DNA of 64,000 nucleotides from Zygnema cylindricum (Eukaryota > Streptophyta > Zygnematophyceae > Zygnematales > Zygnemataceae), in NCBI GenBank assembly GCA_037447655.1, contig JBBHKE010003059.1, positions 248,001-312,000 on the forward strand, written 5' to 3'. The position numbers and the translations under genes are program-made. The notes beneath the pieces are model-generated. The model had not been told where the DNA came from. It ran no database searches and was given only the letters and a program-made list of their open reading frames with translations. This document shows, piece by piece, positions 1-64,000 of the stretch. Positions within the stretch are counted from its first letter, which is position 1; each line of letters opens with the position of its first letter.

Positions 1-1209
1 GAACGGCTATTTCGTTGTTCCCACGCGAAAAAATAGTCCAAGCTAAACCCCCAATGTTTGAAAATGTGCAGGTTTGTTTTCGCGCCTATGTTTTATGACG
101 TCGAAGCGTGTGTCGCGTCACGTGACACCTTCAATCGGAGTTACGTCCCAAAATTTCGGTGTGAACAAGACCCGTTTTCCGATGACTTTTCGGAAAATCA
201 TCGGAATGGGCAAAAAGTTACAAATGCTCCGGTGGGTAAAGGCTATCAGAGGGCGTTTCCAGCTCTGATTATGGAGCAGTGCGCGGTATCCGCTTCCCTA
301 TTTTGAATCATAGTTCAAAAGTAGGTGAAAGTAGGCCCATACAATATGCCTCAGAGACGCCCTCAGAAAGGTCAGAGACGGTCAAAGACGCGCTTTCTCC
401 TCTACACAGAAAGGGACATATATTTTTCGTACAATATACCGTACTATTTAGTGTACTGTGGATGTACGGACCACCACCTCCTACCGAATATATCGCGATG
501 ATTTTTGTTGATCCCGGAGCGGAGCCTTCTAACTGCTCGATGTTCAAATATATCGAATATCGAATTTTTCGCGATAAATTTTTATCCGATACAGAACACT
601 AAAACCTACCATTGAACGGCAGAGGTCGGAAAAGTCAAAATTTTAGATAACCGAAACCGACAATTTTTTTTTCTCAAAATCTGAGTACCCGACGTCCGAC
701 CGGGTTAAGTCACGCTCCAAAATTGTTAACCGTTACCCGATACGCGTTTACGAAAATAAAAGTTTAACCGAAACTCGATTTCCTGCGACCACCTGTATTG
801 GCCTGTTCTCGAATAAGTTCAAAATTAATGTTACATCTCCCTCGTACCTTCCACGATGCCAAGAGTAGAAAGTACAATGATGTTGGATAGTATGGACAGT
901 GCAAAACCTCTATTTTTTTTCGTTTTTTGCTTACCCAACCGTAACCGGTTTTTTTTTTTTTTGGTGAATCACCCGCCCGAATCCGCCCTGCCCCCCTAAT
1001 TTGGCACCCAAATCCGTTCCGGATCCAACGCAGGCAGTCGGGTAACAGTCGGTCACGGTTTCGGTTAACTGTTTACGACCTCTGTTGAGCGGTCGACGAG
1101 AACCAAGATTCTCCACATTGAATCGTAACATTTCCTCCCCCCTCAATGTGTAAATAGCCAATACAACTTATGTCAACCCTAGTTTAGGTCATCCTCTGAG
1201 AAAGTACAG
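1..1209. other. intergenic, no gene seen
   Basis: No reading frame here resembles a protein I know. The stretch holds homopolymer T runs (about 908-920 and 948-962) and AT-rich text with scattered CCGAAACCG-like words. I see no clear repeat boundary. Confidence 0.5.
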
Positions 1210-1335
1210 CGTGTACGGATTGACCTTGTCAACAGGTCGACAACTTCCTCCAAAGTTGACACGTATTTGAGTTTGATGTCTTTCACCGTCACAAGATCCC
1301 GCACGAAATGCAATTGTGTTTCAAGTGATGATGGT
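1210..1335 (-). pseudogene. Copia RNase H C-terminal relic
   Basis: Read on the minus strand, the segment gives a continuous frame with the end signature of Copia RNase H: LETQLHFVRDLVTV, then KYVSTLEEVVDLLTRS. This matches the family pattern of HFVRD, then I-x-L-x-Y-V-S-T, then a D-x-L-T-K-like end. It is about 40 residues long and has no start, so it is a fragment. Upstream on the minus strand (1336-1620) the similarity is lost. No LTR is visible beside it. It lies about 0.9 kb past the stop codon of the ABC1K gene. Confidence 0.65.
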
Positions 1336-2258
1336 CTATATTCACTTTCAACCCTTCATAGACTTGACACATACTTCTTTTAGTGCAATTCCATGAAGTC
1401 AAAAGAACATTTGTTCACAAAGAAAACACCCAAGTGTCCTAGACGAATGGTTACAAAAAAGAGTGTTTTTGTTAATGCTTGTAAATTACCTATGGTTTTA
1501 TTTTTTTTGGTTTTCATTCTCACAATTTTTAGTGCGAGAAGTCATCTTAGGACATGCATACTTGAGGACAGCTTTGTACTTTCAAGTACTACGAATACCC
1601 TGTTGAAGATGAAAATATGACATTGAGGTCAAAAACAGTTTTCTCATGCCCACAACCAAGTTGCACAGTTATCGGCATGCATAGACCTGGCCCATCACGC
1701 TCCTATTAAAGTGGACTTCTTATATCCAAATGCAGTTGCGCATAAAATTTATTGAAAATAATAAAATGTCACAAGAATCCTTCACAAAAATTCAAGCCTT
1801 CATAGCAAGACAAGCACCAATCAGGGTAGTAGGTACTGTCTCACTATCAACGCCAGAAGTAGGAGGATTTAATTCTTTACAAATCCACGCCCAATGCAAC
1901 TCAAAAACTCGTGACATGACTACAGCTCACCAATACCCTAGTGCAACATAGATTTTACATAAGCTGAAATTGTGACAGTAGGAGAATCAATGTAACACTA
2001 TAGTTACTCCTACAAGTCTCTAGTGCCTACATAATAACTCCACAATTTCACCATTTAATTTAAGAGAAGCTTTACAAATCCCCAAAACTCTTATTGTAAG
2101 CGTAATGCACAAAGTCTCGAAAGATGTAGTAAGCCCAACTGAACAGTGAGCTTCGTGGAACCCTCTCAAGACAAAGAATTTCCTAACATCTATGCTCATC
2201 CATCCGCAGATGGACAAATGTTATGAAAGCAGCAAAAGTGGCCAATAATTAGAAAGTG
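1336..2258. other. 3' flank of ABC1K gene, nothing assigned
   Basis: This is AT-rich DNA between the Copia RNase H relic and the ABC1K stop codon. Part of it must be the 3' UTR of the minus-strand gene, but I could not fix a polyadenylation site. The short open frames here have no recognisable motif. Confidence 0.4.
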
Positions 2259-5200
2259 TTATCTAAGTTTCTCTCCTCCCTGGTACCGAGGTGTAAACTC
2301 GCTGCTAGCTTGTGAAGATATAAAGAACGGAAATGGTTGTACAAGACGAGCTAAAGAGGCTGGATCTCTTTCCCAAGCATCCACGGATCTCTGGCCGTCC
2401 AGATCATCAGCCAGTCTCAGAGCCTGTCTTTGGAAAAGCATAACAAGGAATCGTTGGACAGCAGTAGCCACACCCGGCCCTATATCTCGAAAAATTGGCA
2501 CGGCATCTCTCACTAGTTCAGCAAAATCTGCACACGTTCAATATCATCATTACATGAGTGAAATTGAAGGAGAAAGTTCAGAAGCCTTTTTCTCTTTTTA
2601 TCTCCTTTATCTCTCTTCTAATGTTACAAGTGCCACTCATACTGTTAGTTCAGATCTTCTTTTATATTTCTCTCTTCGAATGTTAGAAGTGGAAATTAAG
2701 AGCTTTCGCCTTCTTATCTTCTTCTATCACTCTTTTCTAAGTGCAATTCACACTTATAACAGTGAACTGCTTTCTTCTCAATGATTTATTCCAGGCTTCC
2801 TTCTGGTAAGGTTCTCATTTCATCGAGGTTTCATCCCGTTCTGTTTAAGTTTTTACTACATTAAAGGTTAATTCCATTGAGATCTTCCATTCCCAAGTTA
2901 CATGAAAAAACAAACCAGACTCACCAGCCGGAGAGGCTGGACTCGAGGTTTGCGAGAGTTGTGGCTCCAACAACGTCCATAATCTCCGCATTGTGAGCAA
3001 TTGTTGTTGATCTTCCTCCGAAAGACGACCCGTGAACCATTCCCCTCTCACAATTCCTGCTACCATTCCAGGAAGAGGGAGTGGCCATGTCCCTGGAGCA
3101 GAGAGCGAAGCTGGGAGAGGGAGAATAGCTCTAGAAGCAATGGAGCCCCATACAGCTGCCTGGGCTTCCCGAGAAAGAGCATCAACGGACCGAACCAACT
3201 GCATAAAAAAAACAAGAAATTCAGTATAAAAACAATTTATGATACAAACGAGGTAGCCACGGAATACAGACAGTTTGAAGGATTGTCACAGGCCATGTCG
3301 ATTCTCCATAGCAGTCTACCATCAACAATTCATGAAATGGATGAAATTTCTCTGAATGTCTGCAGATCCGTGAATTACGCACCATTACAGTACACATTTC
3401 TACTTTATTTGTATACAAATTTTGTTGGTTGTGGTATCATCAAAGCTCATGTTGTGCATTCAAAAGCTCATGGATACCAGATTATGAATAAATGGAGAAA
3501 TTTACCTCTGTGAGTAACAGCTCTTGCAGATAACTTCCTTTGGGTGCAAAAATTAACTGCAGAGCCTCTCTGGCTGCTGGATCCACACCCGCTTCCGCCT
3601 TCCTCCTCTCATTCACTTTCTCTATGGCGCCATCTCCCATATTAGTAGGAGCCATAAGTTCGCGGAATGTTTGGAATCCTCCAAGCAAATTTTCCACCCG
3701 AGCCACATCCAAGCGATCACCTTTCCCGTAGAGGAAATATCTTAGGGCAGCTCTTGCACGAGGACTATCGACATTGCAACATAAGAATGAAAAAAAACAA
3801 AAACTTGTTCAGAAGTGAAGACATGTTAACTGCAATATCAGACATAGTTTTGAAAGAAATGGAAATGTGCAGAAATTTTTTACTTTGTCCATGAAACAAT
3901 TGGTCCTTTCCTTTTAAAAAATCCACCTTTTAATTTCGCTCATAACTTGCTATTGTACTGAAAAAGCAAAAGAGACACCAGACAAGAATCGCCTCCATCA
4001 ACAAGCCTTCTAAACAATCTCCTATAAATGGCCACACGTTAGCATCGCAGCCACCACTGCTATTGAGAAACATGAAAACCAACTGACAAGTAACCATAAC
4101 AGCTGAGAGGCTACATTATTGTGCAAGATATGAAATAAAATAGTCCTGAACAGTGATCGGGCATAGGCGAACACAAATTAAGATCACAGATTTGTTTTAG
4201 TATGAGGTATGCTGATTGCTGCAGACACAATGTTGCAAAGGACAAATGACCGGTTTCTCACACCAGAGAGTTTATGAGATCCTACCTGTCATCAGTAATA
4301 AGACGCTTGGAGACATAGGGATAGCATTCATCGACAATAGCATAGTCGGGATCGTTGTCGAGGCCAATACCCTCCAGCACTGAGAAGGCTCGTAAAATAA
4401 GAGCGAAGTACGGTGGAATAACAAACACATACTCCTCAGCCATACGCGACAAATCATCAGTCACCTGTACCATTCCACTACAAACTTTCAGAAATATTAT
4501 TGACCCCCTCTACCAAAACGATGATAAGAGGCAGCACGAACTTCCAGCAAAACATCTACGCACGATAGTCCCAACAGAAATAAACTGGACAGCCTTTTCA
4601 CTCTCTGAGCTTCTCAGAAACCTCCGCTTCTGAACTGATAAATTCACCTGTGCTATGTTAACATATCGTGCCCCTCCTCCTTGAGTCAATTGGCCCAACA
4701 CTCTGCTTAGTTGAGGCACAACAGCTGCTGTCTTCTCTGGGTCCACCAATTCCGGTGGCACAAAGCCAAGCACCACAAGATCCTCAGCCACACGTTCGAA
4801 GTCATTATTTACCAAATGCGAAATGTACTCTATTAGTGCATACTGCTGATCCTGTGTGATCTGTGAACCCATCCCATCCATTTAACATAACATTAGCTCT
4901 ACCAGTCTCCCCACATCAGTCCCATCTCTCTCCACCCCTCCACCTCCTTCACCTCCCTCTCCACCCCTCCACCTCCCTGTCCCTCCCTCTCTCTCAACCT
5001 CCCTTTTCCCTTTCCGGCCAGCATGAATTTATGTTCAACCAGCTTTCAAAGATGCCTCTCTCCAACGTCTCTCATTGTTGCTTCCTGTCTATTCAAAGAA
5101 ATTGCCAATCTGTCCCTCTCTAGGTTCCACCAATTCATGCCTGCATTCAGTGCAATGCAGTACCTCGGTCATTAGGCCAAAGTCGAGAACACAGAGCTTC

Positions 5201-8200
5201 CCATCAGGTGTTCTGAGCAGGTTGCCAGGATGTGGGTCTGCATGAAGAAAGCCTGTCTCCAAGAGTTGGATAAGGTAACAGTTCAGTGCCGTTGTAACTA
5301 AGATACTGAGATCAGCAGCTTTACTCTCAGAGAGCTTCTCTCCCTCTACCCACTGTGAAGTTAGAACCTGCATGTCCCCAAAACCTTTTCCAACATGTTA
5401 GCCTCCACCCAGTATATGCCGGTAGCTAAGGACAGTTTTTCGGAATTATCCGTGGTTTCTTTGTACGTCAGTGCATCTACAAAGATTCCATCATTTTTAG
5501 CAATTAGTTTGGGTCACACACTTATTAGAGTCAGTTTAAAAAGAAACAGAAGTATCTCTGTAGGGAAACTAGAACTAACCCATCTACTCAAGTAAAATTC
5601 ATGCAATGTGAACCCACTGTATTGTTGGCAAAATGCTCCACAAAACTTTACATCTATTTGCTGAGTCAATGAGACACTAGTTTAGCCCAATTAAAATCTG
5701 ACACTCGGCTTTAGATTGAGCAGTCGGATACATAGTTGGATAGGTCCAAAGGAAAACAAAACAAAATGGATGATCGTAGTTTTGAAGCACATGAACATCA
5801 CTATTCTGCTAGCTTAGTAAGAAAGTACAGCTGCAGTGAGGCTCAAATGATCCATCCACATGCAAAGTTTACGTTTTCCATGAATGGTAATTAATGCATT
5901 TTGCTGACTACAATACGAAAGGTTTTTGAGGTCGCCATTCTAAGCTCCAGGACAATAACAGACGTTTTGACCACAAATTCTCATGGAAGATTCTTTTCCC
6001 AACAACATCTGCTCAAATTTTAAACAGTGAACTGCAGACAAAGACATTAAAGAATTCTTTCTTTGATGTTGTGGATGTAAATGGGACAGTGTAGCTAACC
6101 TTCCGAGAAGTGAAACTGGGATACACTTTCGGTACTGTAACGTTTTTCAGGAGTCGCATATCTTCAGCAAACCGTTGTGCATTTTTACCCTGCAATCCAA
6201 CTCCTGCCCATCTCAGAATTTTAACTCTACATCATTAGTTACCATACACAAATCCTACATCAATAGACCATAAATTGCCAACTTGCCAGTTCTACAATCC
6301 ATTAACATATTTCCCCTTCAAGACTGAACAGTTCCTTACCTCCTGAACATAGTCGAGCTCGTCAAAAAAGCGTCTTGCCCAGTTGTCAAGAACAGCCTCA
6401 AGGTCAGAATGCACGGTAGGAAGCCGTTGAGCAGCACCAGCCATAAGCCGGAGGATGTAAAGGTCAAGACAAATGCCTTCCAGGACACCTGGCCGTTGTA
6501 CCTTCACTGCCACTACGTCACCGGTTTCACGCAAACGAGCTTTATACACCTGCATTACCCAATGCACCTCTACACATGAGCCCTTTATCAAAATCCCAGG
6601 TGCAGACTTCCAGCTTCAAAGTTTAAAGTTGTGTGTGCCTGCCTTTCCTCAGGTTGATAACATTTTAGATTTTCAGTTGTGCACTTTCCTCTATATAATA
6701 CCACAAAAGGTCCTGCAGCTCCACCACACTTGAAGCTTCTGTAGCGCCAGACTTTCAAATAAAAGTTGTGTATATCATTACTAAACAACAAGAAGCTTCA
6801 GAGTCTTAAATACAATGCATCATTGATTCATCGAAGGTATATAGTGAAAAACTGTTAAAGCTCGATCAGCTGACTGACAGCTTTGATATCGAGCTATCTA
6901 ATAAGTTCCAAAAAGGCACTATGTCGGTGACTAAGTCAGGATGATGGTCTCCAATCTTCAGAGGCAAGAGTACTTCGCTTTGCTGACCTGTCCCAGTGAT
7001 GCTGCTGCCACTGGTTCTGATGACATGTCCATAAAAACTGCTTCGGTTGACCGACCAAGACCCTCCTTAATGATGCGCCGAGCCTCCTCATCTGAAAATG
7101 GAGGCACTCTGTCCTGAAGAGTCTGGAGCTCCTCCAGGTACGCAACAGAAAGTAGGTCGGGCCTAATGCTCAGAGCTTGTCCAACCTGGATTGACCGCAA
7201 TGAACAGCAACAAACAGGGTTGATTCCAATAAAAACAACAGAAATCCCAAAAAGCAATGACCAGTAATCTGCTGCATGTGTGTGTGTGCGTGTGTGTGTG
7301 TACGTGTGTGTGTGCAATGCATTGTGATTCAATGCAGCTGACTTAACTGAAATTTTATTCTGTTTGTCCTATTCATCATTGGAAGTCAGCTTAAAGAAGT
7401 AAAAGAGTAGTTACGCTTGCAAGATTAACTATCAGAACAGCAAAAAGACCACAGTCATTCCTTTGTGAAAAAAACTTGATGGCCAACCATCATGCTATCT
7501 CAAATTCCTAAGTCTCGTCACCTCAAAATTGCCAGCCAACCTCCCTGCAAATTTCCATTTTTTAGACAATGAACCTAGCCACTATGTTCACAAGGATCAC
7601 CCCAAGGTGTATTGTTTGACTGACTTCCCCAGAATTATACAAGAGCCGTTATATCCTTCAAAACATACCTTAACAGAAGTTGGCCCAAGCCGTGTAATCA
7701 AGTCTACAAGCTCTTTTGCCCGCAACTGTTCATTCTGCTGTTCTGTGCCTAAAGCGCGGTCAAAAAATATTTTAGCCACTATAACTGAACTTTCTGCAAA
7801 AACATTGATTGATCGCAAGAGAACTTCCAGAGGACGGCGTCTGAAGTAAGCCGCAATGCTTTCCGAATTATACCGTGAAGGAAGCTCCTTGCCTTCACTG
7901 GTTATAGTCAATAGCTCCACTAATACATTTCCAAGCATGACTCCCAGTGTCACCCCAGAGACACTAGCTGCTACTGGAAGAATCTGAGGCTGCTGGATAA
8001 AAGCGGCAGAAGATAAAACTGCAGCTGAGGCTAATCCAGTTATAGATTCCTGAATTCTGTGCTCCACTGAAACCAATGCCAGTAAAGGATCCTCTTGCAC
8101 ATGTGATGAGAGCAAATTAAGCCGGCTGCTTAGAGTTACCGCTAAATCTTCCACACCCTGCTCAGTAACAAATAGGCAAGAATCCTAGAAAGAATTAAAA

Positions 8201-9238
8201 CATTCCTCAAATAAAACGACTAAAAAACATGGCAGAAACTGTTGAATCTAAACTCTTCACTCAAGACAAGAGCGCACAAGGGCACACAAACCAAAATAAA
8301 AAGTGTTTCAGAAGGAGCGGACTACTACAAAGGTACATCAAACAGCAGGCATACACATAAGCTTACAAACCAAACAGATTGACATTTGTCAGATAAAATA
8401 ACCCAGTGTGACTAAATGCTACAGATAAAACAATTCAATTCTCATAGTTATAACAAATGAGCCAATAGACAAGGAGCAAGCATCCACCTGATAGTGCTTC
8501 ACTCACCTGCCAGACTGCAGAAATTGAATGACCAAGCCTGCTTAGACTGCTTCCAGGTGCAAAAGCCGTAGCTACCCCTTGAGACAATGTATTGCCAGTG
8601 GGTTCAATGATTGCTAAAGCTGTTCCTCGAATATTCTCAAGTCGCTCGTCAAAAACTTGCTGTGCATTTAATGTTGCCTGTTCAAACTTCTCAATCGCAG
8701 CTTTAGGAGTTAAAGAAACTACTGATTTTTGCAGCGGTTCAAGACGGCTGCTTAGTTGCTGTACTTCTACTTGAACGACTTCAAACAAACCAGTGGCCAT
8801 TTTACTAAATTTAACTGTTTCTGCTGCAAAATCACCTGGCAACGCCGCAGTTGTGATAGAATCGCAAGAAGAATACCGATAAGAATACCGATACGAGCCA
8901 CCTGAGGTATGAAAGTGGCTACTACTCCCTAAAAATGCACTTTGCCGGCTACCAGAGAGCTCTGATGACTTCATACATCTTAGCAAGGAATTCTGCAGAG
9001 AATTGCTATGTCCGGAGGCACAATCACTGTCTACGAAACTCCCGGTTTCTATCCTTCGGTGTTGACGTTGTGCAGCTCTGTTAAATACACCATTAACAAC
9101 ACTACATCCTGACAGATGGCACGTTCTTGTATCCATAGTCTCTCTGTTCCGGCGTCTTTCATGTGTCCCTCTGCGATTAACAATATCAGCTGAACTGGAA
9201 ATAATCCTACTTCCGGAAAAAGGTAAAACAGTGGCCAT
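2259..9238 (-). CDS. ABC1K (UbiB/ADCK-like) kinase-fold protein, probably plastid
   Basis: The model is complement(join(2259-2527, 2925-3198, 3506-3764, 4286-4464, 4648-4860, 5164-5367, 6100-6189, 6340-6549, 6988-7185, 7669-8157, 8507-9238)). All ten introns are GT-AG with consistent phase, giving 3117 nt and 1038 residues. ABC1-family hallmarks appear in order: KVGQ (407-410), the alanine-rich loop AAASLGQ (467-473), the VAVK lysine (K489), ELD (537-539), the catalytic loop HADPHPGN (615-622) and LDFG (634-637). Residues 1-120 are Ser/Arg-rich and poor in acids, like a plastid transit peptide. Two hydrophobic stretches (about 283-297 and 303-328) precede the kinase fold. Plant ABC1K proteins are atypical kinases, several of them in plastoglobules, that affect prenylquinone metabolism. 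Subfamily is not assigned. The ATG at 9238 is the first in its frame. The N-terminal region of about 330 residues is long for the family. Confidence 0.93.
2554..2790. repeat. degenerate pyrimidine-rich repeat in ABC1K last intron
   Basis: The final intron (2528-2924) contains three loosely similar units of about 70 bp. Each joins a TC-rich run to a word like CTAATGTTAGAAGTG. The identity is low, so this is a decayed local duplication. It does not disturb the splice sites (acceptor at 2528-2529, donor at 2923-2924 on the minus strand). Confidence 0.35.
4909..5020. repeat. polypyrimidine tract in ABC1K intron
   Basis: The plus strand is almost pure C/T here, with the word CCACCCCTCCACCTCC occurring twice, so the pre-mRNA (minus strand) is G/A-rich. 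It lies in the intron between 4861 and 5163. It is a simple-sequence expansion. Confidence 0.7.
7275..7316. repeat. (TG)n microsatellite in ABC1K intron
   Basis: A TG dinucleotide run interrupted by CG and AC lies in the intron 7186-7668. It reads as CA repeats on the coding strand. Confidence 0.9.
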
Positions 9239-9660
9239 GGCCGTATAAACAACCTGGCTTGATACCTGTTGGTTTCTCTCTCCTCACCTGTCTTCTTTGC
9301 CCTCTCTGCTTCTTCTCCTTGACGGATGCAATATCAGATACGGCAATGTACTAGATGAGTAAAGGGATTCACGCTAAAACTTCCAATTGCCGTTCTGAAC
9401 ACGTGGCAATAAAAAGAGGTCGGAGATATGACGTGGCCGAAAGGGAGGGCCCGCGCGGTCGTAGGGAAACCGGGCGACAGTACGACAGGCGTGAGAGCTG
9501 CGGCTTTGTAACTGCCACGCATTCATGCTCCAAAAGGAAGGGGGAAAAGAATCCACGCCTGCACAAGCAGCCATCCGCACGTGTAGAGTATACAAGGCTG
9601 GGAGGAGCAGTGTTTCGATTGGCGCACCTGTCGTCCGGTGAGCAAAAAAAACTTTAAATA
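9239..9660 (-). promoter_or_regulatory. 5' UTR / promoter region of ABC1K gene
   Basis: This is the region directly upstream of the ATG at 9238. The first 80 bases are rich in CT on the plus strand (GA on the coding strand), which is common in plant 5' UTRs. No convincing TATA box was found, so the transcription start is not placed. The assignment rests on position only. Confidence 0.35.
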
Positions 9661-9804
9661 ATTAGTTTTCAGTGCAATTTCAACCAGCCACAGTACAGTA
9701 TACTGTACTTTAAGGGCCCATACAAATTTTGTTCCTCGGGCAGTTTTTATGCTCAGGATCTCACAGCTCCCAGAAGGTTTGGAACTTCTTGAGATTCTTT
9801 CTAA

Positions 9805-10779
9805 GGGTACGTCCCCATGTAAGCGATACTTTTAAAAAGTACTTTGGACTGTACTGTAGTGAAGTGTTCCGTACTACTTTGAAAAGTGTCCCTATTTGTC
9901 CCTACTACTTTGAAAAGTGCGAAAATGAAATCGGAACTTTGATATGTGACGGTTGTAGGCGTAGGTACAACTTTGTGACGGTTGACGACGACTACGAAAT
10001 TGGTGACGCCAACAAAAACAGCGACAGTTGTAGACGTCTACATTTTTGTAATTTTTGTGACATGGCAGATGTTTAGGGTTTTGTAACATTGTGACGTCAC
10101 ACTCACTTGTGACGTCACATATTCAAGAACTTTCGGCCATGGATACACGATTTCGTTTTCTCTACTTTTATCACTCTACTTGCCATAAAAATATGCATAA
10201 AGGTAGTCAAAATAATTATTTTTCAAATATCTTTCATTTCATACCAGTTTTGTCATGCCTCATTCTAAAAAGTGTGAGATAAAAGTGATAGTGTGAGAGG
10301 GAGAGGGGAGAGGCGACGACGATGCAAAATTCTACCGAGGACCCATGAATGAAATTGGAGGTCCGAGACCCCTGCAGATTTTTTCCGTACATCCTCGTCT
10401 TTTCCGTACATGCACGTGACGGGTAGGGAGAAAAATAGCGAGTACTCTCCCTCGTCCTTAAATATTCCCACTCGTGTGGCGCGTGCGTGGGTCATTTTTC
10501 ATTCATTGTTTGGGTGGTAAATCCCTGAAATCAGGTCGCCAGGTGATTTTCGATGAAGTTTTTGACGGGCTGGATTCTCTTGCACGGGGGTCGAAAAAAG
10601 GAAAACGCCAAAATGCGTTCACATGACGACAAACATGGAGTACATTCAAAGTATCGACTTTTGTTGTACTTTTAAAGAACTGGTTTCTTTGTAAGGCTTA
10701 AGTTTTTCTCGTACAGAACTGCGTTTTGGGTGAAAACGACAGATTAAAGTTGATACTTTAATACATGGGGACGTATCCC
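9805..10779 (+). mobile_element. non-autonomous Harbinger-like DNA element (copy 1)
   Basis: The left end GGGTACGTCCCCATGTA and the right end form terminal inverted repeats of 17-18 bp with one indel. TAA flanks both sides (9802-9804 and 10780-10782), as expected for a 3-bp duplication. GG-starting inverted repeats with a TWA duplication are typical of the PIF/Harbinger superfamily. The 975-bp interior has no transposase frame. Its left interior, rich in TTGTGACG and GTAGACG words, matches the reverse complement of the right interior of the element at 11886-12823, so the two are family members in opposite orientation. Confidence 0.7.
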
Positions 10780-10934
10780 TAAGGGACGGATATATATCTA
10801 ACTGAAATCTGTAGTACACGGTAATATCGACAAACATTCAATATTCAATTCGAAGAATTTGGGAAGGTACACTATCGATACAAAGCTTTCACAGTTTCAC
10901 CTGTGCACCTTTAAACTTATATATTATACAACAC

Positions 10935-11610
10935 ATTACACCGCGAATCGTTATTAACGTAATGAAATAAATAGCGTTAAAAAAAAATAGTGTTATGAAC
11001 CCTGATTGGGAATTTCAAAAAAAACAAAAAAAAAACATTTACTCTATTTTTTTACTAACTCTAATTTGGGTTTTTTCTCGTAATAATTGTCCGCGATGAA
11101 GACTCTTACACTAAAATAGGCACAAGTACAGAATCTGACGAAACGTACACCATCGCGTGATTAAAACGATCGCACGCGTTGGTTTTTTTTTAACGCAACT
11201 AACATTAAATGCTAATAGGCGACATATGCTATTTTATTTAAGTTACGTCATACGTAATGTACAAACTTTTAACTGACTAAGAGACGTTGTTCACGTCTAC
11301 TTTTGCATAACAACATTAAAATAGGGGAATTGATCATGGCAGTGACTGTTTTGGTTTCGCACAATCACTTACGTCGTTTTATCAAAGATTGTAGGTTTGA
11401 AGTACACATCGGTACAAGAAAAGTACACCGCAAATCGCTATTAGCGTATTGAACGCTAATTCGGTCCTGGTTTTTTTTTTCTCAAATTCTCATATATAAT
11501 TATCCATATTATTTAAGAAAAACCCCAATTTCTAATTAGAGTAAACGATTTCTTTCAAAATTTCAAAATTCCCAATTAGCGTTAATAATAACAATTATCC
11601 CTACACGCCA
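10935..11610. repeat. AT-rich fold-back repeat
   Basis: The block around 10993-11095 and the block around 11490-11600 are imperfect reverse complements, sharing words such as ATTGGGAATTT, TTTACTCTA and AATTTGGGGTTTTT. A related direct copy of the outer part (ACACCGCRAATCGYTATTA) occurs near 10940 and 11430. Similar words reappear at 12965-13110. This looks like a decayed fold-back or miniature element, with no defined ends. Confidence 0.45.
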
Positions 11611-11614
11611 AAAA

Positions 11615-11885
11615 ATTCTACACTAAAAGCGATTGGCGGTGTACCGTTGAGTCCAAATTTGACGGTCAATCGGTTGGACAGCTTTGAATTTCAAAATAAA
11701 GTTTCAACCGCTTAAAATTTTGCCGCTCTTGCGAACGTCGACCGTCATAATAAAATCAGCAATTCAAGCGGCTAGTTTACGGTAACAAAATTGCGAGAAC
11801 CACATGTAAATAAAAGTGTTGCGCATAACCATTTTTTGTCTTTACGTGAGCTCCACGGTGAGAGCACATGTTAGATTTTAACTAA
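11615..11885 (+). repeat. interspersed repeat, second copy at 35545-35850
   Basis: This segment is clearly similar to the reverse complement of 35545-35850. Shared words include TTGCGAACGT, ACCACATGTAA and CGTGAGCTCCAC, in the same order. It abuts the left end of the second Harbinger-like element. No coding capacity and no certain ends are visible. Confidence 0.55.
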
Positions 11886-12823
11886 GGGTACTTTTGCATG
11901 TGCTAAAGTTACAGTCATTTTTTTATGTCGTTTTCCTCGATAACTTTGAAAAAAACGAGAAAATTCGCAACCGTACCAAAAGATTGAAATTATCGGGTAC
12001 AAGTTCTAATACCTTGAAACTTTACATGTACTATAGTTTGTCGTCTAGCGCGATGCAGTTTGTCGTTTAGCACATTTCGACCCACTTTCGCGTTCTTTCA
12101 GCACATCTTCAAATTTTGTATAAAATCACCTCGCGAGGTGATTTTAAATAAAGTTCCATTAGGTGAGCAAATAGTCAGATGTTGTAGCACGTCTCGGAGG
12201 TTTTTGACAATTGTTGTGCCCGTAGTACAAAAAAAAAAACATTTTCAGTTTGTGCGTGACTTTTTTCCTTACAAGGGCCGTGGAGAAGGTCTCGACCAAC
12301 GGACAACTTTTCGCAAAAGCGAAATCTATATAAGCGCTTCTCTCTCTCCCGCTCCTACTACCGCGTCCATCTCACAATTCTTGCAATGAAAAAAGTCAAT
12401 AATTATATCAAATGAAATATCTCTAAAAACGATTTTATCGACTATACTTAGGCGTTTTTTTATGAGAAGTAGAGTGAGAAATAAAAAAAAACAAATCAGG
12501 GAAACGATGTCGGAAATTTTAGAATTTTTGACGTCGACGTTATCATAATTTGAGCATGACGTCAAAATGTCACAAACCCTAAACATCTACAATGTCACAA
12601 GCAGTAAGACGCTTACAACCGTCGCTATTTTGTAAACGTCATCAATTGTCACGAGTTTTGTAGTCGTCTACAATCGTCACAAATTACACCCACGTCTACA
12701 TCCGTCACAATCTAAAATAACGACTTCATTTCTTTACATACGAAAGCTCTAAAAGTAGTACGGATAATCTTGGCTAAAAACAAACTTACAAGGCTAAAGT
12801 TTAGGTTACTTGCGAAAGTACCC
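11886..12823 (-). mobile_element. non-autonomous Harbinger-like DNA element (copy 2)
   Basis: The ends are GGGTACTTTTGCATGTG and, inverted, GGGTACTTTCGCAAGT, flanked by TAA on the left and TTA on the right. Length is 938 bp. The right interior (about 12550-12720) matches the left interior of copy 1 in reverse complement, so the element lies in the opposite orientation. There is no transposase frame. Confidence 0.65.
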
Positions 12824-13309
12824 TTAGCCGCAAAATTGAAATTAAATCATCAAACGTTACATTGAACTTAAACGCAAATTAAAATGAAATCTCTCAAAAT
12901 TGAAGTTTAACAAGTCTTGTACGGAAATATTGGAACGCACGAAACGAAATTAACTTTGTACACGAATCGTAATTAGAGTAGAGATATAATTAGTGTAAAG
13001 AAATGATAAAACATAATTAATGCTATTTATTATAATTTGGGTAGTTAACTTTTTTCAAAAAAAAAATGCTCTAATTTATCATTAACTCTAAATTGGGTTT
13101 CTAACTATATTAATTATCTACGCTAAATATCTGAAATGGGGTTTCTTACCTCTCATGAAATCCCATTACTACGACCAAATTCAACCACACATTCCATACA
13201 TTAGAAAATTACATATTCACATTGGACATCACTCACATAAGGACAAAATTTAAATTAGAAGAAATTTCTACCCACATAACATTAGCTTGGTCTCTTGCCT
13301 TCGTGGCTC
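12824..13309. other. AT-rich intergenic, repeat remnants
   Basis: This segment carries words shared with the fold-back repeat at 10935-11610 (for example CTCTAATTT and TAAATTGGGTTTCT). No gene is seen. Confidence 0.4.
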
Positions 13310-13600
13310 TATTGAAAAAGGTATTTTATACTCTTGTCATTTTTGGTCTTCTAGCAGCCCTCATACTTGTCGTAGTCACTAAGGACTTGCAGGCAGCCAT
13401 GGCTGTCTCATGCAGGTAAGGAGACAGAGCAGAAGCTTTAGTTTCATGCAAAAGTTAGGCGGTCATTAGCAGGACCTGATCCGGTGACCCCCGGATAAAA
13501 GCCGTCCGACGCAACCGTCAGCATTATCCTTATCCTTATCATAAGAGTCTAAGTTTATGGTAAGACATCTATAGTCACTTTCTCTGATGTTTTTTTATTC
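13310..13600 (+). mobile_element. Copia LTR 5' fragment (family A)
   Basis: The fragment begins TTGAAAAAGGTATTTTATA and runs through CTTGTCGTAGTCACT and a tail CAGCATTATCCTTATCC. This is the same order as the first 240 bp of the solo LTR at 23549, and more distantly of the LTRs at 50746 and 53909. It stops before the middle of the LTR. Confidence 0.55.
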
Positions 13601-13694
13601 CAGAGTTGATCAAGAATCTTATCTCTACGTCGGTCTTAGATGATAAGGGTTTTGAGACTAGTACTAAAAAATGAGTCTTTGTTGCTAGTTATGA

Positions 13695-14064
13695 TGAAAT
13701 TCTATGGGCTCCATTGCCCACAGAATTCGCAGATCCAAAAGAAGCTAATCTAGATAGTGCCGACTCCAAGTTGATATAAACCCAAATGAATGATCCCTTG
13801 ACAATTAAAACCCCAATACACCTTCACCCTAGTGAAGAGAAGACCTTCTGTGTGCTCAGTTCCACCACAGAATGCAAAGCTAGAATATGTGTTTTGGACA
13901 ATATTCCCCATTTGACTTTCCCACTGAATAAGTGCCACCCTCGCACGCAAAGACTCTGACCGACTACACCCTTGTGTAGCTTAGATTCCCCTGAGTCCGT
14001 AGCAAAAAGAATCACTGAATTTGCTCCCCCGAGCATTAAGTTATGGCTGGTCAAAGTTGACCTT
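13695..14064 (-). mobile_element. Copia LTR 3' fragment (family A, inverted)
   Basis: In reverse complement this is the last 370 bp of the family A LTR. It contains the GAGTCGGCACTATCTAGA-like block, GAATTCTGTGGGCAATGGAG and the terminal AATTTCA. It is therefore opposite to the fragment at 13310. The inversion suggests rearrangement or two separate insertions. Confidence 0.65.
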
Positions 14065-16103
14065 TATAGTTACAAGCTCTCTTGGAGGGAAAAGATTTAT
14101 GCTTACTATCACTGATGATTAGTCTAGATACTCTAGAGTATATTTATGGAAAAAGAAATTTAAGGCTTCGGCTTATTTTAAGAAGTATAAAGAATGGAGT
14201 GAAAAGCTTCATGAGACACCTATAAAGAGATAGAGTGATAACGGGGGGGAATTCACTTCTAATAAATTTGAGGATTACTTGAAAGAGGAAGGGGTTCAAC
14301 ACTAAAAGATTGTCCCAAAGAACCCAAAACAAAACGGTGTTGCCGAGAGGCTAAATCGTACATTAAATGATTTTGCCTGTAGTATGTTGATAGATAAAAA
14401 GATATGAATTTTTTTTTGTGCAGAAGCTATGAATTGTGCTAACTATCTCAAAAATAGAGTCTTTACCTCAGCGGTAAAAGGAAAAACACCTTATGAAAGA
14501 TGGACGGGGAGAAAACCTAATATTTCACACTTAAAGGCGTTTGAAAGTCAAGTATTTAGTCTAAACACAGTAAAATCTGATTGGAAGTTAGATGCAAGAG
14601 GAAAGCCACGATACTTACTTGGGTATGATGAAAATGTAAAGGGGTAAAGAGTTTATGATCTTGGAAGAGAAGACATAATTTTAGTAAAACACTTGGTAGT
14701 TATGGATGAAGGAAAGTCCATAGATTCCTTTAAGTACACTAAACCGGTCAGAATTAGAATTGAATCCGAAGATGAGTTAGATTCAGATTCTTCTAACCGA
14801 ACTTTGGTTTAGCCTAATCTTGCAGAGGAAGAGGAAAAACTGACAGAGAGTGACCCTCTCTTAGAGTCACAACTTCCGGTTCAAACCGAGGAAGAAAACG
14901 AGGAAAGACCAGAAATGGACGATGAACATCCGGAGATGGACTCCACGGATAGGGGAGAAGGTGAAGTTGTTCAGAGAAACTCGAGATTACCCTCTATCCC
15001 AACGTCAGAGTTTGGAGGGAGGAGAAGCAGCAAGAGACTTCAAGAGGGACAAGTGAACAACAAGGTAACTAAGTTGTCACATTTGTGCAAACCCCAGACT
15101 TACTCGGAAGCAGTTAATAGTATGGAACGTAGTAGATGGGTGATAGCTATTAATGATGAGATGGCTTCTTTTATGAAAGCAAATACATGGGAGTTGGTGG
15201 ATTTTCCTCCGGGTAGAAAGCTTATAGGATGCAAGTGGGTATTTAAGTTGAAGCTCAATCCGGATAATACTATTGAGCGATATAAGGCCAGATTGGTGGC
15301 AAAGGGGTTTACACAAAATGAGGGAATTGATTATAAGGAGACCTTCGCTCCGGTTGTTAGATTTCCCTCTGTCCGGATTCTACTTAGTCTAGCGGCAGCG
15401 GAAGACATGGAAGTGCACCAGATAGAGATCAAAACCGCTTTCTTACACGGAGATTTGGAAGAAGAGATCTTCATGCGACAACCGGAAGGATTTGTGGAGA
15501 AAGGAGAAAAAAGTAAGGTGTGCAGATTGATAAAGCCCCTTTATGGATTAAAGCAAGCTCCACGGCAATGGAACAAAAAGCTAGACGAGTTTTTAACGAG
15601 TTTGGGATATATTCGAATAAGTTCCGATCATTCCATCTACTTATTTGAGGATGATGAAGGTATAATTTTCATTGCCATCTATGTTGATGATTTGCTTGTT
15701 TTGAGTAAATCAATGGAGAAAATTAATTGATTGAAAAAGGATCTTAAGAGTAGATTTGAAATGAAATATTTGGGGGAGGCAAAGTATATTTTGGGAATTC
15801 AGATGGAGAGGGATAGAGAAAAAAAAACAATTAGACTTACTCAAAAGGAAGGTATTGGGAATATGCCGGAAAAATTTCAAATGGATAAATCAAATAGTTG
15901 TACGACTCCAAGGAGCTTAAAAAAGGGAAATGAGGGGAGCTCAGAAGAGGGAATCTTGATCTTGGATAATGAGTTAAGACCTGAGGAAAGTAAGTTCATG
16001 CAAACTATTTCGTACAGACAGGTTGTCGGTAGTTTGATCTATTTTATGAATTGTACTCGTCTTGATATAGCAACAGCTGTGGGAGTATTAAGTAGGAGTC
16101 TGG
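14065..16103 (+). pseudogene. Copia integrase-RT relic
   Basis: One reading frame runs nearly the whole length. It gives the integrase core (SDNGGEFTSNKFEDYL, then KQNGVAERLNRT), the integrase tail (TPYERWTGRKPN), a long acidic linker, then RT with KWVFKLKLNPDNTIERYKAR, the start FLHGDLEEEIFM, the box YVDDLLVLSK and the connection RSL at the edge of RNase H. Stops interrupt it in the integrase, near 14645 and 14810, and at 15728 just after the RT active site. RNase H is missing because the frame ends abruptly at 16103, where the gypsy array begins. No LTR in the correct orientation is attached. Confidence 0.9.
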
Positions 16104-16461
16104 GTAAAGATTGCCATTTTACTGAAGCTATCGACTACAACCATGATACTGTCATTTTTTCTAAATGTAGGTGGCAACGTGACAATAAAATCCATACTGA
16201 CAGATTCCCATGGTCTTTTTGGGAAATCTAAAGGTTTTAACAGACCTTTAGGTTTCAGGGTAATATATTTAATTTGTTGGGAAATGACACAACTTTCGAC
16301 GTGTTTCAAAACCTTATTTAGCATCTCAAGCCAAAACAATCTACTCTTCAACCGACTTAGAGTTTTATCCCAACCTAGATATCGCAATGCAATATCTACA
16401 ACTGAAAGCACGTGGTAAAGATTGCCATTTTACTGAAGCTATCGACTACGACCATAATACT

Positions 16462-16527
16462 GTCATTTTTTCTAAATGTAGGTGTTATTTTTTCTAAATG
16501 TAGGTGTCATTTTTTCTAAATGTAGGT
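16462..16527. repeat. 22-bp minisatellite, 3 copies, in middle array unit
   Basis: The 22-bp word TCATTTTTTCTAAATGTAGG plus TG is repeated three times, the middle one starting TT instead of TC. The first array unit (16105) has a single copy, while the second and third units have three. Confidence 0.9.
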
Positions 16528-16817
16528 GGGAACCTGACAATAAAATCCATATTGGCAGATTCCCATGGTCTTTTTGGGAAATCTAAAGGTTTTAACAGAT
16601 CACTAGGTTTCAGGGTAATATATTTACTTTGTTGGGAAATGACACAACTTTCGACGTGTTTCAAAACCTTATTTAGCATCTCAAGCCAAAACAATATACT
16701 CTTCAACCGACTTAGAGTTTTATCTTAACCTAGATGTCGTAATGCAATATCTACAACTGAAAGCACGTGGTAAAGACTGCCATTTTACTGAAGCTATCGA
16801 CCACGACTATGATACTG

Positions 16818-16883
16818 TCATTTTTTCTAAATGTAGGTGTTATTTTTTCTAAATGTAGGTGTCATTTTTTCTAAATGTAGGTG
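16818..16883. repeat. 22-bp minisatellite, 3 copies, in last array unit
   Basis: This is the same triple 22-bp repeat as at 16462-16527, one array unit (about 355 bp) further on. It shows that the expansion came before or along with the duplication of the larger unit. Confidence 0.9.
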
Positions 16884-17186
16884 TGAACCTGACAATAAAA
16901 TCCATGCTGACAGATTCCCATGGTCTTTTGGGGAAATGTAAAGGTTTTAACAAACCTCTTGGTTTCAGGTTAATAGGTTTACTTTGTTGGGAAATGACAC
17001 AACTTTTGACTTGTTTCAAAACCTTATTTAGTATCTCGAGCCAAAACAATCTACTCTTCAACCGACTTAGAGTTTTATCTTAACTTAGATGTCGTAAATG
17101 CTCATGGGCTTCCTGTAAAAGTTGTTTTCTTAAGTCACCCATTTCAAGAATGCATAATCTATCCCCTGTTTGCAAATATAGTAAAC

Positions 17187-17838
17187 TGCAACTCTGAGAC
17201 CTCCATAGGTCCTCAGAGTAGGCAGCTCACACCAAGCCTCTACGATAACCCTGACCCTTTTGTGTTTCAGCAAGAATAACTCCCACCATAGCAAACAAAA
17301 ACTCTAACCACTTTCACCCGTGTGAAGGGAAGACTCCCCTGAGTCGATAACAAAAAGAATATTTGAATTTGCTCCTCTAAGCAGTTAGTTATGGAGGCTC
17401 AAAGTTAACCTTTTGAACAGAAGCACTCAAGGAGAGAGGGTCCTATCTACCAAATTTTCTTAAGTCGTATCTCTCTTTAAAACTCTATCTATTGAAGTAC
17501 GGCACCTATCAAAATACAGTATCGTACAGAAAGGTACAGGTGCCAGTGTACTTTCTGTACGCCTATTGTACGACATGGCGAACCAGTGGACACATGTCAT
17601 ATCTAGATTCGTTCCTGTAATCCATGGAGATGTCTTAATCCACTGTTTTTGTGCCACGTGTCAATCAATGTTGCGGTAACCAAAAAAATTGCCAAAATCT
17701 TATTCCGCAATCTCGGCATCTTTCGCTGCCGTCCGATTAAAACCGCATTTAAATCGTAGCTGTCATAAATCGTCATAAATCGTAGTTGTCATAAATCGTT
17801 GCGATATTTGTTTCGCTGTCGAAACAAAATGCGCGGTA
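17187..17838 (-). mobile_element. Copia A 3' LTR, downstream half
   Basis: In reverse complement this is the second part of a family A LTR. It has a GTAC-rich promoter region with AGTACACTGGCACCTGTACC, a block with GACTCAGGGGAGTC, and the end ATGGAGGTCTCAGAGTTGCA. The first part of the same LTR lies at 28193-28618, and the gypsy element 17839-28192 separates them. The outer flank is TAAAC (17182-17186) within gypsy integrase sequence. Confidence 0.7.
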
Positions 17839-19294
17839 TGTCAAGCCTCCTTGGGAAACATAAGGGAATGGCCTACCGCCAAAAATAGTGTGCATTGGAG
17901 TCCTGCAAATAACCCCGAATGCAAATGCTTCCCGTGTTGGTGAGAATGCCCAATTCTACCCTTTATCCATTCCATGGAAATGCATGCAAGGTGTGGGAGA
18001 AAATACAACAGGAAATGGGAAAAAATGCATACGAGGGTGAAAAAGATACCCCCCTCCCTTTTCCATTTTCCCATCGGTCTGGGAAATGGGTTTGTGTTGA
18101 GGTAATCGCGCTGAGGTCCCATGCTGGACAGCTGAAAGTCGACCAATTGTGTCCTCAAAACCCACTGTTCTGGTACAAAAGATTATAGCAGACCGTTTCG
18201 GCGGGACTGCCGCCGAAGCCAAAAATGACTACCAAAGAGGACCAAATAAACTTCCACGCAAAAATAACAAAAATAAAATGAGTTGGCTATTTCAGATTTA
18301 ACAATATCACCTTGCCCCAGAAAATGGAATAAAAGATAGAATTAATAATGATGGTAAAGCAAGCTCAACATACCCCGCAAAGCCAAGCGGACTCAAAGAG
18401 AAGACGAAATATCTCTTGCTAGCACCGATGACCGGTACGATCGTCCTTCACACCTCGATTTTTGCAGATTGGAACTGGCTAGACTCTTTTCAATTTCAAA
18501 TGGCAAAAGTCAAGATCGCCCATTAGAATGGATAGTGCCAACCAATCGCCCGAACTACGACCTCCAAATTATACAAATTGAAACCAAGATGGCAATATAG
18601 TCAAACTCTCAAGTAAGACAAAGATTCTCCAAAAGATGGTTTGTTTAGAATTTTATGAGGGATTTCACAGCAGTCACTACTGAAACAGCAACCTGTCTCT
18701 TTCGGACCCAAGTGCCTTATGCAGCAAAGTTTGTCCAATTTTAGGTCCAAACGTCAAAGCCATGCTACAAACCAATTAGCAACAAGCAAATGTAACTAAA
18801 CTGACATAAGACAAAATAATTTGTACTAGACTTGAGGTAAAAAGTTATACTAGATCCGCGGCCGGAAGTAATTATTTGTTCCACTATTATAAGATAAAGT
18901 AATGGAAAAAGACACGAAAGTGCCAGAATTTGACCTAAGGTAATTAATGGACCGAAAGTTAGTTGAACCTCAACTAAATTCCTATTGACAGCTAGTAGAA
19001 TAATCTTGACGACAATCGGAAAAGTTAGGTGGCCATCCACAATGTACCCCCCACGAGGGATGGCGCAAACTAGTCCCATATAACGAAATCGCAATCTTTG
19101 AGACAATAGAACTTGGTTGTCCCACCTCCTTTAGGCGCGAAATAAAGTACGTACCGCTCAGTTTAGGAAATACAAGGATTTCTTTTGGCTTGGTGCACTC
19201 CCTCTCTTGTACTCTGATGACCGCACAAGTTAGAAAGGGTTCGGAAATCCTTGGTAATATAAAGGTGTGCCGGAAAACGCACACAAGCTTGACA
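17839..19294 (-). repeat. gypsy 3' LTR
   Basis: It runs from TGTCAAGCC to AAGCTTGACA, 1456 bp. Positions 18120-19294 match the 5' LTR at 27009-28192 over about 1.18 kb with scattered differences. The leftmost 280 bp have no counterpart in the 5' LTR but recur at 19308-19580. Confidence 0.75.
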
Positions 19295-19307
19295 GCAATC
19301 GAGCGTG

Positions 19308-19580
19308 CATGGGAAACATAAGGGAAGGGCCCACCGCCACAGATAGTGTGCATTGGAGTCCTCCGATTAACCCCGAATGCGGATGCTTTGGGTGCTGGTG
19401 AGAATGCCCAATTCTTCCCTTTATCTTTTCCGTGGACATGCATTGAAGGCGTGGGAGAAAATAGAACAAAAAATGGGAAGAAATCCATAGGAAGGTGAAA
19501 AAGATACCCCCCTCCCCCTTTTTTTTTCCCATCGGTCTGGGAAAAGGGTTTGTGTTGAGGCAATGGGGTTGAGGCCCCAA
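19308..19580 (-). repeat. duplicated LTR-end segment beside gypsy 3' LTR
   Basis: This is similar to 17850-18118. Both contain GGGAAACATAAGGG, AGTGTGCATTGGAGTCCT, GAGAATGCCCAATTCT and CCCATCGGTCTGGGAAA in the same order. It lies between a G-rich run on the minus strand (about 19581-19592, possible polypurine tract) and the 3' LTR. It may be the end of an older LTR copy. Confidence 0.7.
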
Positions 19581-19622
19581 TTTCCCCCCCTCTTAGTCAA
19601 TCGAGACTAAGACATAAAATAA

Positions 19623-21130
19623 TTATCCGCCCAATTCGCAGTTCCCGCAGAACCTGGTGTATGAGGGCTGAATGTGTGGCTCCAAAGAGGCGGGAAGACA
19701 TGATTGATGCCACCACTGGCTGCAGTGATTGCAGACCAAAACGTTGCAAAGCTGGGAGGACAAATTACAGGTGGAGGAACAAGAAAGAGGGTCACCAAAG
19801 TAAGTTAGATAGAAGGTGGGTTCGTCTTCTAAACCTCGAAGGTGGCAAGGGGCAACATTGATTTGATTTTCCTTAATTTTTTGGCCATCTTTCCCCTCCA
19901 AGGTAAGAACTCCCTTGTTAGTAACCTGTACCACTTTGAAGATCACTTGGCCGGCAGAAATAACCAGCGTGTCCTTCTTCTATTGCATTTTGTACACAAA
20001 ATCCTCGGGCATAAACAATCGTTATTGTGGCACATAATTTCCGCTCCTTCGTTGGGAATACCACAGCTGATCCTAGTGTTGAGACGCTTGTAAATTTCCC
20101 ATGGCGAGAGGCATCTCTTGGTGGAATAATTTAGCTCTGTCAACGATCAGTTTTTTCACAGTCCCTTGGTCATCCATTTCTAGGAGAACCACCGCTTGGG
20201 CCTAGGCAACCCCGGGCACGATGGGATGTCGTCCAAATAGGATGAAGTAAGGGCTATCTGAGTGGAGGGAAGCTTGCCGGCTAAACCTGTATCCCATGGC
20301 AATCCACGGCACCCTTTTTCCCACTCCCCCACATCTTATTCGATTGCATATTTTCGTAGTGACCGCTTCACTGTTTGGATGCACCTTACAGCCAAGTCGT
20401 CGGCTTGTGGGTGGTCCCGAGTGGTTAGCCGGTGGTCGATGAGGCATTTCTCCAATAGGTTGGAAAATTCTCCAGCAAATTCGGACCCTAGGTCGGTCAA
20501 AACCTCTGATGGCGCTCCGAATTGCGATAACACTCTCTGCAAAAAAGCATCAGCAATTGACTTCGACTCTTTCCCAAGCAAAACCACCAACTCTATCCAT
20601 TTTGAAAAATGTTCGATCATGACCAGCACGAATCGATCCCCTTGTCTGCTGGTTGGTAGAAGCCCCAACAGATTGAAAGACCATCGATAAAACATTCCTC
20701 GGATGGGTGGAGAGTGAAGCTTGGTCTCGCCTTTATTGTCAAAAGATGCTTTCACTAGATCGCAAGAAGAGCAAGTGTGTACAATCTGGTTGACTAAGGT
20801 CCGCAACCCGTGCCACTAATAAGATCATACAACCACAGAAGTGGTCATTTTTTGTCCGAAGTCTTCGCGTTTTTGATGAAGGCGATTGATCAGAGTTCCT
20901 CAATCTAAGGGGGGAGGAACCACTTTCCTCGTCTCGTCCGTCCATTTTCGAAGGAGGATGCCTCGGTCCCAGTTATACGCCGCCATTCGGGTCTGAACAC
21001 GGGACAATTGAACTTCAACAAGATTGGAGAGAGGGGATCCTTGCTGAATGGATTGGATAGATTCACAGTCATTCCAAATATCCTTTCTTCGAGCTACTAT
21101 CAGCGCTTGCCCCTCCACGTCTGTCGCATA
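19623..21130 (-). pseudogene. gypsy integrase with C-terminal PHD-like finger
   Basis: Reading leftward, the integrase core shows CSSCDLVKASF (end of the zinc domain), FVLVMIEHFSKWIELV, GAPSEVLTDLGSEFAGEF and HPQADDLAVRCIQTVKR. It continues as PWIAMGYRFSRQASLHS and LFGRHPIVPG. The C-terminal SH3-like part has VQVTNKGVLTLEGKDG. After about 40 residues a cysteine cluster follows: CSSTC, then VCNHCSQWWHQSC, then FCGNCE. Its C-x2-C-x4-H-x2-C core and late C-x2-C fit a PHD finger, a domain that usually reads histone H3 tails. The frame ends at about 19623. Frameshifts near 20150-20200 break the joint between core and tail. Confidence 0.8.
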
Positions 21131-21151
21131 AGTCGACAGCTCCCCGCGAGC

Positions 21152-22830
21152 TTAGGGATTCCAGATGAAAGGGGAAGAGGCTCGTATAAGTCCCAAACTG
21201 ATTTCCGGTTCCTCATCGTGCCGTGCTCTGGTAGAATCCAAGGTAGAGGGATCTTTAATTCGGCTAAGTCCGTCGGCATTCCCATGGATTTTTCTTGCCC
21301 AGTGGATAATAGTGCAATCATTTTCCTGCAGGATTAAAACCCATATGGCGAGTTTGCCGGTTAACTTACTGTTTTCCATGATCCATTTAAGAGGTTGATG
21401 GTCCGTAATCAGTGTGACCCAGATCCTGTATAAATAGGGCCGGAAATGCTAGATTGCCTAAACAGTTACAAAGAGCTCCCTATGTAACAGCTGTAGTTTC
21501 CCTCTTCACTGTTGTTACACCTGCTGGCGTAAGCCACCACATACTCAACTCGGGCGTCATCTACTTGAGCCAAAACTGTCCCTACTCCAAACCTGCTCCA
21601 ATCATTGTAAAGGAGAAAAGTTTTCTGGTGATCACGCATCCGGAGCACGGGGTGTTGCTGAAGTGCGTCCTTCAAAAATTGGAAGGCAATCTGCTGCTCG
21701 TCGGCCCACTACCACTCTTGGTCCTTCCGCAACAACTGATTTAAAGGCTGGGCGTAACTGCTAAACTCGGGGATGAACCTCCGGTAGTAGTTTGTCAAGC
21801 TAAGAAATGTTGGAAAGGCAAAGATGTCATGTGGTGGAGGAAGGGCGTCAAGGGCGGCCACCTTGACCATATGGGGGCCCACTGTCCTGGAGGTCACTTC
21901 AAGTCCTAGGTAAATAATTTTATAAACCGAAAATACCTTTAACTAGGTGTCACTTCAAACCCGGTGCTTGAAGTGTCTGGGAGACAATCTGGACATGCTC
22001 CAAGTGTTCCTCGAAGGTACTGGACAAGATGATGACATCATCGATGTATAACCGGACAGAATAAAATCCTCGGAAGGCTTTGTCCATCGCCTGTTGGAAT
22101 TTTGCCGCTGCATTATTAAACTCGAAGGGAATGTATATCCACTTGTATAACCGAGAACCTGCCCAAAATTGAGTCCTCTCCCGGTGCTTCGGCTCCATGG
22201 AAATTTGGTGAAACCCATTCTTCATATCAAGAGTGGAGTAGATGGTAGCCCCTCTAAGAGAGTTCAAAATCTCTTCCGGGGTTGGCATCGGATACCGGTC
22301 GGGGATGGTGGCAGTGTTCAGCATACGATAGTCCCCACACATCCGAAAATCTACCATTTTTCCGGACGCATCCTTCTTCAGAGAGAGAACAGTTGGGGAA
22401 GCAAACCCATGGAGATCGGTACTTTCTTGAACCAATTCGGCTTCCACTAAGGTTTGGACTTTAGCGGTGATAAACTCCTTTTCCTTGAAGCTGAGAGGAT
22501 ACTGCTTCTGCCAAACGGTTGCTGTCTCGTCTATAAGGTCAATTTGGAACGGAGTTCCTTTGTAGATGCGAAGGTTTATTTCTGACTGAAGAATACCTGC
22601 TTATTCCTTACTAATAGTTGTGATAGCTGGGCCTTCTCCTGAGGATCCAACTGTTCCCCCAAGGTCCAATCCATTTTCCCTGGCTCGATTGCTGCCCATG
22701 CTTCCGGAGGTCTACCCCTAAGAGTAATGTCGACATTCGATCCTACCTCGGGGTCTACTTTTTCCCTTCCGGCTAGGACTTTATTGTTGACAACTTCCGA
22801 TAAGCTGTCCCATTTTTAGCCGTCGCTCCC
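21152..22830 (-). pseudogene. gypsy reverse transcriptase and RNase H
   Basis: The pre-RT segment (about 22830-22600) reads LRGRPPEAWAAIEPGKMDW. RT proper shows FASPTVLSLKKDASGKMVDF, CGDYRMLNTATIPDRYPMP, TLDMKNGFHQISM and the active box RLYIDDVII near 22040. The connection shows LTNYYRRFIPEF. The RNase H-like part reads FLLYNDWSRFGVGTVLAQ and later HWARKIHGNADGLSR. The element falls in the ordinary Ty3/gypsy range by these motifs. Several stops and frame changes occur (for example near 21930 and 21450). Confidence 0.9.
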
Positions 22831-22929
22831 CCCCACTAGAGAAACCCTTCCGTGTGGAATTTGACTTTTTCTTCTTTCTCTCCCCCCCTAAAGCTACACT
22901 GTTGCTTGCGTTGCCTAGAATTGAGGAGC

Positions 22930-24907
22930 TTCAAGGTAAGTATTTCGCAATTATGGGGACTCGAGATTGGAAAAGGCAAGAGCATACTTGAAAACCCATG
23001 TGACCGCGTTCAAGTCCATACTTTGTCCTATGCGGTTGCACCTTTGGAGGTCTGATACACCTGGTGCCGCCGTGGTGTCTGGATAGAATCCCATGGCTTG
23101 CTCCCTTTTCGCAATTGTCGGTGTTGTCCATATCCGTGTTGTCTGATCGAAGATTATTCGCACTGCACCTGTCCGATAGGCGTGACTTTGCAGAAAGGAA
23201 ACCAAAGTTAGAAGGGCTCAACGGGGAAATCCTGGCTTGTTGCATTTGAATAAGGGGTAATGATCGGTTTTTGTTACGGGCGTTGCCATCCGCCCCTTCT
23301 TAAGAATTTGTTGCATAGAAATTTGGGGGTCTGAGATCTCTTTCTCCAAGAGTTGCCTGTGGAGGGGGAGCGAGATCAGATTTGTCGAATAAGCTCTAAC
23401 TATGTGACCCGAGATCCCATCTGTGCCGCATCAAAAATGAATGGAGATCCTAATATCTGGGTGACCTGCTTCCAACTGTCCGCTACATGTTGTCGCGGAT
23501 CCTCCCCCGGGTGGACATTCTCCAAAACGTACCCAGTGGTGTGTTCTGTGTTGAAAAAGGGTATTTTATATTTTATCTTTTTGCTCTATGGTTGCTCTAT
23601 AGTTTTCATACTTGTTGTAGTCACTCAGGATTACAAGGAAGCGATGGTTATCTCAGGCAGATAGGAAGGGAAGAAGACAAGCAAAAGACAAAGCCCCTGC
23701 ATAAGGTTGCTAACTGTAGGATTTGATCTTGAGACCTATGGATAATTGCCGTACGGCGTAGCCGTTAGCTTTATCCTACAAGTCTTGATGAAACGATGCT
23801 TAGATTGTATGTGATAATTATTTAATTCATGACACGACGACATATGAAACAAAATGAAACGTGAAAGGTACAGTATCGCAGGAAATATTGTACCATACGA
23901 AACATCATTTAATTTTCAACGGACGAAATCTAATGTCGTTCGCGATCGACGGCTCGCAGAGGAGCCGAAATTCCGTAGTGGACATTTGGCAGTTTGAAAG
24001 CCAATGTCGGTGGATGACATGTGGCGCGATATGGTTGGACGACGGATATTACGAGGGGGGCAACTACAGCTCAAGAACTGACACGCGTCAGGGGAGCGGC
24101 CATACCGTACTATGGTCGTACAAGAAGTACACTGGTACTTATACCTTCTTGTACCTTACAGTCTTTTGATTAGTTAGGGTACACTAAAAGTAGGTTTAGA
24201 GAGGGAGCTTAGGACTTAGGAAAAATCAAGGTAGCCGCCTCTCTCCCAGAGTGCTTTTGTATTTGAAGGCCATCTTTGGGCGGCCATAACTTAATGCTCG
24301 GGTGAGCAATTTCAATGATTGTTTTTGCTGCGCACTCAAGGGAGTCGAGGCTACTCATTGGTGTTGTCGGTCAGAGTTTTTTCGTCCAAGGTTGGGACCT
24401 ATTCTATGCCAAAATCAAAAGTGCAAATATTATCCTAGAGGCTTTACATAAGGTGGACATTGTGTGTTCCAATGGAGGTCACAGAATTACATTTAGGAGA
24501 TGTTATATCTATGAGATTAACTAGATCATCTGGAAAAATGTTCTACTTCTCCTGTTTGCATGCCGTTTTCCTTGTCACGTTAGGGAGTATCCTTGACAAG
24601 GCCATCCCGCCACCACCAGATCTACCCTTTGTAGACTGGCCTAATGGGGTGTCAATATGTTATCCACATTTTGGGGAAGACTTCTGTGAGCTTTGGAGAT
24701 TGCGGACACTAAGAGTTGTTGAGGATATAGTTGGTGAAGTTGGTGTAAGCATTGTTCGCTGACGGCTCGTGCAGCGGGTGATATTTCCACCGCAGCATAA
24801 GCTTCCACCGTGTATCTTGCCCTCAATAATGCCTCCAAATTAGTGCAGATTCGAAAAATTAGTGATAAAATCCGGAGTCTTGAATCGGGAACGGTTAATG
24901 ACACCAC
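22930..24907 (-). pseudogene. cytosine-C5 DNA methyltransferase domain in gypsy element
   Basis: The right piece (24907-24492) has a motif I region RLRILSLIFRICTNLEALLR with VEAYAAVEISPAARAV, and motif IV DLVVAGWPCQGYS, with the catalytic Cys codon within the PCQ at 24593-24601. The left piece (23548 to about 22930) has motif VI GYVLENVHPG (ENV near 23514-23525), motif VIII FIFDAAQMGSR (about 23409-23440), and motifs IX-X KREQAMGFYPDTTAAPG and IGQSMDLNAVTWVF. The family transfers methyl groups to cytosine C5. The domain sits between protease and RT. A solo Copia LTR (23549-24491) splits it. Motif I has lost its usual F-x-G-x-G and several stops are present, so it cannot be active as it stands. 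Confidence 0.88.
23549..24491 (+). mobile_element. solo Copia LTR (family A) inside methyltransferase
   Basis: The LTR begins TGTTGAAAAAGGGTATTTTA and ends ATGGAGGTCACAGAATTACA, 943 bp. Its order of blocks is the same as in the LTRs of the gag-only element (50746 and 53909). The flanks TTCTG (left) and TTTAG (right) match at three of five positions, which could be a decayed duplication. No internal region is attached, so it is a solo LTR. Confidence 0.75.
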
Positions 24908-25171
24908 CTGTCGCTTGAGTTTCTCATTATTGGATATGATCTATGAAGATTCTGAACGAGGAACTGAAAATATTCTGTTCGGTGATATATCCGAAAAAGT
25001 ACGATCCACTTTCCGCCGAAGTGAAGTCATTTATAACAATTGGTCATATATCCTTCTTCTTATCGCTTGGAAATCAGGAACTACTAGCAAAAAGTTCTAC
25101 GGGAGAGGATGTTGTATAACCAAGGTAACAGCCGGACACATGGGCATTTGTCTTCCCTCTATTCCATAAAT

Positions 25172-25675
25172 TCAAGGGAACCACCACCTGGGACCCTTCA
25201 TGTTTTCGGGGTCTCGGACTGTAAACTGTTCCTTCCACACACTTAACTCCATATTAAGCCTGGTCCATGTGGCCATCCCCAGCAGTATTTCAAACTGCTT
25301 CCCTTCCACCACTAAGAAGGGGAGGCGGATTCTAACTCGTTGGCGTGCGTCATCGGAGAATTCAATATCCATAGCCTTGATGATTCAATGGACTGGCTGA
25401 CTCCCGTTGCTAACTATACTCAGGCTGATGTTGCTTGGAAGGATTTCTGACCGTAATTCCTTGGGCATCTGTTGTAAGGCAAAAGTTGTAATTAAATTTG
25501 GGAGCGCATCGGTATCGACCACTGCGTCTTGATAACCTTTGTAGCCATTGAGCTTGAAATTGCCAGTTCGGTTGAGGATGAGGGCCAGTGATAATGCCTT
25601 GTAATCCATATCTATCATAGGGGTCTTGCGATCCGTCGATAAAAAGACGGAACGGGGTTGCTCTACCAACGCCAC
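25172..25675 (-). pseudogene. gypsy aspartic protease region
   Basis: The frame gives NGYKGYQDAVVDTDALPNLI, where DTDA stands in place of the DTGA active-site word, then after a stop LPFLVVEGKQFEILLGMATW, the usual C-terminal I-L-L-G-M-x-x-W signature of a retropepsin. The two halves are in different frames, joined near 25375. About 80 residues of low similarity connect it to the methyltransferase. Confidence 0.75.
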
Positions 25676-25852
25676 TTTCCCCTGTCCAAAGTGGATCGCC
25701 TCTCCTAAAAGAAGGAGCTACCTATCCCCTAAAGATCCCTCCAAATCTCCGTCTAGCCTCCCGAATGAGGAACACTTCCTGTTCTAGTGCTTGCTTCCTT
25801 TCCTTTCAAGAGCCTCCCAATCTATACTGACAAGTCCGGCCCCCGCCGTAGC

Positions 25853-26890
25853 CTAACTCTGCGACTGCAGGATATCAACCCTTTTCTGTGTGCTGCTCAC
25901 CACACCTGAGAGATCCACAATCCCCAAACCCGGTACCTCGGGGTCTGTGGGTCTCGAACGCCACAACCCTTCGGAAGGTCGAACAATTGGTGCTGATGGA
26001 GACAGGGAGCTCGAAGAGAATGAGTCGGAAGGGAAAAACGGCTCCTCTTTAGATCGGAGAGCAAATTTGTCTTTGCATCTCAGTGGTTGAACCGGTGCAC
26101 CCTCTTCGGCTCTGGTAACCTCCGCCTGCTGGTTATTTCCCCGACCCGGGCCCCAAAGGTCGCCCTGCCCCAAGACAGTCTGCTAGTAGCAGTGTTCTGA
26201 GATTGGGTGGGCTGCTGGTGTGAAGTTGATGGCATTCCTTGTTGCTCTTGGACTGAGGTTGAAGTGCTGCTCTTGAACCAACTGCTCACTATTTCCACTT
26301 CACCTCCCAATAGGCATACGTTCCCGGCTCGGTCTTTTCCGTCTACCCGCTGCACCAACTCCTTCTTAACTTTCAACTCATGGAGTTTGTGAAGGGCTAA
26401 GATTTCCTTCCGACCTAGCTGGTTAGGATCGGCCAAAATCTTAAGATCCATATACATCTCAACTATTGGAGCCTTAGATCTTGTATAGCGGCCTACTTCG
26501 GGAGTTTGGCCAGGGACCGCTTCCTTATGGGCGAAACCCTTCTTGCGTGATTTAGGAGACAACGTCTGTCTCTCAATCTTCTTCGCGGCCCAAGCCTTGG
26601 CAGCCTCGGACAATGTAGGGAAGTTCTTGGGAGAATAGACTGGCGGAGGTGGAGGAGAGAGTTTCCTCAGTGGCTCTTTTGGAGGAGTCTCAACTATAAC
26701 AGCCTTAGGCATCATTCTTTTTAGAAACTGCTCTATGATTAAATTTGAAGCCATGGGGACTACTTCCTCGGGCACCTATGACTCTTCCTCCCGTGGAAAC
26801 GTATCCTGACTACCCTGCTCCTCAGATCCGATTTCCGGAGCTCTTTTTTCCTGAGCTTCTCCCCCTCCCATCGAGTGATGGCTCACGAAC
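25853..26890 (-). pseudogene. gypsy gag-like N-terminal region
   Basis: An ATG at about 26890 opens a frame beginning MFVSHHSMGGGEAQ, with one TAG at about 26775. It then continues as a proline- and lysine-rich protein to 26080. A frameshift leads to a Ser/Pro-rich part (26173-25853). I recognise no capsid domain and see no CCHC zinc knuckle, so the gag label rests on its position ahead of the protease. Confidence 0.55.
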
Positions 26891-27008
26891 ATAACTGTCA
26901 GAACTATCGGTAACGAGAACCCTAACTCCTCTCAAGAACTAAGGGTCCCAAATTTAGAAGCTCGTATCCCCTCTTATCTGAAGGAGACAAGTGGTTGTTT
27001 CAGTGCTG

Positions 27009-28192
27009 TGCTAAACAGTTGAAAGTCGACCAAATGTGTCCTCAAAACCCACTGTTCTGGTACAAAAGATTCTAGCTTTCCGTTCTAGCGGGACTGCCGC
27101 CGAAGCCCAAAATGACTACCAAAGAGGACCAAATAAAATTCCACGCAAAAATAACGAAAAAAAAAAATTTGGCTATTTCAGATTTAATAATATCATGATG
27201 CCTTGAAAATGGAATAAAAGATAGAATTAATCATGATGGTAAAGCAAGCTCAACATACCCTGCAAAGCCAAGCGGACACAAAGAGAAGACGAAATATCTC
27301 TTGCTGGCACCGATGACCGGTACGATCGTCCTTCACACCTCGATTTTTCGCAGATTAGAACTGACTGGACTCTTTTCAGTTTCAAATGGCAAAAGTCGAG
27401 ATCCCCCACAAAGATGGATAGTGCCAACTAACCGCCCGAACTACGACCTCCAAACAATACAAATCCAAACTAAGATGGCAATAGAGTCAAACTCTCAAGT
27501 AAGACAAAGATTCTCCAAAAGAAGGTTTGTTTAGAATTTTCTGAAGGTTTTCACATGAGACATTACTGAAACAGCAACCTGTGTTTTTCGGACCCAAGTG
27601 CCTTATGCAGCAAAGTTTGTCCAATTTTAGGTCCAAAAGTCAAAGCCATGCTAGACACCAATGAGCGACAAGCAAATGTAATTGAACTGACATAAGACAA
27701 AATAATTCGTACTCTACTTGAGGTAAAAAGTTATAACCCTGAGTGCGACTAGATCTGCGGTTGGATGTAATTATTCGTTCCATTATTATAAGACAAAATA
27801 CTAGAAAAGGACACGAAAGTGCCAAACTTTGACCTAAGGTAATTAATGGACCGAAAGTCAACTGAACTTGAACTAAATTCCTATGAAAAGCTAACAAAAT
27901 AATCTAGACGACAATCCGAAAAGTTACGTGGCCATCCACAATGTACCCCCGACGAAGGCTGGTGAAAACTAGTCCAATGTAACGGAATCGTAATCTTTGA
28001 GACGGTAGAACTTGGTTGTTCGGCCTCCGTTAGGCGCAAAATAAAGTGCGTATCTCTCACTTTAGTAAATACAAGGATTTTGTCCGGCTTGGTGTACTTC
28101 CTCCTCTGTACTCTAATGACCGTACATGTTACAAAGGGTCTGGAAATCGTTGGTAATATAAAGGTGTGCCGGAAACGCACAAAAGCTTGACA
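27009..28192 (-). repeat. gypsy 5' LTR
   Basis: It matches 18120-19294 throughout, including ACCGATGACCGGTACGATCG and GGTAATATAAAGGTGTGCCG, and it ends with GCTTGACA at the junction with Copia A LTR sequence. The inner end near 27009 lacks the 280-bp segment present in the other LTR. No primer-binding site of the common TGG type follows it. Confidence 0.75.
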
Positions 28193-28618
28193 AGTATCCG
28201 TTGCGTATTCATACTTTACTCCGTACTTTACAAAATTGTATCCATGCGCGACGTCTATAGTTTTAGCTAAATGAATTTGTTTACGCGTCACAGTTTAATT
28301 ATCTGTTAAGCCACATACGTCTTAACACCGATCATAGACTATTAGGATAAAGCTAACGGCTACCAGCTAGCTTGACAGACGGTAGGTACCACGATCAAAT
28401 CTTGGGTCTGTCAAGTTCCCTTTTAGTAAATCTACTAAAGCATCTGCGTATTTCTCTCTGGATAGCACATGCATCCATGGCTCTATCTCCCTCTTCAACC
28501 TTCAGTTATTGCGACAAGTGTGGGAGCTGAATAGAGGAGTTAGAGGCAGACTGTATTGGCTTTTTTTTTGCAGTTAATTTAGGCCTAGAAAATACTAAAA
28601 GTACCATTAATTTTTACA
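28193..28618 (-). mobile_element. Copia A 3' LTR, upstream half
   Basis: On the minus strand this begins TGTAAAAATTAATGG right after the polypurine tract AATAAGGGGA (28619-28632). It contains CTCCCACACTTGTCG and the hairpin at 28371-28415, and stops at the gypsy insertion. The rest of the LTR is at 17187-17838. Confidence 0.8.
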
Positions 28619-28633
28619 ATCCCCTTATTTTCT

Positions 28634-31498
28634 AGTCACCTTTTAATTTCATACCACACTTCTCCTTGCAAAAAATTAGCTTCGGAGAAGGCACGGTTTT
28701 GGTCATCATATCTGCTACCATTTCACTATCTGGTCTATATTCTAAACTGATTATTCTGTCTTCTACTTTGTCCCTAACGAAACTAAGTCTAATGTTCCTA
28801 AGTTTGCTTTAAATTGGTATTTGGGATTGGCAGAAATAACAATAACTACTTGATTGTCACAAAAAAAATTGTGCACACCACTGTTAAGGTGACCAAGTTC
28901 ACGAAGCAAATACTTGACCCACATCAATTTTTTTACATCAGAGCAAAAGGCCATGTACTCAGCCTCTATGGTGGACTGAGCAATGACCTTTTGCTGCTTG
29001 ATACTCGAACAGCAAGCCCCATCACCCACATACAATACATACCCAGACATGTACCTCCTCATAAGAGCATCCCCATAGCTGGCATCACTTCAAGTGGTGA
29101 TGTTAGTATTGTTCCCACCCTAATGCAACCATAGATCTCTAGTCCCTATGAGATATCTAAGGACTCCCTTAGCTGTCTCCCAATCTTTCTTAGTGGGAGC
29201 ATTCAAACTCCTACTTAGTACTCCTACAGCTACGGCTATGTTCGGACAGGTATAATTCATGAAATATATTAGGTTGCCCACTACTTGTCTATAACGGATG
29301 GTCTGCATAAATCTTTTCTCTTTCGCGCCTACCTAATCATCAAAAATTATAACTCCCTCTTCCACACTCCCCTCACTTCCCTTCTTTAGTTCCATGGGAA
29401 TGGCACAACTATTAGCCTTGTCTATTTGGAATCTGTCTAACATATTTCCAATGGCCTCCTTTTGAGTTAATCTTATTATATTTCTATCTTTGTCTCTTTC
29501 AACCTGAATTCCCAAAATATACCTTGCTTCTCCCATATTCTTCATCTCAAATCTTCCTTTTAGATCAATTTTCAACTTATTTATTTTATCCATAAATTTA
29601 CTTAAAATTAGCAAATCATCAACATAAATTGCAATACAAATAATTCCTTCCTCGTCTTCAAACAAATAAATTGAGTGATATGAGTTGTTCCAAATATATC
29701 CCAAACCTGTAAGAAACTCATCGAGCTTCTTGTTCCATTGCCGAGGCGTTTGTTTGAGGTCATACAAAGATTTGATCAATCGACATACCTTGCTCTCCTC
29801 CCGTTGCTCCACAAATCTTTCGAGCTGTCGCATAAAAATCTTCTCTTCCTACTCTCCATGTAGGAAGGCCGTCTTGATGTCCATCTGATGCACTTCCATG
29901 TCTTCGCTGCCGCCATACTAAAAAGTATTCGAACAGAGGGAAACTTGACGACTGGAGAAAAATTATCTTTGTAGTCAATTCTCTCTTTCTGGGTAAATCC
30001 CTTTGCCACTAACCGAGCCTTTTAGCGCTCAATAGTGTTATCCGCGTTCAGTTTGAATTTGAATACCCACTTACACCCGATTGGCTTCATATCAGGGGGA
30101 CAACTCACCAATTCCCACGTATTGGCTGCCATAATCGAAGCCATCTCCTCATTAATTGTTGTCTTCCACCGGTTCCTCTTAGGACATTTCATCGTCTCAC
30201 CATAAGTCTGGGGTTCATCGAGATGAGACAGTTAAGTTACCTTGTTTTTAACTTGTTTCTCTTGTAGTCTTTTATTGCTTCTCTTTCCACCCTCAAACTC
30301 TGATACCGGAATGGATGGCTCTTGTGGATTTTTTCGAACAGTTTCGACTTCTTCCCTATCCCTCGATTCCGGGTGTATTTTCACCACGTCTTTCGCTTCA
30401 GTTGGAGTTGGCACTAGGGGTTCTACGGTTGAATTCTTCTCGATTTGATTTGTACATGCAAGTTCATAATTTTCTCGAAAACCTGGATAGTTGGGAAGCT
30501 CAAAGTCATCCGAATTTTTGACTAAAATCTGATTTTGTCTCTTTGTATACTTAAAGGGATCTATAGATTTCTCATCATCCATGACCACTAGATGCTTTAC
30601 TAGGATTATATCTTCTCTCTTGAGATCATAGACTCTATATCAATTTACATCTTCATCATATCCTAGCAGATATCCTCGTTTTCCTTTCGAATCTAACTTC
30701 CAATTTCACCGATCTTTGTCTAGGCTGAATATTTGACTACCGAAAACCTTTAAGTGTGAAACATCAAGTTTTCGGCCGATCCATCTCTCATAAGGTGTTT
30801 GACCTTTTACTGTTGAAGTAAAAACTGTATTCTTGAGATAATTTGCACAGTTCATATCTTCGGCAAAAAATCTCTTTCCTATCTTCTTATCTGACAGCAT
30901 ACTCTTTGCACTATCACTTAGTGTTTTACTTCACCTCTTGGCTACACAATTCTGCTTAGGATTTTCAAGAACTGTCTTTTGGTGTTGCACTCCATCTTCT
31001 CTCAGAAAATCCTCAAACTGATTGGAGGTATACTCTCCCCCATTATCACTCCTTACTCTCTTAATAAAGGTTTCGTGGAGTTTCTCACTCCATGCCTTAT
31101 ATTCCTTAAAAACTTGTGTGGCCTCTGATTTATTTCTTAAAAAATACACTCTAGAGTATCGAGACCAATTGTCAGCGATTGTCATCATAAACCTTTTACC
31201 ACCGGGTGAGAACAGTTTGGCTGGCCCACAAATATCTGTGTGTACCAAGTCAAATACTTTTTCCATTTTATAAGTTGCTTCCTTTGGGAAGGGTAACTTG
31301 TGTGCCTTACCTTAAGCACAACCACTAGAGTCATTCAGGTTTTCACTTTCTCCGAACTGAATTCCTTCCACTATTCCCATATTTTTCACTAATTTCAACT
31401 TATCTAAATGCACATGTCGAAGCCTTTTATTCCACAACATAATATCATGAATACAGCATAGTAAAGTTTTTTTTTTATTGTTTGAAATGAGCCTAAAC
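28634..31498 (-). pseudogene. Copia A pol (integrase, RT, RNase H)
   Basis: On the minus strand: the pre-integrase word MLWNKRLRHVHLDKLKL, the integrase core VFDLVHTDICGPAK, RSDNGGEYTSNQFEDFL, then TPYERWIGRKLDVSHLK. RT includes KWVFKFKLNADNTIER and the box YVDDLLILSK. RNase H shows SIKQQKVIAQSTIEAEYMAF and ends SLEYRPDSEMVADMMTKTVP with a stop near 28634. Stops and frameshifts are frequent (for example near 29330, 29830 and 30010). gag and protease are absent because Copia B lies at the 5' end. It belongs to the same family as the relics at 14065 and 43633. Confidence 0.9.
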
Positions 31499-32506
31499 TG
31501 TTGTTCTACGACCACCGGAGCAGGTAGAGCATCAACAGTAGTAGTGGAAGTAGACATAATCTCACTCTCACAAGCTTATCAAGAATCCTATCAAACAACT
31601 ATTTTCTATAGCTCACCAAATCTGACAAAATCAAACAAACAACTTCAAACTATACCACAGAAAAAAATATTACAATGACTGACAACTCCCAAAGTTTCAG
31701 CTCAATTGATCCAACAAACACCTCGATATGCAACTCAGAAGTTTCCGAAAAACAGTTTGCAGATTACACAGTTTGGAAGTCTGGATACATAAAATGTTCT
31801 ACGTCCTAAGTCTTATACTCTTCACTCAGTTGTCCTACTACATTGTGTTGTACAACCGATATAAGTGTTTCTAAAAGATACGTCCAAAAGAACTAAACTG
31901 CCACTAAGGTCTAAGTCCTCCTAATCACGCTAAAACTAATTTATCACTATACAATCAATATTACTGAGAATCCTATACAGGTGATTTGTTCAAATACTTG
32001 TCGCCTGTCACTGTGATTTGTTCAAATACTTGTCGCCTGGCTTAGTGACAATTGTTTGGGAACGTCCATCTGGCTCTTGTAAAACATATGTTAGCGAGTC
32101 ATTTTATTATTCTCTTAAGAATCTCGTCTGTTGACTTGATTCATATCAACCGTAACAGCGTAGTCCAATTCTTGATCACATTCAAATATCTTTAGTTTCT
32201 TAGCAACTACGTTGTCCCATACCAAAAACAGCCGCAGCTGAGTTTGTCTTGTTGTGTAGCAACTGCGTTGTCCTGTACCAAAATATGAACAGTTGCGTTT
32301 GTCCCGTTGTGTCGCAGGCTCCGTTCGTCTATACAGACCATATCAAAAATAACTGCAGCTGCACCTTTTCCATCTTCATCGCAGCTGCGTTGTCGGTATC
32401 ATTCAAAAACCTGCACTGTGCTCCAAGTGACGACTCGTGTCCCTATAGATCTATTTTTCCGCAGTCCTATAAATTTGTTAAGACTTAAAGCTTTCCAAAA
32501 ACAACA
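31499..32506 (-). repeat. Copia B 3' LTR
   Basis: On the minus strand it starts TGTTGTTTTTGGAAAGC after a polypurine-like AAAGCTTTAGGGGAG and ends GTCGTAGAACAACA. The last 60 bp read as a gag start, MSTSTTTVDALPAPVVVEQQ. A second copy (31499-32350 against 36153-37000) is very similar. Its target flank inside Copia A is TAAAC. Confidence 0.8.
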
Positions 32507-35490
32507 CTCCCCTAAAGCTTTAGACTCAGTATGTCAAACTTCTGTTCTGTACCTCAACTGCTGCAACAATATCCGGACGGGTACAGTTCATGAAATATAT
32601 TAAACTTCCCACTATCTTTCTGTAAGGTATCAGTGTCATAGGATCATCCTCCCTTGACTCAAAAATTTCACTCACAATAACACCCGGTTCGGTTTCTTCC
32701 CCCTCTAACTTATGCCAAAACTCCATTGGTGTTACACATCCTTTTGCCCCCCGCATTCTATTTTCATCTAACATATTTCCAATAGCCTCTTTTTGAGTCA
32801 ATTTTATAATTTGTTTTTCTTGTCCCTCTCTACTTGAATACCCTAAATATATTTTGCCTCATCGAGGTCTTTCATCTCGAACCGTGATTTTAAAGCATTT
32901 TTAATTTTTTTAGTTTCAGCCATTGATTTGCTAACTAATAGTAAATCATCTACGTATACCACTATATACACTATTCCATCCTCACCCTTTAAAAAATAGA
33001 CAGAGTGATCAGAACTTATCTTTTTAAATCTTAGGCCAATTGAGAATTCATCAAGTTTTAGATTCCATTTCCTCGAGCCTGTTTTAGGCCGTATAAAGAT
33101 TTTAGCAGTTTTCATACTAAGTGCTTTTTCCTGGTTGTGCATACATTTCAGGCTGCTGCATGTAAATGGTCTCCTCTAGTTCTCCATGCAAAAAGGTTGT
33201 TTTTTCATCCATCTGATGTATTTCCATATTTTTTATAGCAGCTAGAGATAGCAAAATCCTAACTGTCAGAAACCTTACAACACGAGAAAATGTTTCTTCA
33301 AAGTCAATTCTTTGCTTTTGATTATACCCTTTTGCCATAAGTCTAGCCTAATATCGTTCAATGGTGTTATCTGGATTTAACCTCACCTTGAATACCAATT
33401 TGTTGCCGATCGCTTTTCGATCCGGAGGAAGGTCCACAAGCTCCCATGTTTGAGCCTCCATGATCGACTTCATTTCATCGTTTGCTGCCTCGATCTAGTG
33501 ATTCCGCTCTGGTGATGACAAGGCTTCCCGGATGTTCAAAGGCTCCCTTGAGGCTGCCAAGTAGGCGAAGTGAGAACTTGCTTGAGACGGCTACTGGATC
33601 TTCTTCCCACCGGAAATTCTTTGGCTGAAATTGTCTGATCCCGTGCATTGCGCTTGTTGCGCTGGTTGCGATCCGTAGGCAGTGACTGCTCTTCGTCCGC
33701 TTCGAAACGAATTTGTTGTTTAACGCGATTATGTTGCGACTCCGGTGTTAATACTGGTGAATTTTGCATCTGTGGGACAATATTATGGATGCTATCTAAA
33801 ATGACATATTCTTGTACTTTTTCCTGCTTTTGCTGCTCCGTCATTTTAAAGAAGTCTATCGAGTCTAGTTCATCTTTGACAACGATGTTCCTTGCTACAA
33901 TGATTTTTTGTTTCTCAAAAACAAAGACTGTGTAACCTTTAGAGTGATCATCGTATCCTAACAAAATGCCTGGCAGTCCCTTAGGTTCCATTTTCAAGCT
34001 ATCATTAGACTTATCCAAAATAAAGCATTTATTTCCAAAGACCTTGAAGTGACTGACATCCGGTTTTCTACCTGTCGTGATCTCATAAGGAGTTGATTCT
34101 ATCGATCTTGAACCTATCATATTTTTGATATAAACTGCAAAATTTAATGTTTCAGCCCAGAATTTCGGATCTACGTATTGCAAGGATGGACATAGAGCTT
34201 TCTGTGATAGTCCTATTTAGTCTTTCTAAGACCCCATTCTGTTCCGGAGAGTATGGGACAGTTAGTTTGTGAGTGATACCTTCTTTGAGTAAGAAATTTT
34301 CAAACTCTTTTGACGTATATTCTCCGCCATTGTCCGATCTGATTTTCAGAATTGGCAGACCGTGTAGTTTCTCCGCCCACGCTTTGTAGTGTTGAAAATG
34401 AGTGAAGACTTCACTTTTTTCCTTCATGAAGTAGACCTTAGTAACCTCGAAAAATCATCTGTAAACGTAACCATATATTTCATCCCCCGGCTGATGGTAC
34501 CTTTGCAAGGTCGAAAACATCAAAATGATTGAGTTGCAAAAGTTTAGTAGACCTATGTTCAAACTCTTGAGGAAACGGTAATCTGTGTATTTTTCCTAGG
34601 GCACATCCATCACACCTTTTAGGTGACTAGTTTGACAAAGTGACTCCTTCTCTTTTACCAGCATTGACCATCTTTTTCATACTATCATAATTCACATGCC
34701 TGAACCTTTTATGCCACAGCTCATCTGAGGATAATGCACCGGAATACAAAACATCATTTTCTTTATTATCGGGCATATCCATTCGATACATTTTGCTAGC
34801 ATCTCTTGTTCCCGTAACTGCAATTTTCCCATTTTTGCTAACAACGTACCTACCATGTTTCAGATTGGCCTCAAACCCTTCACTTTCTACTAAAGAAGTT
34901 GAAAACAATTTTTTCTTAAAATCTGGGACATATATAACATTATGAAGTGTTCTCTCAACTGCCTTGACCTCTACATCAACTAGCAAGGAGACATCACCTA
35001 CAGCCCGCGTTTGCACACTCATTCCACATGCATAGTAGATATTTTTCTCTGGTGTTGATTTCATATTTTTGAAAACTGCCTTGTTCTAGCACATGTGGCC
35101 GACGCTCCTGTCTCCATTATGCATCCATTGTCTTTAGCGCCCTCCATCGCTGCCGCCATAGCAAATAGATCATCATCCTCCTCGTTAGAGAGTGAAAGAG
35201 ACTCGTTGTGATGAGATCAAGTCGCTGAGAATGTGCATTTCCTCGTTGTGAAGATCTCGTAAGCCTTGATGAAATTGGCTCTGTTGCCATCCAGGCCTAT
35301 ACATCCAGGCCTATACAGACCTGTTTCATTAGCTTTTTGAAGCTTAGGACAAAACTTATATCCATGACCTTTTTCATTACAATATAAACAAGCATTAAAA
35401 GATTATCTATTTCCTCTTTGATTAAACTGTCTAAATTGATTCTGATTTTGAGTAAACTGATTTCTCGAGCTAATTTATCCATATGACGTC
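32507..35490 (-). pseudogene. Copia B internal region (gag end to RT)
   Basis: On the minus strand: a CCHC knuckle CLYCNEKGHGYKFC (about 35400), protease start NGCIMETGAS, a protease tail VIYVPDFKKKLFSTS, pre-integrase ELWHKRFRHVNYDSM, integrase KIRSDNGGEYTSKEFENFL and SPEQNGVLERLNRT, tail STPYEITTGRKPDVSHFK, and RT with YVDDLLLVSK. RT breaks off shortly after NCTRPDIVAAVEVQ, and the polypurine tract follows directly, so RNase H is deleted. The part between gag start and knuckle is replaced by unrelated DNA (35491-36152). Confidence 0.88.
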
Positions 35491-35544
35491 GTCCTTTAAT
35501 TTGTGTGTAAGCTCAACATAAGGCTTCACGATTAGATTCGGCTA

Positions 35545-35850
35545 AGTTAAATGTCAGTATGTGCTCTCACAGTGGAGCTCACGTGAAGTGAGAAAGTACC
35601 TGCGCGCATAAATTTTGTTTACATGTGGTTGCAGCAATTTTATAATTATACTTACATGTGGTTGCAGCAAATTTGTTATAGTAAACATTAGCCGGCCGTG
35701 TGAATTGTTTTTTTTTTATGATGGTCAACGTTCGCAAGCGCGGCAGTATTTTAATCGTCGTTACAATATTTGGCAGGTCAAAGCTGTTCGACGGATTAAT
35801 AGTCAAATTTGAACTCAAAGGTACGTCACTTCTAATAAATTGTAGTGTTG
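35545..35850 (-). repeat. interspersed repeat, copy of 11615-11885
   Basis: This is reverse complement to 11615-11885, sharing CGCTTGCGAACGTTGACC, ACCACATGTAA and CACGTGAGCTCCAC. An internal 28-bp stretch around ACATGTGGTTGCAGCAA is doubled (35620 and 35655). It lies within Copia B, so it probably inserted or was captured there. Confidence 0.6.
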
Positions 35851-35859
35851 TGTATCGTT

Positions 35860-36030
35860 AAGCATTTACCGATAACCGATATGGACCTCTTTTCGGGTTC
35901 CCGATAATCGATATATTGGTTGGATATATCGCTATCAAATTTATCGCTGATAAGTAATTGATAATATCGGGTACTTATCAGTGATAACACCGATAATGAT
36001 AACTATCGGCGATAAATGAACGGTTCGTAC
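35860..36030. repeat. cluster of CGATAA/TTATCG words
   Basis: About ten occurrences of CGATAA, TATCGG or ATCGATAT-like words lie within 170 bp, on both strands, with irregular spacing. There is no coding sense. It sits between the repeat at 35545 and the Copia B LTR. Confidence 0.6.
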
Positions 36031-36152
36031 AGGCTAATGTACGACATGTACACTCAACTCTACGTCTTATCCCCCGGACAAGCAGAAAGTACAGTAGCCG
36101 TCATCACGTCTGTACGGTTTTGGTACGGATCCAATATAAACGATGTACCTTT

Positions 36153-37046
36153 TGTTGTTCCACGACCACTCGAGCAGGTGGAGCAGCAGTAGTAGGGAAA
36201 GTAGACATAGTTTCACTTACAGAAGCTTACCAAGAATCCTATCAATCAGCTGTTTTAGGCACCACACCAAAAGATCCAAAACTGACTCAAACTATACCAC
36301 AGTATAGAGTATCACAAAACTAACAACTCCCAAAGTTTCAGCTCAATTGATCCGACATACACCAAGATAGGTAACTCAAAAGTTTCCCAAAAACAGTCTG
36401 TAGATTACACAGTCTGGAAGTTTGGATACATAAAATGTTCTACGTCCTAAGTCATATACTCTTCACTCAGTTGTCCTACTACATTTTGTTGTACCACCGA
36501 TACAAGTGTTTCTAAAAGATACGTCCAAAAGAACTAAACTGCCACTAAGGTCTAAGTGCTCCTAATCACGCTAAAACAAATTTATCACTGTACAATCAAT
36601 ATTACTGAGAATCCAATACAGTTGATTTATTCAAATACGAATCCTATACAGTTGATTTATTCAAATACTTGTCGCCTGGTTTAGTGACAATTGTCTGGGA
36701 AAGTCCATCCGGCTATTGTAAAACATCTGTAAGCGAGTCACTTAATTATTCTCTTAAGAATCTCGTCCGTTGACTTGATTCATATCAACCGTAACAGCGC
36801 AGTCCAATTCTTGATCACATTCAAATATCTACAACTTCGTAGCAGCTTCGCTGTCCCATACCAAAAATAGCCGTAGTTGCGTTTGTCTTGTTGTGTAGCA
36901 ATTGCGTTATCCTGTACCAAAATATGAACAGCTGCGTTTGTCCCGTTGCGTCGCAGGCTGCGTTCGTCCGTACAAACCACATCAAAATTAACCGCAGCTG
37001 CGCTTGTTCCATCTGCGTCGCAGCTGCATTTGTTCCATCTGCGTCG
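36153..37046 (-). repeat. Copia B 5' LTR, truncated
   Basis: It starts at plus TGTTGTTCCACGACC (the LTR end) and matches 31499-32350, then is cut at 37046 where Copia D begins. Near the inner end it reads MSTFPTTAAPPARVVVEQQ, parallel to the gag start in the other LTR. Copies of GCAGCTGCGTT-like words (36900-37045) are locally repeated. Confidence 0.75.
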
Positions 37047-37864
37047 TGTTGATTTGTGGCAAACGGTGACCTAGAGGAGGAAGAAGAGGCACTAGTAGTT
37101 GCCATAATATTCATATTACAGAATAGTAAACTCTGACGGAAACCACAAAAAGACCGGCTTCACAATGAAGCCCCAAGCAAACCAGACACAAAGTAGGTCT
37201 GGAAATTTGCCACAATATACAAAGTATGACAAAGAAACCACATGCACAATGTCAAAGGGTTCTGCCTAAAGATCAGAATGATATTGCAATTCAAAAGGAC
37301 ACAAAACTACTTCGCAGTTTTCCATTCACTGAATTCCTAACTCCAAAATATTCTAAGTCCTACATATACAAAGTGAACCTACAGGTGATCTAAACCGTAC
37401 CACATTAACTGTGGTGTGTCAATGCACTAAACATTAATCAAACGAAACTCCGCCATCTAAAGTACAAGTATTTACATCAATCCTTAACCCTAGCCGCTGC
37501 TAAAATACGCAGTCAAAGTTAGTTTACTGAAATGACGGTTCGGTCAATATTTCTCTTCCAAAAATGACAGCAAACTCCGTCCGCCGTCTGCGTATTCATT
37601 CATCACCGAAGATGAACCTCCACGTGTAAATTTGGTCCCTCAAGTAAATATGTACTTTGTCAACCAACTCAACCAAGCTTGACTTCCCCACAGACCGACA
37701 CGTGTAAATAGAGTGTACCAAATCTGTGAACTCCCTTTGGAGTTACATACCACACTACATCTTGTCTACGTCAACTCAGTCTATACACAAAAAACTGGCT
37801 AAGTCTAGACTTTCTTTCTCACACACGAGATATAGAGAGGACTAAAGGTTTTCCAAAACCAACA
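37047..37864 (-). repeat. Copia D 3' LTR
   Basis: It is preceded on the minus strand by a purine-rich AAAGGTTTAAAGGAG. It matches 42816-43632 along its whole length, including the first 19-20 codons of gag (MATTSASSSSSRSPFATNQ). Confidence 0.85.
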
Positions 37865-37879
37865 CTCCTTTAAACCTTT

Positions 37880-39445
37880 AAACACTCTCAGCCACTCAGT
37901 GCACATGCCTCTCTACAAAACTTCAACTTAGGTGCAAGTAAAGGCTTAGTCATCATATTTGCTACCATCATCTAATCCGGCAAATAACTGAGTTTTAAAT
38001 TTCTGTTCACCACGTTCTCTCTTACAAAATGCAACTTTATATCAATGTGCTTGCTTTTGAAGTGATGACTTGGGTTAGATGTAATCGCTATAGCAGCGTG
38101 GTTGTCACAACACACTATTTGAGGTCCAGATTTCATAAAGTGAAGTTCTTGAAAGAGAGATTTTACCTAAAGTAACTCCTTGATGGCTGAGCTCGCTGCC
38201 ATGTATTCAGCCTCCATTGTAGACTGAGCTCTGACTTTCTGAAGCTTGTTGCTCCAGCAAAATGTTCCACTTCCGATCTTTAGAATGAATTCGGTGGTGG
38301 AGCGCCGACTTCGCATGTCTCCATAACTTGCATCGCTCCAAGTTTGAATCTTGACCTCTTCTCCACTGAGAGCGAGTCGTAGATTTCGTGTCCCTGCAAG
38401 ATATCGAAGGACCCTTTTTGCTGCCTCCCTATCCGATCTCCTCGGATTTTGCAAACAGCGGCTTAGAGCACCAACTGTAGCCGTGATGTCCAGGCGTGTG
38501 CAGTTCATAAAGTAGATTAGGCTGCTAACAATTTGACGATATGGAATGGCAGCCATAAAATCTGCCTCCCCTAATTCGAAGGTGTCATCAAAAATGACTT
38601 CTCCCTCAGTCTCCATGCCTTCCACCTTTTGCTTGAATTCCATGGGAGTGGCACTTCCCTTTGCCTTTGACATGCCAAACTTCTCAAGCATATTCCCAAT
38701 CGCTTCGCGTTTTGTTAGATAGATAATTCTCCTATCTATATCCCTTTCTACCTAAATCCCGAGAATATACTTTGCCTCTCCTAAATCTTTCGTCTCAAAT
38801 CCTGAATTCAAGGGTGCCTTTATTTTCTTAATCTCATTTAATGACTTACTCAGTATCAGCAAATCATCTACATACAGAGCAATGTAAATAATCCGATCTT
38901 CCCCTTCTATAACATAGACTGAGTGATCTGAACTAATACTCACAAAACCAAGACCAGTTAGAAACTCATCTAGTTTCAGATTCCACTAATGGGAGCCTGC
39001 TTCAGACTGTACAAAGATTTCAACAGTTTACAGACCTGATTTTATTTTTCGGTCTCTGCATACATTTTAGGCTGCCTCATATAAATCACTTCCTTTAAAT
39101 CTCCATGTGAGAAAGTTGTCTTAACATCCTTTTAATGGAGTTCCATACCCTCAATGGCTGCTAAAGATAAAAGAATTCTAACAATTGGAAACTGGACAAC
39201 CGGAGAGAAAGTCTCCTCATAGTCAATTCCCTCCTTTTGACTATAACCCTTTGCATCAAGCCTAGCCCTATATCTTTCAATAGAATTATCTGGATTTAGC
39301 TTAACTTTAAAAACCCACTAACAACCGATGGTTTTTTGATTCGGCGGAAGCTCCATAAGCTTCCAAGTTTGAGCCTCCATTTTCGATCGCATTTCATCAT
39401 TTTCCGCGGAGATCCATTGATCCTTTTCCGGGGCTGAAAAGGCTT
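37880..39445 (-). pseudogene. Copia D RT and RNase H
   Basis: RT signatures on the minus strand are SDHSVYVIEGEDRIIYIALY followed by VDDLLILSK near 38870, and NCTRLDITATVGALSR. RNase H shows RVLRYLAGTRNLRLALSG, TWSDASYGDMRSRRSTTEF and VRAQSTMEAEYMAASSAIKE. The front part of RT (38950-39440) has several stops. A single stop (TAA) at about 38167 cuts RNase H before its last 70 residues. Confidence 0.88.
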
Positions 39446-39446
39446 G

Positions 39447-42013
39447 CTATATGGTGATTAGCTCCATTGTGGTTGCAAAAAATAGGGCATGTTCTGCTGG
39501 TTCACCTCGCAGCCTACTGCTTTGCCTTTCTCCCCCCGAAAAATTTGAGGCTGTAACTATTGGATCCCTAAGCTGCCGCCGAGGAGGAGGAGGAGGAGGA
39601 AGAACTTGCGGTACAGGTTGAACAACCGAAATGACCGGAGTATGAATAGAGGAAGAACTTGTGAAAGACGAAAGAGGAACATTTTCAATAATTACATATT
39701 CTTTATTTTTGGCATTTTTCTCAAAATCTGTCATGCAAAAAACATCGACTGATTAACTTTCTTCCTTAACCTAAATATTCCTAGCAACCTGAAGAGTTTT
39801 CCTGTCTTGGTTGTAAACTCTATAGCCTACTGACTCATCATCATAACCTATAAAAATTCCCGGGACAGATTTTGGATGAAGCTTAGAAATAGGAAGATTA
39901 TCGAAAATAAAACATTTACTACTAAAAACCCGGAAGTGACTTACATTGGGTTTCTTTCCGGTCCACATTTCATAAGGTGTCTTTGTTGTTTTTAGAAAGC
40001 TTGAGTCCTGTCTATGCCTTAGCAATGAGGGAGAGAGAGCTATTTAGGGCTTAAGCTATTTGTGGTTGAGTTCGGTTCAGTGGTTACCAAAATTAGTGTG
40101 ATAGTGAAGTTGGGAGTTCACGGTTCATTCACACTTGGGACACGCGTCGTCACTTGAGAGAAATGCTTGAGTATGTCCTCCGTGGACGTACAAAAATTCG
40201 GCAGGACCACGGGACTTCGTGAAGTCAGTTCTACGATGCCAAATCCTCTAATCGGACGGCTGACAGCCGCCGCCAACAAATACTGACGAGGCGTGACTAG
40301 ATCACTATCACTTTACGTTTATCTGAACTTTGGTGTAAATATTTGGTAGAATAGAATTTTGTCTGTAGTGAATTAGTTGTTTAGTGTTGAGAATGTGGTT
40401 TATGACATACCTTCAGTACACAGGTATACTCACAGTATTTGTTGTGTTAGAAAGTTATATGTACGGCTGGAATGCCTCCGTACAGCTTAGTGTAGTTTCG
40501 GTGTATAGAAGTACGACTTAGTGTATTTGCTTTATTAGGAACAATTGATATGAAAACTGTACACTCAGTTTTATGTAATTTCATTTCTGCATATCTCACA
40601 TATTTGTGAGCGGAATTCATTGAAAGTTTGTGTGTGTGTTCTTTTTTATGTTATCTACACTGTGGTAAATTGTCAGAAACATTGAATAATATTTGTGAAA
40701 GTTATAGTCTGTCAAAGTTGCTGTTCAACCATCGGTATTTGTGGAAGCTTCCTCTTTTGATTTGTTCTACGGTGACTACTGTTGCATCTTCTTCATCTTC
40801 AGTGCCAGCAGTTGTCTCAGAACAACAGTCTTCCCTTTTACTACCTTAGTTTCTATTTTATTGCTAATATAAGATGCACAAGAGAAAGCCTCACCCCAAA
40901 ACTTGAAATCTATCCTTTATCCAACATCAAAGATTTTGCACTCTCCGTTTAAGTCCGGTTAAGTCTTTCAAATAATCCGTTTTGCTCCGGAGTATAGCGA
41001 ACAGTAAACTGACGAGATATGCCGTGTTCCCTTAAATATTTCGATAATGCATTCGAAATATATTCTCCCTTGTTGTCGGACCGAAGAGAGAGAATCGGCT
41101 TCCCGTGAAGCTTTTCCGCCCATGTCCGGAAATACTTGAAGTGAGTGAACACTTCACTCTTCTCCTTCATGAAGTAAACTCGGTTGTACAGCAAGAAGTC
41201 ATTTGTAAATGTAACTAAAAACCGGCTGCCACTAAGGGAAGGGACTTTAGACGGTCCCCACACGTCCGAATAAATAATTTGCAGCAAATCCGTAGTCCGG
41301 TTATCCGCGGTTTGAGGTAGGAGCAGCTTGTGAAGCTTCCCTAAAGCACAACCATCACATACATGAGAATCTTTTTTTCCTAATATGACTCCATCTATCA
41401 TTTTTTGTTTCACCATTTTATCAAGTTTTTCGTGATGAACATGACCGAGCCTCTTATGCCACAAAACATTTTACACAATGACACTGAAGTATGCAAAGTC
41501 AATTTCATTAGCCAAGTCCATCCGGTACAATAATTTTGGGCCTCTAGCTCCTACCAAGGCTACTCTCCCATCTTTGCTTACTACCTTCTTTCCATTCTTT
41601 TGCAAAATTTCAAATCCTTTTATTTCAGCCACAGAAGTGGAAAACAAATTTTTCTTAAACTTTGGAATATAGAGAACATCATGTAAGGTTCTCTTTACAA
41701 TCCGACCATTGATGTCACATGATAACTCAACGCTTCCCTTTGCCATAGCCTCCACACCGCTATCACCCGCGTAGTAGATTCGACGAGTCGGAATCGGAGT
41801 AAGGGTTTTGAAGTAAGCCCGGTTGCCGCACATTTGGGAAGAGCACCCGGAGTCCATAATCCATCCATTCTCTTGAGGCCCCTCCATGAGATCTTTTGCA
41901 AGGGCAAAGAACTCATCATCTTCCGATTTCGGAAATCTGACCACATCATCTTTCTCCCCCAACGATTCGTCTTGTGGCGTCTCATCAAATGCAAGGAACG
42001 CCGCATTTTTCAC
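39447..42013 (-). pseudogene. Copia D protease and integrase
   Basis: Protease (42013-41471) contains the active-site word GWIMDSGCSSQMCGN and the tail DVLYIPKFKKNLFSTS. The integrase zinc domain reads VLWHKRLGHVHHEKLDKM and VCDGCALGKLHK. The core reads IIYSDVWGPSKVPSLSGSRF, SLRSDNKGEYISNALSKYLR and TPEQNGLFERLNRT. The tail, left of the inserted LTR, reads TPYEMWTGKKPNVSHFRVF, followed by a Pro-rich linker. One frameshift and one stop near 40900-40950 disable it. Confidence 0.88.
39984..40827 (+). mobile_element. solo LTR (family B) inside Copia D integrase
   Basis: It starts TGTTGTTTTTAGAAAGC and ends GTCTCAGAACAACA, 844 bp, the same ends as the Copia B LTR. The 5-bp target duplication GTCTT is perfect (39979-39983 and 40828-40832). 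Removing the LTR and one GTCTT restores the integrase frame across KVVKGKTPYEMW. Confidence 0.92.
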
Positions 42014-42028
42014 CGGCAGTTTTGGTGC

Positions 42029-42874
42029 TTACCCATTTGAAGGTGGTTCCTCCGATCGCACCTTCCATCCCGCACGGTAAATTTCTGTTTCACACGCTTT
42101 TATAAATGCTGGGCACAGCCGAAAAACATGACCTTGACCGAAGCAATAGACACACCTATCATATTGCCTATAATTAGGATTAGGGGTGAAGTTCCTATTT
42201 CCGAAAAATCCAGCCGGCCTATATGACTGAGCATTGTACGCTACCCCTGATTTTCCACCATTCAATGCTATCTGAGTTGCCTCTTCCTCTAGAATATAAG
42301 CTTCAGCTACGGTTATATTCCATCTAGCCTTCTCCAACCTTTTCATTTGTTCCACGGCTCCTTTATATTCAGCAGGAAGCCCTCTCATTAAAATCATAAC
42401 TTGATGATAGGGAGGAAAATTCCCCCCGGAACATGCATTTTCCGAAAACAAAAGCTTCAAGCCATTACAATAGGATTTCATATCACCCCCGATATACTTA
42501 TAATCCCAAATTTTTCCAGCAGTTATAACCTCATTCTGCTCACTAGCTAGGACATATGACTCACGTAAAGCCTTCCATATATCAGATGCTTTAGAGATAT
42601 TGATATATGTCATGTTCAGATCTTCGGACAAGATTAGTTTGAGAACATGCAATGCATCCTCATTTTTCTTTTTAAAATCAGAATTCGTATCCGGAAGAAC
42701 ACCGGAAATCACATCATACAATCCCACTTGCTTAATGTTAGACTTTGTCAAATCCGCCCAATACAAATATTTTTGGCCATTAAACACCGGGATCCATGAG
42801 GTTGGGCCCGTGACCTGATGATTTGAGGCAACCAATGACCCAGAGGAGGATGAAGAAGCACCAGCAGTTGCCAT
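42029..42874 (-). pseudogene. Copia D gag
   Basis: The frame is 281 residues long. It starts MATAGASSSSSGSLVASN, then gives a Copia gag pattern: WIPVFNGQKYLYWADLTKS, WKALRESYVLASEQNE, YHQVMILMRGLPAEYKGAV, and a CCHC knuckle CVYCFGQGHVFRLC near residue 245. The protein probably binds and packages element RNA. The first 19-20 codons (42874 to 42816) lie inside the LTR. A stop separates it from protease, and the next frame begins at 42013. Confidence 0.85.
42800..42815 (-). promoter_or_regulatory. candidate half-tRNA primer-binding site of Copia D
   Basis: The 16 bases directly after the LTR read GGTCACGGGCCCAACC on the minus strand. They resemble GGTTATGGGCCCACCA found at the same position in the gag-only element. 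At three positions the sequence differs from the expected complement of the initiator tRNA anticodon arm. Confidence 0.5.
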
Positions 42875-43632
42875 AATATTCAGATTACAAAAGAGGAAAC
42901 TCTCATAGAAACCACAAAAAGACCGACTTCACAATGAAGCCCCAAGAAAACCAAACACACACTAGGTTTGCAAATTTCTCACACTATAAAAATTATAACA
43001 AAGAAACCACATGCAGATTTTCAAAGGGTTCTGCCAAAAGAACACAATGATCTCCCAATTTTAAAAAGACAAAATAACTCCTTCGCAGTTTTCCATTCAC
43101 TGAATTCCTAACTCCAAAAATATTATAAGTCCTACATAAACAAAGTGAACCTACAGCTGATCTACACCGTACCACAACTACCGTGGTGTGCTGGTACACT
43201 AAACATTAATCAAACTAAACCCCGCCATCTACCGTACAAAAATTTACATCAAACCTTAACCTTAGCCGCTGCTAAAGTACGCAGTCAAAGTTAGTTCGAT
43301 GAAATTACTGCTCGGTAAATATTTCTCTTCCAAAAATGACGGCGAACTCTACCGCCGTCTGCATATTCATTCATCGCCGAAGATGAACCACCACGTGTAA
43401 ATCAGGTCTCTCAAGTATATATGTACGTTGTCAACCAACTAACCTAAACTTGACTTCCCCACATACCGACACGTGTACATAGAGTGTACCAAATCTATGG
43501 AATCCCTTTGGAGTTATATACCACACTACATCTTGTCTACGTCAACTCAGTCGGTACACAAAGTCGGCTAAGTCTAGAATCTCTTTCTCACACACGAGAT
43601 ATAAAGAGGACTAAAGGTTTCCAAAACCAACA
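42816..43632 (-). repeat. Copia D 5' LTR
   Basis: It matches the 3' LTR at 37047-37864 end to end. The right end CCAACA touches the relic at 43633. Confidence 0.85.
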
Positions 43633-44973
43633 AGAGGTATATGCTGACAATTACTGATGATTGGTCCAAATATTCTTGAGTCTACTTCCTAAAAACAAAG
43701 ACTGAAACACCAAAGTACTTCAAAGAATACCAAGCCTAGAGTGAGAAGTTGCGCAGAACCCCCATTAAGCGAATAAGGAGTGATAACGGGGGAGAGTACA
43801 CCTCTAACCAGTTTGAGGAATACTTGAGAGATGAGGGAGTTTAGCATCATAAAATTGTACCGAATAATCTAGAACAAAATGGGGTAGTTGAAAGGTTGAA
43901 CCGGACTTTGGGAGATAGTATGTGTAGTATGTTGGCATATAAGAAAATAGGAAGATTATTTTGGGCAGAAGCCATGAATTGTGCTAATAACATTAAGAAT
44001 AGAGTCCTCACTAGAGCCGTTAAAGGAATGACACCTTATAAGAGATGGGTTGGAAGGAAACTAGACATTTCTCACTTGAAAGTATTCGGTAGTCAAGTTT
44101 ATAGTCATGACATAGATAAGAAAAACAGGAAACTAGATGCTAAAAGGAAACCGCGATATTTTGTGAGATATGATGAGGATGTCAAGGGATGTAGAGCAAA
44201 TGACTTAGCTTATAAGATATCATTCTCGTAAAGCATCTAATTGTCATGGATGAAGGAAAGTCATTTGATCCCTTTAAATACACTAAGAAAATTAGAATAA
44301 ATTTTGAGTCCGAGAGTGAGGAAGACTTAGAGCTTCCCAGAAGGGACACAAGTGAAAACATGATTGCAGATTCAGGGGAGATCCAAAATGGGGGAGATAT
44401 ACCGCAATCTCCACATATTTCTACACACTCTGAGGAGAGAGAGGAAAAGGAGCCAGAATCGTCTTCCATGGATAGGGGAGCCAATGAAATTGTAAAGGGG
44501 AACCCAAGAATTTCCTCCATTCCAACTTTGGACTTCGAGGGAGGACTAAGGAGTAGCAAAAGACTACAAGAAAAATAGGTTGCTCACAAGGTTACAAAGC
44601 TATCTCACTCAGATGAGCCTCAATCATACTTGGAGGCAATAGACATTCCGGAGAAAGACCAATGGGTCAGAACCATAAATGATGAGATGGCTTCCATCAT
44701 GGAAGCTAATACTTGGAAGCTGGTGGACTGTCCTCGAGACAAAAAACTTATTTGGTGCAAATTGGTATTTAAATTGAAACTCAACCCAAATAATACCATT
44801 GAGAGATATAAGGCTCGGTTGGTAGCAAAGGGGTTCACCCAAAAAGAAGGGATAGATTATGAGGAGACTTTTGCTCCAGTGGTTCAGTTCCCATCTGTAA
44901 GGATTCTCCTTTGTCTAGCAGCAGCGGAAGACATGAAAATAAACCAGATGGATATCAAGACCGCTTTCCTCAT
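43633..44973 (+). pseudogene. Copia relic (integrase to early RT)
   Basis: The integrase core shows RIRSDNGGEYTSNQFEEYLR and LEQNGVVERLNRTLGDSM, then TPYKRWVGRKLDISHLKVF. After an acidic linker RT begins with KLVFKLKLNPNNTIERYKAR and ends at KTAFL (44973), where the sequence changes. It belongs to the same family as 14065-16103 and Copia A. It has stops near 43680, 43738 and 44576. Confidence 0.88.
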
Positions 44974-45260
44974 GATTTCAATTCATACATCAAAACTCTG
45001 AATTTGAACAACGTTTCCTTGCGCAAACAAGTATGTCAAATAAAAGTGAAACGCAATTTCAAAATCGTATCAAGTACACAAGGTAATGATATCTCAAAGC
45101 GCTACAGATCCTGATCCCAAATAAATATCCCAAATATCCCAGCCCACTTTTACGAACATGACCAATTATTAACTAAAAATCTGAAAAAACCTCCCACTCT
45201 CCCTATACTCTCTCAAACTTCCCACCCTCGACCTTACCCTCAATATCTCATTTCCCTCCA
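44974..45260. other. intergenic, 3' side of protease gene
   Basis: AT- and CT-rich sequence with no gene. It presumably includes the 3' UTR of the minus-strand protease gene. Confidence 0.4.
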
Positions 45261-46346
45261 TCAACATGTCGATCTAAATACAACCCTTCCTCCTACCACA
45301 GATGTCGATACACTGCAATAATATTCCACAAGTTTTCTCAGTGTATATATTCCCGTAAGTCCTGCGTAATATGTGGGGCACCCGTTAACAACACCACCAG
45401 AACAAGTACCCAAAATAATTCCTGAAGGATGTAAAATGGGTCCCCCACTCATCCCTCCTTCTACAGAAACCTCCTCGCAAAGAATGCTGGAAGAAAGTCC
45501 GCTGCACCCAGTCACTTGAGCTTTATCCGCAACGTCGAAAGTGAGTGCACTCCCACCGCCCGTTCTTCCGGGATACCCGTAATTTGTTCTCGGAATCATG
45601 GATGGAGAAGGAGCTGACCACGGAAGATTTTGAGAAGTGAGTGCGCTGTCCAAATACAAAACGGCGACGTCACTCCCTGCTCTGAGAGACTCTTGCCACG
45701 TGTTGTGATTCTGATAGCCAACGTAAACAATGCCGTCACTCGCGTAAACAGAGCGCACGCTGGAGTCCGATGCTCCGTTCCGTCGAGCGGAAACTAACAG
45801 CGGGCTTCCCGAACCGAAGTACCAGTAGTTATCTTCGGTGTCGTACAAACAGTGAGCCGCCGTCATAACAATTCGTGACGAAAGTAACGCGCCGGAACAC
45901 AAGGCGACCCAGCCGCCACCATTCCAGATTCTCAAAGAGACAACTGCGGAAGAAATGCCAGAATCTTCAAAGGTTGGGACAACTACGGAAGGAGGAGTTC
46001 CCCTATTGCATCCGAAAAGTTGACTTGCTTGATTAATATTCCCCGACTGGTTGGCATTAATCGAAGCTTTACCTCCGTTTGTGAAAACTATTTTGGAGGG
46101 GTTTCCGGGGGAAGGAATGGTCTTGTAACCGATAATAGTGTTGATCTTGGCGCGACTTTGCCACAGCGCTGACTTCTGGTAATTGATTTTGGTTTTGGGC
46201 TGAGGAACAGAACTAGTGGGAGGAGATTCGAGCAACTCTCGAGGATCGGATTCCGTGGCACATACGAGCGAGGAGAGAAAAAAAATAGTTAAAACCGGTA
46301 ATAGAATGGATGCGACATTGGGAAATAGTTTCCGAAGGAGAGCCAT
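45261..46346 (-). CDS. secreted trypsin/V8-like serine protease
   Basis: A single-exon frame of 361 residues. I chose the ATG at 46346 because it begins a strong signal peptide (MALLRKLFPN, then a hydrophobic core to about residue 30). The open frame extends upstream, but only from a TTG. After a propeptide-like region (31-115) comes a chymotrypsin-fold domain with the triad His165 (TAAHC), Asp226 (GSDVAVL) and Ser300 (GGMSGGP). Ten cysteines suggest disulfides, consistent with secretion. The arrangement is like glutamyl endopeptidase or V8-type S1 proteases, though the cleavage preference cannot be read from this. All key residues are present and there are no stops. The gene is intronless and surrounded by retroelements. 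It may come from a retroposed or transferred gene, but that is speculation. Confidence 0.88.
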   Translation of the reverse strand: MALLRKLFPNVASILLPVLTIFFLSSLVCATESDPRELLESPPTSSVPQPKTKINYQKSALWQSRAKINTIIGYKTIPSPGNPSKIVFTNGGKASINANQSGNINQASQLFGCNRGTPPSVVVPTFEDSGISSAVVSLRIWNGGGWVALCSGALLSSRIVMTAAHCLYDTEDNYWYFGSGSPLLVSARRNGASDSSVRSVYASDGIVYVGYQNHNTWQESLRAGSDVAVLYLDSALTSQNLPWSAPSPSMIPRTNYGYPGRTGGGSALTFDVADKAQVTGCSGLSSSILCEEVSVEGGMSGGPILHPSGIILGTCSGGVVNGCPTYYAGLTGIYTLRKLVEYYCSVSTSVVGGRVVFRSTC

Positions 46347-46490
46347 CCAGAAAGGAAAATGAGGGGAAATGTTAGCGGAAGAGCGAGAAAAAGTAAGGAG
46401 AGTGGTAGAGGGAGAGAGAGAGAGCGGGAAGGAGCGGGCGACCGAACGTATTTTGTAAAACTTGACGTAACCCGACAATATTTATGCACT
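46347..46490 (-). promoter_or_regulatory. 5' region of protease gene with TATA-like box
   Basis: The minus strand has GCATAAATATTG about 130 bp upstream of the ATG (plus 46475-46488), a plausible TATA box. Between it and the ATG is a CT-rich leader (the GAGAGAGAGAGAG run on the plus strand, about 46411-46424). Confidence 0.45.
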
Positions 46491-46570
46491 TTTTCCGACC
46501 TTAAAAATTGTCCATGTCACTTTTTTGGTCCTGGTCAATGCGTACTTTTTCATCGCCCGAACCGTATCAT

Positions 46571-46619
46571 AGTCGGTAACAAGTAACAACCATTTAACCT
46601 AAGAAGTACAGTACCGTAG
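46571..46619. repeat. 49-bp direct repeat, copy 1
   Basis: It begins AGTCGGTAACAAGTAACAAC and ends AGTACAGTACCGTAG. It is identical to 47528-47576 except at two C/T positions. The copies lie 957 bp apart and flank DNA with no gene. Confidence 0.85.
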
Positions 46620-47527
46620 TATGCAGCAGCGATCCACATTCATAATTTGCCACGTGTCCGGTCTAAACAAATGAAGCCCTAAGGAAACAGAACATGTGAA
46701 ATAAAACGCTTTTTCCTCGCTGTTCAACGCGGCTCAACGTTTTTCAGGCAATGAACTCCAGCATTTGAGCAAATCAGGATCCTTCTTAGGAGAGCCAATG
46801 ACGTTCTTATAAATTTTAAAGGGCAATGTCGAGCTTTTGCAGTTTGAAACTCACAAGAACATTGCGACGATAAAATCGGTTTGAAAAAACGTTTATTGGT
46901 TTTTATCACACTGTTTTCTTATTCTCAAGGAGTCTATATTTTTTATTTGTACAAGCCACGTGGCGATCTTTGAATGGACAGAGATGACGATGCGCTTCAC
47001 GGAATGGAGCACCCATCGCCACATTTTTCAAAAAATTGTGGAACATTCGCGCGAATGGTTCCAAAGGGTACAAAGGTACAAAACGACCTTAAACAGGACT
47101 TTGTGCCGCTTAGTGGAGATGCATCGGTACAGCTGTCAGACGTTGAAAAATCGTGACTTAAAATGTCAATAGGGATGGGATTCCGTACAATAATTTCAAC
47201 ATTTTGTCTTTTCGATATTCACTTTGTGACAGCGACCAATTAGGCTATTAGGAGCTCACGCGTTTAACAGTGTCGGATCTGTTTTTAGTTTAGTACGAAT
47301 GTACTTTACGAGAAAATGAAAACAGGATTATCCATTCGACAAAAGAAAGTGGGAAAAACACAGCCTGGTGAGCTCCGGGCGCACTTCTACAGTATTGTAC
47401 GGATACAATCTATAAAATCTATTTCTCCTGTACTGATTGGAAGATTACAGCAAGGCGTAAATAGTAGACTAGAGCGCACCGCTGATTGATGGAATAGTAC
47501 AGTCTAAAGGTACACAAGTTCCCGACT
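46620..47527. other. intergenic between 49-bp repeats
   Basis: No protein similarity and no inverted ends were seen. The region contains GTAC-rich words such as AAAGGGTACAAAGGTAC. It may be the body of an undefined element bounded by the direct repeats. Confidence 0.35.
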
Positions 47528-47576
47528 AGTCGGTAACAAGTAACAACTATTTAACCTAAGAAGTACAGTACTGTAG
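47528..47576. repeat. 49-bp direct repeat, copy 2
   Basis: Partner of 46571-46619, with 47 of 49 bases identical by eye. The flanking bases on both sides differ from those of copy 1. Confidence 0.85.
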
Positions 47577-47935
47577 GTTCTCACCGACGCAGCAAAGATG
47601 TTAAGAGACATAGGAATCCAATCAGCTGCGCTAATTTAAGATTTTTAGTACGGTGACGAAACCGGCACAATTTTCGAATTTAGTACTATTTGGCAGTTTG
47701 CTACTGTACCGTTTGAATTCCGCTGTTAATCATGGGAGCCAATGACCTTTGCACGCCCGACAATGTCTACGGGCGATCACAAACACCGACCACGCCCCGA
47801 AGTCAGTGGTCACTATCTTCTTTAGGTACACCGAATCCCGCCATTTCCGGTCCACTCAAGCCGTACAACTGGAGAGCTTAAAAACGACAACATCGGGATA
47901 ATCCCTTCCGTAGAGGAAAGTCGGCGTAATAGAAC
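47577..47935. other. intergenic, left flank of Copia H
   Basis: No gene was seen. The right edge AGAAC precedes the TG of the Copia H LTR. Confidence 0.35.
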
Positions 47936-48444
47936 TGTTAGAATCAAAATGGTAATCGGTCGGCGCGGCCTGTCGCGCGACCAAATAGTTTCAGTTTGTC
48001 TTTTGATGTCAAGCGTGTGGTCTTGTTCTTGTCTTATTATGTTTCGTAGTTTGTTTTGAAGATTCCCGGTCTCGCGTAGATTCGGTCTTGCGACGACCAG
48101 GTACAGATGTCGTTTGGTGTGTAATGTTTGTCGTTAGTTAATTTTCGTGTGTACGTTTGGTAGTACCTTTGTACCACGCAGTTTCGTGTTGTTTCGGTTT
48201 TGGTGTGGTAGGCGGTTCGTGCGCACTTTATGTTTTGTTTGGTTTGTTTTTCTTTAGTTTGAAGTTGTGACGTGACGTCTGGTGTACTATATACTGCAGA
48301 TTAGTGGGAGGGAAAAATACAGTGTTTATGGGAGAAAATGTCCATGGAATATATTGGCTTTTATGGACTGTCCTCTCTCGTGTGATTTTTCTTTAATGCT
48401 ACCGCTGTAAGCTTTGCACTCTGAATTTTGTATAAATACTATCA
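47936..48444 (+). repeat. Copia H 5' LTR
   Basis: It starts TGTTAGAATCAAAATGG and ends ATACTATCA, 509 bp. It matches 57872-58275 and, more closely by eye, 59427-59845. The word TGTATAAATACT lies at the end, just before the PBS. Confidence 0.85.
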
Positions 48445-48446
48445 AG

Positions 48447-48458
48447 TGGTATCGGAGC
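48447..48458 (+). promoter_or_regulatory. primer-binding site of Copia H (initiator Met tRNA type)
   Basis: TGGTATCGGAGC follows the LTR by two bases. It differs in one base from TGGTATCAGAGC, the usual complement of the 3' end of plant initiator methionine tRNA. Confidence 0.8.
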
Positions 48459-48503
48459 TTGTGTGCTCCATTGAGGTGTAGAAGGGTGGCTAGTTTGGCC
48501 GCC

Positions 48504-50498
48504 ATGGGGAGAAAGAAGAAAAATACCCCTTCTCCTATGATGCCTTCTTCTTCTACGATGATTCCTCGACCTACGGATCCAACCGAATCCGAATCATCAT
48601 CGGATACGGAAGAAGAGACTCCATTTGCTTTCACCGGCAAAACTTTTGAGGAAGCCGTTCCAGTCGATCCGGTCGGACAAAAGAAGGAGAATGAGGGGAA
48701 AAAGGAGGAAGATGACGCGATGGGAGATCGTCTTCAAAAACTAATGGATGGTCTTTTCCGTTATGTCAATCAACGGATCTCAGAGTCGAACCGTGTCACG
48801 AGACCTCCATTTTTCGGAGATCCCATTCCAACACAAAGCGTCGTTGATACGGAAGGAGATGAAGTAGATGAAGAAGAGAGGAGGGAATTAATTTGAAAGG
48901 GGAAACTTCCCATCTGATTGGAGTGAAGGAGACGAACAAGTTGAATATATGTCCGGGAAGATCGTCATCTTCAATGGAACGAATTATCAATCATGGAAGA
49001 AATACATCAAAGGTCAATTTAAATTGAAGCGACATTGGAAGGTGGTACAAGGGGTGGACAAGATGCCTACGTCGGATCGGAGAGCTTATTGCGTATGGAC
49101 AAAGAAAAATCTTTCCGCCGTTGGCGGTTTATTCCAATCATCTAGCACTTCCATACATGATTTATTTCTCACTCGAAGATTCGCCAATGATTGTTGGGTA
49201 GCCCTTGAAAATCAATTTGAGAAGAGTCTTCAAAATAAGGGACAACACATTTATACCGACTATACATCCTTCAAGGTGAAACCGAACGAATCGATCGATG
49301 AGGCCGCAAAGAGATTTAACATTATTATAGAGCAACTCGCAAATTTGGGAAAGTTCATCAATGAGAGTGATAAGGCATCGGTCTTCACACATGCCTTACC
49401 GGAGAAAATGATACATTTAAGGGACATTCTTTAATCAAGGGATTCGAATACTTTGGACTCGATTATCACATTTCTCAAATCGACCGAGACGAATCGCCCA
49501 AGTTCATCGAGGGGACCGCAACCGACCGGTTCCCTCAATACGACAACACTGGAAACGCCCGATCTAAATTATTTTCAGGGAAAAGGAGGAAGAAGAGGGG
49601 GAAATCCGAGAGGAAGAGGGGGAAGAGAACATGAAAGGGTCGAGAGATCTCCTTCTTAGCGCGGATATCCAGATCTAACCAATATTGCTTGTTTTCAATG
49701 GAGCAAACTTGCTCTTATGGCGACTTCTTGCCTAGATAAGGAGCGCCAATGTCACTTTTGCGGTAAATGGGGCCACATAAGCCCCCAATGTTACTCGAAA
49801 GCCGAAACTGGAGGAGGCGGTGGAAAAGGAGATGGAGGAGGCGGTGGAAAAGGAGATCGCAGCGGTAGAGCAGACGGCACCGGCCCATACGGTGGGTGTG
49901 GCGGCGGTCGCCTTGGCAGCCGCGGTGGCCGCGGAGGGAGCCAAGGAAAGGGAGGAGGACATTTCTTTAGCGACGAAGAAGGAGGAGAGGCGCAAATATT
50001 TTCCGCCCTTAACCTATCGTTTGACTTGCTGACAAGTACTATGGTACACAAAAAGGAGTGCAAAATCGATTTTCGTGTGTCACACCACGTTTATATGGAC
50101 AAGTCATTTTTTCATGATATGCGGCAATTCACGATACTGAAAAACAAATCACCGTCGCAAGTGGACAGGTAATTTCAATCGGTACAGTGGGTATTGTACG
50201 ATTGGGCTTACCAAATTTGGACTCACGTGGCGTCGAAAACCTGACACAAATTGAACTAACAAATGTTTTCTACCTACCTGAAAGTTCAGTGAACCTTCTC
50301 AGGGTACCACAAATACAGCGAGCAGGCTGCAGTGTCCTCGCGTACGGAGACTCCACAATAAAAATTGTACGACAAGATGGTGTACAAACAAGCAAAGGTG
50401 AAGTGACGGAATTAATGCACAGTCAATTAATAAGGCGTCGGCCTAAGATTAAATACCTCCAAATTCCGCTGGTGTTATTTCCCAAATCTCTGTATTAA
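48504..50498 (+). pseudogene. Copia H gag and protease
   Basis: gag opens at the ATG 48504 (MGRKKKNTPSPMM) and runs to 48896, then continues in another frame from 48949: IFNGTNYQSWKKYIKGQF, FANDCWVALENQFEK and VFTHALPEKMIHLRDIL. A CCHC knuckle, CHFCGKWGHISPQC, lies at 49747-49790 and is followed by a Gly/Arg-rich stretch. Protease traces are RVSHHVYMDKSFFHDM and ELTNVFYLPESSVNLLRVPQ. Stops lie at about 49432 and 49659. Confidence 0.82.
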
Positions 50499-50499
50499 A

Positions 50500-50745
50500 A
50501 GGCAATTTAACTTTGTGGCACCACCGTATGTGACACACATCCGAGTCGAGTTTACGACGCATGATTAAAAATGGAAGTCTAAGGGGATTAGACTTAGCGT
50601 CAAAGAGAAAATTAACGGGTTTGAGGGATGTTGTAAGGGGAGACAAATCCGAAAGCCGCATTCAACCAAGTATACAACGCATCGATCTAAGCATCCGTTT
50701 GATCTTGTGCATATTGATTTATGTGGAGACGTAAAACCGGAGACG
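50500..50745 (+). pseudogene. Copia H integrase N-terminal part
   Basis: Pre-integrase words LWHHRM and HTSESSLRRMIKNGSLRGLD are followed by HPFDLVHIDLCGDVKPET at the insertion edge (50745). One TGA lies between the words, and one frame change comes before the core. Confidence 0.75.
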
Positions 50746-50937
50746 TGTTCATTTTTATGTATTTTCTAGGTCTGTTTTATTATAGAAAAAGAGCGGAGGC
50801 AGTTTGCCTCTAACTCCCTTCTCCAAGCCTCCACACTTGTTGTAGTCACTGAACGCAAAACAGGGAGCTAGAGTTATGGCTGCCTAGGCTCTATTTTGAA
50901 ACAGGGTGTAGAATTGGTAGACTTACCAAAATGGTAT

Positions 50938-50980
50938 TTGACGGATCTAAGATTTGATCCTCGTACCTACCGTCCGTCAA
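50938..50980. promoter_or_regulatory. LTR hairpin (5' LTR copy)
   Basis: TTGACGGAT and GTCCGTCAA form a 9-bp stem with one mismatch and a 25-base loop. The same structure occurs in the other LTR at 54095-54137 and in Copia A at 28371-28415. Confidence 0.5.
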
Positions 50981-51658
50981 GTAACCTGTAGCTGTTAGCC
51001 TTATCTGTTTAGTCTATGACTAGTGCTATGACATATTTGGTTTGGTAGATATTTAAATAGTATCTAGTAGGTTTTTTCATTTAACAAGATTACGGTTAAT
51101 AGGGCATAAAAACAATTGTACTTTAATGTACAGACAAAACAAATAGAATGGACATTTGTTTCGACGGTCCATATTAAATGCCGAAATAAATCAAACGGTT
51201 GTGGTTAGCGCCGACTTCGCTAAAGGACAATATGACGGTTTGCAGATATCGCCACTCCAGATAACACGTGGCAACATCATACGGGTTTACAGAATATTCA
51301 GAACGGAAGATAACAAATCCAAAAGTGACAAATGTTGCAATATGGCATTGTCGTACAAAGTCCGTACAGATAGTACTCCGGCACCTGTACTTTCTTTTAC
51401 GGTACAATTTTTCTGACGTGGCATGACTTGGTGCCACATGGAGAGATAACATTTGGAAGTCGAAATTCAGGGGATTATAAAAACTAGTCCCGATATTACA
51501 TGTGTTGATTTTTTAGCTATGTTGTACGATGGCCGTAAAAAAGGTACACTGGTACCTGTACCTTTATGTACTATTCAGTAATGTGATTGGTCCATACCTC
51601 AGTACTAGGGGGTTTAGATATTTTGGGAAGGTAGCAGCCTCTCCCAAAGAGCATCTTG

Positions 51659-51667
51659 TATAAAAGG
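51659..51667 (+). promoter_or_regulatory. TATA box of gag-only element 5' LTR
   Basis: TATAAAAGG follows CATCTTG. The same box is in the 3' LTR at 54836-54844. It lies about 350 bp before the gag ATG. Confidence 0.6.
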
Positions 51668-52012
51668 CAAACTTTGGCTAGCCCTAACTATTAATTTACT
51701 TGACCTTTTTCTGTGATTATTTTTACTGTAGACTCAAAGGAGTCCACGCTACAGAGAGGTGAAGTAGGTCAAAGTTTTTTCCTACCAGGGTGGCTGCATT
51801 TCTAAAGGAAAGTCAAAGTGGGTGAATGTGTCCAAATCTCATATTCTAACTTTACATTCTATGGTGGAACTAAGCACACAAAAAGTCTTATTTCACGAGG
51901 TGAAGCTGTAATGGGGTTATGATTATCAAAGGATCATTCATTTAGGTTTATATAAACTTGGAGTCGGCACTATATAGATTAGCTTCTTTGGATTTGGGAA
52001 TTCTGTGTGGAA

Positions 52013-53190
52013 ATGGAGCCTAAAGAATTTCAGGTTATGGGCCCACCATCTAGGGTGCCTATGTTTGATGGAACAGACTTCACTTATTTGGAGTTTAGGA
52101 TCGAGGGATTGCTTTTCGAAAAGCACTTATAGGGAATTGTTTCGGGACAAGTGAGGTGTCCGCCACAGGGCTTTGTAGGAGCTTACTAAAGAGAATCATT
52201 AAGGGCTACCCAAAAAACCAACCGGAGTTCAAATGCAACGGAACATGAAGGGAAAATCATTACGGTGGAAAAGGAAATAGGGGAGAAGGATAAAGGGACA
52301 CCTATGGTGATGGGAGCTACGCTCTCGGCTACGGTTCCACTTATGGGGGTTATAAGTGAACCAAAAACTGAAGAAAATGAGAAAAAAATTGGGAATATAA
52401 AAACACTAACGGAAAACATCTTATACTTAGATATGTTTCTAAGTCCATAGCTATCACTCTTTTAAATTTAACCAAGTCTTCGGAAAATCTGGGAAACATT
52501 AATTCAAATTTATAAGAGTGAGACTATACGGAGGCAACAGTTAGTAAAACAAGAAATAAAGGCCTATGTTTATAAAGGCGGTAGCATGACAGAGTTTTGC
52601 AATGATATTGCAGCGTTATATGTTGAGCTTGCTAGTGCGGGATACGTAGAATGTGAGGAGAGAAATATAAATACACTAATCATGAAACTCCTATATGAGT
52701 AGGAGAACATCATTTACTGTATATAGGGAATAGACGGCTCCTCATGGACTTGGAGCATTACCATGGGGATAATTCTTGTGAGGGAAAGCACTTTGGAGCT
52801 TCGTAGGGGAATTAACAAGGTGAATGCATTTACAGTTGGTGGTGACTGGCTGAAGCGTGATGAGAAGAACTGCGGTGACGAGCGGAAGCGTGATGAGAGG
52901 AAGAAAGACAAAGGTAGACCTTATCGGAACTTTGGTGGAAAGATAGGGCGAGGAAAACAAAGGGGAGCTTTGAAAAAAGGGGTTTGCTTCTTTTGTAGAA
53001 ATCCGGGTCACTATATGGAGGAGTGTCCTTGGTTGGAAGAACTTAGAAGTTGGAGTGTGAATGAGGAGGAAGAAGGGGAAGAGGAGAAAAATGATGAAGA
53101 AATCTTGGAACTTCTTCACATCGGTAGAACGGAAAAAGAGAAAAGTACACAAAAATTCCACGAAGACAACATTGTGTTTTTGGAGGTATA
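52013..53190 (+). pseudogene. gag of gag-only element
   Basis: The ATG at 52013 lies inside the LTR, and the frame reads through the primer-binding site into GPPSRVPMFDGTDFTYLEFR, a typical Copia gag start. Later parts include RRQQLVKQEIKAYVYKGGSM and FCNDIAALYVELASAGYVE. A CCHC knuckle CFFCRNPGHYMEEC lies at about 52987-53028, preceded by a basic region. Stops interrupt it near 52130 and between 52440 and 52740, so it is not a single open frame. It should act as an RNA-binding coat protein if any copy is intact. Confidence 0.8.
52033..52048 (+). promoter_or_regulatory. half-tRNA primer-binding site
   Basis: GGTTATGGGCCCACCA directly follows the LTR. It is the exact complement of TGGTGGGCCCATAACC in the anticodon arm of plant-type initiator methionine tRNA (from memory). 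This position and type is known from Drosophila copia and yeast Ty5, which prime with an internal tRNA fragment. Confidence 0.8.
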
Positions 53191-53523
53191 AGGGAAGTAA
53201 AGGGAAGAGATGTACTTGAGGGAGTTAGAGATGTTGTGGATGTCAAAGAGTGTAGAAAGTAGGACTTAGAAATGAGTAAGTCGGATCTAGGATCAATTAT
53301 TGAAAAAGGGAAAAATAAAAATAATGAGGATAATTTTATAGATATTTTGGAAAAATAAAATTGGTTGGAAAAGAAGACTTCTACGAATTCCGAGGAAACG
53401 GGAGAAGTGAAACTAGAAGGGGTTTTAAAGAATAGGGGAGAAGAGTAATATCTAATGAAAAGTTTAGGGAATGAGAAATATTCATTGGGAATAAATTTAG
53501 AAAGTTAGAGTGGAAAGACAACC

Positions 53524-53778
53524 ATGGGAGAAAGTGAGAAAAGTTCAATTTTTGAGGGTAATGGGTTTGACATCACTAAAGGGAGTGATGGCATTTATAA
53601 AGGTGTGCCTGTAAAAGGGTTAAAATCTGGGTGTGTGTTGCAGATTAGAGATGGGGCTGGCTGTTTGAATTGCAAGAGGGAAATCAGATTTAGTGTGGAT
53701 GGAAAAGAGATAAGGTGGATAAAATCTTTGCTTCGATTTATAAAATATGTGATGCAACTATTATTTCGTTTCATCTAA
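53524..53778 (+). pseudogene. unrecognised ORF 3' of gag
   Basis: An ATG-started frame of 84 residues lies between the gag knuckle and the 3' LTR. It contains GCVLQIRDGAGCLNC and GKEIRWIKSLLRFIK. I recognise no family. It could be a remnant of pol or of RNase H, or chance. Confidence 0.3.
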
Positions 53779-53908
53779 TGCATTGTTTTAAATACGAGAG
53801 TAAGTTTTATGAAAGAAAACCGAAAAGGAAAAAGAAAAAGGAAAAATGGGAAGGGGTGCTTTTTTTTTGTGGGAGTTTAGAGGAAAACAGTCTAAAAAAT
53901 AACGAGAG

Positions 53909-55210
53909 TGTTGATATTTATGTATTTTCTAGGTTTGTTTTAGTATAGAAAAAGAGCAGAGGCAGTCTTCCTCTAACTCCCTTCTCCAAGCCCCCACACT
54001 TGTTGTAGTCAGTGAAGGGGAAGCTAGAGTCATGGCTGCCTAAAACTCTCTTTGGAGACAGGGTGTAGAATTAGTAGACTTACCAAAATGGTATTTGACG
54101 GACCCAAGAATTGATCCTCGTACCTACCGTCCGTCAAGTGACCCGTAGCCGTTAGCCTTATCCATTTAGTCTTGGACTAGTGCTAAGACATATTTGGTTT
54201 GGTAGATATTTTAATAGTATCTAGTAGGGTTTTACATTTAACTAGATTACGGTTTTTAGGGCATAGAAACAGTTGTACTTTAAAGTACGGACGAAACAAA
54301 TAGTATGGATATTTGTTTCAACGATCTGTATTAAATGCCGAAATAAATTAGACGGTCGTGGTAAGCGCCCGCTTGGCGGAAGGACAATTTGGCGGTTTGC
54401 GGACCCCGCCACTCCGGATGACACGTGGCAACATCATACAGGTTTACGGAATCTTCAGAACGCAAGATAACAAATCCAAAAGTGACAAATGTCCCAATAT
54501 GGCATTGTCGTACAAAGTCCGTACTGAAAGTACTCCGACACCTGTACTTTCTTGTACGGTACAGTTTTTCTGACGTGGCATGACCTAGCGCCACGTGGAG
54601 AGATAACATTTGGAAGTAGGAATTCAGGGGATTATAAAAACTAGTCGGGATATAACATGTGTTGACATTTTAGCTATGTCGTAAGATGGCTATACAAAAT
54701 GTACACCGCTATTTGTACCTTTATGTACTATACAGTAATGTGATTGGTCCATACCTTTGTACTAGTGGGTTTAGAGAGGGAATTAGGACTTAGAATATTT
54801 TGGGAAGGTAGCAGCCTCTCCCAAAGAGCATCTTGTATAAAAGGCAAAGTTTGGCCAGCCATAACTATTAATTTACTTAACGTTTTTTCATTGATTCTTT
54901 TTGCTGCGGACTTAGGGGAGTCCACGCTACACAAAGGTGTATTCGATCAGAGTTTTTTCCTACCAGGGTAGTTGTATTTCTAAGGGAAATTTTAAGTGGG
55001 TGAATGTGTCCAAATCTCATATTCTAACTTTCCATTTTGTGGTGGAAATGAGCACACAGAAAGTCTTATTTCACAAGGTGAAGCTTTAATGGGGTTATGA
55101 TTGTCAAGGGGTCAATCATTTGGGTTTATATAAACTTGGAGTCGGCACTATCTAGATAAGCTTCTTTGGATCTGCGAATTCTGTGTGGCAATGGAGCCCA
55201 TCAAATTTGA
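53909..55210 (+). repeat. gag-only element 3' LTR
   Basis: It starts TGTTGATATTTATG, matches the 5' LTR throughout, and ends ATCAAATTTGA (the CA end changed to GA). A TATA box lies at 54836-54844, and the hairpin TTGACGGAC with GTCCGTCAA at 54095-54137 is perfect here. Confidence 0.88.
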
Positions 55211-57847
55211 AGACGATCAAAGGGAACAATTATATTATAATAGTGGTGGACAACTTTTCTCGCTTCACATAGGTAATGTTACTTAAACTCAAATCCGAAG
55301 CATTTTTACGATTTCAAGAGTGGCATGTGATGGTTGAAAGGCAATGTGAGAGAAAATTAAAATCTATTAGATCAGACAATGGAGGGGAGTTTCTTGCTTT
55401 TGATCCTTATTGTAAAGAGTGTGGAATTTTTTATCAATATACCGCATCTTACTCACCGGAATATAATGGCATTGCTGAGAGGAAGAATGGTACGCTTCAA
55501 TAAATGGTACGATCCATGGTACACGGATTCGGGAGGTGTATTAAGTTATGGGGTGATGCGATATTGACAGCAAATTATATTTGCAATCGGTGAATTACAT
55601 CAATTTCAAATGATAAAACTTTGTATGAGTTGTGGTATGGGCGAAAGCCTACTCTACACCACATTTGCATTAGGGGATGTCGTGCGTCCGTTTGTATTGA
55701 ATCACAAAAGAGGAATGGTAAGTTTGCATCGAGGAGTTAGAGTGGTTATTTTGTTGGATATAGTGACAAAGGGAGTCTTTATCGAGTTTATGATCCGATT
55801 TGAAATATCATTGAGGAATCGAGGAATGTGGATTTTCACGAAGACTTATTATCCACAATCTCTCGAGTGGCTAAGCAACATTCGAATCTTGACTTCCATG
55901 AAGAATTTGAAATTGGTGATCTTAATGACATTGAGGGTTCGGATTCGGAAATTGAGCCGGAATCCACCTCCAATGTAAAGAGGGGAAAAGGTAAAATTGT
56001 GGAGAATGTAAATTTTGGTAACATAAGTAGGGATTTGCGAAGCGAAAATTCCCGAATGTCTTCGGACACGAGGAAATCTTCGTCTTCTAAATCAAGTGAA
56101 CGGAATATTATTTAGGAGGAACTGGCGAGGGAGGAGAAAGAATTTGAGGAACCGGCAAGGGAGGAGAAAGAATTTGAGCCGAGGAGGAGTATGCGTGAAA
56201 ATAGGGGTAAGAAATCGGCTCGTCTTTCTTTTGCTGGTAAGGGGAATATGGAGAATTCATATAATTTTATTTCGAGGGAGAGGAAGGATGATTTCCTTTT
56301 ATACCAATCATTATGCGATAATATGTCGGGCGATTCGCAATCGTACATGGAAGCACGCAAATCATGCGATTGGAAAACGCATTGGAAACCGGCGTGGGAA
56401 AGAGAACTTCAATCTATTATCGACAACCGAACTTTTGAGGAGGTAAGTTTACCAGAGGGTAAAAAGGCTATTGATACAAAGTGGATTTTTAAAATAGAAA
56501 CTGATGTATCGGGGGAAGTAGTAAAACATAAGGCTGGGCTAGTTTGCAAGGGATTTTAACAAAGGGAGGGGATAGATTATACGGAGACATACGCACCGGT
56601 TGTTAAGTTTGATTCATTGAGGATGATTATTGCTATTGCCGCTGCCGGTAAGAAGCACATTCACCAAATGGACATAGAGACGGCGTTCTTGAATGGTGAC
56701 TTAGAGGAGAAGGTTTATATGAAGGTTCCGGAATGAGTAGTGTCGAAGGAGGGGAAGGTATGGCGGTTGCAAAAGTCCTTGCACCAAGGACTTGGTATTT
56801 ATGACTACACAAGGTCCTTACCGAATTTGGATTCGTACGAACAGTTTCCCATTCTGGAGTTTACGTAAAAGGTGAGGGGGAGGATCAAATTATATTTTCT
56901 GTGTATGTGGATGATTTTTTCATGATATGTGACAAGTTGACGCAAATCGCGGAATTAAAGGAGTACCTGCGACTTCATTTTAAAGTTACAGATTTGGGAG
57001 AAATACGATACATTCTTGGAGTGGAAGTTTTGAGGTACGATAATGGGGATATTAAATTATCGCAAGCGCAATATTGTAAAGAAGTACTGACAAAATTTGC
57101 TATGTTGGATTCTAAGCCGATTTTGACACCACTAGATTCCAAACTTCAATATCGCAAATTTGAGGAGGAGGAAACTATCCACGTGGCTTATCGTGAAACC
57201 GTTGGAAGTTTGATGTTTTTAAGTGTGGCCACGCTACCGGATATTTCAGCCGCAGTATCTATCGTGAGCCGTTTTTGTCAAGCTCCGAGGAAGATTCATT
57301 GTGAAGCAGTGGAAAGAATATTTCGTTACCTTGCAGGTACAGTCGAGATTGGCTTATTATTTCTGTCTGGACGGACATCTTTGGAGTGCGTGGAATATAT
57401 TGTGATGCAGATTGGGGTGGAGATTTTGATACAAGAAAGTCAATGTCTGGTTATGCTTTTGTTTTTGGTGGCGCGGCAATTTCTTCGAGTTCGCCACTCC
57501 ACCCAATTGTTGTATTAAGTTCAACCGAAGCAGAATATATGGCCTCGTGTCATACTTCTAAGGCGTCAATTTGGATCAAGGAGTTACTTGGAGAATTAAA
57601 GATTTCTATTGGTTGTATGAAAATTTATTCTGACAGTATGAGCTCTATGGCTTTGGTCAAGAATCCTGTATTCCACAAAAAGACAAAGCATATTAGGATT
57701 CAATGGCACTTTGTACGCAATTTGGTTGCTGCGAAGGAGATTGATTTTTTATACTTGTCGACATTGGAAGAAGCCGCGGATATGCTGACGAAAGTTGCGG
57801 CTCATGAATTACTTTTGAGAGGAAGACCTAAATTAGGCTTGGTGTAA
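55211..57847 (+). pseudogene. Copia H integrase, RT and RNase H
   Basis: The integrase core reads VVDNFSRF, SIRSDNGGEFLAFDPYCKE and YSPEYNGIAERKNGTLQ. RT words are KWIFKIETDVSGEVVKHKA, YTETYAPVVKFDSLRMIIA, HQMDIETAFLNGDLEEKVYM and the box MYVDDFFMICDK at 56901. RNase H is YCDADWGGDFDTRKSMSGYA, VVLSSTEAEYMASCHTSKA, and the end STLEEAADMLTKVAAHELL with the stop at 57845-57847. Several frame changes occur (near 55500, 56560, 56740 and 57390). Confidence 0.9.
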
Positions 57848-57871
57848 TGATTACTATTTTGAGAGGGGGAT

Positions 57872-58275
57872 TGCTAGCGTCAAAATGGTAATCGGTCGTC
57901 GCGGCCTGTCGCGAGAACGAATAGTTTCAGTTTGTCTTTTGTTGTCAAGCGTGTGGTCTTGTCTTTTTGTCCTATTATGTTTCATAGGTTGTTTTGAAGA
58001 TTCCCGGTCTCGCGTAGATTTGGTTTCGTGACGACCAGGTACAGATATTGTTTGAATTGTTAGGTTTGTCGTTATTTGGTTTCGTGTGTACTTTTCGGTA
58101 GTAAATTAGTACTACGTAGTTTTGTGTTGATTTGTTTGTTTGATTTTATTTCGTGCGCATTTTAATGTTGTCTTAGTTTATTCTTTGAAGTAGTGACGTG
58201 ACCCTTGATGTATACTATATACTGCACAGTACAGGGAGGGAAAAAGATATATATACTGTATGGGAGAAAATGTTA
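57872..58275 (+). repeat. Copia H 3' LTR, truncated
   Basis: It starts TGCTAGCGTCAAAATGG right after the polypurine tract. Similarity to 47936-48340 ends at GGGAGAAAATGT. Confidence 0.8.
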
Positions 58276-58750
58276 ATATTTTTGCATTCATTTTCACAAA
58301 GGACCAGAAAGTCAAACTTAGTCAAAGTTACGTGAGAGATAAGTTTCGTGAGGAGAAGTCAATGTGACGTGAAAATCAATCAACCAGAGTCTTGTTAAGT
58401 ATATGTACAGTTGAATAGGTGTATGTACGATTGAATATATGTCACGGTACAGTTCAAGGTACATTTTGGATATACGTCAAGCATGCTTTGCATAGACATC
58501 AAGTTTGGATGAAACGTAGCCGTTTAAGTGGACTGTACGGCAAGTTTAAGTGTCGCAAATTTTGTGTATGTGTCACGTAGTGAATTGTGACCATTGATAT
58601 GATTAGGTATGTCACAAGTTAAGATTGTTCTTCCTTTGCCCGGAACAGAAGAAGTGTAGGACCTACATCACCTACACATAAAAATGTACTCATACTCACA
58701 TTGAAAATTAATCATCAATCCTGTGAATGATTCTCTCCACATTATCCCTA
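58276..58750. other. unassigned spacer
   Basis: AT-rich sequence rich in TGTACGATTGA and GTACAGT words. There is no coding or LTR similarity that I can name. Confidence 0.35.
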
Positions 58751-58754
58751 TTCG

Positions 58755-59400
58755 TGAGGCCGTTGGAAGTTTGATGTATTTAAGTGTGGCCACGCGACCG
58801 GATATTTCAGCCGCAGTATCTGTTGTGAGCCGTTTTTGTCAGGCTCCTAAGAAGATTCATTAGGAAGCCATGAAAATAATCTCTCGTTACCTTATAGCTA
58901 CAATTGAGAATGGATTATTATTTCAATATGGACAAGTGTCTTTCAATTGCGTGGGATTTTGTGATGCGGACTGGGTTGGCGACTTTGATACAGGAAAGTC
59001 AACCTCCGGTTATGCATTTGTATTTGGTGACGCGACAATTTCTTGGATCTGAAGACTTCAGGCGACAGTCCCACTAATATACCAAAGCAGAGTATATGGC
59101 CGCGTGTCATACTTCTAAGGAGTCAGTTTGGATCAAGGAGTTACTTAGAGAATTGAACATTTCTATTGGATGTATGAAAATTTTCTCTGACAGTATGAGT
59201 TCGATGGCGTTTGTCTAGAATCCTGTATTCACAAAAAGACAAAACATATCAGGATTCAATGGCACTTTGTACATGATTTGGTTGCTGCGAAAGAGATGAA
59301 TTTTTCTACGTTACGACGTTGGAGGAAACCGTGGATATGCTCACGAAAGCCGCGACTCATGAAGTACTTTTGAGAGGAAGACCTAAATTAGGCTTGGTGA
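58755..59400 (+). pseudogene. second Copia 3' fragment (RT end, RNase H)
   Basis: Its sequence parallels 57190-57850: VGSLMYLSVATRPDISAAVS, CDADWVGDFDTGKSTSGYAF, then out-of-frame pieces of the TEAEYMA and KTKHI motifs. It has several stops and single-base gaps. It belongs to a separate copy of the H family. Confidence 0.85.
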
Positions 59401-59426
59401 AATGTTTACTATTTTGAGAGCAGGAT

Positions 59427-59845
59427 TGTAAGAATCAAAATGATAATCAAACGTCGCGGCCTATCGCGCGACCAAATAGTTTTAGTTTGTCTTTGTCGTT
59501 AAGCTTATGGTCTTTTTCTTGTCTTATTATGTTTCGTAGTTTGATTTGAAGATTCCCAGTCTCGCGTAGATTCGGTCTTGCGACAACAACGTACATATGT
59601 TGTTTGGTGTGTAATGTTTGTCGTTAGTTAGTTTTCGTCTGTACGTTTGGTAGTACCTTTGTACTACATAATTTCATGTTTTTTCGGTTTTTGTTTGGTA
59701 GGCGCTTCGTGCGCACTTTATGTTTTGTTTGGTTTGTTTTTCTTTAGTTTGAAGTTGTGATGTGACCTCTGGTGTACTAAATACTGCATATTAGTGGGAG
59801 GGAAAGAAAAATTGTTTATGGGAGAAAATGTCCAGGGAATATATT
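59427..59845 (+). repeat. H-family LTR, truncated
   Basis: It starts TGTAAGAATCAAAATGAT after GAGAGCAGGAT. By eye it resembles 47936-48360 more closely than 57872-58275 does. It is cut at 59845 by the gypsy LTR. Confidence 0.8.
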
Positions 59846-60326
59846 TGTAACATGGTAACAAAAAGGTGGACAATATTGTTAGAGGCAAGGCTGTTGTAGT
59901 TGTGGTTCCACAGCAGCGCTAATGCGGTGCCAAGATAGCGAAGGAGAGCAACGTAGCAACTTAGTAGTGTGGCATAGCAACGCAGCGTAGCAGCATAGCA
60001 ACGTGGCAAAATGTAGATTGAACTACATAGTTCTAGAAAGATAGTTTCGATGGACCTCGGTTGACCGTGAAGGTTCACGTGTACAATTGTGTAGTACTAG
60101 GTTGACTAGCAGCAAGTTGGTATAAATAGTAAAGTAAACTTCGCAAACAACAGGACCTTTGAGTAGACCTTCGCAACGAGCTTTGAACTTGAAACCTTTT
60201 TCCGAATAATAAAGATATTTCTTATCCGTGTGTGCTGTGTACTACTGCTGTTGCTACGAGGAGATCGTAGGAGTCTTTCCGCTGTACATTGTAGTGTGTT
60301 GTGGTTTACTTATTATCCCTTTTACA
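59846..60326 (+). repeat. gypsy P 5' LTR
   Basis: It starts TGTAACATGGTAAC and ends TCCCTTTTACA, 481 bp. It has a TATA box GGTATAAATAG near 60119 and AATAAA near 60207. The PBS follows directly. Confidence 0.8.
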
Positions 60327-60327
60327 T

Positions 60328-60340
60328 TGGTATCGGAGCC
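60328..60340 (+). promoter_or_regulatory. primer-binding site of gypsy P
   Basis: TGGTATCGGAGCC, one base after the LTR, is the same initiator-Met-type site as in Copia H. Confidence 0.8.
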
Positions 60341-60412
60341 ATCCCTCTTGACACGACAGCATGGGAGAACACGGCGTATCTACCACGGAAATGTAAGCGC
60401 AAGTTCTTCGGG

Positions 60413-61340
60413 AGTTGGAAAACGTCAGATTACAGAATGCTCAATTGAGTAACACGGTGGCAACCTTCGAATCTCGTCTTGGTGAACAACCTCATGGAGG
60501 CATGGAGAGAGACTTAAGGAAACCAAAGTTAAGACTTCCCGATGAGTTTGACCCTGCTAGACAGAAGAACCTTGATGTGTGGCTATTCTCCTTCGCAGAT
60601 TACCTCTAGAATTTCCCTAGCCTGTCGGATCGTGAGAAAATTCAGTATGCGCATGGTCTTCTAAAAGGGGCATCAGCAGCATGGTAGAGGACAATGGTGG
60701 AAAACGATGAAATATCAACTGTTTGGACTGTTTTTGTTCAACTCCTCCGTGACTCTTTGTAACCCGTTAACACACTTAAGGCGGGAAGGGATAAGATCGC
60801 AATTTTGAAGCAACATACCTCGGTATTGGAGTACAGGCATCGCTTCTTGGAGTGCAAAGTTTAAATAACCTCGATGACGGAGGACGAAGCTGTTGATCCT
60901 TACGTTAAGTGGCTTAAGGCCTCCATTCGGAGGGATGTGGAGCAATGGCTTGCTCGAGAAAGTATGACTCCTAGCCTATCGGCCATTATTCAGTGTGCGG
61001 AACGGACCGATTTAGTGGACTTCACCTTACATAGGCCGTATCATTATGGGTCGAGCAGCGGCGGAGGAGTCTGACGAGACGATGGTCCAACCCCCATGGA
61101 GCTTGGAGCAATCGATGAGGATAAGGATGTGGTCAACGTGCTACGATAGAAGATGAAGATCACCAAAGCTAAGACCAATGACTTATCCTCCGAGGAGCTC
61201 AAACGGAGAAAGCAAAATGGCTTATGCTTCCACTGCGGTTTCTTAAGACCATATGGCCCGAGAATGTCCAAAAAGGAGAGGTCTTAAGAAAGGCAAGCTT
61301 AACGTCATGAGGTTAGCTCGTGAGCGAGGAGATCCTTTAA
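60413..61340 (+). pseudogene. gypsy P gag
   Basis: gag words: PKLRLPDEFDPARQKNLDVW, YAHGLLKGASAAW, LEYRHRFLECKV and TPSLSAIIQCAERTDLVDFT, then PTPMELGAID ahead of a zinc knuckle. The knuckle is broken by a one-base change: LCFHCGF in one frame and DHMARECPKRRG in the next. Stops are present at about 60608, 60685, 60761 and 60860. Confidence 0.82.
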
Positions 61341-61359
61341 TATTTTAAGGTCTAATCGA

Positions 61360-61860
61360 AGTGAGCGCAGCTAGCTTTATGGTGGACTCCAGCTCATGGC
61401 GGAACTTCATCAAAGAGGTGACGGTGAAAAGGTTGAAACTTCCTCTCGTAGTGCTAACGGATCATTAGTTGGTGCAATTGCCCGACAGAAGATCCATATC
61501 CATTACTCATCGTACTCCAAGGTTACGCGTGGGAATGGGGAAGTTCCACTTGTTTGACACCCTTCATGTATTACCGCTTGGAGACCATGAAGTAATCTTG
61601 GGGAAACTTTGGTTGCAAAAGTGATCCCGTCGTTCGATTGGAGAAGTGGCAACATGAGAGTTAGGAAAGGTGAAAAAGAGTTTGAGGTAAAGGTGGGAGC
61701 GGCTAGTAAGGAATCAGAAGAGGGACGCCTAACTTTGGCCTTACAGTTAAAGAGGGCACTTAGGAAGGAAAAGACAATTGGTATGGCGGTCGTCCAACCT
61801 ATGGAAGAAGGGAAGGAGGTGATTCCGAAATAATGGAGTAAAAAGGACCCCGACTTCGAC
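61360..61860 (+). pseudogene. gypsy P protease
   Basis: The active-site region reads ASFMVDSSSWRNFIKEVTVK (DSS in place of DSG). The tail reads LHVLPLGDHEVILGKLWLQK and FDWRSGNMRVRKGEKEFEVK. No RT follows. The frame decays at about 61860, inside the duplicated unit. Confidence 0.78.
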
Positions 61861-62518
61861 TCAAAAGAGAGTGACGACACTGGAAAGACTTCCGTAGAGG
61901 CCCCGGAAGTCGTGACAAAACTTCTTATTGTGATTTGAAAACTTTAGTATCACTAAATAGGTCTTTGAGAGAGGGATTTGTACTTAGAATAATTTTTGGT
62001 TTACACACTTTAGAAGTGACCCCTAATAGTGTTACAGTAGTATAAGGACAAAAGAGTATACCATACTTTTAGAGGGACACGCGTCAGCAAATGTGATTTT
62101 TGCAGGTATTTCGGAATGGCGCCGACACTCACATACCCGTGTCTTACATTCAACAAGCGGATTCGCAGAATCGAACAAATGAAGTTTGGACCAAACATTT
62201 GGTAAATTGACTATATGGATTTATTATGGAACGTTGAATCGAATCGTGTCGACGAACGCGATTCGCGCGGGACCATAAGTGACAAAGCCCGCCGTACGCA
62301 CTCAGTGCTTCGTACCGCACAACAAAAGTCATCTGGACTTATGTGAACTATGCTGACTAAGCATCAATTTGAAATGGTACCACAGCTAATGATATGGACG
62401 GGTGTCATCAATCAAAAAGATCTACTTTACATCTTACGACGATCCATGAATTCCGGATTGATTAGTACAGACGCTTATAATAATTTGGACGGATTCGCTA
62501 ATTGCTGACAAAGCAAGT
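61521..62518 (+). repeat. 1-kb direct tandem duplication, unit 1
   Basis: It starts GGTTACGCGTGGGAATGGGG within the gypsy protease and runs on through about 600 bp of noncoding DNA to GCTGACAAAGCAAGT. Unit 2 at 62543-63542 is the same in order throughout, with scattered substitutions and small indels. Confidence 0.9.
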
Positions 62519-62542
62519 TTTTAGGTTTTTTTAGGGTTTTAG
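62519..62542 (+). repeat. telomere-like filler at duplication junction
   Basis: The bases between the two units read TTTTAGGTTTTTTTAGGGTT and then TTAG. Together with the next GGTTA this gives several partial TTTAGGG units. Confidence 0.6.
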
Positions 62543-63542
62543 GGTTATGCGTCGGAATGGGGAAGTTCCACTTGTTTGACACCCTTCATGTATTACCGTT
62601 TGGAGACCACGAAGTAATTTTGGGGAAATCGTGTTTGCAAAACTGGAACCCGACAATCGATTGGAGAAGTGGCAACATGAGAGTTAGGAAAGGTGAAAAA
62701 GAGTTTGAGGTAAAGGTGGGAGCGGTTGGTAAGGAATCAAAAGAGGGACGCCTGCTTTTGGCCTTACAGTTAAATAAGGCACTCAGGATGTGGGAGACAA
62801 TTGGTATGGCGGTCGTCGAACCTATGGAGGAAGGGAAGTAGGGGATTCCAAAATAATGGAGTAAGAAGGACCCCGACTTCGACTCGAAAGAGAGTGACAA
62901 CACCGGAAAGACTTCCGTAGAGGCCCTGGAAGTCGTGATAAAACTTCTTGTTTTTATTTGAAAACTTTATTACTCAGTAAATAGGTCACTGAGAGAGTGA
63001 TTTGTACTTAGAATATTTTTTGGTATACACACTTTAGTAGTGACCCCTAATAGTGTTAAAAAAGTATAAGGACAAAAGAGTATACTGTACTTCTACAGGG
63101 ACACGCGTTAGCAGATGAGAATTTTGCACGTATTTTGGAATGGCGCCGACACTCACATACACGTGTCTAACATCGAACGAGCGGATTCGCAGAATCGAAC
63201 GGATGAAGTTTGGACCGGACATCTGGTAAATTGACTCTACGTATTTATTATGGAACCTTGATTCGAATCGTGTCGTCGGACGTGATTCGCCCGGGACCAT
63301 AAGAGACAAAGTCGCCGTACGCACTTATGTGCTTTGTACCACACAACAACAGTCAGCTGGACTTATGTGAACTATGCTGACTAATAATCAATTTGAAATG
63401 GGACCACAGCTAATGATTTGGACGCGTGTCTTCAATCATGAAGATCTACTTTACATCTTACGATGATCCGTGAATTCGGGATTGACTAGTATGAATGCTT
63501 ACAGTAATTTGGACGGATTCGCCAATTGCTGACCAAGCAAGT
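62543..63542 (+). repeat. 1-kb direct tandem duplication, unit 2
   Basis: It repeats the protease tail (LHVLPFGDHEVILGKSCLQN, then DWRSGNMRVRKGEKEFEVK) and the noncoding part. Its protease tail has a better preserved frame than unit 1 at the joint (LQNWNPTIDWRSG), so the original was probably like unit 2. Confidence 0.9.
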
Positions 63543-64000
63543 GGCACAATTTATGTACAGCCACTATTTGTAAATATCTGAAACAAACATTAATTTGTAT
63601 ATAGTGATTTAGTTTTTAGTGTTACATTGTTGAAATAGGATAAAAGTTATAATTAGGGTTTTGGACGTACTTCGGGTACAGTAGACGTACCGTTGACGTA
63701 CAGTGATTTTATTAGGGTATGGTACTTAGTTACACGTGTAGTACCTTGATTAGTGCAAGGCTCAGTAGATAGCTATGTGAGTACAAAATGTAGGACTTAG
63801 TTTATTTTTCAGCATCTGCTGAGTTTATCAAAGTAATTCTAGATTGTTTTTCCGCATCTTTGACTTGTCAGTGTGATCACTCTCATTGATATCTTGATAT
63901 GAAACTTTGTGTGGGTGTTCTATGATGTGGAAACTATGTGGTCGTGTAGTTTCATTATGTTGTGCTGTTTGTGTAGAATTATGTGAGAGAATTACTTGGT
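63543..64000. other. unassigned AT-rich end
   Basis: Contains GTAC-rich words (GACGTACTTCGGGTACAG, GACGTACCGTTGACGTACAG). It has a faint likeness to Copia LTR promoter regions in this window. No gene is seen. Confidence 0.35.

Follow-up and report, generated by a model that had tools for sequence, protein, structure and literature searches.

A degenerate gypsy-type retrotransposon with a DNMT3-class domain in pol and split direct repeats from the streptophyte alga Zygnema cylindricum

Retrotransposons that carry their own DNA methyltransferase (DNMT) have been published from Klebsormidium and from dinoflagellates (PMC5890265). According to the sections of that report available to us, the Klebsormidium nitens element KnitGypsy-Dnmt3 combines gypsy domains with DIRS-style repeats in the order A-coding-B-A-B and encodes its DNMT inside the Pol ORF (PMC5890265; de Mendoza et al. 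2018), and SymbioDIRS-Dnmt3 of Symbiodinium is a DIRS-class element with a tyrosine recombinase. In the literature searched, as far as its accessible text extends, we noticed no report of DNMT-bearing gypsy elements in other streptophytes. Here we describe an element from a 64,000-nucleotide stretch of Zygnema cylindricum DNA, hereafter the window, that belongs to a rare kind known earlier from another alga close to land plants. It is very probably an old, dead element with a Ty3/gypsy-type Pol and a DNMT3-class domain between a protease-like stretch and the reverse transcriptase (RT), one that counts as a distant member among the KnitGypsy-Dnmt3 kind and whose host, a streptophyte alga, is not Klebsormidium (Table 1). 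Directly observed are a DNMT ahead of the RT, gypsy-type RT, RNase H and integrase, and A-coding-B-A-B repeats.

With KnitGypsy-Dnmt3, as described in the accessible sections, the window element shares a DNMT3-class domain in a gypsy-type Pol, the DIRS-style repeats and a charophyte host; it differs in its host lineage, in being dead, in a DNMT that shares about a third of its residues with the K. nitens-like group, and in its motif VI, which reads ENV instead of EHV. Its likeness to SymbioDIRS-Dnmt3 consists of a DNMT3 in Pol and split repeats, whereas a gypsy-type RT and a DDE integrase set it apart from that element. General Pfam scans of the pol pieces, not aimed at this domain, showed no tyrosine recombinase. 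The original prediction had raised the prospect of a new lineage or a new position in pol. The former is upheld by the host and by the divergence of the DNMT; the latter is not, since the DNMT of KnitGypsy-Dnmt3 already lies inside the Pol ORF, as far as the published description could be consulted, and K. nitens-like relatives also have theirs before the RT. The novelty is therefore the different host lineage, the element type itself being already published (PMC5890265, in the sections available). Further new points are an ENV form of motif VI, a probable PHD-like finger closing the integrase, and a polypurine tract and termini suggesting that what is integrated is the reverse transcript in circularly permuted form.

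Table 1. Features of the DNMT-bearing element, in positions of the window
Feature	Position	Strand	Basis or remark
Whole element	17839..28192	-	blastn self-comparison; layout A1-coding-B1-A2-B2
Repeat A1, 5' terminus	27009..28192	-	starts TGTCAAGC, ends AGCA
Open frame, gag position	26080..26775	-	no Pfam match
Protease-like stretch	25201..25717	-	by-eye likeness only
DNMT, N-terminal part	24512..24919	-	tblastn with P0008, P0003, P0001 and others; degenerate motif I to motif IV PCQ and next stretch
Dispersed repeat inserted in DNMT coding region	23551..24494	+	matches 13.3-14.1k, 17.2-17.6k, 51.5-51.8k, 54.7-55.0k
DNMT, C-terminal part	22954..23558	-	tblastn; motif VI ENV to REQAMGF...QSMDLN end; frameshift near 23406-23418
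Reverse transcriptase	21929..22600	-	PF00078 4.2e-19; Ty3 RT chain 1e-30
RNase H, two pieces	21152..21708	-	PF17919 2.4e-19; PF17917 2.5e-8
DDE integrase, two frames	20202..20815	-	rve 6.6e-9; Ty3 Gag-Pol chain 1.1e-9
GPF/Y-like integrase tail (by eye) and PHD-like finger, one open frame, pol end	19623..19979	-	PF00628 0.0037
Polypurine tract AAGAGGGGGGGAAA	19581..19594	-	directly ahead of B1
Repeat B1	19295..19579	-	ends CGATTGC
Repeat A2	18122..19294	-	starts TGTCAAGC, ends AGCA
Repeat B2, 3' terminus	17839..18121	-	ends GCTTGACA

Along the minus strand, a frame in gag position is followed by the protease-like stretch, the DNMT, RT, RNase H, the DDE integrase, and the tail with its finger. 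A Ty3-like RT and RNase H, with the integrase downstream of RNase H, make the element Ty3/gypsy type by its Pol. Identity of the RT to the relatives, the only sequences compared, is 36-38% for three longer matches and 30-36% for the others in alignments of at least 90 residues. The protease-like stretch has no Pfam match, and BLASTP to one relative (P0010) gave E 0.25; of the claim that a gypsy element carries its own DNMT between protease and RT, the place before the RT is borne out and the protease is a likeness by eye only. Stops and frameshifts occur throughout the coding region, with the RT and PHD frames among the single stretches still open, and one copy of the DNMT element is known here, within the 64-kb window.

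With relatives as queries, tblastn recovered the DNMT in three minus-strand pieces (24919-24512, 23558-23406 and 23418-22954) that nearly coincide with the two intervals given in the original prediction, 24492-24907 and 22930-23548. The read-through domain matched seven proteins in the database, with E values from 1.6e-37 to 2.9e-24, and, in a comparison which that prediction had also proposed, PF00145 at 3.3e-7 (30.5 bits, over the curated threshold of 22). Its account of ordered motifs I, IV, VI, VIII, IX and X stands in part: the order along pol of I, IV, VI and X is canonical, motif IV reads AGWPCQG, and motif VI reads YVLENVH (~23531-23510, within the C-terminal half), but motif I is found in a degenerate form (SLIFRICTN), and the sequence of motif VIII is broken. 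The canonical, unpermuted order and the profile scores rule out the DRM class. The stretch ~24494-23551 was considered as DNMT coding and rejected; it is a dispersed-repeat copy with matches elsewhere in the window, and the insertion, which splits the DNMT, came later than the element. To judge from its sequence, the DNMT of this copy cannot be active, because motif I is degenerate, stops are present and the domain is interrupted by the insertion.

Among structure chains, those of DNMT3A/B/C were the best matches (9.7e-21 to 7.4e-16) to a 12-sequence profile that includes the window DNMT. The same profile matched 4onj (5.8e-9) and 4onq (3.1e-8), both named 'DNA methyltransferase' and presumably tobacco DRM, as well as DRM2 (1.4e-7), the bacterial 3g7u (5e-7), HhaI (1.3e-6) and DNMT2 (2.6e-4), and no chain named DNMT1 reached 1e-3 with it. 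By profile the domain is assigned to the DNMT3 class, with DNMT3A/B as the best match. Placement in a tree of DNMT classes had been suggested as well; our tree had human DNMT3A beside the relatives and viral loci. An alignment-based second search (E up to 1e-5, scoring the 7977 candidates with most shared words) returned 48 proteins, two of them named as K. nitens: a 'putative retrotransposon protein, partial' and 'hypothetical protein KFL_014220010, partial'. Among relatives P0001-P0051, 37 of 51 show the motif VI pattern and 14 gave no match; its form is EHV in 32 of the 37, KHV in one, EYV in one, and ENV, as in the window element, in three (P0001, P0002, P0003), which may or may not be retrotransposon proteins. 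P0004-P0051 are chiefly metagenomic proteins resembling the K. nitens retrotransposon DNMT, and EHV occurs in 32 of the 34 with the pattern. A scan of IMG/VR with the DNMT profile gave 16 loci, taken for phage enzymes and serving as outgroup only; a scan with an RT profile produced 120 pattern matches, none of them a relative. A structure model of P0001 (16 sequences) had a mean pLDDT of 56, too weak for use.

That a host DNMT gene or a processed copy landed by chance in an ordinary gypsy element is highly improbable. A single copy was seen, which is what speaks for such an accident, but the DNMT lies immediately before the RT on the same strand, and single ORFs of relatives join a DNMT to RT (P0026, P0045), a DNMT end to RT and RNase H (P0050), or a protease-like stretch, by eye, to a DNMT (P0010), although none of the relatives' ORFs inspected holds protease, DNMT and RT together. 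One of the two K. nitens matches is, moreover, named as a retrotransposon protein, and the likeness continues into the linker ahead of motif I, where P0008 37-168 aligns with the window piece. With its position inside pol, the fusions in relatives and the K. nitens homologues, the DNMT belongs to the element, as had been claimed. A weightier alternative, though one we consider rather unlikely, is that a DNMT3 was taken up separately from the Klebsormidium element and that the likeness in position is convergence. A tree was built from the window DNMT, human DNMT3A, 19 of the 51 proteins and 8 of the 16 viral loci. In it the window groups with P0002, P0001, P0003 and DNMT3A (five rows, 98/99), while 16 rows that are K. 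nitens-like stand elsewhere, and a reduced set with two viral rows returns the identical group at 96/93; the ENV motif as against EHV, and an RT at most 38% identical to relatives, point the same way. The DNMT3A branch is very long (2.64), and long branches run across the whole tree. Against separate uptake, both elements have the DNMT inside pol together with the same unusual repeat layout, a constraint that makes the retro-type and related rows one clade survives the AU test (p-AU 0.101), and on removal of DNMT3A the 20 retro-type and related rows unite against the 8 viral rows at 98/98. These trees, whose rows include no streptophyte host DNMT3, are compatible with one capture as well as with two.

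The repeat layout could itself be accidental, if the B at the 5' end of an ordinary LTR element, its LTR being B-A, was lost and another B was acquired downstream. Three features suit this explanation: the polypurine tract lies directly against B1, B-A has TG...CA ends like an ordinary LTR, and the terminal GCTTGACA is missing at the end of B1; we nevertheless think it quite improbable, since the element has inverted 8-bp ends (TGTCAAGC and GCTTGACA) with its two outer limits at the same B/A junction, both flanks match one repeat unit, and the same layout is described for K. nitens in the published sections available to us. The copy as it stands is not filed as an ordinary LTR retrotransposon, which would have a complete LTR at each end; here the 5' end is A and the 3' end B-A-B.

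We treat A-coding-B-A-B as the layout of the element. By blastn self-comparison, A1 and A2 are 87.6% identical over 1187 columns (K2P 0.122) and B1 and B2 84.7% over 281 bp (K2P 0.172), a divergence from which it follows that the copy is old. The termini adjoin TACT and TACC, a possible 4-bp duplication with one mismatch. One and the same dispersed repeat unit, consistent in order and orientation, matches the left flank (28600-28294) and the right flank (17623-17297) at 70-72% and 67-75%, the stretches adjoining the element aligning weakly (11-base matches, E 0.5-0.8); copies of that repeat are frequent in the window, so the flanks may come from two different ones. Counting against the terminus reading, TGTCAAGC occurs eight times in the window on both strands, with about two expected. 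Taken together, these observations support, without proving, the start of A1 and the end of B2 as the limits of the element.

The polypurine tract precedes B1 and not A2. If plus-strand synthesis started there, the reverse transcript would have B-A at both ends and the integrated form would be its circular permutation. Priming at the tract would give DNA with repeats ordered B-A (TGGG...AGCA), this DNA would close to a circle, and integration of the circle at the B/A junction, with ends TGTCAAGC...GCTTGACA, would produce the split repeats; we infer that the DDE integrase would carry out this last step. The B1/A2 junction, at which B1 ends in CGATTGC without the GCTTGACA end, counts against the model.

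Elsewhere in the window, the only host locus considered is an ABC1-kinase gene within ~9283-2845 (minus strand; exons joined by eye). Its closest relative among the matches listed is a transcript-derived protein at 93-94%. Of the 2557 proteins within an E limit of 1e-100, the kinase tree uses 27 chosen from the 120 listed, none of the rows being named Chara or Coleochaete. A 99/98 split places the window, Klebsormidium, three further rows and three algal rows known by gene codes, which we take to be Spirogloea, Mesotaenium and Chlorokybus, on one side, and 20 rows, including every named embryophyte, on the other; a six-row group with the presumed Spirogloea and Mesotaenium has 92/93, a value not starred. 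On this gene a land plant is rejected as host, Klebsormidium does not fit either, and a streptophyte alga, probably of the Zygnematophyceae, is indicated. Repeats are plentiful. A 1.3-kb dispersed repeat is present in two direct copies, 86.6% identical (50740-52020 and 53904-55198), and stretches related to it lie on either side of the gypsy-type element and within its DNMT. At 16103-17159, starting where a copia-like frame ends, a 355-bp unit is present in about three copies arranged head to tail, the later ones being 95% and 78% identical to the first. Copia-like frames, recognised by eye, lie at 14.2-16.2k, 28.8-31.6k, 33.5-35.1k, 38.2-42.9k, 43.8-45.0k and 48.9-57.8k; copia elements are put at 29.8% in Zygnema cf. 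cylindricum in the published text available (PMC11096116).

The finger at the integrase end is probably PHD-like. Its match to PF00628 (0.0037, 17.7 bits) falls below the curated threshold of 24, the best PHD-bearing PDB chain reached 0.013, and its C/H spacing agrees by eye with C4HC3, the first pair excepted; a model of this stretch alone (pLDDT 40) was too weak for use. Chromoviruses are gypsy elements with a chromodomain after the integrase. The window element resembles them in having a chromatin-reader-like module at the integrase C-terminus; instead of the chromodomain it has the PHD-like finger, and in addition a DNMT in Pol. The PHD gene of PMC3286476 is, in the accessible text, a host gene close to an insertion.

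Made as part of Pol, the DNMT would travel with the RT particle and would methylate the element's own new DNA, which would then be read as host-like or silent chromatin, a scenario that we find plausible without favouring it. The original prediction described retroelement DNMTs as shown to methylate CG de novo. In the consulted sections of PMC5890265 this holds for SymbioDIRS-Dnmt3, but no methylation was obtained in yeast with the K. nitens enzyme, a result its authors call inconclusive. In the window element, C-to-T differences pooled over A1/A2 and B1/B2 number 20/197 at CG, 23/159 at CHG and 55/850 at CHH (against CHH, p 0.09 for CG alone, 0.0017 for CHG alone and 0.0017 for CG+CHG), with transitions at 98/1676 A and T sites. 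The pattern fits plant-type host methylation; these pooled differences give no sign of a CG-specific mark, the excess being found at CHG as well. CpG o/e, at 0.72 in the element as against 0.80 in the window, 0.50 at the kinase locus and 0.56-0.90 in four copia stretches, lends no clear support to CpG depletion as a trace of self-methylation. Taken by themselves, the B repeats have low values (0.52 and 0.45). The highest value among the 18 regions measured, 1.05, belongs to a 406-aa open frame at 45261-46481 (minus strand) that by eye resembles a secreted trypsin-like serine protease.

A broader picture, speculative and in our judgement unlikely to hold in full, is an old streptophyte-algal gypsy-type lineage that joined an ENV-type DNMT3 writer mid-pol to a PHD histone reader on the integrase and to DDE integration at the repeat junction of a circle. 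If true, a DDE integrase acting on the circle junction would account for split direct repeats with no need of a tyrosine recombinase, and the termini yield a model, open to test, for the origin of such repeats in an element whose integrase is of the DDE type. Because the K. nitens enzyme gave no sign of activity in yeast, in the published text available, the ENV branch is attractive for asking about self-marking. A second charophyte lineage with a DNMT in pol and the same odd repeats suggests that the arrangement is old, has arisen twice or has spread between algae, and that it is less likely to be a curiosity of a single genome.
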